NCBI GenBank assembly: GCA_035295165.1
Contig: DATGJN010000092.1
Location: forward strand, 62,001-126,000
Reading direction: 5' to 3'
Length of the DNA: 64,000 bases
Source: a bacterium
GTDB taxonomy: Bacteria > Sysuimicrobiota > Sysuimicrobiia > Sysuimicrobiales > Segetimicrobiaceae
The notes under the pieces are model-generated. The model made no database searches. It worked only from the letters and a program-made list of their open reading frames with translations, and had not been told where the DNA came from. This document shows positions 1 to 64,000 of this stretch, piece after piece (within the stretch, counting starts at the first letter, position 1; the number at the start of each line of letters is the position of its first letter). Made by a program: the position numbers and the translations under genes.

Positions 1-25
1 GTTCAACGAGTTGCGTCGGCATCAT
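1..25 (-). CDS. Start of the gene following ctaD (partial; possibly a further oxidase subunit)
   Basis: On the minus strand an AGGAG motif is followed closely by two adjacent ATG codons, and the frame stays open to the window edge, reading MMPTQLVE. The gene would lie about 40 bases downstream of ctaD, in the place where cytochrome c oxidase subunit III or a small accessory subunit is often found. Only eight codons are visible, so the product is a guess from position alone. Confidence 0.4.
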
Positions 26-66
26 CGCTCCTGGATGACCCCGTGTGGGTCACCGCGCCCCCACGT

Positions 67-1824
67 CTACGCTTCTCCGCCGCCCGCGCTCGCGGCAACG
101 GGCACCGCCTGCACGGTCTGCGGCACGTAATCATCCTTGGCGCCGGGGACGCTGTAGTCGTACGGCCACCGGTACACCGTCGGCAGCTCGCCCTCCCAGT
201 TCCCGTGCGGCGGCGGCGTCGTGGTGGTCCACTCGAGCCCGTTCGCGCGCCACGGATTCGGGCCCGCCGCGGGGCCGTGTTTCAAGCTCCAAAAGAAGTT
301 GAAGATGAAGAAGAGCTGGGCGAATCCGAGCAAGAACGCGCTCAACGAGATGAACACGTCGACCGGCCCGGTGTTCGCGAGGAAGGGGTACGCGGTGTTT
401 TCGTAGAGCCGCCGATCGTTGGAGTGGATCCCGATGAAGTGCATGGGGTAGAAGGTGCCGTAGATGCCGATGAACGTGAGCGCGAAGTGGATCTTGCCGA
501 GCGTCTCATTCATCATGCGGCCGAAGAACTTCGGGTACCAGTAGTAGGTCGCGGCGAGAATCGCGAACAGCGACGCGCTCGCCATGACGAAGTGGAAGTG
601 AGCGATGATGAAGTAGGTGTCGTGCAGGTAGATGTCGACGGGCGCGATGGCCAGAAAGATGCCGCTCAACCCGCCCGTGACGAACACGGACACGAACCCG
701 ATCGCGAACAGCAGCGCGGTCGTGAAGTGAATCCTCCCGTGCCACAGCGTGGTGCACCAGTTGAACGTCTTGATCGCCGACGGGACCGCGATGATGATCG
801 TGGATCCCATGAACGCGGCGCCGAGCAGCGGGTGCATGCCGCTGACGAACATGTGGTGGCCCCAGACGAGGAAGCTCAAGAACCCGATCGCCGAGATCGA
901 CAGCACCATCGCCTTGTAGCCGAAGATCGGCTTGCGCGAGAACGCTGAGATAATATCCGACACGACGCCCATCGGCGTGAGGATCAGGATATACACCTCC
1001 GGGTGGCCGAAGAACCAGAAAAGGTGCTGCCACAGCAGCGGGTCGCCGCCCTGGTGGGCGACGGCTCCGCCCCCGATGATGAGGTTGGACGGTTCGAAGA
1101 AGCTCGTGCCCGCAACCCGGTCGAGCAGCAGCAGCCCGAGGGCGGCCATCAACACGGGGAACGTGAGCAGGGCGAGCACCGCGGTGACGAACGCGCCCCA
1201 GATCGTCAGCGGCAGGCGGCCCATCGACATGCCGCGCGTCCGCATGTTGAGGATCGTCGTGAGAAAGTTCAGCGAGCCGAACAGCGAGGAGACGACGACG
1301 AACAGGATGGCGATGATCCAGAGCGTTTGGCCGAGTCCCGCCCCACCTTCGGCCGCGGGGACTCCGGAGAGCGGAGCGTAGGAGGTCCACCCGTTGCCGG
1401 CCGGGCCGCCCGGGACGAAGAACGACGCGAGGATCGTGAGCACCCCGGGGACGAACGTCCAGTAGGAGACCATGTTCAGGAACGGAAACGCCATATCCCG
1501 GGCGCCGATCATCAACGGGATCAGCAGGTTGCCGAGCCCGCCGGTGAGCATGACCGTCAAGAAGAAGAAGATCATGATCGTGCCGTGCATCGTCACCGTC
1601 TGCAGGTACTGCTCCGGGTTGAGGACGCCGTTGTCGGGCCACCCGAGATGAGCGCGCATCAACATCGCCATGGCGCCGCCGACGAGCGCCATGAACATCG
1701 TCGTGAGGAAATACTGCTTCCCGATCATCTTGTGGTCGAGGCTGAAGATGTAGTGCCGGATGAAGCTCTCTTTCGGGTGGGCCTCGTGGGCCGCCTCCGG
1801 CTGGTGTACCGCAACCGCGTCCAT
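67..1824 (-). CDS. ctaD: Cytochrome c oxidase subunit I (aa3-type heme-copper oxidase)
   Basis: This is the catalytic membrane subunit that reduces oxygen to water and pumps protons in the aerobic respiratory chain. The 585-residue length and about twelve hydrophobic segments fit the family. The metal ligands are visible: His80 for low-spin heme, His274 and Tyr278 in GHPEVY (the cross-linked CuB pair), His323-His324 for CuB, and His409 and His411 in HDTYFIIAHFHF for the two hemes. The Glu in GHPEVY marks an A-type enzyme with a D channel. The start has a good AGGAG site, and the gene lies 32 bases downstream of the subunit II gene, so they form one operon. Confidence 0.98.
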   Translation of the reverse strand: MDAVAVHQPEAAHEAHPKESFIRHYIFSLDHKMIGKQYFLTTMFMALVGGAMAMLMRAHLGWPDNGVLNPEQYLQTVTMHGTIMIFFFLTVMLTGGLGNLLIPLMIGARDMAFPFLNMVSYWTFVPGVLTILASFFVPGGPAGNGWTSYAPLSGVPAAEGGAGLGQTLWIIAILFVVVSSLFGSLNFLTTILNMRTRGMSMGRLPLTIWGAFVTAVLALLTFPVLMAALGLLLLDRVAGTSFFEPSNLIIGGGAVAHQGGDPLLWQHLFWFFGHPEVYILILTPMGVVSDIISAFSRKPIFGYKAMVLSISAIGFLSFLVWGHHMFVSGMHPLLGAAFMGSTIIIAVPSAIKTFNWCTTLWHGRIHFTTALLFAIGFVSVFVTGGLSGIFLAIAPVDIYLHDTYFIIAHFHFVMASASLFAILAATYYWYPKFFGRMMNETLGKIHFALTFIGIYGTFYPMHFIGIHSNDRRLYENTAYPFLANTGPVDVFISLSAFLLGFAQLFFIFNFFWSLKHGPAAGPNPWRANGLEWTTTTPPPHGNWEGELPTVYRWPYDYSVPGAKDDYVPQTVQAVPVAASAGGGEA

Positions 1825-1856
1825 GGAGTCTCCTTTTCCTCAGCGCGCTCGGCGAG

Positions 1857-2681
1857 CTACTTTTCCTGGGACTGGAGCCATTGGTCGAACGTACTCTGGC
1901 TCTCCACGATGACGTTCCCCCGCATCGTGTAGTGACCGACGCCGCAGAGCTGCGCGCAGACGATCTGGTAGTTGCCGGCTTTGTCGGGCGTGAACCAGAC
2001 TTCGACGGTTCTTCCCGGCATGGCGTCTTGCTTCACACGGAAGTTCGGGAGCGAAAAGCTGTGGATGACGTCTATCGAGGTGACGCGGACGGCAACCGGC
2101 CGGTTAAGGATCAGGTGAAGATCGTTCACCGTGATGACGTTTTGCTTGTTCTCGGGATCGCTGGGATCCATCCCGAACGGGTTGCTAGCGGTGACGAACT
2201 TGGGATCCGTCCGGCCGAACTTGCCGTCGGGGCCGGGGTAACGAAACTGCCATTCGAACTGACGCCCGATGACATCGACCTGTTCGGCGTTCGCGGGTGG
2301 CGCGCTGTAGATCTTTGCCCAGACCACCTCGCCGAAGACGCCGAGGATGATGAACGCGATCGTCGGCACAATCGTCCACGTCAGTTCTGCGCCGAGGTGT
2401 TCGTGCCAATGCGCCGCCCGCTCGCCTCCCTTCGCGGGAAACCGCCAGAGGGAGATCCCCAGGAACAGATGGACAATTACGAACGGGATCGCGGTGAGAA
2501 TCAAGATGACGTAGAACAGCTGATCCAGGACGACGCCCTGCGCGGACGCTAACGGGAGCAGCCAGTACGACCGTGCCGACCAGACGAACGAGAGGACGCC
2601 AGCGACGAGAATGAACATCATCAGCGCGGACATCCAGCGTCCCGCCCACCGCTCGTCCTTGACCTGGCCCGGGTGCTCCAT
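1857..2681 (-). CDS. ctaC: Cytochrome c oxidase subunit II, CuA-containing
   Basis: Subunit II takes electrons from cytochrome c at its binuclear CuA centre and passes them to subunit I. The 274-residue protein has three N-terminal hydrophobic stretches (about 18-37, 53-78 and 100-125); the first may be a signal peptide, leaving the usual two-helix hairpin. The CuA ligands are visible: His207, then Cys242, Cys246, His250 and Met253 in CAQLCGVGHYTM, with Gln in place of the common Glu between the cysteines. No C-terminal cytochrome c domain is present, so the electron donor must be separate. A GGAGG site precedes the ATG, and ctaD follows directly. Confidence 0.97.
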   Translation of the reverse strand: MEHPGQVKDERWAGRWMSALMMFILVAGVLSFVWSARSYWLLPLASAQGVVLDQLFYVILILTAIPFVIVHLFLGISLWRFPAKGGERAAHWHEHLGAELTWTIVPTIAFIILGVFGEVVWAKIYSAPPANAEQVDVIGRQFEWQFRYPGPDGKFGRTDPKFVTASNPFGMDPSDPENKQNVITVNDLHLILNRPVAVRVTSIDVIHSFSLPNFRVKQDAMPGRTVEVWFTPDKAGNYQIVCAQLCGVGHYTMRGNVIVESQSTFDQWLQSQEK

Positions 2682-3140
2682 CTGCCGTTATCCTCCAGAA
2701 AAACGCTTCGCCGCGGGTCGTCGCCCATGCCACGGCCCGCGGTCGCCTGCAGGTCTGTCAGTGGCCGATCGCTCCCTCAAATCTTCATCCTCGGCGTGAC
2801 CGATCCCTCTCAGATGCGCGGGCACGGTCCGTCCACTCCCTCGCCCCACGATCGGCGGTCACGTTCGTTCGCGGTCGGCACTCGGTGGCCGATTTCGACC
2901 GCCTGGCCTCCGGCCCGGCGTCGTCGTGACTTTCGGTGAGAGGCTTCGTGCCCGGCGCGATCGACCCCGAACTGGAGTTCGTTACGCCATTACGGAAAGT
3001 CCACCTTGTTATTGTGCACACTCGAAGGAAAACGGAGCGGCACGGGGAATCTTACGCCAAATTCACCGCCGATGCCGGCGCGCTCGACCTGATGCGAGAA
3101 GGCATTGGGATTCCACAGCTCGGCGCGAGAGGAGGGGGTT
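2682..3140. other. 459-base divergent intergenic region between ctaC and the livK-like gene
   Basis: The region must hold the promoters for the oxidase operon on the minus strand and the branched-chain importer operon on the plus strand. Open frames here show no family features. A slightly AT-rich patch near 2980-3060 is the likeliest promoter site for the importer, but I see no convincing -35/-10 pair. Confidence 0.5.
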
Positions 3141-4403
3141 ATGCCCGTACGGACGACAACGCTATTCGCGAGGATTCTCGCGTTCTCGCTCGCTGCGACC
3201 CTCGTCGTCACGCTCACGATGTTCGGCAAGTCGTCCACGTCCTTCGCCCAAGCCAAGACGATCTACATCGGGATCGACCTGCCGCTGACGGGTGCGGACG
3301 CAGAGGACGCGACCCTGATCAAGGACGGCGCGCTCATGGCGATCGACGAAACGAACGCCAAGGGCGGGGTCGCCGGCTACAAGCTGGAGGCGATCGTCCT
3401 CAACGACGCGACCGCGACGGCCGGTCAGTATGATCCGGCGCAGGCGGCGACGAACGCGCGCCAAATGGTGGCGAACGTCGGCATCGTCGCGGCCGTGGGC
3501 CCGCAGATGAGCGGTGCGGGCAAGGCGATGTCGCCGATTCTGAGCGAGGGGGGGCTTGCGACGATCACCCCGAGCTCGACAAACCCCGACATCACCGACC
3601 CGAAATTCGCCTCGCAATACCGGCCGGGAGGCAAGGCCATCTACTTCCGCACCGTCACCACCGACGCGTACCAGGGCCCGAACATGGCCAACTTCTACGC
3701 AGAGACCCTGCACGCGAAGTCCGTCTATGTGCTGGACGACTCCGGCGCCTACGGCGTCGGGATCGCCGACACGTTCCAGAAGCAGGCGGCCGCGAAGGGC
3801 ATCAAAGTCCTCGGGCGCGATCAGCTCAATCCTAAAGAGGCCGACTACACGACGGTGCTGACGAAGATCAAGGGGCTGAGCCCGGACGCGATCTACTACG
3901 GTGGTGTGGACCAGGCCGGCGCCAAGCTGGCCAAGCAGGCATACGATGTGATGCCCAAGCTGCTCAAGGGCGGCGGCGACGGCATGTACAGCGCCAACCT
4001 TCTCAAGGGTGCCGGCTTCCCGGCGTCCAACGGCTGGTACGCCACGATCGCGGGGCCGCATCTCACGGAGAGCCCAGCCCTCAAGCCGTGGGTGACGCAG
4101 TTCCACACGAAGTACGGGTCGTACCCCGGAGACTACTCCATTACCTCGTACGACGCCATGCTCGTGATCATCGACGCGATCAAGCGCGTGGCCGCCGGCG
4201 GTAAACCGGTCACCCGCGACGCGGTCCGCGATGCGATTCAAAACACACATCTCCAGACGCTGCAGGGCGTGATCGAATTCGATCAGAACGGTGACATCAA
4301 GAGCCGGGTGGTCAGCGTGTTCCAGGTGGTGCACAACACCGAGTACCAAGACGTCGACATTCTCCACCAGTTCAAGTACATCGGCGTCGCGCCGCAGAAC
4401 TAG
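3141..4403 (+). CDS. livK: Branched-chain amino acid ABC transporter, periplasmic substrate-binding protein
   Basis: This is a Leu/Ile/Val-type solute-binding protein (type I periplasmic fold, Peripla_BP_6 family) that delivers its ligand to the LivHMGF importer. I start it at ATG 3141, preceded by GGAGGGGG, rather than at an upstream in-frame codon; this gives 420 residues with a clean Sec signal peptide ending near SFAQA. The mature part begins with IYIGIDLPLTGADAE, the usual family opening, and AVGPQMSGAGKAMSPI forms part of the ligand cleft. It is the first gene of the importer operon and is separated from livH by a strong stem-loop. The actual ligand could be an amino acid, an amide or an aromatic compound. 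Confidence 0.93.
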   Translation: MPVRTTTLFARILAFSLAATLVVTLTMFGKSSTSFAQAKTIYIGIDLPLTGADAEDATLIKDGALMAIDETNAKGGVAGYKLEAIVLNDATATAGQYDPAQAATNARQMVANVGIVAAVGPQMSGAGKAMSPILSEGGLATITPSSTNPDITDPKFASQYRPGGKAIYFRTVTTDAYQGPNMANFYAETLHAKSVYVLDDSGAYGVGIADTFQKQAAAKGIKVLGRDQLNPKEADYTTVLTKIKGLSPDAIYYGGVDQAGAKLAKQAYDVMPKLLKGGGDGMYSANLLKGAGFPASNGWYATIAGPHLTESPALKPWVTQFHTKYGSYPGDYSITSYDAMLVIIDAIKRVAAGGKPVTRDAVRDAIQNTHLQTLQGVIEFDQNGDIKSRVVSVFQVVHNTEYQDVDILHQFKYIGVAPQN

Positions 4404-4429
4404 CGTGGCCAAAGTGCACGATGAGCTTC

Positions 4430-4461
4430 GGCGGAGCGGGCCGGCCTTAGCCCGCTCCGCC
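4430..4461 (+). terminator. Stem-loop between the binding-protein gene and livH
   Basis: GGCGGAGCGGGC and GCCCGCTCCGCC form a perfect 12-bp stem around an 8-base loop, 26 bases after the livK-like stop. No T-run follows. In binding-protein operons such hairpins often stabilise the upstream mRNA or reduce read-through, so that the binding protein is made in excess of the permease. Confidence 0.7.
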
Positions 4462-4495
4462 CGCCTATTGAGCCCGTGACTCGGAGCCCGGCGCG

Positions 4496-5425
4496 ATGAC
4501 CTTTACCGACGTACTGCTGCAGCAGATCATCAACGGGCTGAGCCTCGGCGCGATGTACGCGTTGCTCGCGCTCGGCTTCACGATGGTGTACGGCATCATC
4601 GAGCTCATCAACTTCGCGCACTTCAACGTGTTCATGGTCGGGTCTTTCGTCGCGATGTTCGTGCTGCAGTGGGTCGGCCTCTCCGGCCAATCCCGCGTGC
4701 TGACGGGGGTCCCGCTGATCGACGCGCTGGGGTTCGCGTTCGCGGCGACGATGCTGTTCTGCGGCCTGCTCGGGGTGGCGATCGAGCGCATGGCGCTCCG
4801 GCCGATGCGCCACGTTCGGGGCACGGCGGCGATGATCACCACGATCGGCGTTTCCTACATCCTCTACAATGTCGTGCTGTTGACGGCGGGCGCCGCGTCG
4901 CTGAACTATCCGGACCCGATGCCGCCGGTTTCCTGGCACATCGGCGGGGCGGTGCTGCGCTTACGCGAGGTCCTGCTCTGGACCGTGTCGCTCGTATTGA
5001 TGGCCGCGCTCCACATCTTCGTTCGGCGCACGAAACTCGGGAAGGCGATGCGGGCGACTGCGCAGGACCAAGAGGCCGCACGCATGATGGGCGTGGAGGT
5101 CGACCACGTCGTCATGCTGACGTTCTTCATCGGGTCCGCGCTCGCCGGCGCCGCTGGGCTGATCTTCGGCCTCTACTACGACTTCACGAATTTCGTGATC
5201 GGGTACACGGCCGGGCTGCGCGCGTTTACCGCCGCCGTGCTGGGCGGCATCGGCAACATCCCCGGGGCGATGATCGGTGGCCTCGCGATCGGGCTGATCG
5301 AGTCCCTGGGCGGCCAGTTGCTTGCGGTCCGCTGGACCGACGTGATCATCTTCTCGATCCTCATCATCGTGTTGGTATTGAGGCCGTCCGGGCTCCTGGG
5401 GTTGTCCTCGCCCCAAAAGTCGTGA
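4496..5425 (+). CDS. livH: Branched-chain amino acid ABC transporter permease LivH
   Basis: This is one of the two membrane channel subunits of the importer. The 309-residue sequence has about eight hydrophobic helices and the LivH-type opening QQIINGLSLGAMYALLALG. It also has the conserved cytoplasmic loop AMRATAQDQEAARMMGV, which contacts the ATPases, and the late LGGIGNIPGAMIGG motif. Its start has a GGAG motif nine bases upstream. It sits after the binding-protein gene and nine bases before the fused LivM-LivG gene. Confidence 0.96.
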   Translation: MTFTDVLLQQIINGLSLGAMYALLALGFTMVYGIIELINFAHFNVFMVGSFVAMFVLQWVGLSGQSRVLTGVPLIDALGFAFAATMLFCGLLGVAIERMALRPMRHVRGTAAMITTIGVSYILYNVVLLTAGAASLNYPDPMPPVSWHIGGAVLRLREVLLWTVSLVLMAALHIFVRRTKLGKAMRATAQDQEAARMMGVEVDHVVMLTFFIGSALAGAAGLIFGLYYDFTNFVIGYTAGLRAFTAAVLGGIGNIPGAMIGGLAIGLIESLGGQLLAVRWTDVIIFSILIIVLVLRPSGLLGLSSPQKS

Positions 5426-7460
5426 GGCGGGTCAATGGCTGACGTGTCTCCTTCGCCCGCGACGAGCGCCGAGGCCGTCCCGAGGTCCCGGCCGCGGTCG
5501 TGGACGGACGCGGTCGCGGCGCCGGTCCGCCGGATTCCCGAGACGACCCGTCGTCGGACGGCTCTGGTGCTGGTCGCCGTGGCGGCGCTTCTGTTTCCCG
5601 TGATCGTGCAGAACGGCGGGGATATCGACGCTGCGGCGAACGCCTGCTCGTTCGCGATCCTCGCGCTCGGATTGAACATCGTCGTCGGGTTCGCCGGCCT
5701 GCTGGACCTCGGGTACGCCGCGTTCTTCGCCATCGGCGCGTACACGTATGGAGTGTTCGCCTCGGGCCAAGTGCACCCGCTCTGGGGTGCCGCGTGGGAG
5801 CCGCTGCGGTGGCTCGGTCTGGTCAGCCGTTTTCACATCGCGGGAGCCCCGGATACCGTGCAGATGCAGTTTTCGTTCTGGCTGATGCTTCCCGGGGCGG
5901 CGCTCGTCGCGGCGTTCTTCGGCATCTTGTTCGGTGCGCCGACGCTACGGCTCAAAGGGGATTATCTTGCGATTGTCACGCTCGGCTTCGGTGAGATCGT
6001 TCCCATCGTGGTGCGCAACACGCCGTCGCTGACGAACGGCGCGATGGGGCTCAACGGGGTGATCTCGCCACAGATCTTCGGGCATCGGTTCGGCGTCAAC
6101 GCGACCCCGTTCTATTATGTAGGTCTCGTCATGATCGCGTTGCTGCTGTTTGTCAGCTTCCGGTTGAAAGACTCTCGCATCGGGCGCGCGTGGATGGCGA
6201 TTCGCGCGGATGAGATCGCCGCCGGCGCCATGGGGGTCAACCGGACGCGCCTGAAACTTCTCGCGTTCGCGGTGGGCGCGGCGTTCGCCGGCGCGACGGG
6301 GACGTTCTACGTGGCCAAGCTCCAGACTGCGACACCGGAGATGTTCATGTTCCCGGTGTCGGTGATGGTGCTGGTCATGATCGTGCTCGGCGGGACCGGG
6401 AGTCCCACCGGGGTCGTCGTCGGGGCGCTGCTCCTTCAGTTGCTCCAATCCTGGTTCCTCGAGGACCTCACCCAGTGGATCCACGCGTTCGGTCGGTTGG
6501 TGCATAGTGCTGCGATTCAGCAGATCGATCTCGTGCAGTCGATCGAGTTGATCTTCGGCATCATTCTCGTCGTGATGATGCTGTTCCGCCGTCAGGGTCT
6601 CATCCCGGCGACCCGCACGATCGCGCCCTTATCGTTCGCCGAGCAGGCCGCGAGCCCGACCCGCGGCGGCATCGGTGCAGAGGTGCGCGGTCTACGGCAG
6701 CCGGATCCCCCGTCGGGCGCCGCGATGCTCGAGACGCGGGGGCTCACGAAGCGGTTCGGCGGGATCACCGCGGTGAAGGGCGTGGACCTGACGATTCTGC
6801 CCCATCAGATCGTCGCGCTGATCGGTCCCAACGGATCGGGCAAGACGACGTTCTTCAACCTCGTCACCGGGCTGGACGGTCCCGACGCGGGCGCGGTGGT
6901 GTTCATGGGTACCGAGATCACCCGGCTGCCGGCGCACGTGATCGTGGAGCGGGGGATTGCACGCACGTTCCAATCGCTGCGGCTGTTCAACGACATGACC
7001 GTGCTCGAGAACGTCCTCGTGGGCATGCACGCGCGGATGCGGACCGATGCGATCGGCGCGGTGCTGCGGCCACCGTCTGCACGTCAGGAGGAGCGGCAGA
7101 CCCGCGAGTACGCGATGGAGATCCTGGGGGTCTTTGGGAACCGACTGGTGCCGCGTGCCAATCACCTCGCGCACAGCTTGTCCTACGCGAACCGGCGCCG
7201 GCTGGAGATCGCGCGGGCGGTGGCGTCCCGGCCGCGGCTGCTCCTCCTCGACGAACCCACCGCCGGCATGAACCCGGCGGAGACCTTGGAGTTGGCCGAT
7301 CAAGTGCGCAGTCTCCGGGGGATGGGCGTGACCGTGCTGATGATCGAGCACAAGCTCAACGTGGTGAACGATATCGCCGACCGCGTGGTCGTGCTCGACT
7401 ACGGCGAGAAAATCGCGGAGGGGCTCGCCCGCGACATCCAAGAAGATCCGGAGGTCATTC

Positions 7461-8201
<741 letters not shown>

Positions 8202-8427
8202 GCCGCTGACGCCGGCGGGTTCCGTCCGGTGGTCACGCGAGGTCCTCGCCCCTCATGCGTCCCCGTCTTCTCGCAACCACTGTTGTGCGAGCCCTCGTCG
8301 CGCCTTGGCTTCCCGCACGCCCGTGCTGCGCAGTTTCATCGAGACCCCCAATCATTGTGAGCTTTGTGATCACTGGATGCGTCGACGAGGGGGCCCGCTG
8401 CGAACTGACAGATGATCTCCCGCCTCG

Positions 8428-9765
8428 CTATGCGAGCGCGTCGTCCACCGTGGTCCGCAGGAGCCGCCCGAGCTCGGCCATCTCGTCCGCGGTGATCGTT
8501 AGCGGCGGGCCCACCAGGATCTGATCGGCGACGCGGCCCGGCAGCGCCCCTCCCGCGGGGTAGACGAGGAGGCCGCGGCGCATCGCCGCGGCGACAACGG
8601 CCGCCGCAGGCGACGCGGCCGCGAGATGGCCCTCGGGGACCGCGAATTCGATGCCCCACATCAGACCGCGCCCGCGCACCTCCGAGACGCGCGGATGTCG
8701 CCGGAGCGGTTCGAGCTCCCGCGCGAGCCACTCGCCCTTGCGGCGGGCGGCCGCCACCAAGTCGTGGTCGCGGACGTACTGGAGGACCGCAGCCGCAGTG
8801 GCGCAGGCGAGCGGGTTGCCCGCGTACGTGTGGCCGTGGATGAACCGCCCCGAGGTGCGCAACAGCTGATCGGCGATGCGCTCGTGCGCGACGACTGCGC
8901 CGATCGGTACGTACCCGGCGCCCATGCCCTTCGCGCAGACGATGAGATCCGGCACCACGCCCCAATGGTCCAGGGCGAAGTTGGCGCCCGTGCGGCCGAA
9001 TCCGGTCATCACCTCGTCGGCGATCAACAGCACGCCGTGGCGGTCGCAGATCTCGCGGATGCGCGGAAAGTACTCCGGTGGGGGCACCACGGCCGCGTTG
9101 GCCGCGCCCGACAGCGGCTCCGCGATGAACGCCGCGACGGTCTCCGATCCTTCCCGCTGGATCGCGTGCTCGAGCTCAGCGGCGCACTCGATCCCGCATC
9201 CGCCGTAGGTCAGGCCGAACGGACATCGGCGGCAGTGCACTTCCGGGATCTGGGGGAAGGGGATGAGGAGCGGGCCGTACGGCGCCCGCCGCGCCGCGAA
9301 TCCGGAGAGCGACAACGCTCCGAGGGTCGCCCCGTGATAGCTCGCACGTTTGCTCATGACCTTGTACTTAGCGGGCCGGCCGGCGTCCACCCAGTACTGC
9401 CGCGCCATCTTGATGGCCGTCTCCGTGGCCTCGCTGCCGCCGGACACAAAGAAGACCCGCGTGAGGCCCGGCGGAGCGAAGCTCACGACCAGGTCCGCGG
9501 CCTGCTCCTGGGCCTCCGTGGTGAATTCGGAGCCGTGGGCGAACGTGAGCAGCCGCTGCTGGCGTTCCATCGCCGCGAGAATCTCCGGGACGCTGTGCCC
9601 GATGTTCGCCGCGAGAGGGCCGGACGATCCGTCGAGGTAGCGGCGCCCCTCGCTGTCGTACACGTAGATGCCTGCCGCCCGCACCGCCCGGCGGAGGCCG
9701 GCGCCGCCCTCGCCAGGGGCCCGATACAGGACGTGGGTGGGCGTGTGGGACGTCGCGTCGGCCAT
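8428..9765 (-). CDS. Class III PLP-dependent aminotransferase
   Basis: This is an omega-amino acid or diamine type aminotransferase (class III, acetylornithine/GABA/beta-alanine group). Starting at ATG 9765, which has GGAGGAGG just upstream, it is 445 residues; the longer in-frame extension toward 10029 runs through the dnaG leader and is unlikely. Family landmarks include FVSGGSEATETAIKMARQY, the PLP-contacting LIADEVMTGFGRTG, and the Schiff-base Lys in VCAKGMGAGYVP. It stands alone, convergent with the importer operon and divergent from dnaG. The exact substrate cannot be told from sequence; neighbouring uptake genes are compatible with amino acid catabolism. Confidence 0.93.
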   Translation of the reverse strand: MADATSHTPTHVLYRAPGEGGAGLRRAVRAAGIYVYDSEGRRYLDGSSGPLAANIGHSVPEILAAMERQQRLLTFAHGSEFTTEAQEQAADLVVSFAPPGLTRVFFVSGGSEATETAIKMARQYWVDAGRPAKYKVMSKRASYHGATLGALSLSGFAARRAPYGPLLIPFPQIPEVHCRRCPFGLTYGGCGIECAAELEHAIQREGSETVAAFIAEPLSGAANAAVVPPPEYFPRIREICDRHGVLLIADEVMTGFGRTGANFALDHWGVVPDLIVCAKGMGAGYVPIGAVVAHERIADQLLRTSGRFIHGHTYAGNPLACATAAAVLQYVRDHDLVAAARRKGEWLARELEPLRRHPRVSEVRGRGLMWGIEFAVPEGHLAAASPAAAVVAAAMRRGLLVYPAGGALPGRVADQILVGPPLTITADEMAELGRLLRTTVDDALA

Positions 9766-9897
9766 CGATTGCCTCCTCCGGGGGCGTGCGAGGAGGTTCG
9801 TGGTGGGGCGACCGTTCCCTGCGGCCCGTGCGAACCCGACGACGTTCGAAGAGAGGACCCGCTTTGCGGAGCGGAGAATAAGAGGACAGTTCTGGGC

Positions 9898-9929
9898 GGG
9901 CCTTATCGGGCAACGATAGGGCTCTTTTT
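9898..9929 (+). terminator. Intrinsic terminator or attenuator in the dnaG leader
   Basis: GGGCCTTATCG (9898-9908) pairs with CGATAGGGCTC (9914-9924) in an 11-bp stem with two G-T pairs and a 5-base loop, followed at once by TTTTT. This is a textbook rho-independent terminator in the plus direction. No plus-strand gene ends here, because the nearest upstream gene runs the other way. It therefore lies inside the 5' leader of dnaG-rpoD and could act as an attenuator. Confidence 0.75.
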
Positions 9930-9949
9930 CGCGGGTGTGGGGCGGGTCG

Positions 9950-11737
9950 ATGGCTGGACGATCGAGAGACGTGACAGACGAGATTCGCCACCGGGTCAGC
10001 ATCCTGGAGGTCGTCTCGCCGCATGTCACGCTGCGTCGGGCCGGCCGCAGTTACAAGGGGCTGTGCCCGTTCCACTCGGAGAAGACACCGTCGTTCAGCG
10101 TCGATCCCGAGCGCGGCGTCTTCTATTGTTTCGGCTGCCACGCCGGCGGGGACGTGTTCGACTTCGTGATGCGGATCGGCGGGCTGGCGTTCAGCGAGGC
10201 GCGAAGGGACCTTGCCGAGCGCGCTGGGGTGCGCCTCGAGGAGAGCCCGGACGCCGAGCAGCGGGCGGGCGAGCGGGAGCGGCTCCTGCGCGCGGCGGCG
10301 GAGGCGGCCGCGTTCTTTCGCGTTCAACTTGCCGAAGACGGGGGACGTCGGGCGCGTGAGTACCTCGCGTCGCGCGAGGTCGCGCAGACGGTGATCGAGA
10401 CGTTCGCGATCGGCTGTGCCCCGGCGGGGTGGGATCACCTACTGCGGGCGCTTCGGGTCCGCGGGTTCGACGCGGCCGCGTTGGAGCAGGCGGGGCTCGC
10501 GGTCCCGCGGCAGGGTGGCGACGGCCACTACGACGCGTTCCGGGACCGGGTGATCTTTCCGATCCATGACCTGCAGGGGCGGCCGATCGGCTTCGGTGGG
10601 CGGGCGCTCGACGACGCGGTGCCGAAGTACCTGAACTCCCGCGAGACGCCGCTGTTCGCGAAAGGGAAGGTGCTGTACGCGCTGGATATCGCCCGGGCAG
10701 CGATCCGGGAATCCGGCGAGGCGGTGGTGGTCGAGGGGTACATGGACGCCGTGAGCTGCCACCAGTTCGGTGTCCACGCGGCGGTGGCATCCCTGGGGAC
10801 GGCGCTGACCCTGGATCAGGTGCTCCTTCTCAAGCGCTTTGCGTCGCGGGCGGTGTTGGTCTACGATGCCGATGCCGCAGGCGCGGACGCCGCGGTGCGG
10901 GGGTTGGGGCTGTTCGACCAGGCGGAACTCCCGGTTCGGGTGGCGGTACTGCCCGGCGGCACCGATCCTGATTCATTCCTGCACACCCGCGGCCCGGCGG
11001 CGTTTACGGAACTCCTGGAACAGGCGCTGCCGATCTTCGACTACCGTCTGGCGATCGCCATGGAGCACCACGACCGGCGGACAGTGGAAGGAAAGGTTGG
11101 AATTGTTCACGAAATGAGTCAGTTAATCACTATAGCGCTTAACCACGTCCGGCAGGCGGAATATGTGCGTATCCTGGCGGAGCGGTTGGGTGTACGAGAG
11201 GACGCCATCCGGGACGAGCTTCGGCGTCTCGGGCATCGTCAGGAGACGCGCCGGCCGCAGGCAGCGACGTCGACCCCGGTTCCGGTAGCGAGAGGACGTG
11301 CGGCGGCGGAGGAGTTGTTGTTGCACCTCCTCGTGGCCGACGCCACGCTGCGGGCGTCGGTGCGTGACGCCGTGGTCCCGGAGATGTTTCGGGCGCCGGG
11401 GCACCGCGAACTGGCGGAGGCGCTGCTTGCGCCCGGGGCGTCCACTGACGACGTGGGTCGGTTGCGTGAGCGGCTGCGGGAGGAGGCGGCGGTCTCACTC
11501 CTGAGCCGATTTTTGATTGCCGAGCCACCGGTGAAAGGCGATCCGCATAAGGTGGCCGGGGGGTGCGTGCAGAAGATCAAGTTGAGCGATCTGGAGGAGC
11601 GAATCGCGCAGCTGATGGAGGCCCACGGCGATGCGGTGCGTGCGCGCGACGACGCGCGGCGAGACCGCCTCGCCGTCGAACTGCTCGAGGCAGGGAACGA
11701 AAAGGAGCGACTTAGGGAGTTGAAGGTGAGTGTCTAG
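9950..11737 (+). CDS. dnaG: DNA primase
   Basis: DnaG makes the RNA primers for chromosome replication. The 595-residue protein has an N-terminal CHC2 zinc-binding domain (CPFH and CFGCHAGGD), the RNA-polymerase-like core, a TOPRIM domain with the acidic residues in [10 protein letters not shown] and LVYDADAAG, and a C-terminal helicase-interaction region. I prefer ATG 9950 to a GTG five codons earlier, since the sequence then begins close to the usual [14 protein letters not shown]; neither start has a strong ribosome site. It overlaps rpoD by eight bases, a variant of the macromolecular-synthesis operon in which rpsU is absent. Confidence 0.97.
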
Positions 11738-12878
11738 GACCCGACGAGCACAGGCAACGACAGACGCGGACGCCACGGCCTCGAAGCGGAAGCTCGAAGC
11801 CGAGAAGGCGATCGCGACGCTGCCCGCTGAGCTGCGCCAGCTGGTCGAACAGGGGCGTCAGCGCGGGTACGTGACGTACGACGAGATTCAGGCCGTGCCG
11901 GAGGTGGAGCACAACCTCGACGAGTACGACCGGATCTACGGCATGCTGGTGGATCTCGAGATCAAAGTTGTGGACGATCCCAAGGACGCCGAGAAAAAGG
12001 AAGATGAGGACGAGGCCGAACCTGTCGAACTGGAGCCCCTGGAAGGCGTCAGCATCGACGACCCCGTCCGGATGTACCTCAAGGAGATCGGCAAGGTGCC
12101 GCTGCTCAATTCCGCGGACGAGATCAAGCTTGCGAAGCGGATGGAGCGGGGCGACGAAGAGGCCAAGCGTCGGCTGATCGAGGCGAACCTGCGTCTCGTG
12201 GTCAGCATCGCGAAGAAGTACGTGGGCCGGGGGATGCTGTTCCTTGATCTCATCCAGGAGGGCAACCTCGGTCTGATCCGCGCCGTCGAGAAGTTCGACT
12301 GGCGGAAGGGATACAAGTTCAGTACCTACGCCACCTGGTGGATCCGGCAGGCGATCACGCGCGCGCTGGCGGATCAGGCGCGGACCATTCGGATTCCGGT
12401 TCACATGGTCGAGACGATCAACAAACTGATCCGCGTGTCCCGCCAGCTCCTCCAGGAACTCGGCCGGGAACCGACCCCGGAAGAGATCGGCCATATCATG
12501 AAGATGCCGACCGAGCGGGTCCGGGAGATCATCAAGATCGCCCAGGAACCGATCTCCCTGGAGACGCCGATCGGCGAGGAGGAAGACAGCCACCTCGGCG
12601 ATTTCATCGAGGACCAAGACGCGCTCGCCCCAGCGGAGGCCGCGTCGTTTACGATGCTCAAGGAGCAGCTCGAGGGCGTACTGGAGACCCTGACGCCCAG
12701 GGAGCGAAAGGTGCTTCGACTCCGCTTCGGCCTGGACGACGGACGTCCGCGAACCCTGGAGGAAGTCGGGCGGGAATTCGGCGTGACCCGCGAACGGATC
12801 CGACAGATCGAGGCCAAGGCTCTGCGGAAGCTGCGTCACCCGAGCCGCAGCAAGCGGCTCAAGGACTTCATCGAGTAG
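11730..12878 (+). CDS. rpoD: Primary RNA polymerase sigma factor
   Basis: This is the housekeeping sigma-70 factor that directs RNA polymerase to -35/-10 promoters. From the GTG at 11730 it is 382 residues, with a short charged region 1.1, region 1.2 ([12 protein letters not shown]), region 2 with the -10 melting segment ([20 protein letters not shown]), region 3 and region 4 ([18 protein letters not shown]) that binds -35 elements. The acidic non-conserved insert seen in some proteobacterial RpoD proteins is absent. Translation is probably coupled to dnaG through the 8-base overlap, and a perfect hairpin follows the gene. Confidence 0.98.
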
Positions 12879-12910
12879 GGAACCCCGCCGATCGCTCGCC
12901 ACGGGGGTGT

Positions 12911-12938
12911 GTGCCCGGCCGCCGGAGCGGCCGGGCAC
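12911..12938 (+). terminator. Hairpin after rpoD
   Basis: GTGCCCGGCCGC and GCGGCCGGGCAC form a perfect 12-bp stem with a CGGA loop, 32 bases after the rpoD stop. Only a weak T-rich stretch (TCGTATTT) follows. It is the likely end of the dnaG-rpoD transcript. Confidence 0.75.
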
Positions 12939-13049
12939 CCTCGTATTTCACGGTCGCGTCGGTCTCAGGCGTTCCAGGAACCCCCGACGCGCGCGTCCAA
13001 TCCTGCATTCGATCGGTCCACTGGACGCGGTGGAGGAGAGAGTGGCGCG

Positions 13050-13460
13050 ATGCGGCCGGAGACGGATCGGTGGGGTCTGGTGATCGTTCGGATGCTCGTC
13101 GGCGCGATCTTCATCGCGCACGGATCGCCGAAATTGCTCGCGGCGCGCCGGAACCCCAGCCTCCCGGACTTTGCCGCGTCGCTGCATCGGATCGGCCTGA
13201 ACCCAGGCCTGTTCTGGGCGTGGGCGGTCACGATTGTGGAGTCTTTTGGGGGCGTGTGCCTGTTCCTCGGCGTGTTCACGCGGGCCGCCGCCGCGCTGAT
13301 CGGCGCCGAGATGATCGTCGCCGGCCTCAAGGTCAACGGCCTCCGGGGATTCTACTGGACCCACGGCGGGTGGGAGGTCCCGTTGGTCTTCGCCGTGCTC
13401 TGTGCCGTGCTTGTGCTCACGACCCCTGGGCGGCGCTCGGCCGGCCAGGCGCGGCGGTAG
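13050..13460 (+). CDS. DoxX family membrane protein
   Basis: This is a small membrane protein of the DoxX/DUF4870-like group with four hydrophobic helices. The 136-residue form starts at ATG 13050 behind GGAGGAGAG; the longer open frame to 12909 would run through the rpoD terminator. Typical DoxX features are visible: RMLVGAIFIAHGSPKLLA in helix 1, and the VESFGGVCLFLGVFTRAAA pair. Members of the family have been linked to redox balance or thiosulfate metabolism, but the role of most is unknown. It lies 16 bases before the Ldh-type dehydrogenase and is probably cotranscribed with it. Confidence 0.88.
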   Translation: MRPETDRWGLVIVRMLVGAIFIAHGSPKLLAARRNPSLPDFAASLHRIGLNPGLFWAWAVTIVESFGGVCLFLGVFTRAAAALIGAEMIVAGLKVNGLRGFYWTHGGWEVPLVFAVLCAVLVLTTPGRRSAGQARR

Positions 13461-13476
13461 AGAAGGAGGCGGAGCG

Positions 13477-14541
13477 ATGCCGGGACTGCGATTTCGGGCC
13501 GATGCGCTTCGGACGGTGGCGGCGCGGATCTTCATCGCGATCAGGACGCCGGACGATGTCGCCGCCGTGGTGGCGGACACGCTCGTCGAGGCGAACCTGA
13601 TGGGGCACGACTCGCACGGGGTGCTCCGCGTCCCGCAATACGTCGGCGCGGCGCGGGAGGGACGCCTGAAGGTCGCGGCGCGGCCGAGACGCGTGACCGC
13701 GCGCGGCGCCACGGCGTTCGTGAGCGGTGAGTGGGGGTTCGGCCAACTGACCGGGAGGCTGGCGATGGACGAGGCGGTCCGCCTGGCGCATGAGTACGGC
13801 ATCGGTGCCGCGGCCGCGATCCGGTGTACCCACCTGGGGCGCGTCGGCGACTACGTGGAGCGGGCCGCCGCCCACGGGTGCGTGGGGATGGCGTGGGTCG
13901 GGGGGTTGCATCCGGCCGCCGTGCCGTATGGGGGCCGCAGGCGCACGCTGGGGACCAATCCGATGGCGGTCGGGTTCCCGGTCGCCGGCGACCATCCGGT
14001 CGTTCTCGACTTCGCGACGACGATGATCGCGGCGGGGAAGATCGCGGCGGCGCGGGCGGCCAAGAAACCGCTCCCGCCGGGACGCATCGTCGACCGCGAC
14101 GGCACGTCGGCGACGGACCCGCAGGCGTTCTACGACGGGGGCGCGTTGTTGCCGTTCGGGGAGCACAAGGGGTACGCGCTGTCCACGGTCGTCGATTTGT
14201 TGGGGCAGGCGCTCACCGGAGCCGAGCGCCCGGACGAGCATGGCGACGTACAGCCGGGAGAGCGGCGCTCGGGCGCGCTGTTCATCGCAGTCAGTACCGG
14301 CGCGTTCCGGCCGGCCGAGGACGCGGCGGCCGCCGCGCGGTCCATCGTCGACCGGTTGCGCGACGTGCCAACGGCACCCGGGTTCGATCGGGTGCTCACG
14401 CCCGGACAGCCCGAGGCGCTCATGCGGGCGCGGTGGCTGCGGGACGGGATCGAAGTGGCGGAAGCCACGTGGCAGGCGATCCGCGACACGGCGGCGGCGG
14501 CGGGTCTGGCCGCGGCCGCGCTCCCCGAACCGATGGGGTAG
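13477..14541 (+). CDS. Malate/L-lactate/ureidoglycolate dehydrogenase family oxidoreductase (Ldh_2)
   Basis: This NAD(P)-dependent dehydrogenase belongs to the family of YlbC, AllD, ComC and delta1-piperideine-2-carboxylate reductase. It is 354 residues from ATG 13477, which has AAGGAGG nine bases upstream. The conserved catalytic His lies in GHDSHGVLRVPQY, and the family marks LGTNPMAVGFP, VLDFATTMIAAGKI and LLPFGEHKGYALS are all present. The substrate is a 2-hydroxy acid or cyclic imino acid that cannot be assigned from sequence. It converges on the M19 gene with only eight bases between the stop codons, where a small GCGGG/CCCGC hairpin sits. Confidence 0.92.
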   Translation: MPGLRFRADALRTVAARIFIAIRTPDDVAAVVADTLVEANLMGHDSHGVLRVPQYVGAAREGRLKVAARPRRVTARGATAFVSGEWGFGQLTGRLAMDEAVRLAHEYGIGAAAAIRCTHLGRVGDYVERAAAHGCVGMAWVGGLHPAAVPYGGRRRTLGTNPMAVGFPVAGDHPVVLDFATTMIAAGKIAAARAAKKPLPPGRIVDRDGTSATDPQAFYDGGALLPFGEHKGYALSTVVDLLGQALTGAERPDEHGDVQPGERRSGALFIAVSTGAFRPAEDAAAAARSIVDRLRDVPTAPGFDRVLTPGQPEALMRARWLRDGIEVAEATWQAIRDTAAAAGLAAAALPEPMG

Positions 14542-14549
14542 CCGCGGGT

Positions 14550-15743
14550 CTACCCGCAGACGTCCCTGAACACCCGAAGATAGTTGAGCCCCAGCAACTT
14601 GCGCAGTTCCTCCTCGTTGAAGCCCCGCTTCGCGAGCGCGACGGTCAGGTTCGGCCAGTCGCCGAAGTTCTCGTAGCCCCGGAGCACGTGATCTCCGAGC
14701 AACCGGTGCTCCTTGAGCCGGAACCCCGCCCAGTCGAACGTTGCGGGGTTGTGGCGCGGCATCGAGTCCGGATACTCGACGAGCGACTCGGTGCCCGGTC
14801 CGGGGCCCATCTTGTCGGTGCCGATTCCCACGTGATCGATCCCGCACACGTCCACAAGGTGCTCCACGTGATCGACGAACGCGTCGAGCGGGACCTCCGC
14901 TTTGTCGGAGATGAACCCGGGGATCACCACGACACCGAAGTACCCGCCGCGGTCGGCGACCGCCTTCGCGAGTTCGTCGGTCTTACCGCGGTCGTGGTAG
15001 CACACCGCCTTGCTTGCGGAGTGGGACACGATCACGGGGGCCGTCGAGATCTTGAGCGCGTCCCAGCCGACCTGCTCGCTGCAGTGGCTGACGTCCACCA
15101 GAATCCGCGCATCGTTCAGGGCCCTGACCATCTCCCGACCGAAGTAGGAGAGCCCGCCCTGGCCGGTCTCGGTGCAGCCGTCGCCCACGAGGTTGCGCAG
15201 ATTGTAGGTGAGCTGCACCATCCGCAGCCCGAGGTTGTAGAAGTGCCGGACGCGGTCGAGGTCGTCCCCGAACGGGGTGGTGTTCTGGAAGTCGATCACG
15301 ATCCCGCGCTTGCCCTCGCGGTGGACGCGCTCGATCTCGTCGGCGCGCCGAACGATTTCCACCGCCCCGCCGAGCGCGTCGGCGATGCCGTAGGCGCGCG
15401 AGATCAACTCGTTCGCGCGTTCGTACGCGCCCGTGTATCGGTGCGTACCCGAGAACGTGCCGCACGCGATGGTGACGCCCGATCGGTCCCACAATGCGAG
15501 GTACTGGGTCCGAGCCTCCGGGGACGCGATGATCTCCTCCGCCGTCATCGCCGCCATGCGGGGAGCGATCTCGTCGCGCGCCGTCATTCCCTTGCGCATG
15601 CTGTCCTCGAGCGCCTGCTTCATGCGCGGGGTAAACAGCGCGCCGCTTGTGATCGGAGGCTGCTGCGTGTCTATCACGAGCGCGTCGCGATGAATGCGGC
15701 GGGCTTCGTCCGGGGTCACGCGTGGTGTGCGCGTTCGAGCCAT
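14550..15743 (-). CDS. Peptidase M19 (renal dipeptidase) family protein with incomplete metal site
   Basis: The 397-residue sequence has the M19 fold marks VDVSHCSEQVGWDAL, PVIVSHSASKAV and HVGIGTDKMG, which carry the two later metal His residues and the catalytic Asp. The opening HxD motif, normally VIDGHNDLP, is VIDTQQPP (23-30), so the His and Asp are Gln and Pro. The bridging Glu, usually in an IEGG segment, is replaced in GIVIDFQNTTPF. A complete binuclear zinc centre therefore looks unlikely, and the protein may use one metal, act on another substrate or be inactive. A GGGAGGGA site precedes the ATG. No signal peptide is visible. Confidence 0.88.
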   Translation of the reverse strand: MARTRTPRVTPDEARRIHRDALVIDTQQPPITSGALFTPRMKQALEDSMRKGMTARDEIAPRMAAMTAEEIIASPEARTQYLALWDRSGVTIACGTFSGTHRYTGAYERANELISRAYGIADALGGAVEIVRRADEIERVHREGKRGIVIDFQNTTPFGDDLDRVRHFYNLGLRMVQLTYNLRNLVGDGCTETGQGGLSYFGREMVRALNDARILVDVSHCSEQVGWDALKISTAPVIVSHSASKAVCYHDRGKTDELAKAVADRGGYFGVVVIPGFISDKAEVPLDAFVDHVEHLVDVCGIDHVGIGTDKMGPGPGTESLVEYPDSMPRHNPATFDWAGFRLKEHRLLGDHVLRGYENFGDWPNLTVALAKRGFNEEELRKLLGLNYLRVFRDVCG

Positions 15744-15876
15744 TGAGTCCCTCCCATGGTGGTGCGCGGCGGCCTCGCCCCGGCCGTCGTCCCCGACGGC
15801 TTCTGGGTTTCGCGGCCTGCTTCCTCTGGCGGGCCGGACGGACGCGTTGGAGCCATCGCGCCCGGGCGGCCAGATC

Positions 15877-16581
15877 TCAGCGCAGGGCGATCTCCAGCCG
15901 GCGGTTGGTCTTGCCTTTGTTCTCGGTCTTCGTGATCGTGAGACGGCCGATCTCGCCGGTGCGCGCCACGTGCGTGCCGCCGTCGGCCTGGGCGTCGAAG
16001 CCCTCGATCTCGATGACGCGTACGGTCTGGATGTCGGGTGGCAGCGAGACGTTCGCGAGCCGCGTGAGATCGGATCGTTCGAACTCCTCGCGCGCGACGA
16101 ACCGTGCCAGGATCGGTCGGTCCTCCGAGATGATCCGGTTGGCTTCTGCCTCGATTGCTGCGATGCGTGCCTTGCTCAGGTCCTCCAGCGCAAAGTCCAT
16201 CCGCGCCCGATCCGGATAGATCGCGCCGCCGGTTACCAGCGCGCCGAACAGGCGGTAGACGGCGCCGACCAGCACGTGCAGCGCGGAGTGGTGGCGCATG
16301 ATCGCGTGGCGGCGCTCCCAGTCGATCGAGCCGCGCACCGAGCTGTCGCGCGCGGGGCCGGCGTCCTCCAGCACGTGCCAGATCGTGCCCCCGTCCCTGC
16401 GCTGTCCCGTCACGCGGGTCTGGCCGTCGCTCCATGCGAGCGTTCCGGTGTCCGACGGCTGGCCGCCGCCCCCGGGATAGAACGCGGTGCGATCCAGGGA
16501 AACGGCGCGGCCGTCCACCGTGGTGACGGTCGCGTCGAACTCTCGCATGTAACTGTCGTGGAGGTACAGCAACTCGGTCAT
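15877..16581 (-). CDS. alaX: AlaX-type trans-editing protein (alanyl-tRNA editing domain)
   Basis: AlaX proteins are free-standing relatives of the AlaRS editing domain that hydrolyse mischarged Ser- or Gly-tRNA(Ala). The start is ATG 16581 with GGAGGCGAA upstream, giving 234 residues; the much longer open frame continues into untranslated sequence. The glycine-rich FYPGGGGQPSDTG and the first metal motif HHSALH (98-102) are present. The second motif reads ADGGTHVARTGEIG, so His204 is kept but the usual Cys of CGGTH is Asp200. The protein has the compact AlaX build without the C-Ala domain. It may still bind zinc with fewer or other ligands. Confidence 0.9.
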   Translation of the reverse strand: MTELLYLHDSYMREFDATVTTVDGRAVSLDRTAFYPGGGGQPSDTGTLAWSDGQTRVTGQRRDGGTIWHVLEDAGPARDSSVRGSIDWERRHAIMRHHSALHVLVGAVYRLFGALVTGGAIYPDRARMDFALEDLSKARIAAIEAEANRIISEDRPILARFVAREEFERSDLTRLANVSLPPDIQTVRVIEIEGFDAQADGGTHVARTGEIGRLTITKTENKGKTNRRLEIALR

Positions 16582-16706
16582 TTCGCCTCCGCCCGTGCCG
16601 CGTCGACGTCGTTCCGGCGAACAGATACGCCGTCGCTCACGACCGAACCCTTCCGTGTTCGCCCCGTCGTCGCACAGCCCGGCAGCCGGACCGGCCGGTT
16701 GCGGTT

Positions 16707-17324
16707 TTATGGCATTGACTCGTCCACGGTGATCGACGTCGCGGTGAAGCTGCCGTCCGCGCCGGCGGTACCGCGCACGGTCACCTTCATCTGCGGCTTG
16801 AGCGCGCTGCTCGTCACGACCGCGAGCCGGTGGATCGACGCAGACGGCGGCACCGCGATCTTCCAGACCTGACCTTGGTAGCTCAGCGCTACCGTCCGGC
16901 CGGACACCGCCGACACGTACTGCGTCACGACCGCATTGGTCATGGTGTCCCCCGAGTCCATCAGCCACTGGCCCTCTCGGGCCCGGCCCTTGAACTCCGG
17001 CGGGAAGATGTTGATCGAGACGGCTGTGAGCGATCCATCCGCACCCTTCTTCGCGTCCACCCCGATGAAGTCGCCGCTCTTGATGTCAGACAGGGGGACC
17101 GTGCTGCGGCTGATGAAGTTCGTTGTCTCGGTGGTCTTGACCGTCTTCGTACCGTCGGCGGTGGTCAGGACCACGGCTCCGGGTGCCGCCGACGCGATCG
17201 TGCCGGCGAGCGTCGTTGTCGCTTGAGCGGCGCCGTTTTCGGGGGCCGCGCTGAGCGCACCCGCCACGACGGCGAGCGCCGCGAGCATGGGGAGTAGCGC
17301 GAGCCGGCTCTTGTGGTGTTGCAT
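16707..17324 (-). CDS. Secreted DUF5666-like beta-domain protein
   Basis: This 205-residue protein begins with a Sec signal peptide (basic MQHHKSR, then a hydrophobic run ending near GAAQA). The mature part consists of repeated short beta-rich units of the DUF5666 kind, with phrases such as GTIASAAPGAVVLTTADG and LSDIKSGDFIGVDAKKGADG that resemble an OB-like soluble-ligand fold. No enzymatic residues can be named. The start at 17324 has a strong GGAGGTG site seven bases upstream. It follows no clear operon partner, although alaX lies 125 bases downstream on the same strand. Role unknown; it probably works outside the cytoplasmic membrane. Confidence 0.75.
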   Translation of the reverse strand: MQHHKSRLALLPMLAALAVVAGALSAAPENGAAQATTTLAGTIASAAPGAVVLTTADGTKTVKTTETTNFISRSTVPLSDIKSGDFIGVDAKKGADGSLTAVSINIFPPEFKGRAREGQWLMDSGDTMTNAVVTQYVSAVSGRTVALSYQGQVWKIAVPPSASIHRLAVVTSSALKPQMKVTVRGTAGADGSFTATSITVDESMP

Positions 17325-17534
17325 GCGGTGCACCTCCGGGTGTCGTCTCAAGGTCCGTCGAGACCGGCGCCATTCTAGCACATCCCGGTTGTCGGTTCGT
17401 CACATTTGGTTAACGAGTCGACCACCCGGCGCACCTGGGGCGTGTGCGGGATGCGCACACGGCTCCGGCGAAACTCTTAGCCCGTACCGTGCGGATCCCG
17501 CGAGACCGAGCAGGCCCGGCACGGAGGAGTTCAC

Positions 17535-18833
17535 GTGCGCGTCCATCGATCGACCACAGTGGCCAGCGACCGACGACAAGCCGCGGTCCCAACCGCAGAG
17601 GCGGCCCCGACGGCACGGTGGACTGCCCTCGCACTGATCGCGGCCGCGCAGGTCGGGGCGATGAGCACTTGGTTCAGTGCGGCCGCCGTCGGTCCGGCCT
17701 TGGCGGCGGCGTGGCACCTGTCCGGCCCGCAGCTCGCGCTGCTGACCGTGGGCGTACAGCTCGGGTTCGTCGCGGGGGCGCTCGCGCTTGCGGTCGGCGG
17801 GATCGCGGACGTGTTCCCCACGCGCGGGGTGTTCGTCGTCGCGGCGGTCCTGGCCGCGGCCACGAACGCGTCGATGCTGTTGGCCGGCGGGGACATGCGG
17901 ATCGCGCTTCCGCTTCGCTTCGCCCTCGGCGTCGTCCTCGCCGGCGTCTACCCCACGGGGATGAAGCTCATGGCGGGGTGGTTTCGTGAAGGGCGGGGCT
18001 TCGCGATCGGCACGCTCGTCGGGGCCTTGACGCTTGGGGCGGCGCTCCCCCACCTGTTCGCGGGCCTCGGTGCGGCAACGTCCACCTCCTGGCAGGGCGT
18101 GATCGTGGCGACGAGCGTCGGGGCGCTCGTGTCGGCCGCCGTGATGGCCGCGTTCGTCCGGCCCGGGCCGTTCGAGGCGCCGGCGGCCCGCCTTGACCTC
18201 GGGTGGGCGCTGCGGGCGCTTCGCGATCCTGCGCTCAGGCTCGCGAATTTCGGCTACTACGGCCACATGTGGGAGCTATATGCTATGTGGACGTGGATCC
18301 CGGCGTTCCTGCTCGCCAGCCTGCGGGCGTCCGCAGGCGCCGCGGATCCGCCCGGCGTGGGGCGCGTCGCCAGCTTGGCTGCGGCCTTGGTGATCGCCGC
18401 GGGCGCGGGGGGGTGTGTCGCGGCGGGGTGGGTCGCCGACCGCATCGGCCGAACCTACACCACCGCGGGCGCCATGGCGTTGAGCGGGACCTGCGCGATC
18501 GCCACGGGACTGCTTTTCGGGCGCGCGCCGGCGCTGGTCATCGGCGTGGCGGTCGTCTGGGGGATCGCCGTCATCGCCGACTCGGCCCAGTTTTCCGCGG
18601 CGATCAGCGAACTCTCCGAACCTCAACGCGTGGGCAGCTCACTCGCGCTTCAGACGTCGGTGGGCTTCCTGCTCACCGCGGCCAGCATTCAGGTCCTACC
18701 GTACGTCGCGCGCACGGCGGGATGGCCCGCAGCCTTCCTGCTCCTGAGCGCCGGCCCGGCGGCAGGCACGATCTCGATGCTGCGTCTGCGCGCCAGGCCG
18801 GAGGCGGCCCGTCTCGCCGGCGGGCGCCGCTAG
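17535..18833 (+). CDS. Major facilitator superfamily transporter
   Basis: A 432-residue carrier with twelve predicted hydrophobic helices and the MFS loop signatures, including GGIADVFPTRGVFVVA between helices 2 and 3 and GWVADRIGRTYTTAG between helices 8 and 9. Helix 1 (AQVGAMSTWFSAAAVGPAL) resembles the NarK/CynX-like anion or organic-acid carriers. The GTG at 17535 is chosen because GGAGGAG lies just upstream; a basic 30-residue tail precedes helix 1. The substrate cannot be assigned. It is a single gene, divergent from the DUF5666-like gene and convergent with the HtrA gene, with a large inverted repeat across its stop codon. Confidence 0.88.
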   Translation: MRVHRSTTVASDRRQAAVPTAEAAPTARWTALALIAAAQVGAMSTWFSAAAVGPALAAAWHLSGPQLALLTVGVQLGFVAGALALAVGGIADVFPTRGVFVVAAVLAAATNASMLLAGGDMRIALPLRFALGVVLAGVYPTGMKLMAGWFREGRGFAIGTLVGALTLGAALPHLFAGLGAATSTSWQGVIVATSVGALVSAAVMAAFVRPGPFEAPAARLDLGWALRALRDPALRLANFGYYGHMWELYAMWTWIPAFLLASLRASAGAADPPGVGRVASLAAALVIAAGAGGCVAAGWVADRIGRTYTTAGAMALSGTCAIATGLLFGRAPALVIGVAVVWGIAVIADSAQFSAAISELSEPQRVGSSLALQTSVGFLLTAASIQVLPYVARTAGWPAAFLLLSAGPAAGTISMLRLRARPEAARLAGGRR

Positions 18834-18853
18834 GGTGGACCCGGCGCCCGCCG
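18818..18853. terminator. Bidirectional terminator-like inverted repeat
   Basis: CGGCGGGCGCCG (18818-18829) and CGGCGCCCGCCG (18842-18853) form a perfect 12-bp stem with a 12-base loop. It spans the MFS stop codon and the 27-base gap to the convergent HtrA gene, so it can serve both transcripts. There is no T-run. Confidence 0.65.
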
Positions 18854-18860
18854 ATTCGCC

Positions 18861-19907
18861 TTAGCGCTTTTCCTCCGCAGGCATCTTCGTCGGATACGTA
18901 TGCACCGGGTGCCGCCCGTCCCCGCGGAGCACATCGAGCGTAAGCCGAGCACCGACCGCGTGTCCTCCGACGGCTAGCAGGAGGTCGTCCAACGTGGCCA
19001 AGGGGCGCCCGTTCGCGCCGACGAGGAGATCGCCCGGCTTCAGGCCGGCGGTCGCGGCGGCGCTTCCGGGTTGCACCTCGGTGAGCCGCACCGCTGTCGG
19101 CGCCTCGACCCCCGCGGCCACGGCGATGCGGCGGTCCAACGTCACGGTTTGCGCCGATACGCCCAGGTACGCGCGCTGGACGCGTCCATACCGGATCAGC
19201 TGGGACGCGACCCAGGTCGCGGTGTTGATCGGAATCGCGAAGCAGAGCCCCTGCGACCCTGCGATCACCGCGGTGTTGACGCCGATCACCAGCCCGCGGG
19301 CGTCGGCGAGCGGACCGCCCGAGTTCCCTGGGTTCAGCGCCGCGTCGGTCTGAATGACGTTCTCGATCAGGCGCCCGCTCTCGGCGCGGAGTGTACGGCC
19401 GAGCGCACTCACGACGCCGGCCGTGACCGTGGCCTGGAATCCGAGCGGACTCCCCATGGCGACGACCAGCTGGCCGACTCGCAGGCGCGACGAATCCCCG
19501 AGCGCCGCGGCCGCCAGTCTTCCCTCCGCCACCCGGACGACCGCTAGGTCGGTCGGCGGGTCGTTCCCGACAACCTCCGCGGCCAACGCGCGGCCGTCGG
19601 CCAGCCGCACTTCGACGCGGGCGGATCCGTTCACGACGTGACTGTTAGTCAAGATGTACCCGTCCGGTGCGATGATCACCCCGCTGCCGCCGCCGCGCAG
19701 TTCGTGCAGGCCCCGCCGCCGCAGCCGTTCGGGAGCCGGACGCGCGACCGCCAAACTGGCGACTGCCGGGCCGAGTCGATCGACCGCTCCGATCACCGTT
19801 CGGGAGTAGGCGTCCAGTGCCGCCGCTTCATCGCCGGCGGCACCCGGCCCGCTTCCCGCCGGCGCCGTTCCGTTCGCTTCGTGCATCAGAAGTTGCGCCG
19901 TTTCCAT
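18861..19907 (-). CDS. HtrA/DegP-like S1C serine protease with one PDZ domain, no signal peptide
   Basis: A 348-residue trypsin-like protease of the HtrA group, which degrades or refolds damaged proteins. The triad is His90 (LTNSHVV), Asp120 (PPTDLAV) and Ser196 (GNSGGPL), followed by one PDZ domain from about 240 to 345. The substrate-loop text GSPLGFQATVTAGVVSALGR is typical. Unlike most family members it has no signal peptide or membrane anchor: residues 1-45 are polar and Ala/Gly-rich. It may therefore act in the cytoplasm, or leave by another route. GGGAGGAG precedes ATG 19907. The gene stands alone, divergent from ahcY. Confidence 0.93.
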   Translation of the reverse strand: METAQLLMHEANGTAPAGSGPGAAGDEAAALDAYSRTVIGAVDRLGPAVASLAVARPAPERLRRRGLHELRGGGSGVIIAPDGYILTNSHVVNGSARVEVRLADGRALAAEVVGNDPPTDLAVVRVAEGRLAAAALGDSSRLRVGQLVVAMGSPLGFQATVTAGVVSALGRTLRAESGRLIENVIQTDAALNPGNSGGPLADARGLVIGVNTAVIAGSQGLCFAIPINTATWVASQLIRYGRVQRAYLGVSAQTVTLDRRIAVAAGVEAPTAVRLTEVQPGSAAATAGLKPGDLLVGANGRPLATLDDLLLAVGGHAVGARLTLDVLRGDGRHPVHTYPTKMPAEEKR

Positions 19908-20089
19908 GATCTCCTCCCGCCGTCAGATGCCCATCGGCGACTCGTTCTCCCTTTACAACGTTCCCGAGGGCCGCCCCTATTTCACGCAGCCGCGGACGTG
20001 TCCGACGCGATGTCCCCCGCGCACGGTCGCTACCCGAGCGCGCACGGCAGGGGCCGATATGCCCTCGTCGAAGTCGATTAAGTTACCGT

Positions 20090-20130
20090 GGGAACGCCGC
20101 CGAGGGCCCGGATGCGGGCGTGGCGTTCCC
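20090..20130 (+). promoter_or_regulatory. Stem-loop in the ahcY leader
   Basis: GGGAACGCC (20090-20098) and GGCGTTCCC (20122-20130) form a perfect 9-bp stem enclosing 23 bases, ending five bases before the GGAGGT ribosome site of ahcY. No T-run follows. It could be a control hairpin. I do not recognise an S-adenosylhomocysteine or S-adenosylmethionine riboswitch consensus in it. Confidence 0.45.
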
Positions 20131-20146
20131 CTGTGGAGGTGGTTCG

Positions 20147-21403
20147 GTGAACAGCGATGTTCAGGATCTCAGACTCGCCTCGTCGGGCTGGGATCGGATC
20201 AGCTGGGCGGACGGTGAGATGCCGGTGTTGCGGGCGGTGCGCGATCGCTTTTTGAACGAGAAGCCGCTTGCCGGTGTCAGGATTGCGGCCTGCCTGCACG
20301 TCACGACCGAAACGGCCAATCTGATGCGGACGCTGCGGGACGGAGGCGCGCAGGTGGCGTTGTGCGCCAGCAACCCGCTGTCCACGCAAGACGACGTGGC
20401 GGCGGCGCTCGTTGCGGAGTGGCACCTGCCGGTGTTCGCGCGTCGCGGCGAAGATCGCGACACGTACTACCGTCATATCCATCAAGCGCTCGACACGAAG
20501 CCGCACCTGACCATGGACGATGGCGCCGACCTCGTTTCGACGATCCACAACGACCGGACCGAGTTGCTGGCCGGCGTGCTCGGGGGAAGCGAGGAAACCA
20601 CGACGGGCGTGGTCCGCCTGCGTAGCATGGCCAGGGCCGGCGTGCTCCGGTATCCGATCGTGGCGGTCAACGACGCGCTGACGAAGCACTTGTTCGACAA
20701 CCGCTACGGGACCGGCCAGTCCACGATCGACGGGTTGATCCGCGCAACGAACTTGCTGTTGGCGGGGCGGACGGTGACCGTGGCTGGCTACGGGAACTGC
20801 GGGCGCGGGCTGGCGTTGCGTGCGCGCGGGATGGGCGCGCACGTGATCGTCACGGAGGTCGATCCAACCCGGGCGCTCGAGGCTCACATGGACGGATACC
20901 GCGTGATGCCGATGCTCGACGCCGTGCACATTTCCGACATCGTGATCACCGTGACGGGCAACACCTCGGTGGTACGGCGCGAGCACTACGAGATGATGAA
21001 GGATCGAGCGGTCATCGCCAACTCCGGGCACTTCGACGTGGAGCTGGACCTGTCCGCGCTTGCGGACCTCGCCGAAGAGCGCCGGATCGTCCGCCCGCAG
21101 ATCGAGGAGTTCCGCCTCCGCGACGGCCGGCGGATCTACGTGCTGGCCGAAGGCCGGCTTCTCAACTTGGCGGCCGCCGAGGGACATCCGGCGTCCGTCA
21201 TGGATATGAGCTTTGCGAATCAGGCACTCGTGATGGAGTACCTGGCGCAGAATGCCCGCACGCTGGGTCCTGAGGTCTATCCGGTCCCGTCGGTGATCGA
21301 CCGCCAGATCGCGGCCCTGAAGCTGGCCGCAGCCGGCGTGACGATCGACCGTCTCACCCCGGCGCAGGAGCGCTACCTCAACTCGTGGGAGGAAGGCACA
21401 TGA
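20147..21403 (+). CDS. ahcY: Adenosylhomocysteinase (short archaeal/thermophile-type form)
   Basis: AhcY splits S-adenosylhomocysteine into adenosine and homocysteine, removing the inhibitor of methyltransferases and recycling the methyl cycle. The GTG at 20147 with GGAGGT upstream gives 418 residues, close to the short forms that lack an internal insert and the long C-terminal tail. Family marks include [15 protein letters not shown], the NAD-binding [21 protein letters not shown], and the catalytic Lys-Asp region [17 protein letters not shown]. It overlaps the next gene by four bases (ATGA), so the two are coupled. A hairpin precedes the ribosome site. Confidence 0.95.
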
Positions 21404-22638
21404 TTCCGGCGGACGCACCGGGGCGCGCGGGGTCCGCGCAGCCGCCAACGCCGGCCCTCCGGCTGGCCGAGCGGATGGGGCGGCTCGGCACCGAGACCGC
21501 GTTCGAGGTGTTTGCGCGGGCCAGGGCGCTCGAGGCACAGGGCCGGTCGGTCGTCCATCTGGAGATCGGCGAGCCAGATTTCGACACCCCGGCGCACATC
21601 ACGGAGGCGGGGATTCGCGCGCTGCGCGACGGGTTGACCCACTACACGCCGCCGTCGGGCCTGCCAGAGGCGCGCGAGGCGATTGCCGAGTACGTGTCCC
21701 GGACGCGCGGGATCGAAGTCGCACCCGATCATGTCGTGATCACACCGGGCGGCAAGCCGGTGATGTTCTTCCTGATCCTGGCCCTGGTCAACGCGGGCGA
21801 CGAGGTGGTGCATCCCGACCCCGGATTCCCGATCTACGAGTCGGTCGCCCGGTTCGTCGGCGCGCGGCCGGTGCCGTGGGTGTTGCGCGAGGACCGCGGG
21901 TTTCGCGCGGATCCGGAGGACCTCCGTCGGCTGCTCTCGCCGAGAACGCGGCTTGTCATCCTGAACTCACCGCACAACCCGACGGCCGGGGTGCTCTCGC
22001 GCGAGGACCTTGAGGCGGTCGCGGAGATGGTCCGCGACCGGCCGATTACCGTCCTCTCCGATGAGATCTACGGACGGATCCTCTACGAGGGCACATTTGC
22101 CAGCCCAGCGTCGGTGCCTGGGCTGCAGGCTCAGACGGTGATTCTCGACGGCTTCAGCAAGACCTATGCGATGACCGGATGGCGGCTCGGGTACGGCGTG
22201 ATGCGCCCCGATCTGGCCGCACGTCTCACGCAGTTGATGGTGAATTCCAACTCGTGCACCGCGGCGTTTACGCAGATGGCCGGGGTCGCCGCCCTGCGCG
22301 GGCCTCAGGACTCTGTCGACCGCATGGTCGCGGAGTTCCGCCGCCGGCGGGACGTGATCGTGGACGGCCTGAACCGCCTGCCTGGCGTCTCGTGCGGACA
22401 GCCTCACGGCGCGTTCTACGCGTTCCCGAACGTGCGCGGGGTGGACGCGGATTCCCTCCGGCTGCAGGATTACTTGCTGCAAGACGCGGGTGTCGCTGTG
22501 CTGTCCGGGACGTCGTTCGGATCGCACGGGCAGGGGTTCTTGCGGTTGAGCTACGCGAACTCCGTGGAGGCGATCACGGAGGCGCTGCGTCGCATCGGTG
22601 CCGCCCTCGAACGGTACGCGCCCCGCGCCCGCGCCTGA
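21400..22638 (+). CDS. Class I/II PLP-dependent aminotransferase (AspB/PatA-like)
   Basis: A fold-type I aminotransferase of 412 residues. The start at 21400 overlaps the ahcY stop as ATGA, with GGAGGAAGG in the end of ahcY. Landmarks are [14 protein letters not shown] near the N-terminus, [28 protein letters not shown], and the Schiff-base Lys in [17 protein letters not shown]; the carboxylate-binding Arg lies in FLRLSYANS. Substrate could be aspartate, alanine or an aromatic or methionine-cycle keto acid; coupling to ahcY makes homocysteine/methionine-related transamination worth considering, which is inference only. Confidence 0.93.
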
Positions 22639-22651
22639 CGACGCCGGCGCG

Positions 22652-22987
22652 TCAAGACGAGGTGCGTGAGGCTTCGGCCGGCACGTAGGTGTAGGCATCC
22701 ACCGTGCGGCCGTCGTGCGTGCGAACCTCGATGACGACGCGCCGGTACTCGGTCCCCTCGTAGGCGTCGAGCGCCGCGAGCGCGGCGACATCCACCGTTT
22801 CGATCACCCGACCGTCCACACTCGCCCCGGTCGAGGGGTGGACCACGTGGTACCCGATCGATTCATCGAGGGTCCGGCGGTACCCCTCCAGGACCGCCCG
22901 CCGCCACGGAAGCCGACGCCCGACAAGGCGCGCGACGAGCGCGTCGTCTTGGAGCGTGCCGTACACGAATAATCGTGAGGGCGTCAC
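22652..22987 (-). CDS. Gamma-glutamylcyclotransferase-like (GGCT/AIG2) protein
   Basis: A compact 111-residue GGCT/AIG2-fold protein. It begins at GTG 22987 and shows the glycine-loop motif LFVYGTLQDD and the likely catalytic Glu in LDAYEGTEYRRV, the two marks of the family. Related enzymes release 5-oxoproline from gamma-glutamyl amines or amino acids, but many bacterial members have unknown substrates. Its start overlaps the stop of the upstream XRE regulator by four bases (GTGA), so both are made from one mRNA. It converges on the aminotransferase gene. Confidence 0.9.
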   Translation of the reverse strand: MTPSRLFVYGTLQDDALVARLVGRRLPWRRAVLEGYRRTLDESIGYHVVHPSTGASVDGRVIETVDVAALAALDAYEGTEYRRVVIEVRTHDGRTVDAYTYVPAEASRTSS

Positions 22988-23562
22988 ACGACCCGCCCGC
23001 GTTGCTGCAGCCAGTCGCGCAGCGCTTCGCGTGCCGCGTCCCACCCCTGGCGGAGCGCTTCGCGCGCGACTGCGCGCTCGGCATCCTCTTCGCCGCCCCC
23101 CCGGCGGTGCCCCAGGGCGGCCCGCAGCCGGGCCTCCGCCACGGGCGCCGCGTCCTCGAACCGCATCCGCTCGAGCGCGGACCGCAACTCCTCCGGTGCG
23201 ATGCTGCGGCCGACTTCTACCGGCAGATGCTCCAGCCGGTGCAGCAGTTCTAGGTGGCGCTGCGCGCTCCGTTGCTCCAGGGCCTCCAGGCCGTGCTGGA
23301 ACACGTGCGTGGGATCCTTCTGCGGGCGGTCGCGGTAGCCGTCGATGAAGAACGCCGGGGGCTGGTTGAGCGCCTCGCACAGCCGCAGAAACGTCTCGAA
23401 CTTCGGGAGCGCCTTGCCGCGTTCCCAATCGCCGACCGCGACGCCGCTGCGGAGCCCGAGCTGGCGCGCCAGTTGGGCTTGACTCAGCCGCGCGGCGTGC
23501 CGCGCTTCCTGAACTCGTTTCCCGAATGCGCGCCGAAGATCGGCGACGAACCGCTTCTCCAT
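22984..23562 (-). CDS. XRE-family transcriptional regulator coupled to the GGCT gene
   Basis: From ATG 23562 the protein has 192 residues. Residues 8-70 form an XRE/Cro helix-turn-helix: RVQEARHAARLSQAQLARQLG, then an unusually worded recognition stretch SGVAVGDWERGKALPKFETFLRLCEAL. The C-terminal 110 residues are charged, rich in Arg, Glu and Ala, and likely helical, with no known domain. The in-frame extension upstream crosses the putative promoter and is rejected; the start itself has only a weak ribosome site. It is cotranscribed with the GGCT gene, and an inverted repeat over the -10 region suggests self-regulation. Confidence 0.82.
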   Translation of the reverse strand: MEKRFVADLRRAFGKRVQEARHAARLSQAQLARQLGLRSGVAVGDWERGKALPKFETFLRLCEALNQPPAFFIDGYRDRPQKDPTHVFQHGLEALEQRSAQRHLELLHRLEHLPVEVGRSIAPEELRSALERMRFEDAAPVAEARLRAALGHRRGGGEEDAERAVAREALRQGWDAAREALRDWLQQRGRVV

Positions 23563-23648
23563 GCACTCAACGCCGCGGTCCCGTCCGCAACGTCCTCCCT
23601 TCGCTAGGTGCCTGCGGCGGCCGCACCACGCGCGACCGCCGCCACATT

Positions 23649-23680
23649 CAGAGGATACTCTCCCCTCTGCGAAAGTGCAA
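23649..23680 (-). promoter_or_regulatory. Promoter and operator candidate of the XRE-GGCT pair
   Basis: On the minus strand TTGCAC (23680-23675) and TATCCT (23657-23652) are 17 bases apart, a good sigma-70 layout, about 90 bases before the XRE start. CAGAGG/CCTCTG arms (23649-23654 and 23664-23669, 9-base spacer) overlap the -10 and could be an operator. Confidence 0.55.
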
Positions 23681-23684
23681 TTGC

Positions 23685-24056
23685 TCAGAACAGCCGTTCC
23701 TGGACGCGCGGCCGGTGCATCCGTCGCACCGCCTCGCGCGCTGCGTCGAATGTCAATCCGCGCTCGGTCATCAGAGAGTGGATCGCCTTGCCGTCGTGCC
23801 CGGGTAGAAATCGCGCGCCCGGCGTGATCGTCGGATGGCCGCAGCCGCAGAGACACGGACCGCCGCCGTTCGCGCCGCGCGGGCTCTTCACCACGCGGCG
23901 ATTGATCCAGCGTTGGAACTCACCCTCCTCGATGCGCCACGCGCGGCCCACGCGGATCGCGGGGAGCTCCCGCCGACGGAGGAGCCGCCGGATCGCCTCG
24001 GCGGACACGCGCAGCTGCGCGGCGACCTCATCGGGCGTGAGGAACTTCCGGGCCAT
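23685..24056 (-). CDS. Excisionase-like helix-turn-helix protein with a Cys-rich CGCG-PGHD tail
   Basis: A 123-residue protein from ATG 24056 (GAGGAG upstream). Residues 1-52 are a MerR/excisionase-type helix-turn-helix (HTH_17): FLTPDEVAAQLRVSAEAIRR followed by a two-strand wing ending in FQRWINRR. The second half has CLCGCGHPTITPGARFLPGHDGKA, a Cys/His-rich segment of a kind I know from phage and mobile-element proteins, possibly metal-binding. Such HTH proteins often serve as excisionases or small regulators, but no integrase or phage gene is nearby. It ends 122 bases upstream of the XRE gene start, so cotranscription is possible although the XRE gene seems to have its own promoter. Confidence 0.8.
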   Translation of the reverse strand: MARKFLTPDEVAAQLRVSAEAIRRLLRRRELPAIRVGRAWRIEEGEFQRWINRRVVKSPRGANGGGPCLCGCGHPTITPGARFLPGHDGKAIHSLMTERGLTFDAAREAVRRMHRPRVQERLF

Positions 24057-24188
24057 GGTGCTCCTCTGTTGGCGGTCGGAGCGGCGTCTCCCTGCCTCGT
24101 GTTCGTGAGGCCCGCGCGGCGCGACCGGCATCCGTCGTGCTCGGTCCCGACGGATCCGTTGGGCAGGTGGCGGTTGGTGCGGCGGCGA

Positions 24189-25283
24189 CTAGAGCCGGTC
24201 GAGCGATGACGCTGGGCTCAAGCCGAGGCCGCACGACGCGACCGGCAGGATCACTCCGGTGATCGCCGCGGTGGTGTTCGATGTCGGAGCGGAGCCCGGA
24301 CCGAGCGATAACGAAATCGCGGCGGTCCAACCAGTCTGAACGCCCCACGTGCCCTGCATGGACGCGCCGCCCCCGAGCCCCACGGCGAGCCCGACGCTCG
24401 TACCCTGGCCCGGCCATTCGGCCGCGGACAGCGTGACCGACCCGGTGCGCAACTGCAACGAGGGAACGCCGCCGGTTGGTCCCACCAGGTATCCCACACC
24501 GAGCGGACCGAATCCCAGCGTCGCCTGGGTGGCCGCGACGACATCGCCGGTTTGCGTCAGCAGCGCGACGCTCGACAGTGTCACGTCCCCTGCCGCCACC
24601 GTCGCTTCTCCGATCGGGCCGAGCGTCGTGTCACCCACGACCATCATCATCCCGGTGCCGAGCGGCATCTGATACGCCAGCGCCCCCACGCTCTGGGTGG
24701 CCGTGACGTTCCAGCGATCCCACGCGACGTCCACTCCCGGGCCGCCCGCGATGCCCAGCAGCGCAAGCGGCGTGCTCAGCGTGTGCGACGCGGTCACCCG
24801 TCCGTCGCTGTCGGGAAAGTTCCAGAACGCCTGCCACTCGCCTGGCGACCACTTCACCCCCGTGGTCGGGTGCGGGAACGCCGCACCGGCCGGGCTCACC
24901 CCCACGACCTCGAGAGGGGTCGAACACATGCTTTCGGCAAACAGCTGATGCGGGTCGGCCGGCAAGACCTGCAGCGAGCGGGCTTCGATGCCGTCCGGCG
25001 AGGTCAGGATCAGGGTGGCCGTGCCGCGTTGGAGGCCCCAGAGGATGAGGTGATCGTCACCGGCCCACGCGCCGGCTACCCCCGTCGGCGCGACATCCAC
25101 CTGCGTGATTCCTTGAGCCGGGACATCGATCACACCGCCGACCGGCATCGTCACCGCGACGAAGGGGGACGCGCCGGCCGGTGAGACGGGCGCGCCAGTG
25201 ACCAGCGCGCCTGCCAGTGCAACGACGCGGAGCATTCGATTCAGAAGCGTTCGACGCCGATCGGAGGCACGTGTTCCTGGCAT
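24189..25283 (-). CDS. Secreted protein with a pilus-assembly N-domain-like segment, function unknown
   Basis: A 364-residue protein with a Sec signal peptide (basic SDRRRTLLNRM, then a hydrophobic run, cut near PAGAS). Residues about 45-110 resemble the N-terminal domain of type II/III secretion and Flp pilus secretins: GGVIDVPAQGITQVDVAPTG, a Gly-Leu-Gln strand turn and RGTATLILTSPDG. The remainder is Gly/Thr/Ser-rich and appears beta-structured, ending in repeated GVGYLVGPTGG and LAVGLGGG strands that recall a beta-barrel or autotransporter-like sheet. No secretin domain follows and no pilus genes are near. The ATG at 25283 has AGGGAT upstream. Confidence 0.65.
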   Translation of the reverse strand: MPGTRASDRRRTLLNRMLRVVALAGALVTGAPVSPAGASPFVAVTMPVGGVIDVPAQGITQVDVAPTGVAGAWAGDDHLILWGLQRGTATLILTSPDGIEARSLQVLPADPHQLFAESMCSTPLEVVGVSPAGAAFPHPTTGVKWSPGEWQAFWNFPDSDGRVTASHTLSTPLALLGIAGGPGVDVAWDRWNVTATQSVGALAYQMPLGTGMMMVVGDTTLGPIGEATVAAGDVTLSSVALLTQTGDVVAATQATLGFGPLGVGYLVGPTGGVPSLQLRTGSVTLSAAEWPGQGTSVGLAVGLGGGASMQGTWGVQTGWTAAISLSLGPGSAPTSNTTAAITGVILPVASCGLGLSPASSLDRL

Positions 25284-25427
25284 GGACGATCCCTGCTCGA
25301 GACCGCGGCGCCAGCGCCGCTGGGGATTGACGTGCACCCGCGTTCGCGGCGCCGCCTAGCCACGATGATACCACGCCCGCGCGGTGCGCGCCGTTCTCAG
25401 GGCGTCCCGTCGTCGGCGGCGCCGGGG

Positions 25428-27992
25428 TTACCACGGAGCCGTGCGCACCGGCCACGCGAGCATCGCGACGCGCAGCACGACAGTGCCACGCAATTGCGTC
25501 ACCACGCGGAGAAACGCGGCCGTGGCGCTCGCGGTGTCCTGTACGACGCGGAAAGACAGCCAGAGCGCGGTCGCGCCGAGGACGAGCGCCGTACTCCACG
25601 CGCCCGCTCCCGCGGCATCCGCGGCCAACGCACCGGCTCCGGCGGCCGCGAGGAGTCCCCAGACCGAACACCGCGGCCACGACCACAGCAGCACCCGCTG
25701 GCGGCCGGCTCCGTGTTCCTCGATCGCGAGGCGGAGGCGCATCCCGCCGAGCGCACCCCCGCGTACCTCAAGATCCCATTCGTCGAAGTCCCCGCCCCGC
25801 GCCACCACGGCGCCTTCCTGTTGCAGATCGTGCTCCACCGTTTCCAGCCAGGTTTCGGCGGCCCTCCACCGTTCGCTCCAGACTGTGGACACCCGGGGCC
25901 ACGGCGCCGTTGCGCCGGTGACCTGGTGGCGCCGCCACGGCGTCAGGCCGTTCCGGATGCGCCCGTACAGCCGGGCGGCGGGGTGGATCAAGTGGAGCAG
26001 CGTCATGATCGCGTGGCGCTGCGCCCGCTCGAGAGGCCCGCGCGGCGTGCGTTGCGACGAGAGCGACCGGGCGGCGCACGTCGCCGCGTGGACGCCCAGC
26101 GCCGCGACCGCGAGGAGCAGCACGGGGATCGCCATCCGCAGCGGGGCCCAGAGCGCACCGAGCGCGGACAGCCCGGCGAGGACCGCCACGACGAGATACC
26201 ACTCCGGAACCGAGGGGAGGGACCACAGCGGATGAAACGGTGCCGCGTAGAGCGATTGATACGCCGCGAGCCCCCAAGTTCCATGGTAGACACGGCCGCG
26301 GCGCGGGGCCGCGGCGGGCTCGTACACGCGACCCTGCCACGCGAGGTGCCCGGCGGTGTTGTACTTCTGCGGCCACTTCTGCTCGAGCAGCGCCTCGGAT
26401 TTGCCGTATCCGACCTGCTGCGTCCAGTACCGGGGGATTGTGTCCCGTCGCCGGTGCCAGACTACGGCGGTCGGGCTGAAGCCGAGTGTCCCGCCGGCGC
26501 CTTGGATGCGCCAGCAGATGTCCACGTCGTCGCCCGCGACACGGAAGCGCCGGTCAAAGCCTCCGATCGATTCCAGGGACGCGCGGCGAAACGCCATGTT
26601 GCATCCCGGGACGTGTTCCGCCTCGTCGTCCGTAAGCATGACGTGCGTGGGCGTGCCGGGCGCCACCGCGAGGCACTCTTCGATCACGCCCGGGGTGTGT
26701 GTCGGCCCCGCAGGAGGGCGATTCGGCCCACCGACCGCGGCATGCGCGGTGCGGCCAAAGGTCGTAGCGAGGTAGTACAGCCAGTGCGCCTCGGGGCTCG
26801 CGTCGTCGTCGAGGTACGCGATGATCTCCCCCGTGGCCTCCGCCAACCCGGCGTTGCGCGCTGCGCTAAGCCCCGCGCCGCCACCGTCGATCGTCTTGGC
26901 GCCGTACGCGCGGGCGATCGCCGCGGTGTCGTCCACGGAGCCATCGTCGACGACGATCACCTCATAGTCGGGATACTCCAACCGAACTACTCCCGCGAGG
27001 CACTCCCCGATGGTGCGCGCCCCGTTCCGGCTGCACACGATGACGGAGATCCGCGGCCAGCTCAGGTGCCGGGCGAACGGCGTGTCCTTGAGCGCGGCGC
27101 AGACGGCGGCCATGCCGGGCTTGGGCGCCCGGTCCCGGTCGGTCAAGCCGAACGCCCACTCCTCGATGTCGTATCCTCCCCGATGCCACTCGTCTGTCCA
27201 CGCGAACACACACACGCCGGTACATCCCGCCGCGAACGCCGCCCGCGCCTGGCCTGCGACGACCGTGTAGGCCGTCGCGCCGTGGCTGGCGGTGTCGCAC
27301 CCGATCTCCGTGAGCACCAGGGGACGGTCCCCGGCGATGTTCTGCAGACGGCCGACGTAGGACTCGAACCGGCTCTGCGATTCAAGGTAGACGTTGAAAC
27401 AGACCAGGTCCAGGAACGGCAGGTCCAAGTACTCGGTGGTGGGGTAGTTCACATACGTGACGAGGCTTCCGGGATCCTCGGCCTTCGCCGCGTTGTACAG
27501 ACGCCGGATGTAGCGCTCGATGCGCCGTGCTCCGTGCCAGCGGACGATCGACGCCGGGATCTCGTTGCCGACCGCGTAGCCTAGGACGGCCGGATGGCCA
27601 GCGCATCTCCGCACGCCGGCACGCACCCCGGTGACGATATCTCGTGCGCGAGCGCGATCGTCGAGGAACGCGATGTGCTGTTCCCAGGGGATCCCCACCA
27701 GTACCCGCAGGCCTCGTTGTTGGGCGGCATCCAACAACCACAGCGGGGGGACGGTGTAGGTGCGCACCACGTTGAACCCGTGCGCCGCCATGCGTTCGAA
27801 ATCCGCAACGACGACATCGCGCGCGGGATACTCGATTCCGTCCTCGCGAGGGCGGAACGGCCCGTAGGTGACGCCTCGGATCCACAGCGGCCGGTCGCCG
27901 ACGCGGACGAACTTCCCGGTCACCCGGGGGCGCGGCGGTACCTCGGCGGAGGGCCGCGCGACGGGCGGAGACGTTGTCGCGCTACGCGCCAT
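25428..27992 (-). CDS. Glycoside hydrolase-like TIM barrel fused to a family 2 glycosyltransferase, with membrane segments
   Basis: This 854-residue protein joins two carbohydrate-active parts. Residues 25-310 form a glycosidase-like barrel of the GH2/GH5 clan: WIRGVTYGPF, the likely acid/base Glu144 in GYAVGNEIP and nucleophile Glu229 in VLTEIGCD. Residues 313-560 are a GT-A glycosyltransferase (GT2): PRISVIVCSRNG, VVDDGS, AYLDDDA, PGCNMAF and FRVAGDDVDICWR. Hydrophobic helices near 620-665 and 775-825 follow, with a positively charged region between. The gene is divergent from an ABC exporter and glycosyltransferase pair, suggesting surface glycan synthesis. The ATG has no clear ribosome site. 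Confidence 0.88.
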   Translation of the reverse strand: MARSATTSPPVARPSAEVPPRPRVTGKFVRVGDRPLWIRGVTYGPFRPREDGIEYPARDVVVADFERMAAHGFNVVRTYTVPPLWLLDAAQQRGLRVLVGIPWEQHIAFLDDRARARDIVTGVRAGVRRCAGHPAVLGYAVGNEIPASIVRWHGARRIERYIRRLYNAAKAEDPGSLVTYVNYPTTEYLDLPFLDLVCFNVYLESQSRFESYVGRLQNIAGDRPLVLTEIGCDTASHGATAYTVVAGQARAAFAAGCTGVCVFAWTDEWHRGGYDIEEWAFGLTDRDRAPKPGMAAVCAALKDTPFARHLSWPRISVIVCSRNGARTIGECLAGVVRLEYPDYEVIVVDDGSVDDTAAIARAYGAKTIDGGGAGLSAARNAGLAEATGEIIAYLDDDASPEAHWLYYLATTFGRTAHAAVGGPNRPPAGPTHTPGVIEECLAVAPGTPTHVMLTDDEAEHVPGCNMAFRRASLESIGGFDRRFRVAGDDVDICWRIQGAGGTLGFSPTAVVWHRRRDTIPRYWTQQVGYGKSEALLEQKWPQKYNTAGHLAWQGRVYEPAAAPRRGRVYHGTWGLAAYQSLYAAPFHPLWSLPSVPEWYLVVAVLAGLSALGALWAPLRMAIPVLLLAVAALGVHAATCAARSLSSQRTPRGPLERAQRHAIMTLLHLIHPAARLYGRIRNGLTPWRRHQVTGATAPWPRVSTVWSERWRAAETWLETVEHDLQQEGAVVARGGDFDEWDLEVRGGALGGMRLRLAIEEHGAGRQRVLLWSWPRCSVWGLLAAAGAGALAADAAGAGAWSTALVLGATALWLSFRVVQDTASATAAFLRVVTQLRGTVVLRVAMLAWPVRTAPW

Positions 27993-28444
27993 GACGTGTG
28001 GGGCTGGCCGGCGGCGCCGGTCGCAGCGGGGTGACGGCTCGGCCGTGCGTCCGTCGCTGCCCGCGGCGAGGACATCCGGCGGCGGTACCGCAAGCGGCGC
28101 TGCCGGACGATGAAGCCGGCGGCCGCCGCTTGCGCATCAGGGGCATCGTCACGCGGTTGATGGCTCCTCCGAACCTGCTCGACTGTTGGATCGCGATGAA
28201 CCGGCGGCGTTGCGAGGTCCGTCGGGAAGGCGGTCGTGCGGCGATCCTTGACTCACCGCCGCGGCGCGACCGCGGTCCCTTCGCGTTCCCTATTGATGTG
28301 ATACCCACGAATCGCCGATCCAAACCTCGGTCTAGCGTTCCGTCCGGCGGGATGGGGAGGCGGCGGACCGCCAATGTACGTGTTCTGCGTAACCCTCAGA
28401 GAGGTGTTCTGAATAGGTGTTTCGGGTAAGTATTATAAGTATTA
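27993..28444. other. 452-base divergent intergenic region before the ABC exporter
   Basis: The left part is GC-rich and has no believable gene; open frames on both strands are Arg/Pro-rich shadows. The right end (28400-28444) turns abruptly AT-rich and holds a promoter for the exporter gene. Confidence 0.5.
28407..28436 (+). promoter_or_regulatory. Promoter candidate giving a near-leaderless ABC exporter mRNA
   Basis: TATTAT at 28431-28436 lies in an AT-rich patch, with a weak -35 (TTCTGA, 28407-28412) 18 bases upstream. Transcription would begin about 28443, two bases before ATG 28445, and no ribosome site is visible, so the message may be leaderless. Confidence 0.5.
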
Positions 28445-30283
28445 ATGGTACGCATCATGAGGACCCCGCTGCTGTTGCTTCGATATCTGCGGCCGCACTG
28501 GCGCGAAGCGCTGGGCGTATTTGCGACGATGCTCGTGACGATCGGCATCGATGTACTCCGTCCGTGGCCGACGAAGCTCCTGGTCGACCAGGTGCTGGGA
28601 CATCAGCCGCTGCCGGCCTGGCTGCGGGGCGTCGCGGGCGCGTCGCCCGCCGCAAGCGGCGCCGGGCTGCTGCTGTGGGTCTGCGTCGGTACCGTGCTGA
28701 TCTTTGCCGTCGGCGCGGTCTCGTCGATGGTCGAGACCACCGCCGCCGTGCGGCTCGGCCAACGCATGGTGTACGATCTCGGCGCCGATTTGTTCTCGCA
28801 TCTGCAACGCCTGTCGCTGACGTTCCATCGTCGCCGGCCGGTCGGGGACACGATCTCGCGCGTGACCGTGGATTCCTATTGCGTGCAAGCCCTGTTGAAC
28901 GGCGCCCTGCACCCGCTGCTGCGCTCCGTGGGTACGCTGGCCGCGATGTTCGCGGTGATGTGGCGGCTCGAGCCGCGCATGACCGCCCTCTCTCTGCTGG
29001 TCACCCCGCTGCTGGCGCTGACCATCCGTGTGTGCGGCGAGTCGATGCGGGTTCGGCACCGGCGGCGGCGCGATCTGGAAGGGCGCATGATGTCCGTGGT
29101 GGAGCAGACCATGAACGCGATCGCGGCCGTGCAGGCGTTCGCACGCGAGGAGACGGAACAGGCCCGCTTTCGCGCCTACGCAAAGGACACGGCGTCCGCC
29201 TACGTACGCGCCACGCAGGCGGACGCGCGTTTCGGTCTGTTCGTCGGCCTGGTCACGGCGGTTGGGACCGCTGCGGTGATGTGGGTGGGCGCGGTGGATG
29301 TGCTTCACGGCCGAACCACCGTCGGAACGCTGCTCGTGTTTCTCGCGTACCTCGCGGCGCTCTACGTCCCGCTCCACGCGAGCACCTCCACGGCGTCCAC
29401 GGTGCAATCCGCCGCGGCGGCCGCGGAACGCGTGCTGGAGTTGCTCGACACGGCGCCCGAGGTGCGGGACGGCCCCGACGTCCTCGATGGGCGCGTGCGC
29501 GGGCACATCCGCTACGAGCACGTGACGTTCGGGTACGAGCCCGGGCGTCCGGCGCTGCGGGAGGTCTCGTTCGACGTGCACCCGGGCGAGATGGTGGCCA
29601 TCGTGGGTCCCACCGGTGCGGGCAAGAGCACGCTCGCGAACCTGCTTGTGCGGTTCTACGATCCGTGGTCCGGCCGAATCACGATCGACGGCCACGACCT
29701 GGCCCGGCTTCGCGTGCGGTCGCTGCGCCAGCAGATCGCGATCGTGCTGCAGGACCCGTTCATCTTTCCCCTGACGGTTGCGGAGAACATCGGCTACGGG
29801 CGGCCGAACGCGACGCGTGAGGTGATCGTCGCCGCCGCGGTCGCCGCGAACGCCGACGCGTTCATCCGGCGTTTGCCGGACGGATATGACACCGTCCTCG
29901 GGGAGAAGGGCGCGACCCTGTCGGGCGGCGAGAAACAGCGTCTGTCCATCGCGCGGGCGTTTGTGAAGGACGCGCCGATCCTGATCCTCGACGAACCGAC
30001 CTCGGCGGTGGACGCGCTCACGGAGGCGGGGTTGCTCGCGGCGTTGGAGCGGCTGGGGAAGCACCGCACGACGTTCGTGATCGCCCACCGGCTCTCCACG
30101 ATCCGGCGGGCCGACCGGATCCTGGTCCTCGACGAGGGCGCCGTCGTCGAGGAGGGGCGGCACGCCGACCTGATGGACCGGAACGGCCTCTACGCGAGGT
30201 TGTGCCGCCAGCAGACGGTGTTCGTCCCACACGACCCGGCGCTCGCGAGCCATGGCGCGCCCGGCGGGTCGGCGGACGCATGA
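28445..30283 (+). CDS. MsbA-like ABC exporter (fused permease and ATPase)
   Basis: A 612-residue half-transporter that probably works as a homodimer and exports a lipid-linked glycan or other amphiphile. Residues about 15-310 hold six helices with the coupling text GDTISRVTVDSYCVQALLNG. Residues 340-590 form the ATPase: Walker A GPTGAGKST, Q-loop IVLQDPFIFPLTVAENIGYG, signature LSGGEKQRLSIARA, Walker B ILILDEPTSAVD and the switch His in VIAHRLSTI. ATG 28457, four codons later, is another possible start. The gene overlaps the following glycosyltransferase gene by four bases (ATGA) and is divergent from the glycosidase-glycosyltransferase fusion. Confidence 0.93.
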   Translation: MVRIMRTPLLLLRYLRPHWREALGVFATMLVTIGIDVLRPWPTKLLVDQVLGHQPLPAWLRGVAGASPAASGAGLLLWVCVGTVLIFAVGAVSSMVETTAAVRLGQRMVYDLGADLFSHLQRLSLTFHRRRPVGDTISRVTVDSYCVQALLNGALHPLLRSVGTLAAMFAVMWRLEPRMTALSLLVTPLLALTIRVCGESMRVRHRRRRDLEGRMMSVVEQTMNAIAAVQAFAREETEQARFRAYAKDTASAYVRATQADARFGLFVGLVTAVGTAAVMWVGAVDVLHGRTTVGTLLVFLAYLAALYVPLHASTSTASTVQSAAAAAERVLELLDTAPEVRDGPDVLDGRVRGHIRYEHVTFGYEPGRPALREVSFDVHPGEMVAIVGPTGAGKSTLANLLVRFYDPWSGRITIDGHDLARLRVRSLRQQIAIVLQDPFIFPLTVAENIGYGRPNATREVIVAAAVAANADAFIRRLPDGYDTVLGEKGATLSGGEKQRLSIARAFVKDAPILILDEPTSAVDALTEAGLLAALERLGKHRTTFVIAHRLSTIRRADRILVLDEGAVVEEGRHADLMDRNGLYARLCRQQTVFVPHDPALASHGAPGGSADA

Positions 30284-31446
30284 CCCGGCGTCCGCGCCTG
30301 GTCGTGATGGGCATCGCGGGCCGGCTGCCGTTTGCCGGCGTTGCGTGGCAGACGCTCCATTACCTCGAGGGGTTCCGGCGGCTCGGCTGCGATGTTGCCT
30401 ACGTTGAGGACACGGGCGCGTGGCCGTATGACGCGGAGCGCAACACGGTGACGGACGACCCCAGCTATACGGTCGCGTACCTGGCGCGTCTGATGGCCCG
30501 ACGCGGCCTTGATGCACAGTGGGCGTTTCGTGCCGCGTCGCGAGGGCGGCGGGTGTACGGCATGAACGAGCGCCGGCTCACCGATCTGTTCGAGGGCGCC
30601 GACGCGCTCATCAATCTTTCGGGAGCGACCATGCTTGGCGACGAGCACCTCCGCGTGCCCGTGCGCGTTTACCTCGAGACGGATCCCGTGCGGAGCCAGA
30701 TCGAGGTCGCCAAGGGAGATGCGGAGGCGATTGCGATGCTCGAGACGCACACGCACCACTTCACGTACGGGGAGAACCTGGGCGCGCCGGACTGCGGCGT
30801 GCCCGTCGAGCGGTTCACGTGGTCGGGGACGCGTCCCGCCGTGGTCCTCGATTGGTGGAACCCGGGCCCCCCGCCGTCCGACGACGCGCCCCTGACCACC
30901 GTGGCCAACTGGAGTCAGTCCAACGACGTCGAGTGGAACGGTGAGACCTATCGGTGGAGCAAGCACGAGGAGTTTCTGAAGTTCATCGAGCTTCCCCGCC
31001 ACGCCGCGGTGCCGTTCGAGTTGACACTCGCGTGTGGCGACGCCGAGACGGTACGCAAACTCGCGGGGTATGGCTGGCGAGTGCGCGACGCCCTCGCCCT
31101 CTCCAGAGACCTCGACCCCTACCGTGAGTACATCCGCTCGTCGCGCGGGGAGTTTACCGTGGCGAAAGACCAGAACATCCGGCTGCGGAGCGGGTGGTTC
31201 AGCGACCGGAGCGCGTGCTACCTGGCGGCTGGCCGCCCGGTGATCACTCAGGACACCGGCTTCGGTAACGCGGTGCCGACCGGGCGCGGGTTGTTCGCGT
31301 TTCGCACGATGGAAGATATCGTGGAGAGTGTCGCTCGGATCAACGCCGACTACACCCTTCACGCCCGGGCGGCGCGGGAGATCGCGGAAGAGTACTTTGG
31401 CGCGGACCGCGTGCTGGCCGATGTCCTCCGGCGAATGGACGTGTAG
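30280..31446 (+). CDS. Glycosyltransferase family 1-like (GT-B) protein
   Basis: A 388-residue protein from ATG 30280, overlapping the exporter stop as ATGA. The N-terminal half begins RLVVMGIAGRLPFAGVAWQ, a glycine-rich nucleotide-sugar-type strand and loop. The C-terminal half has FSDRSACYLAAGRPVITQDTG, the pattern found in GT-B glycosyltransferases where a sugar nucleotide is held, and the usual closing segment with EEYFGADRVLADVL. The EX7E motif of GT4 is not obvious. Together with the exporter and the divergent GH-GT2 fusion it probably builds or decorates a cell-surface glycan. Acceptor and donor unknown. Confidence 0.75.
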   Translation: MTRRPRLVVMGIAGRLPFAGVAWQTLHYLEGFRRLGCDVAYVEDTGAWPYDAERNTVTDDPSYTVAYLARLMARRGLDAQWAFRAASRGRRVYGMNERRLTDLFEGADALINLSGATMLGDEHLRVPVRVYLETDPVRSQIEVAKGDAEAIAMLETHTHHFTYGENLGAPDCGVPVERFTWSGTRPAVVLDWWNPGPPPSDDAPLTTVANWSQSNDVEWNGETYRWSKHEEFLKFIELPRHAAVPFELTLACGDAETVRKLAGYGWRVRDALALSRDLDPYREYIRSSRGEFTVAKDQNIRLRSGWFSDRSACYLAAGRPVITQDTGFGNAVPTGRGLFAFRTMEDIVESVARINADYTLHARAAREIAEEYFGADRVLADVLRRMDV

Positions 31447-31502
31447 CCGCCCGCGTCGAGCGCGGCCGGGAGACGCGATGGATCGCGTGGGGGGGGGCGG
31501 CG

Positions 31503-32180
31503 CTAGTGGCTGTGTTGCTGGTAGTCCCGAACGAGGCGCTGGTTGGTGTCGGCCGCGGAGATGATCTGCTGCCGCGATGCGTCCTGCGTCGATGCGACCG
31601 CCTTCTGTACCGCCGCCATATACGCGTCATGGGAGGCGAATCCCGTTGGTGCCAGCCCGTTGGCCGCGTACCCTTCTCCACCGATCAACATGCCGTTCGT
31701 GACGAGGGTGAACTCGATCCGAGCACCGAGGTAAACCCCGAAGAACAGCAGCGTCGTGCGATCTCCGTTGACCGTGAGCAGGATCTGGCCGTTGGTCGAT
31801 CCGGCGGCGGTCGTCAACGAGAACGTCCCGCCGCCGGCGGACTTGCTGGCGCCGAGACCGTAGCGAAACTTGCCCGTCTTGATGGCCACGCCGCCGAGCG
31901 TGCCCGCGATCGTCCCGGAGTAGAAGGTTTGCACGTTCTGATCGTTGGGACTCCCGGGAGGCGGGATCACACCGCCGATGGGTGGTGTCTGGACCGCATT
32001 GGGGTCGGTCACCGAAAACCCCGGGAGCACCAGCGGGATCTTGAAGTTGAAATAGAGGGGGTAGGACGGCTGGGCCCCCAACGGGACGGGCGAGAGGGCG
32101 CACGCAGCCCACGCCAGCGTCAACACGGCGCCCCAGGTCGCCGCGAGTCGCCACATACGGGGTACGCAGACGCGTCGCAT
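31503..32180 (-). CDS. Secreted protein of unknown function
   Basis: From ATG 32180 this is 225 residues: basic MRRVCVPRMWR, a hydrophobic core and a Sec cleavage site near PLGAQPS. The mature protein is rich in Gly, Thr, Ser and Pro, apparently beta-structured, with phrases FYSGTIAGTLGGVAIKTGKF and LLFFGVYLGARIEF. A short, charged, Gln-rich helix (about 190-225) ends the protein. An AGAGGTGA ribosome site lies eight bases upstream of the ATG; a GTG four codons earlier overlaps that site. No domain is recognised. It is convergent with the glycosyltransferase gene and divergent from the zinc-ribbon gene. Confidence 0.7.
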   Translation of the reverse strand: MRRVCVPRMWRLAATWGAVLTLAWAACALSPVPLGAQPSYPLYFNFKIPLVLPGFSVTDPNAVQTPPIGGVIPPPGSPNDQNVQTFYSGTIAGTLGGVAIKTGKFRYGLGASKSAGGGTFSLTTAAGSTNGQILLTVNGDRTTLLFFGVYLGARIEFTLVTNGMLIGGEGYAANGLAPTGFASHDAYMAAVQKAVASTQDASRQQIISAADTNQRLVRDYQQHSH

Positions 32181-32237
32181 CGTGCCGTTCACCTCTTCTC
32201 ATGGGTTCGTCGAGGCGGAGGATCGTCCCTCCGTTGC

Positions 32238-32267
32238 TTGTCATGCCATCGCAGGTGGTCGTATAAT
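32238..32267 (+). promoter_or_regulatory. Sigma-70 promoter of the zinc-ribbon gene
   Basis: TTGTCA (32238-32243) and TATAAT (32262-32267) are separated by 18 bases. The start of transcription would be near 32274, leaving a leader of about 68 bases before the TTG start at 32342. Confidence 0.75.
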
Positions 32268-32341
32268 GTGAGTAAACCCAACGTTGATCGCTTGACTTGC
32301 ACCGCACGTTTTGCCGGCACCGGTCCCTGGGGGAATGTACT

Positions 32342-32644
32342 TTGGGGTTCGCGGACAAGGCCCTCCAGTGTCTCGACTGCGGCAAGGAATTTGTCTTCAC
32401 GGCGGGGGAACAAGAATTCTATGCCAAGAAGGGATTTACGAACGAGCCGTTGCGGTGCAAAGATTGCCGGGACGTCCGGAAGCGCTCTCGCGAGTCCGTC
32501 GCGGGACTGCCTCGCGAGATGTTCGACGCGATCCGCACGAAATGCGGGTCCAAGACACAGGTTCCGTTTCGGCCCCGAACCGACCGGCCAGTGTACTGCC
32601 CCGATTGCTTTCGTGAACTCCGCGCGCAGCAGCGCCGGGCGTAG
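32342..32644 (+). CDS. Small zinc-ribbon protein (zf-trcl/CxxC type)
   Basis: A 100-residue protein starting at TTG 32342, with GGGGG a few bases upstream and close agreement with the family's opening FADKALQCLDCGKEF. Cys10/Cys13 and Cys39/Cys42 frame the conserved FVFTAGEQEFYAKKGFTNEP and form the first zinc site. The second site has Cys86/Cys89 (VYCPDC) but only Cys68 in IRTKCGS, where relatives I recall have CxxC; one ligand is missing. Such proteins are frequent in Armatimonadota, Chloroflexota and related genomes and may bind nucleic acid or assist translation; their role is not known. It has its own near-consensus promoter. Confidence 0.85.
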   Translation: MGFADKALQCLDCGKEFVFTAGEQEFYAKKGFTNEPLRCKDCRDVRKRSRESVAGLPREMFDAIRTKCGSKTQVPFRPRTDRPVYCPDCFRELRAQQRRA

Positions 32645-32877
32645 GGGCAGCCACCAGTTCGTTGACGTGGGCGCAGCACTCACTCCGTGTACGTGGCGCG
32701 TGAACCCAAGAGCATGCCGTCGAGCCGTTATCGTCGATGGCCCGACGAGCGATGGTGTGCGTCCGTCGCCGGCGGACTTCCGGCGCGCGAATCGGCGGCA
32801 ACACCGTCCGCCGATGTCCGTGGACACGGTCCCGCACGTCCGCAGGAACGGGCACGGTTGAGACACACGTGGGTCTC

Positions 32878-33699
32878 GTGACGCTCTGGTGCGGCCCGTT
32901 GCGTGCCGCGGCGCGCTCGTCGTGGCTTCGGCGCGTCGCGGTGCCCGCGCTCGCAGCGCTTGCGCTCGTAGCCTGCGGAGCTCGTACGGGGCAGGTACCC
33001 CCGCTCCCGGCGGCACCGCATGTCGCCGCCGTCGGGCCGACGGTGGACAAGATTCGCCGCGCCGGGGTGTTCCGAGTTGCCGTGGACCTGTCGTATCCAC
33101 CGATGGCGTTTCGCCGGGACGGCGCGCCGGCCGGATTTGACATCGAGTTGGCGACGTTGCTCGCCAGATCGCTGGGCGTCCGGCTCGTGGTCGTTGATAC
33201 ACCGATCCTGACGGTCCGCGACGGAGTGCCGGCGGACACAGACGCGGTGGTTGGGGTCGCACCGCAGGCCGTCGTGCCTGGGCTACCGTCCGACCCGTAT
33301 TACACGTCACAACAAGCCATCCTGTCCCAGGGGCGCAGCGCCGTCGGGTCGCTCGACGGACTGCGCGGCCTCCACGTGGCGGTGGCCGCCGGGAGCCGAG
33401 GGGTGGCGGTGGCGCAGGACGCGGGGGCGATCCCGGATCTCACCTACCTGCCCGAAGAGGCGCTTGCGGCGGTGGCGCAGGGCCGTGCGCGGGCTGCGGT
33501 CGCCGACGCCCCCCTGGTGCTCGACTATGCGGCCAGTCACGCCGGACTGCGGGTCGTCGGCGGCTTCGGCGCCCCCGTTCCGCGGGTCGTCGTCGTGTCG
33601 AAGGACGCCCCGGATCTGGCCTCGGCTGTCTCTGCCGCGGTGCACGCGCTCGATCGTGACGGAGGCCTCGGGCGGCTCCGGGCGCGGTGGCACCTGTAG
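32878..33699 (+). CDS. Solute-binding lipoprotein, family 3 (amino acid type)
   Basis: A 273-residue protein from GTG 32878 with a lipoprotein signal: basic AARSSWLRR, a hydrophobic run and the lipobox LVAC. The mature domain is a type II periplasmic binding fold: DKIRRAGVFRVAVDLSYPPMAF and GFDIELATLLARSLGVRL are standard for family 3 amino acid receptors. The middle region (AVVGVAPQAVVPGLPSDPYYTSQ) is shorter than usual. No permease or ATPase gene is near, so it may serve a distant transporter or a sensor. The ribosome site is weak, and another GTG lies three codons upstream. Confidence 0.82.
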   Translation: MTLWCGPLRAAARSSWLRRVAVPALAALALVACGARTGQVPPLPAAPHVAAVGPTVDKIRRAGVFRVAVDLSYPPMAFRRDGAPAGFDIELATLLARSLGVRLVVVDTPILTVRDGVPADTDAVVGVAPQAVVPGLPSDPYYTSQQAILSQGRSAVGSLDGLRGLHVAVAAGSRGVAVAQDAGAIPDLTYLPEEALAAVAQGRARAAVADAPLVLDYAASHAGLRVVGGFGAPVPRVVVVSKDAPDLASAVSAAVHALDRDGGLGRLRARWHL

Positions 33700-33898
33700 C
33701 CGGCCGGTCCGGTCGTGGAGCGCGTGCGGCGTGACGGGTAGGGGCCGGACAGGAGCGGCGGCGCCGGGGGATGAACAGTACGGTACGAAGGCGGTCGTCG
33801 CCGCGTTCGGAACGCGAGGCCGGCGCACGGAGTTCCGGAGGGGCCCGGCGGCCTTCGCGCGCGGGCCGGACCGGTTCGCCGGATCCCAAGGGGGGGCG

Positions 33899-34555
33899 AT
33901 GATGGAGCAACCGCGGCGGTCGCTGGCGCACGAGGCCGAGGAAGCGGTGCGCCGTCTCCGCGGCGTGTCGGCCGTGCGGGTGGATCTCGGAGAGGACGGG
34001 GCGATCGCTCGTGTGCACGTGTTGGCCTCGGCCGAGCGTAGCCCCAAGGTGATCGTTGCGGATGTGATCGCGACGCTCGCGGCGCAGTTCGGCGTCAGCC
34101 TGGAGCCGGGGCACGTGAGGGTCGCGGGCCTGCGCCCCGGCCAGGCCGAGTCGGGTCCGTCGCCGGTGCGGTCCCGGCTCAAGTCCGTCGGGCTGACGGT
34201 GTCGCGGCTCCGGTCGTCGGCCGAGGTACGCGTACAACTCGAGCACGACGGGCTGATTTACGAAGGCGCGGCCTCCGGGCCCAACGCGGCGTCCCACCTG
34301 CTCGAACTCGTCGCGCAGGCGACCCTGCGCGCCGTGGAGACGTACCTGCGCGCAGACGCGTTATTCGTCGTGCAGTCCGCGACCGCTGTGTTGGCCGGCG
34401 CTCACCAGATCGCCTTGGTGGTCGTCTCGTGGTTGGGCCCGGACGAAGAGACGCTCAGCGGGTCGGCCGTGGTGCGCAACGACGCCCGGGAGGCGATGGT
34501 CCACGCCACGCTCGACGCCATCAACCGCACCGTACTCGGGCTCGGTACCCGCTAG
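33899..34555 (+). CDS. Conserved hypothetical protein with two similar alpha-beta halves
   Basis: A 218-residue cytoplasmic protein from ATG 33899 (or the adjacent ATG 33902) behind a G-rich ribosome site. I do not recognise the family. The N-terminal half opens with LAHEAEEAVRRLRGVSAVRV and continues with a charged strand and KVIVADVIATLAAQFGVSL. The C-terminal half has a strand (AEVRVQLEHDGLIYEG), a long helix rich in Ala, Leu and Glu, and a second strand-helix pair (IALVVVSWLG and AMVHATLDAIN). The pattern resembles small ligand-binding or regulatory folds. The next gene begins on the last base of its stop codon (TAGTG), so they are probably coupled. Confidence 0.72.
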   Translation: MMEQPRRSLAHEAEEAVRRLRGVSAVRVDLGEDGAIARVHVLASAERSPKVIVADVIATLAAQFGVSLEPGHVRVAGLRPGQAESGPSPVRSRLKSVGLTVSRLRSSAEVRVQLEHDGLIYEGAASGPNAASHLLELVAQATLRAVETYLRADALFVVQSATAVLAGAHQIALVVVSWLGPDEETLSGSAVVRNDAREAMVHATLDAINRTVLGLGTR

Positions 34556-35340
34556 TGCCTGTACGGCCGGTCTGGACCGCGCTTGCGCGGGCGGCGGCGA
34601 TCGCCTGCGTGGTCGTCTGTGCGGCGCCGGGCGTGCCGACGCGAGGAATGGCCGCGCAGACGGCGGTCCCGGTGCTGATGTATCACCGGATCGATACGGT
34701 GCTGTCCGCGCGCGATCCGATCACCGTGGGCCTCACGGTGATGGCGCCCGCGTTCGAGGCGCAGCTCCGATTCCTGCGGCGGCACGGGTTCCGTTCGATC
34801 ACGCTCGACGACATGTGGACGCACATGGTCCGGCACGCACCGGCGTCCGGGCCGGAAATCGTCCTCACCTTCGACGACGGGTACGAGGACAACTATACCG
34901 TCGCGTTCCCGCTGCTCCGCCGGTACCGGTTCACGGGAACGTTCTTCGTCGTGACGTCCACCGTGGGGACGCCCGATCACCTGACGGTGACGCAGATCAA
35001 GGAAATGGCCGCCGCCGGGATGGCGTTTGGATCCCACGGGCAGCACCACGTCGATTTCTCCGCTCTGCCGCCGTCGATTGCCCGCCTCGAGCTCGAACAC
35101 AGTAAACGTTTCATCGGCGAGTGGGCAGGAGACTCGGTCACGTTCTTCGCGTACCCCTCCGGCCGATACTCCCAAAGCGTGGAACGGAGCCTCTCCGACC
35201 TTGGCTACCGTGGCGCCGTGACGGAGATCCCGGGGTTCGTCAGTGCCGCGAGCCGCCCGTACGAGCTGGAGCGCGTGCGGGTCGCGCACGACGATTCCCT
35301 GGCGGGATACGCCCGCAAGCTCCGGCTGCCTGCGCCCTGA
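34555..35340 (+). CDS. Secreted polysaccharide deacetylase (NodB/CE4 family)
   Basis: A 261-residue enzyme that removes acetyl groups from N-acetylated glycans such as peptidoglycan or exopolysaccharide. The GTG at 34555 overlaps the preceding stop by one base and yields a signal peptide ending near GMAAQ. NodB motif 1 is TFDDGYEDN with the catalytic and metal-binding Asp pair; motif 2 is SHGQHHVDF with the metal His residues; the later FFAYPSGRYSQ corresponds to motif 3. The opening VPVLMYHRID is typical for PgaB/YadE-like exopolysaccharide deacetylases. It is followed by the secA promoter region. Confidence 0.9.
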   Translation: MPVRPVWTALARAAAIACVVVCAAPGVPTRGMAAQTAVPVLMYHRIDTVLSARDPITVGLTVMAPAFEAQLRFLRRHGFRSITLDDMWTHMVRHAPASGPEIVLTFDDGYEDNYTVAFPLLRRYRFTGTFFVVTSTVGTPDHLTVTQIKEMAAAGMAFGSHGQHHVDFSALPPSIARLELEHSKRFIGEWAGDSVTFFAYPSGRYSQSVERSLSDLGYRGAVTEIPGFVSAASRPYELERVRVAHDDSLAGYARKLRLPAP

Positions 35341-35383
35341 CGCGCGCGGCAGCCTGCGCCCGCCCCCGGTGTAGACAGCCTGG

Positions 35384-35389
35384 ACTATA
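35384..35389 (+). promoter_or_regulatory. TATAAT -10 candidate upstream of secA
   Basis: A perfect TATAAT lies 138 bases before the secA start in an otherwise GC-rich gap, but no good -35 is found 16-18 bases upstream. A second weak -10 (TATAGT, 35438-35443) is closer to the gene. Confidence 0.4.
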
Positions 35390-35526
35390 ATGGGCGTGGG
35401 CGTACGTTAGGCTAAGGAGCGCGGGATTGGTGAATCATATAGTAGGAGCCGGAGGACCGGCGGCACCGTAGCGTCCGTGGGCGACCCGTGGTCGAGGGGC
35501 GTGCCCGCGACTTCAGGAGCGATCGA

Positions 35527-38208
35527 ATGCTGAAGCTCTTCCAGAATCTGCTCGGTGACAGTAGCGAGCGCATCGTGAAACACCTGCGCGACACGCTCGT
35601 GCGCGACGTGAATGCGATGGAGCCCGATCTCGAGGGCCTGTCCACCGACGCGCTGCGCGCGAAGATGGACGAGTTGCGTGAGCGCGTCCGCGGTGGCGAG
35701 CCGCTCGACGACGTGATGGCCGAGACGTTCGCGGTGGTCCGCGAAGCGTCGAAGCGGGCGCTGGGCCAGCGCCACCACGACGTCCAGTTGATCGGCGGCG
35801 CGGTGCTGTTCAGCGGGAAGATCGCCGAGATGAAGACCGGCGAGGGCAAGACGCTGGTCGCGACGCTCCCCCTGGCGCTGAACGCGCTTGAGGGACGCGG
35901 GGGACACCTGGTCACGCCGAACGATTATCTGTCGCGGGTCGGCGCTGGGTGGATGGGGCCGATTTACCATCTGCTCGGGATCAGCGTGGGCGTGATCACG
36001 CACGAGTTTGCCGGGCTCTACGATCCCACGTATCATGACGCGGCCCACCACGGTGACGAGCGGCTCGTGCACTTCCGCCCGGTCCACCGGCGCGAGGCAT
36101 ACCTCGCGGACATCACGTACGGCACGAACAACGAGTTCGGGTTCGACTACCTTCGTGACAACATGGTGATCCGAGGGGAGGATCTCGTCCAGCGTGAGCT
36201 CCGGTACGCGATCGTCGACGAGGTCGACTTTATCCTGATCGATGAGGCGCGGACGCCGCTCATCATCTCCGGCCAGGTGGAGCAGTCTACGGACCTCTAC
36301 TACCAGTTTGCCAAGCTGGTGCCCCGTCTCGCCGCCGAGCAGGACTACCACGTTGACGAGAAGCTCAAGACCGCGACGCTGACGGAGCAGGGTGTGAGCC
36401 AGTTCGAGCGGTGGCTCGGCATCGACAACCTCACCGATCCGAAGCACATCGAGCTGATGCACCATGCGCAGCAGGCGTTGCGCGCCCACACCCTGTACCA
36501 CCGCGACGTCGAGTACGTCGTCAAGGACGGCCAGGTGCTGATCGTGGACGAGTTCACGGGTCGCCTGATGTTCGGACGGCGGTACAGCGACGGGCTGCAC
36601 CAAGCGATCGAGGCCAAGGAAGGCGTGAAGATCGAGAAGGAGTCCCAGACCCTCGCCACGATTACGTTCCAGAACTTCTTCCGCATGTACGACAAGCTTG
36701 CGGGGATGACCGGAACGGCCAAGACCGAGGAAGCGGAGCTCACGCAGATCTACAACCTGCCCGTGGTCTCGATTCCCACCCACCAGCCGATGGTCCGCAA
36801 GGACGCGCCGGACCTCGTCTACAAGCATGAGAAGGCGAAGTTCAAGGCGGTCGCGGACGAGATCGCTGAGTGGCACCAGAAGGGGCGGCCGGTGCTTGTC
36901 GGCACGCGTTCCATTGAGAAGAGCGAGGCGGTGTCGGCGCTCCTCCGCCGGCGCGGCATTCCGCACCAGATCCTCAACGCGAAGTACCACGAGCGTGAGG
37001 CGGAGATTATCGCCCAGGCCGGTCGGTCGGGCGCCGTGACGATCGCCACCAACATGGCGGGGCGCGGCGTGGACATCCTGCTCGGCGGCAACCCGCCCGA
37101 GGCGGGGGACGCGGAGAAGGTGCGCACGCTGGGCGGGCTGCACATCGTCGGGACCGAACGGCACGAAGCGCGCCGCATCGACAACCAGCTGCGCGGCCGC
37201 GCCGGACGCCAGGGTGATCCGGGCTCGTCCCGATTCTTTGTCGCCCTGGACGACGAACTGATGCGTCTGTTTGCCGGCGAACGCATCGCCGGCATCATGG
37301 AGAAGCTCGGCATCGAGGATGACGTCCCGATCGAGCACGCGCTGGTGACACGACAGATCGAGAACGCGCAGAAGAAGGTCGAATCGTACCACTTCGACGT
37401 GCGGAAGCACGTGTTGGAGTACGACGACGTGATGAACGTCCAGCGGCAGGTGATCTACGGCGAGCGCCGCAAGGTCCTCCTCGGCGAAGGGTTGCGGGAG
37501 AACATCCTGGACTTCATCGAGCAGCTCGTCGACGATCTCGTTGCGGGATTCTGCTCCACGGAGTCGCGGCCGGAAGAGTGGGACCTCGACGGGCTGCTAC
37601 AGGAGGTTCGGCATGTGATCCCGCTGCCTCCCGACCTCACCGTGGAGCAGTTGCGCGGGCTCGACGCCGACGGCGTGACCGAACACGTGTTGGAGGCCTC
37701 GCTGGCCGCGTACGAGGCCAAGGAGCAGGCGGTCGGGCCGGAGACGATGCGCGAGCTGGAGCGCATCATTCTGCTGCAGACCCTGGATCGCAAGTGGATC
37801 GACCATCTGTACGCGATGGACGCGCTCCGCGAGGGCATCGGGCTCCGGGCGTACGGACAGGCGAATCCGCTGATTGAGTATCAGAAGGAAGGATACGGGT
37901 TGTTTGAGCAGCTCAAGCGGGACGTGCAGGAAGAGACGGTCCGGTTCCTGTACCTCGTGCAGGTCCAGGCCGCGGCGGCGGCGCCCTCCAGGGACGCCGG
38001 TCCCGCGGTTCGCACCCCGGCGCGGACCGGATACCGCGTGACCCGAGAGAGCGGCGGCGGCGATGCGGGGCGTCCGCAGCCAGCCGCGGCGGCGGTCGGG
38101 GGCGGCGGGACCGCGACACAGGTCCGCGTGGCCAAGGTCGGGCGCAACGACCCGTGCCCGTGCGGCAGCGGGAAGAAGTACAAGAAGTGCCACGGCCGGG
38201 GTGAATGA
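35527..38208 (+). CDS. secA: Preprotein translocase ATPase SecA
   Basis: SecA drives unfolded proteins through the SecYEG channel. The 893-residue form starts at ATG 35527 with GGAGCG upstream. It shows Walker [15 protein letters not shown], the DEAD-type [19 protein letters not shown], the preprotein cross-linking domain, motif VI region [13 protein letters not shown] and [15 protein letters not shown], the helical scaffold and wing, and the C-terminal zinc motif [14 protein letters not shown] that binds SecB or phospholipid. A Pro/Ala/Gly-rich linker (about 830-870) precedes the zinc motif. It begins a run of plus-strand genes reaching wecG. Confidence 0.98.
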
Positions 38209-38214
38209 GCTAGT

Positions 38215-40242
38215 GTGACAGCGCCGCGGTTCCTCGCGGTTCTCCTCGCCGGCGCCGCGTACGCGGCGGCGTTTCCCCCGTTCGACCTCGGATGGCTCGC
38301 ATGGGTCGCGCTTGTGCCGTTGTGTGTCGCGGCGGCGACCGAAACTCCGCGGACCGCGTTTCGCCTCGGCTACTGTTGGGGATTGGTCGCGTTCGGCGGC
38401 GTGTTGTGGTGGCTCACGGCGTTCGGCCCCGTCGTGTGGGTGTCCGCCGTGGCGCTCGTCGCGGTCTTCCCCGGCGCGGCGACCGCGACCGCCGCGTGGG
38501 CGCAACGCGGGCGCGGCGACGCCCTCGGATTGCTCTGGATGCCCCTCGTGTGGGTTGTCGGTGAGTTCGTGCGGAGCCAGGGCCCGCTCGGATTTCCCTG
38601 GGCGCTCGTGGGAGAGTCGCAGCACGGGGCACTCCCGGTGGCGCAACTTGCGTCAGTCGCCGGGGTGTGGGGCGTCAGTTTCATCGTTGTGCTGGCGAAC
38701 GCGCTTCTGGCAAACGTGGTCGTCCGCCGCGCCACGGTGAGCGCGTGTCTGGCCGCGGCGGCGCTGATCGCGGGAACCGTCGGGTGGGGGTGGTCGGCGC
38801 TGCAGACCCCGGTTGCGCCAGCCGGGCCCTCGGGTGCGGTGACCGCCGCGGTCGTGCAGCCGAACGCGCCCCCCCGCGGGCCCACGACCCTGTCGGACAC
38901 ACGCGCGCAACTCGCGGTCCTCGAGACGCTCACGAGCGAGGCTACGTCACGCGGGGCTCAGCTCGTGGTGTGGCCGGAGACCGCGTTTCCGACGGATGTC
39001 GCCGGCGACGCCGCCGCGCTCGCCCGCATCGGGAGATGGATCCGTCGGAGTCCCGTCGCGCTGATCGCAAGCAGCCTGGAGGGCGGGACCACCGACTCCG
39101 CGTTCGCGTTCTCGCCCGCGGGTGCCCTTGTGGGTCGCTACGACAAGATGCACTTGGTACCGTTCGCCGAGTTCGGCGAGCGCGCCGGTCGGACGCCCGG
39201 CGTGCTGCCGGCGCCGAGCGGGCCGGTGGGGATCGCGATCTGCTTCGAGAGCGTGTTTCCCGAGATCGCCCGCAACACCGTGTTGGGCGGCGCCGATCTC
39301 CTCGCGGTGCTCACGAACGACGCGTGGTTCTCCGGCCCTGCCCCGGCGGAGCAGCACGCCGCCGCGGCGGCGTTTCGGGCGATCGAGGAAGGGCGCTACC
39401 TGCTTCGTGCCGCGAACAGCGGCATCAGCGAGGTGATCGACCCCCACGGCCGCGTCGTGGCAATGCTGCCGCTCGGGGCCCGCGGCGTCCTGGTGGCGCG
39501 CATTGCCGCGACGGCCAGGTTGACGCCGTACGCCCGATACGGCGACCTGCTCCCGTGGGCTACCGTCGCCATCGGCACGGTGCTGCTCGCGCGGCGGGCT
39601 TGGGTCGGCGGGATGCCTCCCGCGGATCCTGCGTTCGTCCGCCTGCTCACCGTGTCCGTCGCCCCGTTGCTCGCGATCGCCGCCGTGGCATGGGGCGCCG
39701 ATGCCGCGCGGACGCCCGGCCTGCTCGTCGCGGGTGCGCCGGTGCCGCTGCCGGTGCTGGCGGTGTTGGGGGCGAACGTCGTGTTCAGCATCGGTCGGCC
39801 GGTGCGCAGCCTGGGGTTCCAGGCGGCCGGGTTCGTGCCGGCCGCGGTTGCGGGCCTGGCCGTGGTCGGGGTTGTGGTGGGCGTCGCGGCGCAAGCGTTC
39901 GCGTCGCAGGGCGCGCCGGTGACCTTCGGGTCCCCGGCGGGCGGGTGGTGGGTAGGGAGCCTGGTGCAGGTGCTCGTCGTCGGCCTGACCTTGGAGTGGT
40001 GGCTGCGAGGACTCGTGTACGGTGCCGCGCTCGCCTGGCGCGGCTGGCGCGTCGCGGTCGCGTGGTCCGCGGTGCTCGGGTTGCTCGCCGCCTCGCCGAG
40101 GGGCGCGGAGGCCATGGTGTGGAGTTGCTGCGCGGGGCTCGCCTTCGGCGCGATTCGGACGCGGTGGCCGCAGGTTCCCGCGCTCGCGGTGGCGCACGGC
40201 GCGGGCGCGGTCTTCCTCGGTTTTTTGCTTTCACCCTGGTGA
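38215..40242 (+). CDS. lnt: Apolipoprotein N-acyltransferase with an extra C-terminal CPBP-like membrane domain
   Basis: Lnt adds the third acyl chain to lipoproteins. The first 450 residues contain the membrane bundle and nitrilase domain with the triad Glu255 (VVWPETAFPTD), Lys311 (YDKMHLVPFAEFGE) and Cys343 (ICFESVFPE). At 675 residues it is about 150 longer than usual. The added part has several helices and closely resembles CPBP (Abi/CAAX-type) membrane proteases: LEWWLRGLVY (593-602) aligns with EExxxRG, and AHGAGAVF carries His661 of the third motif. The first Glu, the middle His and the last Asn are missing, so it is probably not a protease. The start is GTG, six bases after secA. Confidence 0.9.
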   Translation: MTAPRFLAVLLAGAAYAAAFPPFDLGWLAWVALVPLCVAAATETPRTAFRLGYCWGLVAFGGVLWWLTAFGPVVWVSAVALVAVFPGAATATAAWAQRGRGDALGLLWMPLVWVVGEFVRSQGPLGFPWALVGESQHGALPVAQLASVAGVWGVSFIVVLANALLANVVVRRATVSACLAAAALIAGTVGWGWSALQTPVAPAGPSGAVTAAVVQPNAPPRGPTTLSDTRAQLAVLETLTSEATSRGAQLVVWPETAFPTDVAGDAAALARIGRWIRRSPVALIASSLEGGTTDSAFAFSPAGALVGRYDKMHLVPFAEFGERAGRTPGVLPAPSGPVGIAICFESVFPEIARNTVLGGADLLAVLTNDAWFSGPAPAEQHAAAAAFRAIEEGRYLLRAANSGISEVIDPHGRVVAMLPLGARGVLVARIAATARLTPYARYGDLLPWATVAIGTVLLARRAWVGGMPPADPAFVRLLTVSVAPLLAIAAVAWGADAARTPGLLVAGAPVPLPVLAVLGANVVFSIGRPVRSLGFQAAGFVPAAVAGLAVVGVVVGVAAQAFASQGAPVTFGSPAGGWWVGSLVQVLVVGLTLEWWLRGLVYGAALAWRGWRVAVAWSAVLGLLAASPRGAEAMVWSCCAGLAFGAIRTRWPQVPALAVAHGAGAVFLGFLLSPW

Positions 40243-40252
40243 GTGATATAAT
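40225..40252 (+). promoter_or_regulatory. Extended -10 promoter of prfB
   Basis: TGATATAAT is a perfect extended -10 (TATAAT at 40247-40252), preceded 16 bases upstream by TTGCTT (40225-40230). It overlaps the last codons of lnt and lies about 70 bases before the GTG start of prfB. Confidence 0.65.
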
Positions 40253-40320
40253 GGGACGTCGGGCCGCGCGGCGTGCGCCGCGGGTCGGCCTCGGCGACGT
40301 GTACGAGTTGGGGGTCGGCA

Positions 40321-41482
40321 GTGACGGTCGAGGAACTGAAGCGTACGCTCGAAGGCTATCAGGAGCGCCTCAGCGGTATCGGGAGGCATCTTTGACGTTC
40401 CCCGCATGCGCGCCCGCGTCGCGGATCTCGAACGGCAGATGCAGCAACCGGGTTTCTGGGATGACCAAGACGCCGCCCGGCGCGTCTCGCAGGAGGTCGC
40501 CGGGCTTCGCTCCCGGATTGACGAGCTGACCGATCTCGATCGCGAGATCGGCGACCTGCGTGAGCTGGTGGAGCTCGCCGGGAGCGAGGATGCGGCGACG
40601 CTCGCCGAGGTTGAGCGCGAGCTGGAAGCGGTCGGCGGGCGGCTCGATCGCTTCGAACTGGCGACGCTGCTTGCGGGTGAGCACGATGCGAGCAACGCCA
40701 TCCTTTCGGTACACGCCGGCGCGGGTGGTACGGAATCCCAGGACTGGTCCGAAATGTTGTTGCGCATGTATCTTCGGTGGGCCGAGACCCACGGCTATCG
40801 CACCGAGGTCGTCGACATGTCGCCCGGCGAGGAAGCGGGCCTGAAGAGCGCGACCGTCATCGTCTCCGGCCCGAACGCGTACGGCTATCTGCGGGGCGAG
40901 CGCGGCGTCCATCGGCTCGTCCGTCTCTCGCCGTTTGATGCGGCGCACCGCCGCCACACCTCCTTCGCCCTCGTCGATGTGATCCCTGAGGTCGAGGCGA
41001 CCGAGGTGCAGATTCGTGACGACGAGCTGCGCGTGGATACGTACCGATCGGGTGGCGCCGGCGGCCAGAACGTCAACAAGGTCGAGACCGCCGTCCGGAT
41101 CACCCACCTGCCCAGCGGCATCGTCGTCCAGTGCCAGAACGAACGCTCCCAACACGCGAACAAGCTCACCGCGATGAAGCTGCTCCAGGCGCACCTGTTC
41201 GAGCGCAGCCAAGAGGAACAGCAGCAGAAGCTCTCGGCGATCCGCGGGGAACACCGCGACGCCGCGTGGGGGAACCAGATTCGGTCGTATGTCTTGCACC
41301 CGTACACGCTCGTGAAGGATCATCGCACCGGCGTCGAGACCGGCAACACGCAGGCGGTGCTCGACGGCGGGTTGGACCCGTTCATCGACGCCTACCTTCG
41401 ACTCGGCCGCGCGCCCGCGCAGGCCGGCGAGGTGAGCGCCGGCGCGGACCGCCGCGGCACCGAACCGCAGGCGCCCTCCTGA
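40321..41482 (+). CDS. prfB: Peptide chain release factor 2, made by programmed +1 frameshifting
   Basis: RF2 ends translation at TGA and TAA codons. The gene is split between two frames: GTG 40321 (GGGGGT upstream) opens [17 protein letters not shown] and reaches CTT TGA C at 40390-40396. GGGAGG sits just upstream of that site as the stimulating Shine-Dalgarno. Slipping past T40393 continues [13 protein letters not shown] to 41482. This is the classic RF2 autoregulation: low RF2 makes the ribosome pause at the TGA and shift. The joined protein is 386 residues, with RLSPFD as the RF2 stop-recognition tripeptide and [10 protein letters not shown] as the catalytic loop. The last 25 residues are an unusual tail. 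Confidence 0.97.
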
Positions 41483-41484
41483 GA

Positions 41485-42243
41485 ATGGCCGCGGCGCGGT
41501 GGAACGCTTCGGACTCGGCCAACCGGACGCCGCGCAAGGCCGGCGTTCGGGCCGGCGTCTTGTGGTGGGCGGTCGTCGTGGCGCTGGTGGTCGCGGTCGG
41601 GGTAAGCGTGGGAGGGCCGACGGTCGCGTCCGCCGCCCTGGACATGGCGCTCGTGCGGGCGCTGGACGCGGAGCGCGTGCGGGTGGAGGTCACCGCGTGG
41701 CCGCCGGCGGCGCTGTGGTGGGGACGCGTGGACGTTCTCACCGTGGCCGCCAGGAATCTGCGCGTCGGTACGTTGCGGGTGCAGTCCCTTGACGCCACGT
41801 TGGACCGCGTGCAGATGGACGCCGGCGCGCTCTACGCGGAGCGCCAGGTCTCGATCCGCTCGCTCGGTTCGGCCGTCGCGCGGTTCACGGTGGCGCAGGA
41901 CGCGCTGCAGAGCATGCTCGGCGCGCAGCCCTCGGTGCGGGACGCCGTCGTGACGTTGCACCCGGGACGGATTTCCCTCGCCGCCACGGTCGGCGTGCTC
42001 GGCATGTCGCTCCAGGCGGTCGGGACCGGCCGGCTGGTGCTGCGCGGCGAGCACGCGGCAGATCTCGCCCTGGATCGCGTGACGGTCGCCGGCGTGCCGG
42101 TCCCGAGCGCGATCGTGGCGCAGCTGATCGGGGGGTTGAACCCGGTACTGGACGTGGGGGCACTGCCGTTCGGTCTGCACCTCACGGGCGTGACGGTGGG
42201 CGAGGGAGAGGTGATCGTGGATGCGGCGGCGGGGACGCGGTAG
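41485..42243 (+). CDS. DUF2993 (LmeA-like) phospholipid-binding protein
   Basis: A 252-residue protein starting at ATG 41485, three bases after prfB. It has an N-terminal hydrophobic anchor or signal (about 22-50), then the DUF2993 domain, which in mycobacterial LmeA binds phospholipids and helps mature envelope lipoglycans. The repeated short strands, such as VDVLTVAARNLRVGTLRVQSLDATL and LPFGLHLTGVTVGEGEVIV, resemble the tubular lipid-binding fold. No acidic catalytic site is visible. Position between prfB and the DUF5693-csaB-wecG genes suggests a role in the cell envelope. Confidence 0.8.
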   Translation: MAAARWNASDSANRTPRKAGVRAGVLWWAVVVALVVAVGVSVGGPTVASAALDMALVRALDAERVRVEVTAWPPAALWWGRVDVLTVAARNLRVGTLRVQSLDATLDRVQMDAGALYAERQVSIRSLGSAVARFTVAQDALQSMLGAQPSVRDAVVTLHPGRISLAATVGVLGMSLQAVGTGRLVLRGEHAADLALDRVTVAGVPVPSAIVAQLIGGLNPVLDVGALPFGLHLTGVTVGEGEVIVDAAAGTR

Positions 42244-42261
42244 GCCCGCGGGGGTGGCGCG

Positions 42262-44346
42262 ATGACGGCAATGGTTCGAACGCTCGCGCGCCGCTACCCC
42301 GTGCTGACCGTCTGCGCCGTGTTGGGGGTGGTGGCGGCGTTTGTGATTCTCGGCCACCGCTCCGAAGTCGAGCGCGCCTACCATACTGTGGAGATCACGG
42401 CCGACGGCGACGATTGGACGACCCTGGCCCGACGGGACGGCATGGACCTCGGCACGCTGTACGCGGCGCTGCGCGAGCGCGGCGTACGGAGCGTGACGCT
42501 GTACGCTGCATCGCTCCGGCGCTTGGCCAACACGGGAATGATCGCGTACATGACGGGCACCGACGCGCTGAACGCCGTCCGCACCGGCAGCCTCGGCGGT
42601 CCGCTCTTGGACATGGCGCGGCAGGGGCGGATTCACCCGAACAGCACGTACGTGGTCGGCGAGCCGGCGGTGCTGCGACTGGTCCAGCGCGGGTTCGCCG
42701 ACCAATTGGGGGCCGATCGCGCGGTCATGCGCGAGGGGAGCGGCCCGGTGCTCGAGATTGGCGCGCGCGGCCAAGAGGTGGAGGATGCGTCGCTCGGGGT
42801 GCCGCCGGGCGCGATTCAGGCACTCCACGATCGCGAGCTCGCGGCGGAGTTGCGCGTGCTCAACTTCCACTACGTCGCGCCGGGTGGGCTCGACGCGTTC
42901 TTCGTGGACCTCCGGCAGGCGGGCCAGCCGTTCACGCTGATCTTCGACCGCGATCAAGTGCTGGGGTACGACGCGTTGATCCCCGACGTCGCCGCCCAGA
43001 TGAAGTCGGCGGGGTTCGCGTTCGGCCGCATCGAGTCGTTCATCGCGACCCGCAAGCAGAAGGGCGAAGATGGGTTGACGAGACTCGTCGCCCCGGACAT
43101 GATCCGCGTCTTCAGCATGACGCCGCAGGAACTCGCAACGTCAACGCCGGAGGACGCGCGCGACAAGTTCGTGCTCGCGGCGCGCGAGCGCAATGTGCGG
43201 ATCCTCTACGTCCGTCCGTTTCTGAGCACGACCGCGGGCGTGGACGAGATGCAGACGAACCTCGATTATGTGAAGTCGATCGCGGACGAGCTGACGCAGG
43301 CTGGCTACAAGCTCGGTAAGGCGGCGCCGTTGCCCGTGATGAGCACGCCCGCGCCCTTGTTCGGCCTCGCGGCGCTCGGAACGGTATCGGTCACGGCGAT
43401 CGCCACGGCCGAGGTGTGGGGCGCGCTTGCGCGCCCGTTGCCGGTCGCGCGGCTGCACCTGTGGGTCGGCGTCGGCGCCGTGCTTACGGTGGCGGCGCTC
43501 GCGCTCCACCACGTGACCCTGTGGCGCGAGGCCCTCGCGTTCCTGGCCGCGCTGACATTCCCCACACTCGGGATGATGTGGCTGGTGCCGGCGGCCCGTC
43601 GGGAGGACATCGCGGGGCGGCGGGCCGCGCCGACCCGGTCGGGGCTGCGGGCGTTCGCGCGCGGCGTCGTCGGGCTGTGGACCGTGTCGCTCGTGAGCGT
43701 GTTGGGCGCGCTCGTGATGGCGGCGTTGCTGAGCGAGTGGGATTTCATGATGGAAGTGCGGGAGTTCCTCGGCGTGAAGCTCGCCCACGTCGTGCCGGTG
43801 ATCGTCCTCGGTCTGCTGCTGGCCGCGGCGGACGTGGCGCCGGGCGAGCTGTGGCGGCGGCTGCGCGGGTGGCTACGGCAGCCCCTGCTGCTCGAGTACG
43901 GCATCGCGATCATCGTCATCGCCACCGCGGTGGTGTTCGCGCTCGGTCGCACCGGCAACTCCGGGCTGCCCCTCCTCGGCGGTCTCGAGCTGAAGAGCCG
44001 CGTCGTGCTGGAGCGGGTCCTGATCGCGCGACCGAGGACCAAGGAGTACCTTGTCGGCGACCCGTTCATGGTGCTGGCATTCGCCCTTGCGGCCGCCGGG
44101 TTGCGGCGCTGGATCCTGCCGGCCGCGGTGATCGGGGCGATCGGCCAAGTCGGGCTCGTCAACTCGTTCTCGCACATCCACACCCCGCTCGTCTACGCGT
44201 TCATGCGGACGGTCTACGCGCTCGCGATCGGCTCGGTGCTCGGCGGCGTGCTCGTTGCGCTGCTGTGGTGGGCGCGCCGTTGGTGGGGACCGGCCGTGGA
44301 CGGCGACTCTTCCCGAGCGTCCCCCGGGGCGTCACGCATGGCATGA
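42262..44346 (+). CDS. DUF5693 family polytopic membrane protein
   Basis: A 694-residue membrane protein that matches the DUF5693 family. A first helix (about 12-32) is followed by a large extracytoplasmic domain up to about residue 350, with text such as TLARRDGMDLGTLYAALRER and LNFHYVAPGGLDAFFVDLR that recalls a TIM-barrel-like solute domain. Then come about ten helices, including positive loops and FGRTGNSGLPLL-type text. In other genomes the family lies next to csaB, as here, where it overlaps csaB as ATGA. The role is not established; it may flip or export wall polymers, which is inference from position. Confidence 0.85.
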   Translation: MTAMVRTLARRYPVLTVCAVLGVVAAFVILGHRSEVERAYHTVEITADGDDWTTLARRDGMDLGTLYAALRERGVRSVTLYAASLRRLANTGMIAYMTGTDALNAVRTGSLGGPLLDMARQGRIHPNSTYVVGEPAVLRLVQRGFADQLGADRAVMREGSGPVLEIGARGQEVEDASLGVPPGAIQALHDRELAAELRVLNFHYVAPGGLDAFFVDLRQAGQPFTLIFDRDQVLGYDALIPDVAAQMKSAGFAFGRIESFIATRKQKGEDGLTRLVAPDMIRVFSMTPQELATSTPEDARDKFVLAARERNVRILYVRPFLSTTAGVDEMQTNLDYVKSIADELTQAGYKLGKAAPLPVMSTPAPLFGLAALGTVSVTAIATAEVWGALARPLPVARLHLWVGVGAVLTVAALALHHVTLWREALAFLAALTFPTLGMMWLVPAARREDIAGRRAAPTRSGLRAFARGVVGLWTVSLVSVLGALVMAALLSEWDFMMEVREFLGVKLAHVVPVIVLGLLLAAADVAPGELWRRLRGWLRQPLLLEYGIAIIVIATAVVFALGRTGNSGLPLLGGLELKSRVVLERVLIARPRTKEYLVGDPFMVLAFALAAAGLRRWILPAAVIGAIGQVGLVNSFSHIHTPLVYAFMRTVYALAIGSVLGGVLVALLWWARRWWGPAVDGDSSRASPGASRMA

Positions 44347-45419
44347 GCCGGATTGTTATCTCCGGCTACTACGGGTTCGACAATCTCGGAGACGAAGCGG
44401 TGCTCGCGGCGACCGTCCAAGAACTGCGGCGCCGCCGGCCGGATGCCGAGATCGCCGTGCTCTCGGCGGCACCGGACGCGACCGCGAGGACCCATGGTAT
44501 CCGCGGCGTTGCCCGCACGGCGCCCGGCGCGATCGCCGGCGTGCTCCGCGGGGCCGACCTGCTTCTGTGCGGTGGCGGCAGTCTCTTTCAGGACGCGACG
44601 AGCTGGCGCAGCCCTTGGTACTATCTCGGCGTGCTCAGCCTGGGGCGGCGCCTCGCGCGCCGGACGGCCGTGCACGCCCAGGGGATCGAACCGCCGACCC
44701 GGGCTACCGTCCGCGCCGGGGTCGCCTACGTGGTCGACCGCGTGGATCTTGTGACGCTGCGCGACCGCACGTCGCAGAGCGTGCTTGCGTCGCTCGGTGT
44801 CCGGCGCCCCAGGATCGTCGTCAGCGCCGACCCGTCATGGCTTCTCGAGCCGGACTGGTCGGCCGCGGCGGTGGCTGAGCGGGCCCGGTGGGGCGCGGGA
44901 CCGCGCTTCGGCCTCGCGCTGCGGGCGTGGGGATCCGGCGCCGCGGTGCGGGCGGCGGTCGCGGCGGCGCGCGCGGTGACCGCCCGCCTGGGCGTGCGCT
45001 GGGTGTTGTTGCCGATGCATCGGCCGTGGGACCTGGCGGTCGCCGATGAGGTGGCGGGCGAACTCGGGGACATCGCGACGGTGGTGCGTGCCCCGCTCGG
45101 CCCGCGCGAGATCCTCGCGCTGGTGGGGGCACTCGATGTGCTGGTGGGGATGCGGTTGCACGCGCTGCTGTTCGCGGCGGCCCAGGGTGTGCCGATCGTT
45201 CCCGTCGCCTACGATCCAAAAGTGACCGCGCTGGCGCGAGAGCTCGGCGAGCCCGATCCGGCCGGCGCCGAGTCGATTGCGCCTGACGATCTGGTCGCGT
45301 CGATCGACCGAGCCGTCGCGGAGCGCGCGGCGAACCGTGCGCGTCTCCTGGCGGCGGCCGCGCCGCTGCGAGACCGCGCGAAGCTTGCGCCAGCGCTCGC
45401 GGCGGACCTACTCGCATGA
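44343..45419 (+). CDS. csaB: Polysaccharide pyruvyl transferase CsaB
   Basis: CsaB adds pyruvate ketals to a secondary cell-wall polymer; pyruvylated polymer anchors S-layer proteins carrying SLH domains. The 358-residue protein opens with ISGYYGFDNLGDEAVLAA, the pyruvyl transferase signature, and continues with LLCGGGSLFQDATSWRSP and the phosphate-binding late motif VGMRLHALLFAAAQGVP. Start and stop overlap both neighbours as ATGA, so DUF5693, CsaB and WecG/TagA are made in fixed proportion. No SLH-domain gene is inside the window; the S-layer protein should be looked for elsewhere. Confidence 0.93.
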   Translation: MSRIVISGYYGFDNLGDEAVLAATVQELRRRRPDAEIAVLSAAPDATARTHGIRGVARTAPGAIAGVLRGADLLLCGGGSLFQDATSWRSPWYYLGVLSLGRRLARRTAVHAQGIEPPTRATVRAGVAYVVDRVDLVTLRDRTSQSVLASLGVRRPRIVVSADPSWLLEPDWSAAAVAERARWGAGPRFGLALRAWGSGAAVRAAVAAARAVTARLGVRWVLLPMHRPWDLAVADEVAGELGDIATVVRAPLGPREILALVGALDVLVGMRLHALLFAAAQGVPIVPVAYDPKVTALARELGEPDPAGAESIAPDDLVASIDRAVAERAANRARLLAAAAPLRDRAKLAPALAADLLA

Positions 45420-46168
45420 GCCGGATCGACATTCTCGGGGTCGGTTTCGACCCGATCGACCTCGACGGCGCCGCGGCGCGGATCGTTGAGTTCGCCCTGC
45501 AACCGGACCCCCGCCTCGTCGTTACGGTCAACGTGGAGATGGTGATGCTCGCGCGCAGGGACGCGGACGTACGGGGGATCCTGCGCCGGGCGTCCCTGGT
45601 CGTCGCGGACGGGGTTGGTGTCGTGTGGGGATCGCGGCAGCTCGGCCGCACGCTGCCGGGGCGCGTGCCGGGCATCGACCTCGCGGCCCGCCTGTGTCAA
45701 GAGGCCGCGCGGCGTCAGTGGCGCGTCTACCTCCTCGGCGGTCGTCCTGGCGTGGCCGACGGTGCCGCAGCGCGCCTACGCGCGTGGTACCCTGGGCTTC
45801 TGGTTGTGGGTGCGCGGGACGGGTACTTCTCGCCGGACGCCGACCGCGACGTCGTGCGCGCGATTCGTGACGCAGCGCCGACCGTCCTGCTCGCGGGACT
45901 GGGGGCGCCACGCCAGGAGCGCTGGCTCTCGGAGCGGCTCGCGGACCTCAGCGTGCCCGTCGCAATGGGGATCGGGGGCGCCTTGGACGTGTGGACCGGG
46001 CGCGCCCGGCGCGCGCCGCGGGTGTGGCAGACGCTGGGCCTCGAATGGTGCTACCGACTCCTGCGCGAGCCGAGACGCTTTGGCCGGCAGCTCGCGATCC
46101 CGCACTTCATGGCGGTCGTCTACGGGCAGCGTCTCCGCGCGTTGCTGCATCCTGCGTCCGGGTCGTGA
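45416..46168 (+). CDS. tagA: WecG/TagA/CpsF family glycosyltransferase
   Basis: TagA-type enzymes add N-acetylmannosamine to lipid-linked GlcNAc, making the linkage unit for teichoic-acid-like or secondary wall polymers. The 250-residue protein begins SRIDILGVGFDPIDLDGAA and contains the conserved VVTVNVEMVMLARRD, ADGVGVVWGSR and GLGAPRQERWLSE. The Asp of VADGVGVVW is the probable catalytic base. It begins on the csaB stop codon as ATGA and ends the run from prfB. With CsaB it marks a pyruvylated wall polymer of the type used to hold an S-layer. Confidence 0.92.
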   Translation: MSRIDILGVGFDPIDLDGAAARIVEFALQPDPRLVVTVNVEMVMLARRDADVRGILRRASLVVADGVGVVWGSRQLGRTLPGRVPGIDLAARLCQEAARRQWRVYLLGGRPGVADGAAARLRAWYPGLLVVGARDGYFSPDADRDVVRAIRDAAPTVLLAGLGAPRQERWLSERLADLSVPVAMGIGGALDVWTGRARRAPRVWQTLGLEWCYRLLREPRRFGRQLAIPHFMAVVYGQRLRALLHPASGS

Positions 46169-46190
46169 CAAGCCCGCCCGACGCGCTTCT

Positions 46191-46218
46191 GAAGGAGTTC
46201 CCCCGCGTATCATGGAAT
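46191..46218 (+). promoter_or_regulatory. SigH-like promoter match upstream of spoVS
   Basis: GAAGGAGTT (46191-46199), 12 bases, then ATGGAAT (46212-46218) fit the Bacillus SigH consensus RnAGGAwWW-N11-12-RnnGAAT except for one position. The predicted start lies about 40 bases before the spoVS ATG. No sigma-70 promoter is clear here. Confidence 0.45.
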
Positions 46219-46267
46219 AGGGGGCCGGATCGGTCGCTGGCGCAGCGAACGAAGGAGCCGTGGCCGC

Positions 46268-46531
46268 ATGGGGGAGGTTCTGAAGGTCTCGGCCGACTCG
46301 AAGCCCAAGGCCGTGGCGGGTGCGGTGGCTGCGGTGCTGCGGGAGAAGGGATCGGTCGAGCTTCAGGCCGTGGGCGCCGGTGCCGTGAATCAAGCTGTCA
46401 AGGCGATCGCCATCACACGTGGGTTTGTCGCTCCGAACGGCATCGACCTGATCGCGATCCCGGCGTTCACCAAGGTGGAGATTGAAGGCGAAGAGCGAAC
46501 CGCCATCCGTTTCCTGGTCCAGGCGCGCTAG
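46268..46531 (+). CDS. spoVS: Stage V sporulation protein S (SpoVS, Alba-like)
   Basis: An 87-residue protein that covers the whole family: EVLKVSADSKPKAVAGAVAA at the start, GAVNQAVKAIAITRGFV in the middle and the C-terminal strand pair ending FLVQAR. SpoVS has an Alba-like fold that may bind nucleic acid. It influences sporulation and septation in Bacillus but is also common in non-sporulating Deinococcus-Thermus and related bacteria, so it is not evidence of sporulation. AAGGAG lies ten bases upstream of the ATG. It lies ahead of the divergent prs gene. Confidence 0.96.
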   Translation: MGEVLKVSADSKPKAVAGAVAAVLREKGSVELQAVGAGAVNQAVKAIAITRGFVAPNGIDLIAIPAFTKVEIEGEERTAIRFLVQAR

Positions 46532-46589
46532 GCTCGACCGGCGTCCCGGCGGGGGTCGGCGGTTCGATGACAGCCTTTCCGACGGCGAC

Positions 46590-47519
46590 ATGAAAGTGTT
46601 CTGCGGGACCGCGAACCGCGCGCTCGGCGAGGAGGTCGCCTCCGAGCTCGGGTTGCCTCTCGGCCGCGTCACCATTCGGCGGTTCGAAGATGGCGAGATC
46701 TACGCGCGGTACGAGGAGAGCGTCCGCGGCGTAGATGCGTTCATCATCCAGCCGACGTGCCCGCCGGTCAACGAGAATCTCATGGAGCTGCTCGTCATGG
46801 TGGACGCGCTCAGCCGGGCGTCCGCGGGGCGCATCACCGCGGTGATGCCGTACTACGGCTATGCGCGGCAGGACAAGAAGCACGCGCCGCGGTCGCCGAT
46901 CACTGGACGCCTCGTGGCGGATCTCCTCCAGAGCGCCGGCGTGCACCGCGTGCTCGCACTGGACCTCGACGCCGACCAGATCGAGGGGTTCTTCGAGATC
47001 CCGGTGGACCATCTGCGCGCGCTTCCGCTGTTCGCGGAGTATCTCGGGACGCGCGACCTCTCGGATGCGGTCGTGGTGGCGCCGGACGACAGTGCCGTCA
47101 AGACCGCGTTCCGGCTGGCCGAGCGGCTGCACCTGCCGCTCGCGGTGGTGTTCCAGCGGGGCCAACTCCATGGCGCCGGCCCGCTGACCCAGGTCGTCGG
47201 CGACGTGGCGGGACGGGTACCCGTCGTGGTCGATCGGATCGTGGATACGCCCGATCGGATGTGCGCGGCGCTCGACGCGATCCGGGAACAGGGCGCGCGT
47301 CCGGAGGCGTACGTGTGCGCGACGCACGGCGTGCTCGTGGAAGGGGCGATCGACGCCGTGTGCCGCGAGGACGTGCGGGAGGTCGTGCTGACGAACAGCG
47401 TCCCGATTCCTCCCGAGAAGCGGCTCGACAAGGTGCGCGTGCTGTCGGGCGCGCCGCTGCTCGCCCGCGCCATGCGCAACATCCACCTGAACGATTCGGT
47501 CAGCACCCTGCTGAGCTGA
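46590..47519 (+). CDS. Divergent ribose-phosphate pyrophosphokinase-like protein
   Basis: The 309-residue sequence has the Prs layout: FCGTANRALGEEVASELG, RFEDGEIYARYEESVRGVD, the MPYYGYARQDKKH ATP loop and the C-terminal phosphoribosyltransferase fold. Key residues differ, however. DLHADQI is DLDADQI (His to Asp127), the catalytic DKRR segment is VVFQRG (Lys to Gln189), and the PRPP loop DDMIDTAGT is DRIVDTPDR (215-223). The protein may make PRPP poorly, use another substrate or be a regulatory paralogue like the mammalian PRPP-synthetase-associated proteins. ATG 46590 has only a weak ribosome site. It lies between spoVS and gltX. Confidence 0.88.
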   Translation: MKVFCGTANRALGEEVASELGLPLGRVTIRRFEDGEIYARYEESVRGVDAFIIQPTCPPVNENLMELLVMVDALSRASAGRITAVMPYYGYARQDKKHAPRSPITGRLVADLLQSAGVHRVLALDLDADQIEGFFEIPVDHLRALPLFAEYLGTRDLSDAVVVAPDDSAVKTAFRLAERLHLPLAVVFQRGQLHGAGPLTQVVGDVAGRVPVVVDRIVDTPDRMCAALDAIREQGARPEAYVCATHGVLVEGAIDAVCREDVREVVLTNSVPIPPEKRLDKVRVLSGAPLLARAMRNIHLNDSVSTLLS

Positions 47520-47586
47520 TCGGTCCCGCGCCGTCCGCGCGGCCGCGTGTTTGCGCCGCAGACGGGTGGTGTGCTACGCTGACCGC

Positions 47587-49077
47587 ATGACCGTGCGCAC
47601 CCGCTATGCTCCGAGCCCCACCGGTTTTCTTCACGTCGGCGGCGCGTGGATGGCGTTTTTCAACTGGTTGTTCACGCGGCACTACCGCGGGCAGTTCGTG
47701 CTGCGTGTCGAGGACACGGACCGCACCCGATCGACCGAGGAGTACGAGAGGTCCATCCTCGAAGACCTCCGCTGGCTCGGCGTGGACTGGGACGAAGGCC
47801 CGGACGTCGGCGGGCCGTATGGACCCTACCGGCAGACGGAACGGAGCCGGCTGTACCACGAGCAGGCGCAGGTGCTCGTCGCGCGGTCGGCCGCGTACCC
47901 GTGCTACTGTACCCCGGAGGAACTGGAGGCGGAGCGCGCCCGCGCCGCCGCGGAGCGGCGGCCGTACCGGTATTCAGGCCGCTGCCGGGATCTGTCGGCG
48001 GCGGACCGTGCGCGATTTGAGGCGCAGGGGCGCCGACCGACGTTGCGGTTTCGGGTGCCGGCAGCGCATCCGACGATCATCGTGGAGGATCTGGTCCTCG
48101 GGCGGGTGGAGTTCCAGCCGGGCGATCTGGACGACTTCATCATCGTGCGGTCGGACGGCACCCCGCTCTACAACTTCGCGAACGTCGTCGACGACCACGG
48201 TATGCTCATCACGCACATCGTCCGCGGTTCCGAGCACCTCTCCAACACGCCGCGGCAGTTCCTGATGTATCAGGCGTTCGGGTGGGAGCACCCCAAGGTC
48301 GCGCATCTGCCGGTGCTGCTCGGGGTCGACCGGAAAAAGCTGAGCAAGCGCCACGGCGACACCGCGGTGCGCGACTACGCGGCCCAGGGGTTCCTGCCCG
48401 AGGCGCTCGTCAACTTCTTCGCGCTGATGGGGTGGTACCCTGAGGACGGGCGCGAGGTGTTCTCCGTGTCCGAGCTCGTCGAGCGGTTCCGCATCGAGGA
48501 GATGGGCAAGAGCGGGGCCGTGTTCGATGTCCAGAAGTTGACCTGGCTGAATGGGGTGTACATGCAGGAGGCCTATCGCCGCGACCCGGACCGGGTCGTC
48601 GATCTGGTCGTGGGCTACCTTCGGCGGCAGTCGGTGTTGACCGGGGAGGTCACCGCCGAGCAGCGGGCGTACGTCGCGCGGGTCGTCAGCATCATGGGAG
48701 AACGGCTTCGATTGCCAAGCGACGTGCTCGTGTACGGCGACTTCTTCTTTTCCGACGACGTGACGTACGATCCGCAGGCGGTGCAGAAGTATTTCAACAC
48801 AGACGGTGTGGCAAAAGTGCTCGCGTACATGCGTGAGGCTCTGGCCGCCGCTACGAATTTCACGCTCTCCGACATCGAACGGGCGATCACGCGCGGTGCG
48901 GAGTCATTTGGTGTTTCCCGCGGGGTCATCATCCACCCGCTGCGCGTGGCGATCACCGGGAAGACGGTGGGCCCCGGGTTGTTCGAGTTGATCGAGGTCC
49001 TGGGGCGCGAACGCGTATTGGCACGGCTCGACAAGGCGATCGAGTTGACCACTGCTGGACGCCTCCCTCGCGCGTAG
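47587..49077 (+). CDS. gltX: Glutamyl-tRNA synthetase
   Basis: GltX charges tRNA(Glu), and in many bacteria also tRNA(Gln). The 496-residue protein starts RTRYAPSPTGFLHVGGAW, where HVGG is the class I HIGH motif. It has a zinc-binding-like segment CYCTPEELEAERARAAA, the KMSKS loop as KKLSKRHGD, and the C-terminal anticodon-binding helices. The start is ATG 47587 without a strong ribosome site. tRNA-Gln lies 123 bases downstream. With no glutaminyl-tRNA synthetase or GatCAB visible in the window, its specificity for Glu or for both tRNAs cannot be settled here. Confidence 0.97.
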   Translation: MTVRTRYAPSPTGFLHVGGAWMAFFNWLFTRHYRGQFVLRVEDTDRTRSTEEYERSILEDLRWLGVDWDEGPDVGGPYGPYRQTERSRLYHEQAQVLVARSAAYPCYCTPEELEAERARAAAERRPYRYSGRCRDLSAADRARFEAQGRRPTLRFRVPAAHPTIIVEDLVLGRVEFQPGDLDDFIIVRSDGTPLYNFANVVDDHGMLITHIVRGSEHLSNTPRQFLMYQAFGWEHPKVAHLPVLLGVDRKKLSKRHGDTAVRDYAAQGFLPEALVNFFALMGWYPEDGREVFSVSELVERFRIEEMGKSGAVFDVQKLTWLNGVYMQEAYRRDPDRVVDLVVGYLRRQSVLTGEVTAEQRAYVARVVSIMGERLRLPSDVLVYGDFFFSDDVTYDPQAVQKYFNTDGVAKVLAYMREALAAATNFTLSDIERAITRGAESFGVSRGVIIHPLRVAITGKTVGPGLFELIEVLGRERVLARLDKAIELTTAGRLPRA

Positions 49078-49148
49078 CTGGCGTCCGTTCGATGGCGGTC
49101 CCCGCGACCGCCGGAGCACCCCGCGTCGTGATGGGTCCGCCATTCGCG

Positions 49149-49184
49149 TTGACACGCTTCTTTGGCCCTCAGTATAATGAGGGC
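49149..49184 (+). promoter_or_regulatory. Consensus promoter of tRNA-Gln with a palindrome over the -10
   Basis: TTGACA (49149-49154) and TATAAT (49173-49178) are both perfect, 18 bases apart. GCCCTCA (49165-49171) and TGAGGGC (49178-49184) form a perfect 7-bp inverted repeat around the -10, a possible operator or GC-rich discriminator element. The tRNA begins 23 bases after the -10. Confidence 0.88.
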
Positions 49185-49200
49185 GCCCGTGAGGTCTCGT

Positions 49201-49274
49201 TGGGGGATCGTCTAGCGGTAGGACGACGGGCTCTGGACCCGTTAGCGGGGGTTCGAATCCTCCTCCCCCAGCCA
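49201..49274 (+). tRNA. tRNA-Gln (anticodon CTG), CCA encoded
   Basis: The cloverleaf folds fully: acceptor TGGGGGA/TCCCCCA, anticodon stem ACGGG/CCCGT around loop CTCTGGA with anticodon CTG, T loop TTCGAAT between GGGGG and CCTCC, discriminator G and an encoded CCA (49272-49274). It reads CAG codons. A hairpin AGCCAC/GTGGCT (49270-49286) overlaps the 3' end and may assist termination or processing. Confidence 0.97.
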
Positions 49275-49560
49275 CGCCTTGTGGCTCCTCGATCGTTGCA
49301 CCGAACAGCACGGTTCGGCACCGAGGAGAGCGCCGCCCGCGCAGTTTGCGACCAAACTCACCCTCCCCCGACTCCGGGAATGCCAACTCGTCAAGCCATT
49401 CCGTTCGCTTGGGCCGTGGCTCCAATGATGTGCATGGCGGTCCATGGTGCACCCGGCCGCGGGCGGCCGAGCTGGCATTCCCGTGGGCACCGGGCCAGGG
49501 TTCCGACGCTAGCAGGAGTCGAACGCGAACAACGGAAACCCGCAAGAGAGGGAGGCCAAC

Positions 49561-49836
49561 ATGATCCAAAACCGTTGGTTCGCACGCCTGAAACAGGTGA
49601 GCGACAGGTATGGACAGTCTCCTGCGTTTAGACTGCTGCACACCTCTGGCCTACTCAACAGCGGAAAGATGGGCGCCGCGGGCGATCCTCCGCTCGCCTT
49701 GAGAAGGGTAATCGATAAAGGGTTGCGGCCGAACGACGCGGGTCACCATGTCACGTATCTCGAAGTCTATGAGCCCGACGTAGCTGCGGACCAAATGCAG
49801 CTGGTCCTCCGTTACGGAGCGTCGCTCTTCGACTGA
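49561..49836 (+). CDS. Small hypothetical protein, 91 residues
   Basis: I do not recognise this protein. It begins MIQNRWFARLKQVSDRYGQS behind a strong GAGAGGGAGG ribosome site and has a basic N-terminal helix, a Gly/Pro-rich middle and an acidic C-terminal strand (YLEVYEPDVAADQMQL). Base use is less GC-biased than in neighbouring housekeeping genes. It follows tRNA-Gln by 286 bases. It has no signal peptide, membrane segment or Cys pair. It may be a lineage-specific gene or part of a decayed larger one. Confidence 0.55.
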   Translation: MIQNRWFARLKQVSDRYGQSPAFRLLHTSGLLNSGKMGAAGDPPLALRRVIDKGLRPNDAGHHVTYLEVYEPDVAADQMQLVLRYGASLFD

Positions 49837-50123
49837 CCCCGGAGGATCAGGAACACTTGTGAGGCTGACCGCCGAAGCCGCTCACCAATCCAGTGTCGCA
49901 TGGAGGACCCGAATGGCCACGGTCGGCGCGAATCAGCCGCCGGTCGGGCAGCGGCGGTTGACGCGGCGGGCTGCCGATCTTCGCTCAAGGGGTGCCTAAG
50001 CGTCCACGCGGCCGACGGCGGAGCCGGAGCCGGGGGTATTGGTGAATCGCCCGCCGGATCCGATGGAACTGTTCCGTCGGCTCTCTGCGTTGAGACGTAG
50101 TAAGTAGGGGGACGCCGAGCGAC
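49837..50123. other. 287-base region with no convincing gene
   Basis: The stretch contains a 28-codon frame at 49913-49999 (start MATVGANQPPVGQ) with GGAGG near it. It is too short to defend without homologues. Confidence 0.35.
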
Positions 50124-50477
50124 GTGACGGCGCTCGATCGAGGAGGCATGGCGACGCAGCGCATCGGTGTGTTTTGGAAGGGCGGCCTGGCGGTCGTTGT
50201 ATTGGTCTGCTTCGCGAGTGCCATGTCCGCCCGCGCAGGTACGGTGGCCGGGCGGCCGATTTCATTTCCGGTTACCGTGTCCCTTCCCCTGGATCATGCT
50301 ACGGATTCCGAAGGCGCAGCCGAAGCGTGGTCGGTTCAGGGTTCCAGCGTGGTCGGCCTGCGCCCACCCGCTCCGGTTTGGATGCGTGACGGTGTTCAGG
50401 CGGTGCTCGATGCGTTGCAGTCACTCCGTCGATCGAGTATAACTCGGATCTCCCTCCCTCCGCCGGCCCGCGGTTGA
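50124..50477 (+). CDS. Small secreted protein, hypothetical
   Basis: A 117-residue frame from GTG 50124, with GGGGGA 12 bases upstream. ATG 50148 is an alternative, although GAGGAGG is too close to that codon. It carries a hydrophobic signal-like segment (about 18-35) ending near AMSARAG. The mature part has a short LPLDHATDSEG acidic patch and a Pro/Arg-rich end. No domain or family is recognised. It may be a small exported protein unique to this lineage; the N-terminus needs proof. Confidence 0.45.
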   Translation: MTALDRGGMATQRIGVFWKGGLAVVVLVCFASAMSARAGTVAGRPISFPVTVSLPLDHATDSEGAAEAWSVQGSSVVGLRPPAPVWMRDGVQAVLDALQSLRRSSITRISLPPPARG

Positions 50478-50542
50478 TTCAGCGGTCTGCGCTACTGCGG
50501 CGGACTGACCGCCGTATGCGTCCCCATCAGGAGGGAGAGTAC

Positions 50543-50878
50543 ATGGGACTGTTTGATGCACTGCGCGGGCGTGGACAGCGTTCTCGACGTCTCGTCGGCC
50601 GCATTTCCGACGAACCCCAGTTGATCGGTCAAAACGGCGTGAGATATCTCGTGTTTCACGTTGCGGAAGCCCCCCATATCGAGTTCAGGCTCACCATGTT
50701 GCCAACAACCCAGAAGCGTCGCAAGGGCGACCGGGTCGAGTTGACGTGGTCGCGGGAGGACGGGGGCGTTGCCATTCTTGAAGGGTTATATGCGGCCCCT
50801 GATTGGGAGTCGGTGAAACGGCGCAATGAGACTTACCTTCAGGACATCCAGGCGCGAGAAGCGAAGGACGGACACTAG
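50543..50878 (+). CDS. Small conserved-looking cytoplasmic protein, function unknown
   Basis: A 111-residue protein from ATG 50543 with an excellent AGGAGGGAG ribosome site. It begins MGLFDALRGRGQRSRRL, a basic stretch, then has a beta-rich core: VGRISDEPQLIGQNGVRYLV, HIEFRLTMLPTTQ, GDRVELTWSREDGG. The last 25 residues form a charged helix (SVKRRNETYLQDIQAREAK). The core strands resemble a small barrel such as those in OB-fold or soluble-domain proteins, but no family is assigned. A 13-bp hairpin follows, so the gene is likely a separate transcript end. Confidence 0.6.
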   Translation: MGLFDALRGRGQRSRRLVGRISDEPQLIGQNGVRYLVFHVAEAPHIEFRLTMLPTTQKRRKGDRVELTWSREDGGVAILEGLYAAPDWESVKRRNETYLQDIQAREAKDGH

Positions 50879-50884
50879 GATCTG

Positions 50885-50914
50885 GCGGGGCGGGCCACAC
50901 CTGGCCCGCCCCGC
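50885..50914 (+). terminator. GC-rich hairpin after the 111-residue gene
   Basis: GCGGGGCGGGCCA and TGGCCCGCCCCGC make a perfect 13-bp stem with a CACC loop, seven bases after the stop codon. There is no T-run. Confidence 0.7.
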
Positions 50915-51291
50915 ACTCAGTGTCGCAGCGTTGGCGGACGATGAATATGGAACAAAGCACCTGGGGTGGATCCGCCGAGGAGGCTGGCCGGAGCACGGAC
51001 CGGGCCGGCTGTGTTGTGCCGGGCTGTAGGAGCGGGGATCCAGCGCAGAACACCGAACGGCGGTGCGGGATCGGGCGTGCCGGCGACATTGCGGTGCCGC
51101 ACGACGCCGAGGCTATCCCGGGTTTTTCTACCCAATCGATGGGTGGCCGCTAGCGCCCAGCAGGATCGCCGACTACAATGTCAAAAAGGAACGCTCCACA
51201 TGTTTCCGTCCGCGGGGCGGGAACGTGGGGATCTCACGATGCTTCGTGAGTGGATCCGAGCCCGGGAGCGGCGTGGAGGTGAGAGACCGCC
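50915..51291. other. 377-base region before the AMIN-domain gene
   Basis: No believable gene is seen. TACAAT at 51174-51179 is a weak -10 without a -35. A short frame, MLREWIRARERRGGERPP (51241-51295), ends with its TGA overlapping the ATG of the next gene and could be a leader peptide, or chance. Confidence 0.4.
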
Positions 51292-52362
51292 ATGAATGGA
51301 GCGCTGCGATTCCGATATCCCTACGCGCTCGTTTGTATCGCGGTCCTTGTTGTCGTCATCGCGGTTGGTGCCGGAAGTGTTCGCGCCGGGTCAGCCGTCG
51401 TGACCAAAGTCGCCGCGGTGGAGACGGTGCAGGGGGTTGAACTGTCCGTCGTCGCATCGGCCCCGATCCGGTACGAGCTCCGGCAAGTGCAGTCGAACTG
51501 GATCGTGATCGACGTAACCCCCGCCGAACTCGGGATTCCGGCCGGCACCCTGCCAACTGCCGGGCACGTGGTGACCAAGGTGCGTGTCGGGCAATTTCAA
51601 TCCGACGTGGTGCGGGTTGTCGTTGAGATGGTGCGGCCCACGCCGTTTCACGTGACCGCTTCGGCGGATCGGACCGCGTTGCTTATCGGCATCGGCGCGC
51701 CGACGTCGGCGGTCGCGAGCGGCGGGGTAGGGCCATCGACCACGGCGCAGGCGCCGCCCTCGGCCCATCCCCAGGCTCCCCAGGACACGACCATCGTGTT
51801 CAAGTCCACCGCCGTCCTTCCGCAGCCAACCCGGCCGCAGACGCCCCCGGCGCAGACCGCCCCAACGCAGACGCCGCCGGCACAGACCGCTCCAACACAG
51901 ACGCCGGCACAACGGGTCCAAAGCGTGGTGCCAGGCAAGGGCATCGGTCCGGTGCACCTCGGCATGCGCGTCGCGGAAGTCGTGGCTGCGCTCGGACAAC
52001 CGGTGCGGTCGCAGTCTTTGTCCGACGGGACCACGGCGTACGAGTGGTTTGGGCCGCCGAACAACAGCGGACTTGGCGTGCGCACAACGCCGGCGGGTGT
52101 CGTGTACCGGGTGTGGGTCATCAACGATGCCCAGTACGCGATCCAAGACCGAGTCCACGTGGGCAGCACGGAGACTGATGCGCGTGCGGCGCTTGGGGAA
52201 CCCTCGCAGGTCCTGGTCGATGCGTCGCACGGACTGAAGACGCTGACCTACCCGGCTCTTGGCGTGTGGATCGTCATCCAAACGGACAAGCAGTACGCGT
52301 TCTATAACCAAGTCTTCGAGATCGGTGTAACCACGCTGCCCGAGCCTGCCGCCGCGCGATAG
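51292..52362 (+). CDS. Secreted AMIN-domain protein with Pro/Gln/Thr repeat linker and SmpA-like C-terminal domain
   Basis: A 356-residue exported protein with GGAGGTGA eight bases before ATG 51292. A hydrophobic signal or anchor (about 10-32) is followed by an AMIN domain (about 35-130; VEGVELSVVAS-like strands and IVIDVTPAELGIPAG), which in other proteins targets cell-wall amidases to peptidoglycan. A linker of repeated QTPPAQTAPT units follows. Residues about 215-345 contain GKGIGPVHLGMRVAEVVAALG and HVGSTETDARAALGEP, two copies of the short motif typical of SmpA/OmlA-like assembly domains. No amidase domain is present, so it probably binds the wall. Confidence 0.75.
   Translation: MNGALRFRYPYALVCIAVLVVVIAVGAGSVRAGSAVVTKVAAVETVQGVELSVVASAPIRYELRQVQSNWIVIDVTPAELGIPAGTLPTAGHVVTKVRVGQFQSDVVRVVVEMVRPTPFHVTASADRTALLIGIGAPTSAVASGGVGPSTTAQAPPSAHPQAPQDTTIVFKSTAVLPQPTRPQTPPAQTAPTQTPPAQTAPTQTPAQRVQSVVPGKGIGPVHLGMRVAEVVAALGQPVRSQSLSDGTTAYEWFGPPNNSGLGVRTTPAGVVYRVWVINDAQYAIQDRVHVGSTETDARAALGEPSQVLVDASHGLKTLTYPALGVWIVIQTDKQYAFYNQVFEIGVTTLPEPAAAR
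51839..51912 (+). repeat. Tandem repeat in the linker of the AMIN-domain gene
   Basis: Two near-identical 30-base units and a partial third unit encode QTPPAQTAPT copies. The units differ at third positions, so they are selected as protein rather than recent duplicates. Confidence 0.65.
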
Positions 52363-52490
52363 GCGTGTCGTGCCGGCACGCCGGCGCTGACGCTTGGGTT
52401 TCTGCAACAAGCCGTTCGGGGGCGCGGCGATACGCCGGGGCCCTCTGCGCGAACGTGTTTTCGCTGCGAGGTCCGCCGGTGCGCGCGCGA

Positions 52491-52519
52491 TTGCCCCCGG
52501 TCGTGCGGCTTGTTATACT
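52491..52519 (+). promoter_or_regulatory. Promoter of tRNA-Glu
   Basis: TTGCCC (52491-52496) and TATACT (52514-52519) are 17 bases apart. Transcription would start near 52526, about 22 bases before the mature tRNA. Confidence 0.7.
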
Positions 52520-52547
52520 CCTCAGTGGTTCAGTGGTTCTCTGCGCT

Positions 52548-52623
52548 GGCCCCATCGTCTAGAGGCCTAGGACGCGGCCCTCTCAAGGCCGAAACGGGGA
52601 TTCGAATTCCCCTGGGGCCACCA
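52548..52623 (+). tRNA. tRNA-Glu (anticodon CTC), CCA encoded
   Basis: Acceptor GGCCCCA pairs with TGGGGCC. The anticodon stem CGGCC/GGCCG holds loop CTCTCAA with anticodon CTC, which reads GAG. The T loop is TTCGAAT between GGGGA and TCCCC. The discriminator is A52620, followed by an encoded CCA (52621-52623). Confidence 0.97.
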
Positions 52624-52708
52624 AACCGATTCCAGAAGGTGCGCGCACGCCCGAGGTATCGTACCCTACCGGGAACTTCAGCACGACGATCGCAGGAGGG
52701 GGTTCCAA

Positions 52709-52912
52709 ATGGCCAGCAAGCGCGAGTACAAGGTGATCTGGATGGAGGACAGGGGGTCTGTTGAGGGAGCGTTGAACCAGGCCGCCCGCGGTGGGTTCAA
52801 GATCGTCGGCACGACCGCACAAGCGATCATCCTCGAGGGAAAGACGAAAGGCAAGAATAAGGACGACGACGATGAGGATGACGACGACGACGAAGAAGAA
52901 GAGAACGACTAG
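52709..52912 (+). CDS. Small protein with a highly acidic tail (DUF4177-like core)
   Basis: A 67-residue protein from ATG 52709 with AGGAGGGGG upstream. Residues 1-45 (SKREYKVIWMEDRGSVEG, then an alpha helix and the strand GTTAQAIILEGK) resemble the small DUF4177 fold. A Lys-rich turn (KTKGKNK) is followed by a tail of 17 residues, almost all Asp and Glu. Such tails bind basic partners such as ribosomal proteins, polymerase subunits or histone-like proteins, or chelate metals; which applies here is unknown. It lies 85 bases after tRNA-Glu. Confidence 0.7.
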   Translation: MASKREYKVIWMEDRGSVEGALNQAARGGFKIVGTTAQAIILEGKTKGKNKDDDDEDDDDDEEEEND

Positions 52913-53062
52913 TCGCTCTCGCGTCGGCAAGGGGCTCGGTCCGCGCTACTGACCCGGGAGTACGTCGTCGGCGCAGGGACGGTCTTCCTCGGTGGGAATC
53001 TGATCGCGTGTCGTTGACACTAGGATGTGTAGGGCAAGTTCTCGGCGATCGGGAGTGAGGTC

Positions 53063-53452
53063 ATGCCACAGACGATCTTCGAGATAGACCAGCGCGGTCA
53101 GATCGTGGAGATCGGTCCGCACGACCTGATCATGATGAGTGACGAGCGCACCGTGGAAGCTTACAAGCCCCAAAGCGGAGAGCGTATCCTCCTGGCGAGC
53201 CACGGTGATGCGGTCGAGCTCTTTCAATACGTTGTCGAGCTGGAAAAGGACCGCGGCGCATTGCTCGAGAAGCCCTGCCGGTACGTCAGCAATCCGGAGG
53301 ACTGGCACGGGGACGGCATGGCGCTGCTCGGCGTCGGGGCGCTAGAAGATCCGACACAGACTGACGACCGGACGCTGGGTGTGCGTATCGTGTGCTATGT
53401 TCGCAACGACGTCGGCGAGATCGTCGCGTTGGACGCGGCGGGCATGGGATAA
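53063..53452 (+). CDS. Hypothetical cytoplasmic protein, 129 residues
   Basis: From ATG 53063, with GGGAGTGAGGT upstream, the protein opens MPQTIFEIDQRGQIVEIGPH and contains alternating short strands and one helix (DAVELFQYVVELEKDRGALL). Its composition is acidic (Asp and Glu rich) with a Trp-His segment (EDWHGDGMALL) in the middle. I recognise no family, signal peptide or membrane segment. TTGACA at 53014-53019 could be a -35, but no -10 is evident 17 bases on. It is the last of the small genes between tRNA-Gln and the permease. Confidence 0.62.
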   Translation: MPQTIFEIDQRGQIVEIGPHDLIMMSDERTVEAYKPQSGERILLASHGDAVELFQYVVELEKDRGALLEKPCRYVSNPEDWHGDGMALLGVGALEDPTQTDDRTLGVRIVCYVRNDVGEIVALDAAGMG

Positions 53453-53490
53453 CCTCCGAGATTGGCCCGCCGGCCGCAGGGATCCCTCGC

Positions 53491-54876
53491 TCAGGTTCCC
53501 TGTGCCGGCGCGGCGATGGGTGGGACCGTGTGGCGGCCGGTCGCGAGATAGATCGCACCCGCGACCACGAAGCTGACGATGTAGCTGAAATCGGCGCCGC
53601 CGAGCGCCTTGCCGATCGGGCCCGCGTACCAGTCCGTGGCCATGAACGGGACGGAAGCGGCGACGCCGATCGCGAAAGCTGCAAGGCCGGCCCAGCGCAA
53701 CGCGCCGAACGCACCGTTCGGCTGGTAGAACTCTCGGCTGTCCGGATACGCGAGTCCCCGGCGGTGGAACACGTAGAAGTCGATCGCGATGATCGCGATC
53801 CAGGGCGTCACCCAGTACACGAGTAGGAACAGAAACCCCTGGAAGAACTTGATGAACTGTGCACCGCCGAATAGGATGGACAGCACGACGCCAATCGCCC
53901 CGACCACGAGCGTTGCGCCTGTGCGCCGTAACGGCAATCCCCACGTGAGGCCGCCCATTCCGCCGCTGTACATGTTCAGTGTGTTGGAGCTGATGGATCC
54001 CAAGACCAAGATCGCGTAGATCGCCGTCGCGCCCATGCCGGCGACCGTCCGCATCGCGGGGATGACACCGCCGGCGACGGCGAGCGTGCCGAGCAGGGCT
54101 CCGAGGGTGTTGGTCCATGTCGTGGAGAGGAACATGCCCCAGAACGAGTACCAGAACGGCCGGCGGATCGGCGTGTCGCTCGGCAGGTAGCGAGCATAGT
54201 CTGCCGCGTACGGAGCCCAGCTCACCGTGTACGAGAACATGATCGTGAACTCGAGCAGCCACGCCATCCAGAACGCCGCTCCGCCCTTGGTTGGTACTGC
54301 GGCCGGCCCGGCGCCATGCTGAAGGGCGAAGATCGTCAGGAACGCGAACACCAGGACGCTTGCCCGCGTCAGCCACCGTTCCCACGCATGCACGAAGTTA
54401 TACCCGTAAATCGTGATGACAATGGTGGCGGCGCCCAGGGTCACCGCGGTTGGCACGTACGGCGTGCCGAACAACTGCTGACTCGTTTGGGAGCCGAGGG
54501 TGTTGTCGACGGTGACCCACCCGATGTATCCGAGCCACGCGAGAAACGCCGGGAGATAGTTGCCCCGGTAGCCAAACGCGGACCGGCTCATCGGAAGCTG
54601 CGGCATGCCGAGCCTCGGGCCCATGGCCGCGCACAGCGAGTTGCCGAGCGCGCCGAACAAGTTGCCGAGCGCGCAGCTCAGCGCGGTGCCCCAGAAGCCG
54701 AGCCCGAGCGTGATGCCAAGCGCGCCGAGCACCAGCGTCGTGAGGTGCATGTTCGCGGCGAACCACACGTTGAACTGCCCGGCGAGCGTTCCGTGGCGCT
54801 CCGCGTCGTTGATACGCTCGAGCCCATGAGGCTCGACGACCAACACCTCGTCACGATACAGCGCGTCCGGCGACAT
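53491..54876 (-). CDS. NCS1 family nucleobase:cation symporter (cytosine/purine permease)
   Basis: This secondary transporter imports cytosine, purines, allantoin, hydantoins or thiamine-related bases with a cation. The 461-residue form starts at ATG 54876 (GGGGGTGA eight bases upstream); the GTG three codons earlier overlaps that site. It has about twelve helices, the NCS1 opening of helix 1 (FNVWFAANMHLTTLVLGA), the helix 3 LPMSRSAFGYRGNYLPAFLAW loop and FTIMFSYTVSWAPYAADYARY in helix 6, where the substrate-contacting residues lie. It is divergent from the peptide-transporter operon and convergent with the 129-residue gene. Confidence 0.92.
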   Translation of the reverse strand: MSPDALYRDEVLVVEPHGLERINDAERHGTLAGQFNVWFAANMHLTTLVLGALGITLGLGFWGTALSCALGNLFGALGNSLCAAMGPRLGMPQLPMSRSAFGYRGNYLPAFLAWLGYIGWVTVDNTLGSQTSQQLFGTPYVPTAVTLGAATIVITIYGYNFVHAWERWLTRASVLVFAFLTIFALQHGAGPAAVPTKGGAAFWMAWLLEFTIMFSYTVSWAPYAADYARYLPSDTPIRRPFWYSFWGMFLSTTWTNTLGALLGTLAVAGGVIPAMRTVAGMGATAIYAILVLGSISSNTLNMYSGGMGGLTWGLPLRRTGATLVVGAIGVVLSILFGGAQFIKFFQGFLFLLVYWVTPWIAIIAIDFYVFHRRGLAYPDSREFYQPNGAFGALRWAGLAAFAIGVAASVPFMATDWYAGPIGKALGGADFSYIVSFVVAGAIYLATGRHTVPPIAAPAQGT

Positions 54877-55330
54877 GAACGTCACCCCCCGATGAGACGC
54901 TCGCGGGCACGAGTTAGTGCGGTGCGTCTCTCACCTGCGCGTGCACAAATCGTGTGTTTGCGCATGGGCCTGCGCTTCTGGATGAACCGGGGCCTTGCTG
55001 CCGTCCCTCGGGAGTGCGCGCGGCCACTCGCGGATCGCCATGTGCCCGAACCGGCGCTCGGCGGGTGACGGGGATGGCGCGCGCCCTTCCATACTGGCAC
55101 AACGGCGCCATGTCCCGCGATATTTCGACGTCCGTGGCGGCGCACCGTCGTCGCTCCTTCCCCATCGACGGAATCGTTACACCGCCGCGGCACCGTGCCG
55201 GAGGCGCGGTACAGGCCGGCCACACCGATCGCATCGGATGGGGCAGGGAGCACCCGCTCCGAGGTCAAATCACGGTGCATCGCACAGGCTCGACCGAGTG
55301 GATCCATCGTAGCGGATGGGAGGCGACGAG
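54877..55330. other. 454-base divergent intergenic region
   Basis: The region lies between the NCS1 permease and the peptide-binding protein. A minus-strand frame near 54882-55307 is rich in Arg and Ala and has no domain. Promoters for both genes must lie here, but none is convincing by eye. Confidence 0.45.
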
Positions 55331-56887
55331 ATGGCGTGGCGGCAGGGTCGGTTCGTTCGAATCGGTGGAGTCCTCGCGCTCTGCGTTGTGCTCGGAGCGC
55401 TGGCGTGGGGTGGCCCGGCGGGAGCGCAGTCCACGGCGCAGAGCCGCGGGCAGTCGCTTGTGATCGTCCAGGCGCAGGACCCGCAGAATTGGGATCCCAT
55501 CGCCACGTTCCTCTTGTCGTGGGGCATGGTCGGATGCAACATTTTCGACGGCCTCGTCGACCGCGGGCCTGACCTTGTGATTCGGCCCGGGCTCGCGACG
55601 AGCTGGAAGTGGATCAGCAAGGACGTCCTGCAGTTCAAGCTGCGGCGCGGCGTCACGTTTCACGACGGCGAGCCGTTCAACGCGGATGCGGTTAAGTTCA
55701 CGTTCGACCGATTGCTCGGACCGGAGGGTGCAAAGGGGCCACAGCAAGGCAATTACAAGTCGATCGACCACGCTCAGGTGGTGGATCCCTATACCGTCAA
55801 CCTTGTGATGAAGGAACAGGACCCCGTGATCATCACCAAGCTCGCCGGGTACGGCGGGATGATCGTGCCTCCGAAATACGTGCAGGAGCACGGCAGCGCG
55901 TACTTCGGGGCGAACCCGGTGGGGACCGGTCCGTTCAAGTTCGTCGAGTACCGGAAGGACGATCATCTGACGCTCGCCGCGAATGCGAACTACTGGGGCG
56001 GCGTGCCGAAGCTTTCGGCGGTGACCTATCGATTCGTGCCCGAGGCCGCGACGCGGGTCGCCGAGCTGCAGGCCGGGCGGGCGGACATCGCGCCGGGCGT
56101 GCCGGTCGCGCAGGCGAACGTCGTCAAGGCCGATGGCAATCTCACCCTGCTCACGGTGGGCAGCCCGACCGTCACCGAGATCCGGTTCGACCCGTCGAAG
56201 GCGCCCGCGGGCGACGTGCGGTTTCGCAAGGCGGTGATCGCCGGGATCGACGTGCAGACGATCATCCAGACCATTCTCGGAGGATACGGACGCCGCGTGT
56301 CCACGTTCCAGAGTCCGCTCTCGTTCGGGAACGACCCGTCGATGAAACCGTACCCGTACGATCCGACGCAGGCGAAACAGCTCCTCGCCGAGGCCGGGGT
56401 CAAGCCGGGCACCGAAATCACCCTCAGCTTCCCCAGCAACAACGCGGATTTCCGTGAGGCCGCGCAGGCGATGGTGAGCTACCTGCAGGCGATCGGCTTG
56501 AAGCTGACCCTGCAGCCGGTCGAGCAGGTGACGTATTTCAGCGACACGATACCCCACGCGAAGACGGGGCAGATTTACGAATTCGGCTGGGGCGGGTGGA
56601 CCCTCGATTTCGACAACACGGCCGACCTCCTGTATCACAAGGGCGAGTATTGGAACCCGGTGTTCAGCGACGCGGACGTGGAGAAGTACCTAACCCAGGA
56701 GCGCACCACGAACGATCAGAAGACGCGGCTCACGGCGTTTTACGGGTTGGACCACCGGCTCTATGACCTCGCGATCGACTTCCCGCTGTGGCAGCAGATC
56801 AACCTGTGGGGCGTCAACAGACGGGTGCAGGGGTTCGTCGCGCCGCCGGACGATCGGGTTCGACTCCTCGCGGTATCGGTGAAGTAG
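55331..56887 (+). CDS. Peptide/nickel-type ABC transporter substrate-binding protein (SBP_bac_5)
   Basis: A 518-residue periplasmic receptor of the DppA/OppA/NikA group. The start at ATG 55331 has GGGAGGCGA just upstream, and the signal peptide ends near PAGAQST. Family marks are VIVQAQDPQNWDPIA, IRPGLATSWKWISKDVLQFKL, FHDGEPFNADAVKFTFDRLL and GTGPFKFVEYRKDDHLTLAAN. Ligands in this family range from peptides to nickel complexes, heme, sugars and opines, so the substrate is open. It is followed by the two permease genes; the two expected ATPase genes are not in this cluster. Confidence 0.94.
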   Translation: MAWRQGRFVRIGGVLALCVVLGALAWGGPAGAQSTAQSRGQSLVIVQAQDPQNWDPIATFLLSWGMVGCNIFDGLVDRGPDLVIRPGLATSWKWISKDVLQFKLRRGVTFHDGEPFNADAVKFTFDRLLGPEGAKGPQQGNYKSIDHAQVVDPYTVNLVMKEQDPVIITKLAGYGGMIVPPKYVQEHGSAYFGANPVGTGPFKFVEYRKDDHLTLAANANYWGGVPKLSAVTYRFVPEAATRVAELQAGRADIAPGVPVAQANVVKADGNLTLLTVGSPTVTEIRFDPSKAPAGDVRFRKAVIAGIDVQTIIQTILGGYGRRVSTFQSPLSFGNDPSMKPYPYDPTQAKQLLAEAGVKPGTEITLSFPSNNADFREAAQAMVSYLQAIGLKLTLQPVEQVTYFSDTIPHAKTGQIYEFGWGGWTLDFDNTADLLYHKGEYWNPVFSDADVEKYLTQERTTNDQKTRLTAFYGLDHRLYDLAIDFPLWQQINLWGVNRRVQGFVAPPDDRVRLLAVSVK

Positions 56888-56897
56888 TAGTCGTTCG

Positions 56898-57821
56898 GTG
56901 ATCCGCTACGTCGCCGCCAGGATGGGCGGAGCTCTCGCCGTCCTGGCGGCGATTACGCTGTTCGTCGCGTTCGGGATCCGCCTGACCGGTGATCCGGCGG
57001 TGGCCCTATTCGAGGGTGCCGGCGCGCCGAGCACTCAGGACATTCAGCGGATGCACCGGGCATTCGGCACGGACCGTCCGTTCCTGGCACAGTACCTTGG
57101 GTTCGCCGGCCAGGCGCTGCGGGGCAACCTCGGAACCTCGTTCCGCAGCGGGCAACCGGTATCCGGCCTGATCTTGGAACGGGCAGGGCCGACGCTGGCA
57201 CTGGCGGTGGGCGGCATGGTCGTCGCGCTCACGGTGGCGTTCCCGCTGGGTGTGTATGCGGCGATGCACCGGAACGCGCTCGCTGACTTCCTGATTCGCG
57301 TCGCCAGCCTGCTCGGGCTGTCGTTCCCCAACTTCTGGCTCGGGATCATGCTGATCCTCATCCTCGCAGTCCGGGTCCGGTGGTTTCCTCCATCGGGATA
57401 CAGCGGGCCGATGTCGCTGGTCCTTCCGTGCCTGACCCTCGGCGTCATCCTGGCGAGCACGCTCGTGCGCCTGGTGCGCGCGAGCCTGCTCGATACACTG
57501 GGCCAGCCCTACATCCGCACCGCTCGCGCAAAGGGAATGGCGGAGCGCACGGTGATCGTGCGCCACGGCCTCCGGAACGCACTGCTCCCGGTCGTGACGT
57601 TCATCGGCCTGCAGTTCGGCGGGCTGCTCGGCGGGGTCGTGATTCTCGAGAACGTGTTTGCCTGGCCAGGGCTCGGCCAACTCGCGCTGGAGGCCGTGAG
57701 CTATCGGGACTACCCGGTCGTGCAGGGGGTGGTCGTCGTGCTCGCGCTGGGCGTCGTTGCCGTCAACTTGCTCGTCGATCTGAGCTACGGGTTGCTGAAT
57801 CCGCGGGTGCGGGTGGGTTGA
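56898..57821 (+). CDS. dppB: Dipeptide-type ABC transporter permease, DppB family
   Basis: The first permease of the peptide importer: 307 residues, six helices. The first helix at residues 8-28 is followed by the extracytoplasmic loop IQRMHRAFGTDRPFLAQYL. The ATPase-contact (EAA) loop reads LGQPYIRTARAKGMAERTVIVRHGLRNALLP, and NVFAWPGLGQLALEAVSYRDYPVVQG is the standard ending. It starts with GTG and has no good ribosome site. It overlaps dppC by one base (TGATG). Confidence 0.95.
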   Translation: MIRYVAARMGGALAVLAAITLFVAFGIRLTGDPAVALFEGAGAPSTQDIQRMHRAFGTDRPFLAQYLGFAGQALRGNLGTSFRSGQPVSGLILERAGPTLALAVGGMVVALTVAFPLGVYAAMHRNALADFLIRVASLLGLSFPNFWLGIMLILILAVRVRWFPPSGYSGPMSLVLPCLTLGVILASTLVRLVRASLLDTLGQPYIRTARAKGMAERTVIVRHGLRNALLPVVTFIGLQFGGLLGGVVILENVFAWPGLGQLALEAVSYRDYPVVQGVVVVLALGVVAVNLLVDLSYGLLNPRVRVG

Positions 57822-58702
57822 TGGCCGCGACGCCGGCCGCCGTCGGCGGGCTCTCCGCGGCCGCCCGGCGTCGCTCGCCGATCGGGCTACAGCTCACGTT
57901 GTTCGTGGGGCTGACGCTCGTCGGTCTCTCGCTCGCGGCCGCCCTGGGTGCGCCTGTGCTCGCGCCCCGCAATCCTGAAGCGGCCGATCTGCGGGCGCGT
58001 CTGACACCCCCAGCCTGGCTGGCACCGGGATCGCCCTATCTGTTGGGCACGGACGCGATCGGCCGTGACATGCTGAGCCGGATCATTTTCGGGGCCCGGA
58101 TCTCGCTTGAAGTTGGGCTCGTTTCCGTGGCGCTGAGCAGCGTCGTGGGCACCGCGCTCGGGCTCGTCGGAGGCTACTACGGCGGCTGGTGGGACGAGGC
58201 GATGATGCGGCTCGCCGATCTGCAACTTAGCTTCCCGTTCATCTTGTTCGCCCTTGTCGTGATCGCCGTGCTCGGTCCCGGTCTCAGCCGCATTATCTTC
58301 GTGCTCGCGGTCACACAGTGGGCGTCCTACGCCCGACTCGTTCGCAGCGAAGCGCTCGCGGTAAAGGAGGCCGACTACATTCAGGCGGCCCGCGCGCTTG
58401 GGATTCGCGACCGACGCATCATTTGGCGCCACATGTTGCCCAATGCGCTCGGCGCGGTGGTGGTGCTTGCCACACTGAGTATCGCCAACAACATCCTGCT
58501 GGAGGCGGCGCTCACGTTTCTCGGGCTCGGCGTGGATCCCGCGGTGCCGTCGTGGGGAGGGATGCTCGCCGACAGCCGCAACTATATCGAGACGGCGTGG
58601 TGGGACTCCACGTTCCCCGGCCTCGCGATCATGCTCGCGGTCATGGGCTTCAACCTGATGGGCGATTGGCTGCGCGATAGGCTGAGTCCTGATCTTCGTT
58701 GA
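57821..58702 (+). CDS. dppC: Dipeptide-type ABC transporter permease, DppC family
   Basis: The second permease, 293 residues from ATG 57821. It has the long N-terminal stretch typical of DppC (with LLGTDAIGRDMLSRIIFGARI), the EAA loop EALAVKEADYIQAARALGIRDRRIIWRHMLPNAL, and the end motif GVDPAVPSWGGMLADSRNYI. Six helices. After it comes 195 bases of AT-rich DNA and a toxin-antitoxin module, so the cognate ATPases must be encoded elsewhere or shared with another importer. Confidence 0.95.
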   Translation: MAATPAAVGGLSAAARRRSPIGLQLTLFVGLTLVGLSLAAALGAPVLAPRNPEAADLRARLTPPAWLAPGSPYLLGTDAIGRDMLSRIIFGARISLEVGLVSVALSSVVGTALGLVGGYYGGWWDEAMMRLADLQLSFPFILFALVVIAVLGPGLSRIIFVLAVTQWASYARLVRSEALAVKEADYIQAARALGIRDRRIIWRHMLPNALGAVVVLATLSIANNILLEAALTFLGLGVDPAVPSWGGMLADSRNYIETAWWDSTFPGLAIMLAVMGFNLMGDWLRDRLSPDLR

Positions 58703-58825
58703 TACGCCCTACAGCTCGGACCCGCAGGGGGCGCTTTCCGCTGGGTGAGTCGCCTCTACGCAGCATAATCTGTCCTCATATGACCTTAGATGTTCCTCAT
58801 AGATTACCATGATCCGATGGACATC

Positions 58826-58875
58826 TTGACGTAAAATGTCTATTCACGTACACTTTGTATGACTATACTAGACAT
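58826..58875 (+). promoter_or_regulatory. Promoter and operator region of the Phd-VapC module
   Basis: TTGACG (58826-58831), 17 bases, TACACT (58849-58854) form a sigma-70 promoter in an AT-rich patch. ATGTCTA (58836-58842) and TAGACAT (58869-58875) are perfect inverted arms 26 bases apart. A second -10 (TATACT) lies at 58864-58869. The layout fits antitoxin-complex autoregulation. Confidence 0.65.
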
Positions 58876-58897
58876 AATTTGAAAAACGAGGTGTCCC

Positions 58898-59188
58898 GTG
58901 CGAAAGGCGTCCATCGCGGCACTCCGGGCGCATCTTAGCAAGTATGTCGAAGCCGCCAGCGCAGGGGAGGAGGTCCTCGTCACCGACCATCGCAAACCGG
59001 TGGCACGCCTCGTGCCGGTCGCCGCGCCGCACCGCATGGAGGCGCGCCTTGTCGAGATGGCGCGCGCAGGCCTCGTGCGCCTCCCGATCCGGAGGTTGCC
59101 GGCGGGCTTTTGGGACCGGCCTCGCCCGCGCGATGCGGCGGGCCGCGCTCTTGCAGCACTCATCGACGCGCGGCGGCGCGACCGATGA
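58898..59188 (+). CDS. Antitoxin of a VapBC-type pair (Phd/YefM fold)
   Basis: A 96-residue protein from GTG 58898 (GAGGTG five bases upstream). The N-terminal RKASIAALRAHLSKYVEAASAGEEV and VTDHRKPVARLVPV match the Phd/YefM DNA-binding half. The C-terminal part, rich in Arg, Ala and Leu, would wrap the toxin. The 3' end overlaps the toxin gene by four bases (ATGA), giving more antitoxin than toxin. The AT-rich region just upstream contrasts with this GC-rich gene pair, as expected for transferred or selfish modules. Confidence 0.9.
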   Translation: MRKASIAALRAHLSKYVEAASAGEEVLVTDHRKPVARLVPVAAPHRMEARLVEMARAGLVRLPIRRLPAGFWDRPRPRDAAGRALAALIDARRRDR

Positions 59189-59604
59189 GGTTCTGGGACG
59201 CGTCCGCGATCGTCCCGCTGTGCGTGGCGCAGCCGTGGTCTCCCGCCGTGCGGACGTTGTGGCACGAGGATCCCGGTATGGTAGTGTGGTGGGGGGCGAC
59301 GGTCGAGTGCTGGTCTGTATTCGCGCGCCTCAGGCGCGGTCTGGCGTTGCCCGGCAAACGAGAGGACGCGGCGCGGGGCCTGCTGCACGACCTTGAGCGC
59401 GCCTGGACGGAGATTCTCCCCAACGAGGAGGTGCGGGCGCACGCGGGCCGTCTCGTCAGGACGCATGCGCTCAGAACCGGGGACGCGTTGCAACTCGCGG
59501 CGGCGCTGAGCTGGATGAAGCTGCCGCAGGGAGGCGAGATGGTCGTGCTGGACCCTCACCTCGCGCAGGCGGCACGGATCGAAGGGCTGACGACGCGGCC
59601 GTAG
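59185..59604 (+). CDS. vapC: VapC-family PIN-domain ribonuclease toxin
   Basis: A 139-residue PIN domain toxin, beginning at ATG 59185 inside the antitoxin stop. The acidic metal-binding residues are Asp5 (MRFWDASAIV), Glu41 (VECWSVFARL), Asp100 (RTGDALQLAAAL) and probably Asp123 (VVLDPHL), the usual set of four. VapC toxins cleave tRNA or rRNA when the antitoxin is degraded. The target is unknown. Confidence 0.92.
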   Translation: MRFWDASAIVPLCVAQPWSPAVRTLWHEDPGMVVWWGATVECWSVFARLRRGLALPGKREDAARGLLHDLERAWTEILPNEEVRAHAGRLVRTHALRTGDALQLAAALSWMKLPQGGEMVVLDPHLAQAARIEGLTTRP

Positions 59605-59619
59605 GGCCAGGGTCGAGTC

Positions 59620-60582
59620 ATGTGGACGTCTCGCAGCCCGGCCCCGGAGACCCTGGCAGGCGCTCCCGTCCGGATGACCCGCGTTGTATGCCTCTGTGCG
59701 CTCGGCGCCGCCGCCGCGCTCGGCGCAATGTTCTCGTTCGTCGCGTCGACGCCGGGCAGCGCCGCGGGGACGCCGCGGTCTTTCGGCGCGGTGCGGGTTT
59801 TTCCCAGCGCCCCCGTGCAGGGCGATACCCTGGTCGTGCTGGTGTCGGTGCCGGATCATGCCGGCGCGACCCTGACGTTCGACGGGAGCGCGGTGGCGAC
59901 ATACGCGACACCGGGCGGCGATCTCCGCGCGCTCATCGGCACCGATCCCGATGTCGCCGCCGGGAGCCACACGATCGCCGCCGCGATTCGCGACGCGGGC
60001 GGCACCATGCGGCGGATGACGCAGACGGTCCATCTTGCGGCGGGACGGTTTGGGGTGCGCCACTTGACCCTGGGCCCGACGACGTTCGGACTGATCACGC
60101 CCCAGAACCTTGCGATCGAGAGTCGCGCGCTCGTTCCCGTCCTCCGCCGGCGCACGTCGACGGCGTGGTGGGACGGTGTCTTCGCCGTGCCCTCGGATGG
60201 CCCGATCGATTCCCCGTATGGGGAGCAGGGCGTGTACAACGGCCGTCGGGAATGGTGGCATATGGGCGTGGATTTCGCCGCGCTCGAAGGCGCACCCGTC
60301 GTTGCAGCCAACGCCGGCGTGGTGGCGCTAGCGCGGCCGTTGCCGCTTGGCGGGAACACCATCGTCATCGATCACGGACAGGGCGTGCTCTCCGAGTACC
60401 TCCATCTCTCCGCGTTCGTGGTTCATGAGGGGGCGCGTGTGGAGCGTGGCGCCGTGATCGGGCGCATCGGCGCAACGGGGCTCGTCACCGGTCCCAGCGT
60501 CCATTGGGGCCTCTACGTAAACGGCCTGCCCGTCAATCCCCTGTTCTGGACGGTGCCGCACGCGGGTTTGACGGCGCCGTAA
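59620..60582 (+). CDS. M23-family peptidoglycan endopeptidase homologue (LytM/DD-metalloendopeptidase fold)
   Basis: A 320-residue exported protein with a hydrophobic signal segment (about 21-48), an immunoglobulin-like N-terminal domain (about 55-140) and a LytM domain (about 185-310). The zinc ligands His214 and Asp218 (WWHMGVDFA) and His295 are present. The HxH motif reads SVHWGLYV, so the first His is Ser293; that residue helps catalysis in active LytM enzymes, which makes hydrolysis uncertain. ATG 59620 has GGTCGAG upstream; ATG 59674 would shorten the leader. It converges on the ThDP-enzyme gene. Confidence 0.88.
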   Translation: MWTSRSPAPETLAGAPVRMTRVVCLCALGAAAALGAMFSFVASTPGSAAGTPRSFGAVRVFPSAPVQGDTLVVLVSVPDHAGATLTFDGSAVATYATPGGDLRALIGTDPDVAAGSHTIAAAIRDAGGTMRRMTQTVHLAAGRFGVRHLTLGPTTFGLITPQNLAIESRALVPVLRRRTSTAWWDGVFAVPSDGPIDSPYGEQGVYNGRREWWHMGVDFAALEGAPVVAANAGVVALARPLPLGGNTIVIDHGQGVLSEYLHLSAFVVHEGARVERGAVIGRIGATGLVTGPSVHWGLYVNGLPVNPLFWTVPHAGLTAP

Positions 60583-60605
60583 CGCGCGACGCCGGTCACC
60601 GCGCG
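60583..60605. terminator. Convergent-gene hairpin
   Basis: CGCGCG arms at 60583-60588 and 60600-60605 with an 11-base loop lie between the M23 and ThDP-enzyme stop codons and could end both transcripts. The short stem makes this uncertain. Confidence 0.4.
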
Positions 60606-60616
60606 AAGATCGCCTG

Positions 60617-62257
60617 CTATTGAACGAGAACGTCGATGAGCCGGGGCTCCGTGCTCCGCTCGGCCAGGGCCTCGCGCAACTCCCCGGGTTCTGTGACGAG
60701 TCGGGCCTGGACCCCGAAGCCCCTCGCGACACCCGGCAGGTCCACCGCCGGCGCGTCGAGGTCCATTCCGATGAGGCGCTCGCGAGGAACAGGGCCGCCT
60801 TTGTACTCGGCCATGCCGTCTTTGAGAACCTGATAGGCGCGGTTGTCCACGACCATGACAGTCGCGGGAATGTGATAGCGGGCGGCGGTCCAGAGCGCCT
60901 GGATTGTATACATGATCGACCCATCGCCGATCGTGCAGATGACGCGGCGGTCCGGCCAGGCCATCTGGGCGCCGAGGGCGGCCGGCAACCCGAGCCCCAG
61001 CGATCCAGCGGCGACCCCGAAGTACGACCGCTCCGTGTGGAACGGGACGTAGCGGTCGATCAACCGCGCGGCCGTGATGGCCTCGTCCACGATCGTGACC
61101 TGTTCGTCGGCGAACTCGCCCAGGATCCCGTATGCGGCGGCGATCGTCATGCGCTCCCCCGGCTTGGGCAGGGCGGCGGCCTGCTTCCACGCCTCCTCCC
61201 GCCGGCCACGCTCCATGCGGACCTCGGCGGCGCGCGCGTCGGCCGCGCGGCGGCCGGCGGCGTTGATTCCCTCCGCGAGCCGGTCGGCGACGTCGGCGAA
61301 GACTGCGGATGCGTCGCCGACGATGCCGAGCGTCGTCGGGACATTCTTGCCGATCTCCCAGGGATCGGTATCGACGTGGACAACCATTGTGCCGGCGGCG
61401 AGCGTGACCGGCGGGCTGTACAGCAGCGATGCGAACTTCCGCGCGCCGGCGAGGACGACGACGTCGGCGTCCGCGAGCTCGGCCCGGAGCTGGCTGAGCG
61501 ACAATCCGATCATCCCGAGGTACTGTGGGTGGTTGGTAGGGAACACCGAGCGTACGGGTAGGCGCTCGCCGTACACTCTGGCGCCCGTCGCCTCGGCGAT
61601 GCGCACGAGCGCCGTCCGTGCGGCCGGCGCGGCGGCGCCGGCGCCGACGATCAAGACGGGAGCCCTCGCCCCGGCGAGGGCGTCGGCGACGCGATCGAGC
61701 GCCGCAGGTTCGGGGCGGGTGCCACCCGCGAGGGCGGTCCACGGCACAGGGCCCGAAACCTCTTCGTCGAGGCAGTCCATCGGGAGCGACAGGAACACCG
61801 GTCCCGCCGGCGGCGCGGCTGCGATCTTGAACGCCCGCTCGAGCGCAATCGGGATGTCCGCGCCGGTGCGGACCTCGTAGGACCACTTCGTAAACGGCGA
61901 GGCCACCCGCGCCAGGTCGCTCCAGAGGCTCGGCTCCTGCAGGATCATCCGCCGGTCCACCTGTCCGGCGGTGACGACGATCGGCGCCTTCGCCCGGTAC
62001 GCGTTGAAGATGTTGGCGAGCCCGTTCGCCAGGCCGGGGGTGATGTGCAGGTTGACGAAGGCGGGTTCACCCGTCGCCATCGCGTAGCCGTAGGCCATTC
62101 CAACGGGGATCGCGTCCTGAAGCGACAGGACGTAGCCGACGTCCGGATAGTCCGCGAACATCTCCATGAAACTCAGTTCGGTCGTGCCCGGGTTCCCGAA
62201 GACGTGCCGGACGCCCCGCTGGCGGAGCATCTCGAACAGTGCGGTCTTCGCGAGCAT
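60617..62257 (-). CDS. Thiamine-diphosphate-dependent enzyme (acetolactate synthase / benzoylformate decarboxylase type)
   Basis: A 546-residue ThDP enzyme with the three-domain POX layout: Pyr domain 1-170, central Rossmann domain 190-330 and PP domain 370-540 with TIGDGSIMYTIQALWTAARY and the VDNRAYQV end of the ThDP motif. Close in layout to benzoylformate decarboxylase (FGNPGTTELSFM). The catalytic Glu near residue 48 is Asp (SLQDAIPVGMAYG), an unusual change in the group that activates the cofactor. The start overlaps the upstream RraA-family gene as TGATG, so they are coupled. Substrate is a 2-keto acid, unspecified. Confidence 0.88.
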   Translation of the reverse strand: MLAKTALFEMLRQRGVRHVFGNPGTTELSFMEMFADYPDVGYVLSLQDAIPVGMAYGYAMATGEPAFVNLHITPGLANGLANIFNAYRAKAPIVVTAGQVDRRMILQEPSLWSDLARVASPFTKWSYEVRTGADIPIALERAFKIAAAPPAGPVFLSLPMDCLDEEVSGPVPWTALAGGTRPEPAALDRVADALAGARAPVLIVGAGAAAPAARTALVRIAEATGARVYGERLPVRSVFPTNHPQYLGMIGLSLSQLRAELADADVVVLAGARKFASLLYSPPVTLAAGTMVVHVDTDPWEIGKNVPTTLGIVGDASAVFADVADRLAEGINAAGRRAADARAAEVRMERGRREEAWKQAAALPKPGERMTIAAAYGILGEFADEQVTIVDEAITAARLIDRYVPFHTERSYFGVAAGSLGLGLPAALGAQMAWPDRRVICTIGDGSIMYTIQALWTAARYHIPATVMVVDNRAYQVLKDGMAEYKGGPVPRERLIGMDLDAPAVDLPGVARGFGVQARLVTEPGELREALAERSTEPRLIDVLVQ

Positions 62258-62970
62258 CAGCGGCGGTCGCCTTGAGGCTCGCTCCGCGGCCGCCGGTACA
62301 GCGCCTCGAGACCTTCCCGCGTGAACCCCCGAGAACGACAGTACTCGATGATCTCCCGCTCGCGCCGCTCGACCTGCGCGACACCGTCCGCCACGTTGGT
62401 GGCGATCTCCGGCGGGATCAAGAGCACCCCGTGCTGGTCGGCGTGCAGGAGATCGCCCGGGCGCACCGACAGTCCGCCGACCTCGACCGGCTTCCCGAAG
62501 TCCACGAGGTGTACGTATGCGTGGGAGACCGCCACGCTTCCGGCGAAGAAATGGAAGCCGAGGGCACGCACCTCGTCCAGGTCCCGCACGCTGCCGTCGG
62601 TCACGGTGCCGACGCAGCCCAGCGCCAAGTGGATGTTACTCTGCACCTCGCCCCAGTACGCGCCGATACCGGCCGGGACGTCCAGGTCGTGCAGCACGAT
62701 GATCCGCGGCGCGGGGATCTGTTCGATCGCACGCCACATCGCGAAGCGGTGCTCGTCGGCGTCCTTGGGAGGGCGCTCCGCAGCGCGGCACGTTGCGGTG
62801 AACGCGTACCCGACCATCGCGCCGAGGTCGGGGAAGATGCAGCGGATCTGGCTGGACATGAACCCGGCCGTGCGCGGCCTGACGTTGAACACCTCCACGC
62901 CGTTCGACAAGGCGGGGGTGGGGATCGTCCGAAGCCGCGCGAGCAGGTCGGGAGATAACGGGGTGGCCAT
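62257..62970 (-). CDS. RraA-family protein (HMG/CHA aldolase-like)
   Basis: A 237-residue protein from ATG 62970 (GGAGGGTCGCA upstream). The family includes 4-hydroxy-4-methyl-2-oxoglutarate / 4-carboxy-4-hydroxy-2-oxoadipate aldolases and the RNase E inhibitor RraA. The metal and substrate motif reads GTVTDGSVRDLDEVRALGF, with Arg and Asp in the usual places, and the entry IPTPALSNGVEVF is typical. Its coupling to a ThDP-dependent enzyme that uses 2-keto acids makes an aldolase or oxaloacetate decarboxylase role, in degradation of an aromatic or hydroxylated acid, more plausible than RNA control. Confidence 0.88.
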   Translation of the reverse strand: MATPLSPDLLARLRTIPTPALSNGVEVFNVRPRTAGFMSSQIRCIFPDLGAMVGYAFTATCRAAERPPKDADEHRFAMWRAIEQIPAPRIIVLHDLDVPAGIGAYWGEVQSNIHLALGCVGTVTDGSVRDLDEVRALGFHFFAGSVAVSHAYVHLVDFGKPVEVGGLSVRPGDLLHADQHGVLLIPPEIATNVADGVAQVERREREIIEYCRSRGFTREGLEALYRRPRSEPQGDRR

Positions 62971-63151
62971 TGCGACCCTCCGGTGATCGTGTTGTGCGAT
63001 CCTGGCGACACATTCTCGCGCCGACGAGAGGACACCTCTCGCGGGCCCGTCGCGCGCCGGCGCCGACGTTCGCGGCACCGCCCGGCGTCGCGAAGCCTGC
63101 GCACGTCTCCCAGGAGCGCTTCGCGTGGACCGGTGATCGGGAGCCGCGGTG

Positions 63152-64000
63152 ATGGCTCAGTGGCAACGCAACCTCTACACGCTGTGGGCGGCCCAGTTTC
63201 TCGCCATGGTCGGGTTGTCGCTCATCGTGCCGTTTATGCCGCTCTACATCGGCACGCTCGGGGTGGCGCCGCTCGAGGCCGTGGAGCGGTGGAGCGGCAT
63301 CCTGTTCGCGGCGCCGTTCTTCGCGCAGGCCCTCGCGGCCCCGCTCTGGGGCATGCTCGGCGACCGCTACGGCCGCAAGATCATGGTCATCCGCGCCCTG
63401 GGCGGCATCGGGTTCACGAACCTCCTCGCCGCGTTCGTGCTCAACGTGTGGCAGCTGCTGGCGCTCCGGGCGCTGCAGGGCGGTGTGAGCGGTTTCGTCG
63501 CCGCAACGAACGCCCTCGTCTCCTCGGCGATGCCGCGGGACCGCCTCGGCGCGGCGATGGGCTTGCTGCAGACGTCGATGACTGCGGGGAGCGTCATCGG
63601 CCCGTTGATCGGGGGTGGGTTGGCCGACCTGCTGGGCTATCGCCATGTGTTCGTCGTGAATGGGCTGCTGTGCTGGGTCGCGGCGGCGGTGGTCCTGCGC
63701 GGTGTCCGCGAGCCCGCCGTGGCACGCGTCCAGGTTGCGCGGCCGGGCGTGCGTGAGAACTTCGCCTACTTCTTCGGGTCGCCCGCGCTTCGGACGACCG
63801 GCCTCCTGCTGTGCGCGAGCCAGATGGCGGTGATGGTGGTGGAGCCGATCTTTCCGATCTACGTGCAGACGCTGGGCGTGCCGACGGCGCGTGTCGCGAC
63901 CGTCGCCGGCGTGCTGTTCTCCGTGACGGGGATCACCGCCATCCTGGGCGCGCCCGTGTGGGGGCGGGCGTCCGATCGGTCGGGCGAGGCGCGCGTGCTC
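63152..64000 (+). CDS. Major facilitator superfamily transporter (partial, cut at the window end)
   Basis: From ATG 63152 (a GTG immediately before is also in frame), with GGGAG eight bases upstream, 283 codons are open to the window edge. Helix 1 (NLYTLWAAQFLAMVGLSLIV) and the loop between helices 2 and 3 (GMLGDRYGRKIMVIRAL) show the MFS signature, and a second GDR-like loop starts near the end (GRASDRSGEARVL). The layout is like drug:proton antiporters of the DHA1 family, but the substrate is unknown. It is divergent from the RraA gene. Confidence 0.88.
   Translation, partial: MAQWQRNLYTLWAAQFLAMVGLSLIVPFMPLYIGTLGVAPLEAVERWSGILFAAPFFAQALAAPLWGMLGDRYGRKIMVIRALGGIGFTNLLAAFVLNVWQLLALRALQGGVSGFVAATNALVSSAMPRDRLGAAMGLLQTSMTAGSVIGPLIGGGLADLLGYRHVFVVNGLLCWVAAAVVLRGVREPAVARVQVARPGVRENFAYFFGSPALRTTGLLLCASQMAVMVVEPIFPIYVQTLGVPTARVATVAGVLFSVTGITAILGAPVWGRASDRSGEARVL

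Follow-up and report, generated by a model that had tools for sequence, protein, structure and literature searches.

The question raised by this locus is why an apolipoprotein N-acyltransferase (Lnt) should carry a further run of membrane helices beyond its own last one, and what that addition might do. The window, meaning the whole stretch of DNA that was analysed, comprises 64,000 nucleotides of contig DATGJN010000092.1 from a bacterium of the Segetimicrobiaceae (phylum Sysuimicrobiota), and all positions below refer to it. At 38215-40242, the sequence and the open reading frame (ORF) call agree on a single uninterrupted frame encoding a 675-residue protein. An earlier note on this DNA had described an Lnt extended by about 200 residues that resemble a CPBP membrane protease, and an extension of roughly this size, about 210 residues beyond Lnt, is indeed present. 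The note had pointed to residues 455-675 for a search for CPBP homology; here the extension stands but its boundary moves, as residues 445-464 form Lnt's own last helix and the CPBP-like helices start at about residue 472. The gene and its parts are as follows.

38215..40242, + strand: lnt::CPBP fusion gene, 675 aa, GTG start
38248..38706, + strand: LNT_N membrane domain of Lnt, residues 12-164 (Pfam PF20154, 119 bits)
38842..39528, + strand: nitrilase-fold catalytic domain of Lnt (CN_hydrolase), residues 210-438 (Pfam PF00795, 103 bits)
38977, 39145 and 39241, + strand: codons of the Lnt catalytic residues E255, K311 and C343, respectively
39547..39606, + strand: final Lnt transmembrane helix, residues 445-464 (AlphaFold2 helix), the end point of ordinary Lnts
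39607..40239, + strand: CPBP-derived extension, residues about 465-675, ~210 residues
39946..40203, + strand: Pfam Rce1-like core (PF02517), residues 578-663
39991..40011, + strand: motif 1 remnant L593-E594-W-W-L-R598-G599, where Leu replaces the first Glu of the canonical EExxxRG
40090..40092, + strand: A626 at the motif-2 His position (His lost)
40108..40110, + strand: E632, invariant in 34/34 extensions and outside the canonical CPBP motif residues
40195..40209, + strand: motif 3 remnant H661-xxx-A665 (canonical HxxxN), His retained and Asn lost

By its domains and catalytic triad, the part of the protein spanning residues 1-464 is a complete apolipoprotein N-acyltransferase, for which N-acylation activity is predicted. 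It scores 276 bits against the Lnt equivalog profile NCBIfam TIGR00546 (cut-off 132.9), and its Glu-Lys-Cys triad is intact, at columns that are invariant in 44 aligned Lnts. Solved Lnt structures match this part in Foldseek at ~26% identity with a TM of ~0.8 normalised by target, and E. coli Lnt (PDB 5N6H, 5VRG) agrees with it in domains, catalytic E-K-C and fold, but stops at the last helix and has no CPBP extension. The same end point is seen more widely, with matches to outside Lnts mostly ending at residue 444-475 of the window-protein numbering. The rest of the lipoprotein pathway is encoded in the same genome by two Lgt and one LspA, and the single Omp85 found there is in keeping with an outer membrane.

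Across the family there is strong evidence for placing the extension in the CPBP (Abi/CAAX, Pfam Rce1-like) superfamily, because the extensions of 30 of 34 relatives match PF02517 and profile comparison puts the motifs in register. In the all-Pfam scan, those 30 homologous extensions match Rce1-like at E<=0.01 (best 4e-9), while none of the 34 matches any other Pfam family, and the genome search places PF02517 above its cut-off within Lnt ORFs in most genomes of the phylum, at up to 38 bits. The match of the window protein by itself is borderline and its score varies with the amount of sequence scanned: against a cut-off of 22.4, it reaches 25.2 bits in the genome search, 22.7 bits with the extension alone and 19.9 bits, under the cut-off, with the whole 675-aa protein. 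When the extension profile is compared by hhalign with the phylum's own intact standalone CPBPs, the match has a probability of 92% and an E-value of 6.6e-7, with LEWWLRG falling on EEIFFRG-type sequence and AHGAGAV on AHGVNNL, which bears out the earlier proposal that LEWWLRG and AHGAGAVF stand in CPBP order. Some fused members also match NCBIfam myxosortase-type CPBP models (best 1.7e-6). A PDB sequence search with the extension profile returned no match, a search in which the intact-CPBP control reached Rce1 only at E=0.9, so the lack of a match says nothing either way.

The extension is predicted to form seven helices (residues 472-498, 512-525, 537-564, 578-609, 611-629, 631-650 and 657-672). 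The model of the extension alone, built from an alignment of four fused sequences, is of low confidence (pLDDT 63, pTM 0.62), and when this low-confidence model was compared with 350,542 chains in Foldseek, SpdC ranked first (TM 0.51, E 1.1), Rce1 fourth and fifth (TM 0.47) and APH-1 eighth, all with E>1. As a check on the CPBP claim, the prediction brings CPBP-fold proteins to the top ranks, but at these confidence and E-values it is supportive only. Loops that would be cytoplasmic carry more positive charge, and the loop charges fit the topology expected from a cytoplasmic end to Lnt's own last helix; this would place the motif-bearing helices within the membrane, next to the membrane domain of Lnt. 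The near-cut-off Pfam score of the window protein alone and Foldseek E-values above 1 are what one would expect if the CPBP likeness were a chance one between membrane helices, yet the relatives' Pfam matches, down to 4e-9 and to no other family, together with a profile alignment that holds the motifs in register, make coincidence barely credible.

How widely the fusion occurs was assessed in 43 genomes of the uncultured phylum Sysuimicrobiota (CSP1-3), all within one order. A full-length fusion, with the Lnt profile and the extension in one ORF, is found in 32 of the 43; in seven more the gene runs off a contig, is split or has a broken reading frame (G004, G010, G019, G024, G025, G038 and G042), and in four incomplete genomes (72-78%; G017, G034, G036 and G039) the lnt locus was not found. 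Outside the phylum, Lnt with the extension occurs in none of 343 genomes, and the extension is on none of 76 Lnt loci from outside it that were retrieved by name; the six extension matches outside the phylum are standalone proteins of 237-307 aa. The relatives' extensions are homologous across the phylum and not unrelated sequence. Relatives that bear names put the window in this phylum: L077, 53% identical, carries the name ANGP1 (Candidatus Segetimicrobium genomatis in taxonomy). An origin from a CPBP gene that adjoins lnt elsewhere was considered and set aside: of the standalone CPBPs outside the phylum, the six closest have no lnt nearby. In one metagenome-assembled genome (G024; L023 / L060) the CPBP part is interrupted by a frame change and a TGA, perhaps through assembly error. 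Second, unfused Lnt-like genes are present in two genomes of the phylum (L069 in G015:C94 and L073 in G035:C8).

In an active CPBP protease, the first Glu of EExxxR (Glu1) and the motif-2 His (His2) activate water, while HxxxN, with the motif-3 His (His3) and Asn, forms the oxyanion hole (PMC11980579). The type II CAAX protease Rce1 of M. maripaludis (PDB 4CAD) and the myxosortase MrtX (PMC11980579) have EExxxR-type and HxxxN-type positions in the same order as the window protein, but the latter is without the catalytic Glu1, His2 and Asn: it has Leu593, Ala626 and Ala665 at these positions, with His661 present, which confirms the three losses listed in the earlier note. The complete set of Glu1, His2, His3 and Asn occurs in 0/32 aligned fusions, and the two His residues fare differently, the motif-2 His being kept in 3/32 and lost in 29/32, the motif-3 His kept in 17/32 and lost in 15/32. 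Clades were assigned from a tree built on the Lnt part, in which other phyla served as the outgroup. In this tree, families f3 and f4 form one clade (support 99) that keeps both Glu residues and, in two members, the motif-2 His, and has Arg and Asp in motif 3, with Arg in the place of His3. Families other than f3 and f4 have lost Glu1; f2 nonetheless carries HxxxN in six of its seven members, f1 retains His3 but has the Asn in one member only (L009), and f5 and f6 have Arg in motif 3. Because the clades retain different pieces of the catalytic set, inactivation of the protease probably followed the fusion and occurred on more than one occasion; the simplest reading, as a matter of parsimony and not of reconstruction, is that an ancestor with the full set would have decayed along different lines. 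Missing Glu1 and Asn would not by themselves prove inactivity, because a standalone CPBP subfamily naturally lacks both, and the losses of the motif-2 and motif-3 His are the stronger sign. From these residues we infer that proteolysis has been lost in the extension.

Loss of the protease residues is accompanied by constraint elsewhere. All aligned members have Glu594, Trp596, Arg598, Gly599, Glu632, Trp636 and Arg648, and in same-genus pairs the first and second codon positions have diverged less in the CPBP core (residues 578-668) than in the Lnt domains, while third positions continue to vary. Core identity is 43%, and the outer helices (residues 465-575) vary, at 29% mean pairwise identity. 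Judged by sequence alone, the CPBP part is kept under selection. An old fusion that persists as a membrane anchor and does little by itself would account for catalytic residues that decayed in several directions and for poorly conserved first helices, but it sits badly with core residues that are invariant across the phylum and with the level of core identity; moreover, the domain is lost in no member with a complete locus, a broken frame there being seen only in G024. We consider such a passenger improbable.

The invariant E594, R598 and E632, found in 34/34 extensions and polar within the membrane, could reflect a retained or changed catalytic activity. The extension would then still be an enzyme, either an intramembrane protease or another hydrolase or transferase, using E594 and E632 in the manner of the standalone subfamily mentioned above. 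That subfamily (alignment A7; L187-L190, L195-L209) is marked by WExxFRG / HxxKPxxE, measures about 230-310 aa and is unfused. Like the fusions, it is without the first Glu (0/17 rows), has an invariant second Glu and Arg and carries an extra Glu after motif 2, its E156, R160 and E195 being the invariant counterparts of the three fusion residues; it also lacks the Asn, and the profiles of alignments A2 and A7 match at 87.5% over 138 columns. Unlike the fusions, however, it is not fused to Lnt and retains both His, in 16/17 rows at motif 2 and 17/17 at motif 3, against 3/32 and 17/32 in the fusions, and when the two are aligned without gaps its Glu after motif 2 falls one column away from Glu632. 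Continuing catalysis by the extension is, on balance, rather unlikely. A derivation from this subfamily was considered; the extension profile scores similarly against it and against canonical CPBPs, so the domain may have come from either. The subfamily is itself widespread, and its catalytic status seems worth testing.

The surroundings of the gene bear on a further explanation. Its two neighbours in the window are conserved in most of the phylum.

35488..38208, + strand: secA, upstream neighbour (Pfam SecA domains)
40321..41482, + strand: prfB, downstream neighbour (Pfam PCRF/RF-1)

The order secA-fusion-prfB is found in families f1, f2, f3, f5 and f6 and in a single f4 genome. The fusion gene of genus g3 (L012, L013) does not directly adjoin secA, and at the other f4 loci (L032, L063-L065) neither secA nor prfB lies within the 0.6-1.5 kb of flank read. 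With secA as its usual upstream neighbour, the extension might serve as a docking or regulatory module that joins Lnt to the Sec translocon or to a lipoprotein-release transporter, or that promotes oligomerisation, rather than one that handles lipid substrate; SpdC, a degenerate CPBP and the top fold match, acts in such a way by binding a partner enzyme (PMC12272431). The neighbourhood is no argument for the fusion, however, because an Lnt without a CPBP extension (L145) also lies beside secA, and this explanation is doubtful.

Known CPBP systems offer precedents for a different role. Rce1 cuts beside lipidated cysteines, and the same is proposed for myxosortase (PMC11980579). In S. aureus, LnsB, a CPBP without the catalytic set, is needed together with LnsA for lipoprotein N-acylation (PMC7387801, PMC8689077), and it has been proposed to guide the substrate (PMC7387801). 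Likened by description, LnsB resembles the extension in being CPBP-type, in missing the full catalytic set and in its tie to lipoprotein N-acylation, but it is a separate protein and is partnered by LnsA, an NlpC/P60 protein with no relationship to Lnt. SpdC, likewise a CPBP protein, binds and steers SagB, for which its protease residues are not needed (PMC10482373, PMC12272431). SpdC/LyrA with SagB (PDB 6U0O) and APH-1 of gamma-secretase are degenerate CPBP folds serving a partner enzyme, but these partners are not fused and their pathways differ from that of the window protein.

The best reading of the locus, to which we give a probability of roughly 0.5, is that a CPBP fused to lnt has lost its protease function and been kept as a platform that presents substrate or lipid to Lnt. 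Under this model, a CPBP protease gene would have joined the 3′ end of lnt in frame in an ancestor of the Sysuimicrobiota. The Lnt part would have stayed an N-acyltransferase, while the CPBP part would have ceased proteolysis, with clades losing different catalytic residues, and remained beside Lnt as a platform in the membrane. In the likeliest form of the model, the extension would bind the diacylglyceryl-cysteine end of the apolipoprotein, or else the donor lipid, within the membrane, and the bound substrate would be presented to the Lnt active site, as proposed for LnsB with LnsA. We infer this binding and presentation role because CPBPs act beside lipidated cysteines and because LnsB and SpdC provide precedents. 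It counts against the platform that ordinary Lnt works without such a domain. More tentatively, and with less confidence than we attach to the platform, the CPBP fold may have been recruited at least twice independently, in LnsB and in this Lnt domain, as a non-proteolytic lipoprotein-binding part, making it a general receptor for lipidated cysteines.

The earlier note had considered an acyltransferase tied to a pseudo-protease undescribed. This stands for the fusion itself, as no Lnt-CPBP fusion is described in the searchable open-licence literature, but not for the principle, a degenerate CPBP in lipoprotein N-acylation being known in LnsB (PMC7387801). What is new is how the two proteins are joined and that the arrangement has become fixed across a phylum; neither the components nor the principle is new. 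In a natural fusion that spans a phylum, evolution has tied a well-studied acyltransferase to a pseudo-protease, and the single-chain version gives a direct way to test whether a CPBP fold keeps lipidated cysteines in place for an acyltransferase. It would also add one more case to the short list of CPBPs that work without protease residues (SpdC, APH-1 and LnsB).

Several minor observations concern other Lnt tails and the flanking genes. Two further long tails were examined as candidate CPBPs and rejected. In a Gemmatimonadota locus (L103:9366-10265), an 841-aa ORF has Lnt followed in frame by sequence that looks TatC-like, and is thus another Lnt fusion; in an Omnitrophica locus (L145:5935-8262), a 793-aa ORF that adjoins secA has Lnt followed by a tail that looks like a soluble metallopeptidase (HEIAH). 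In the window, prfB carries the classic RF2 programmed frameshift, with a GTG start at 40321 and an in-frame TGA at 40393 within CTTTGAC, after GGGAGG; the ORF list has the gene begin only at 40406. On the 3′ side of prfB, positions 42262-44346 encode a DUF5693 membrane protein (445 bits) that is conserved at this place in L076, L077 and L081.
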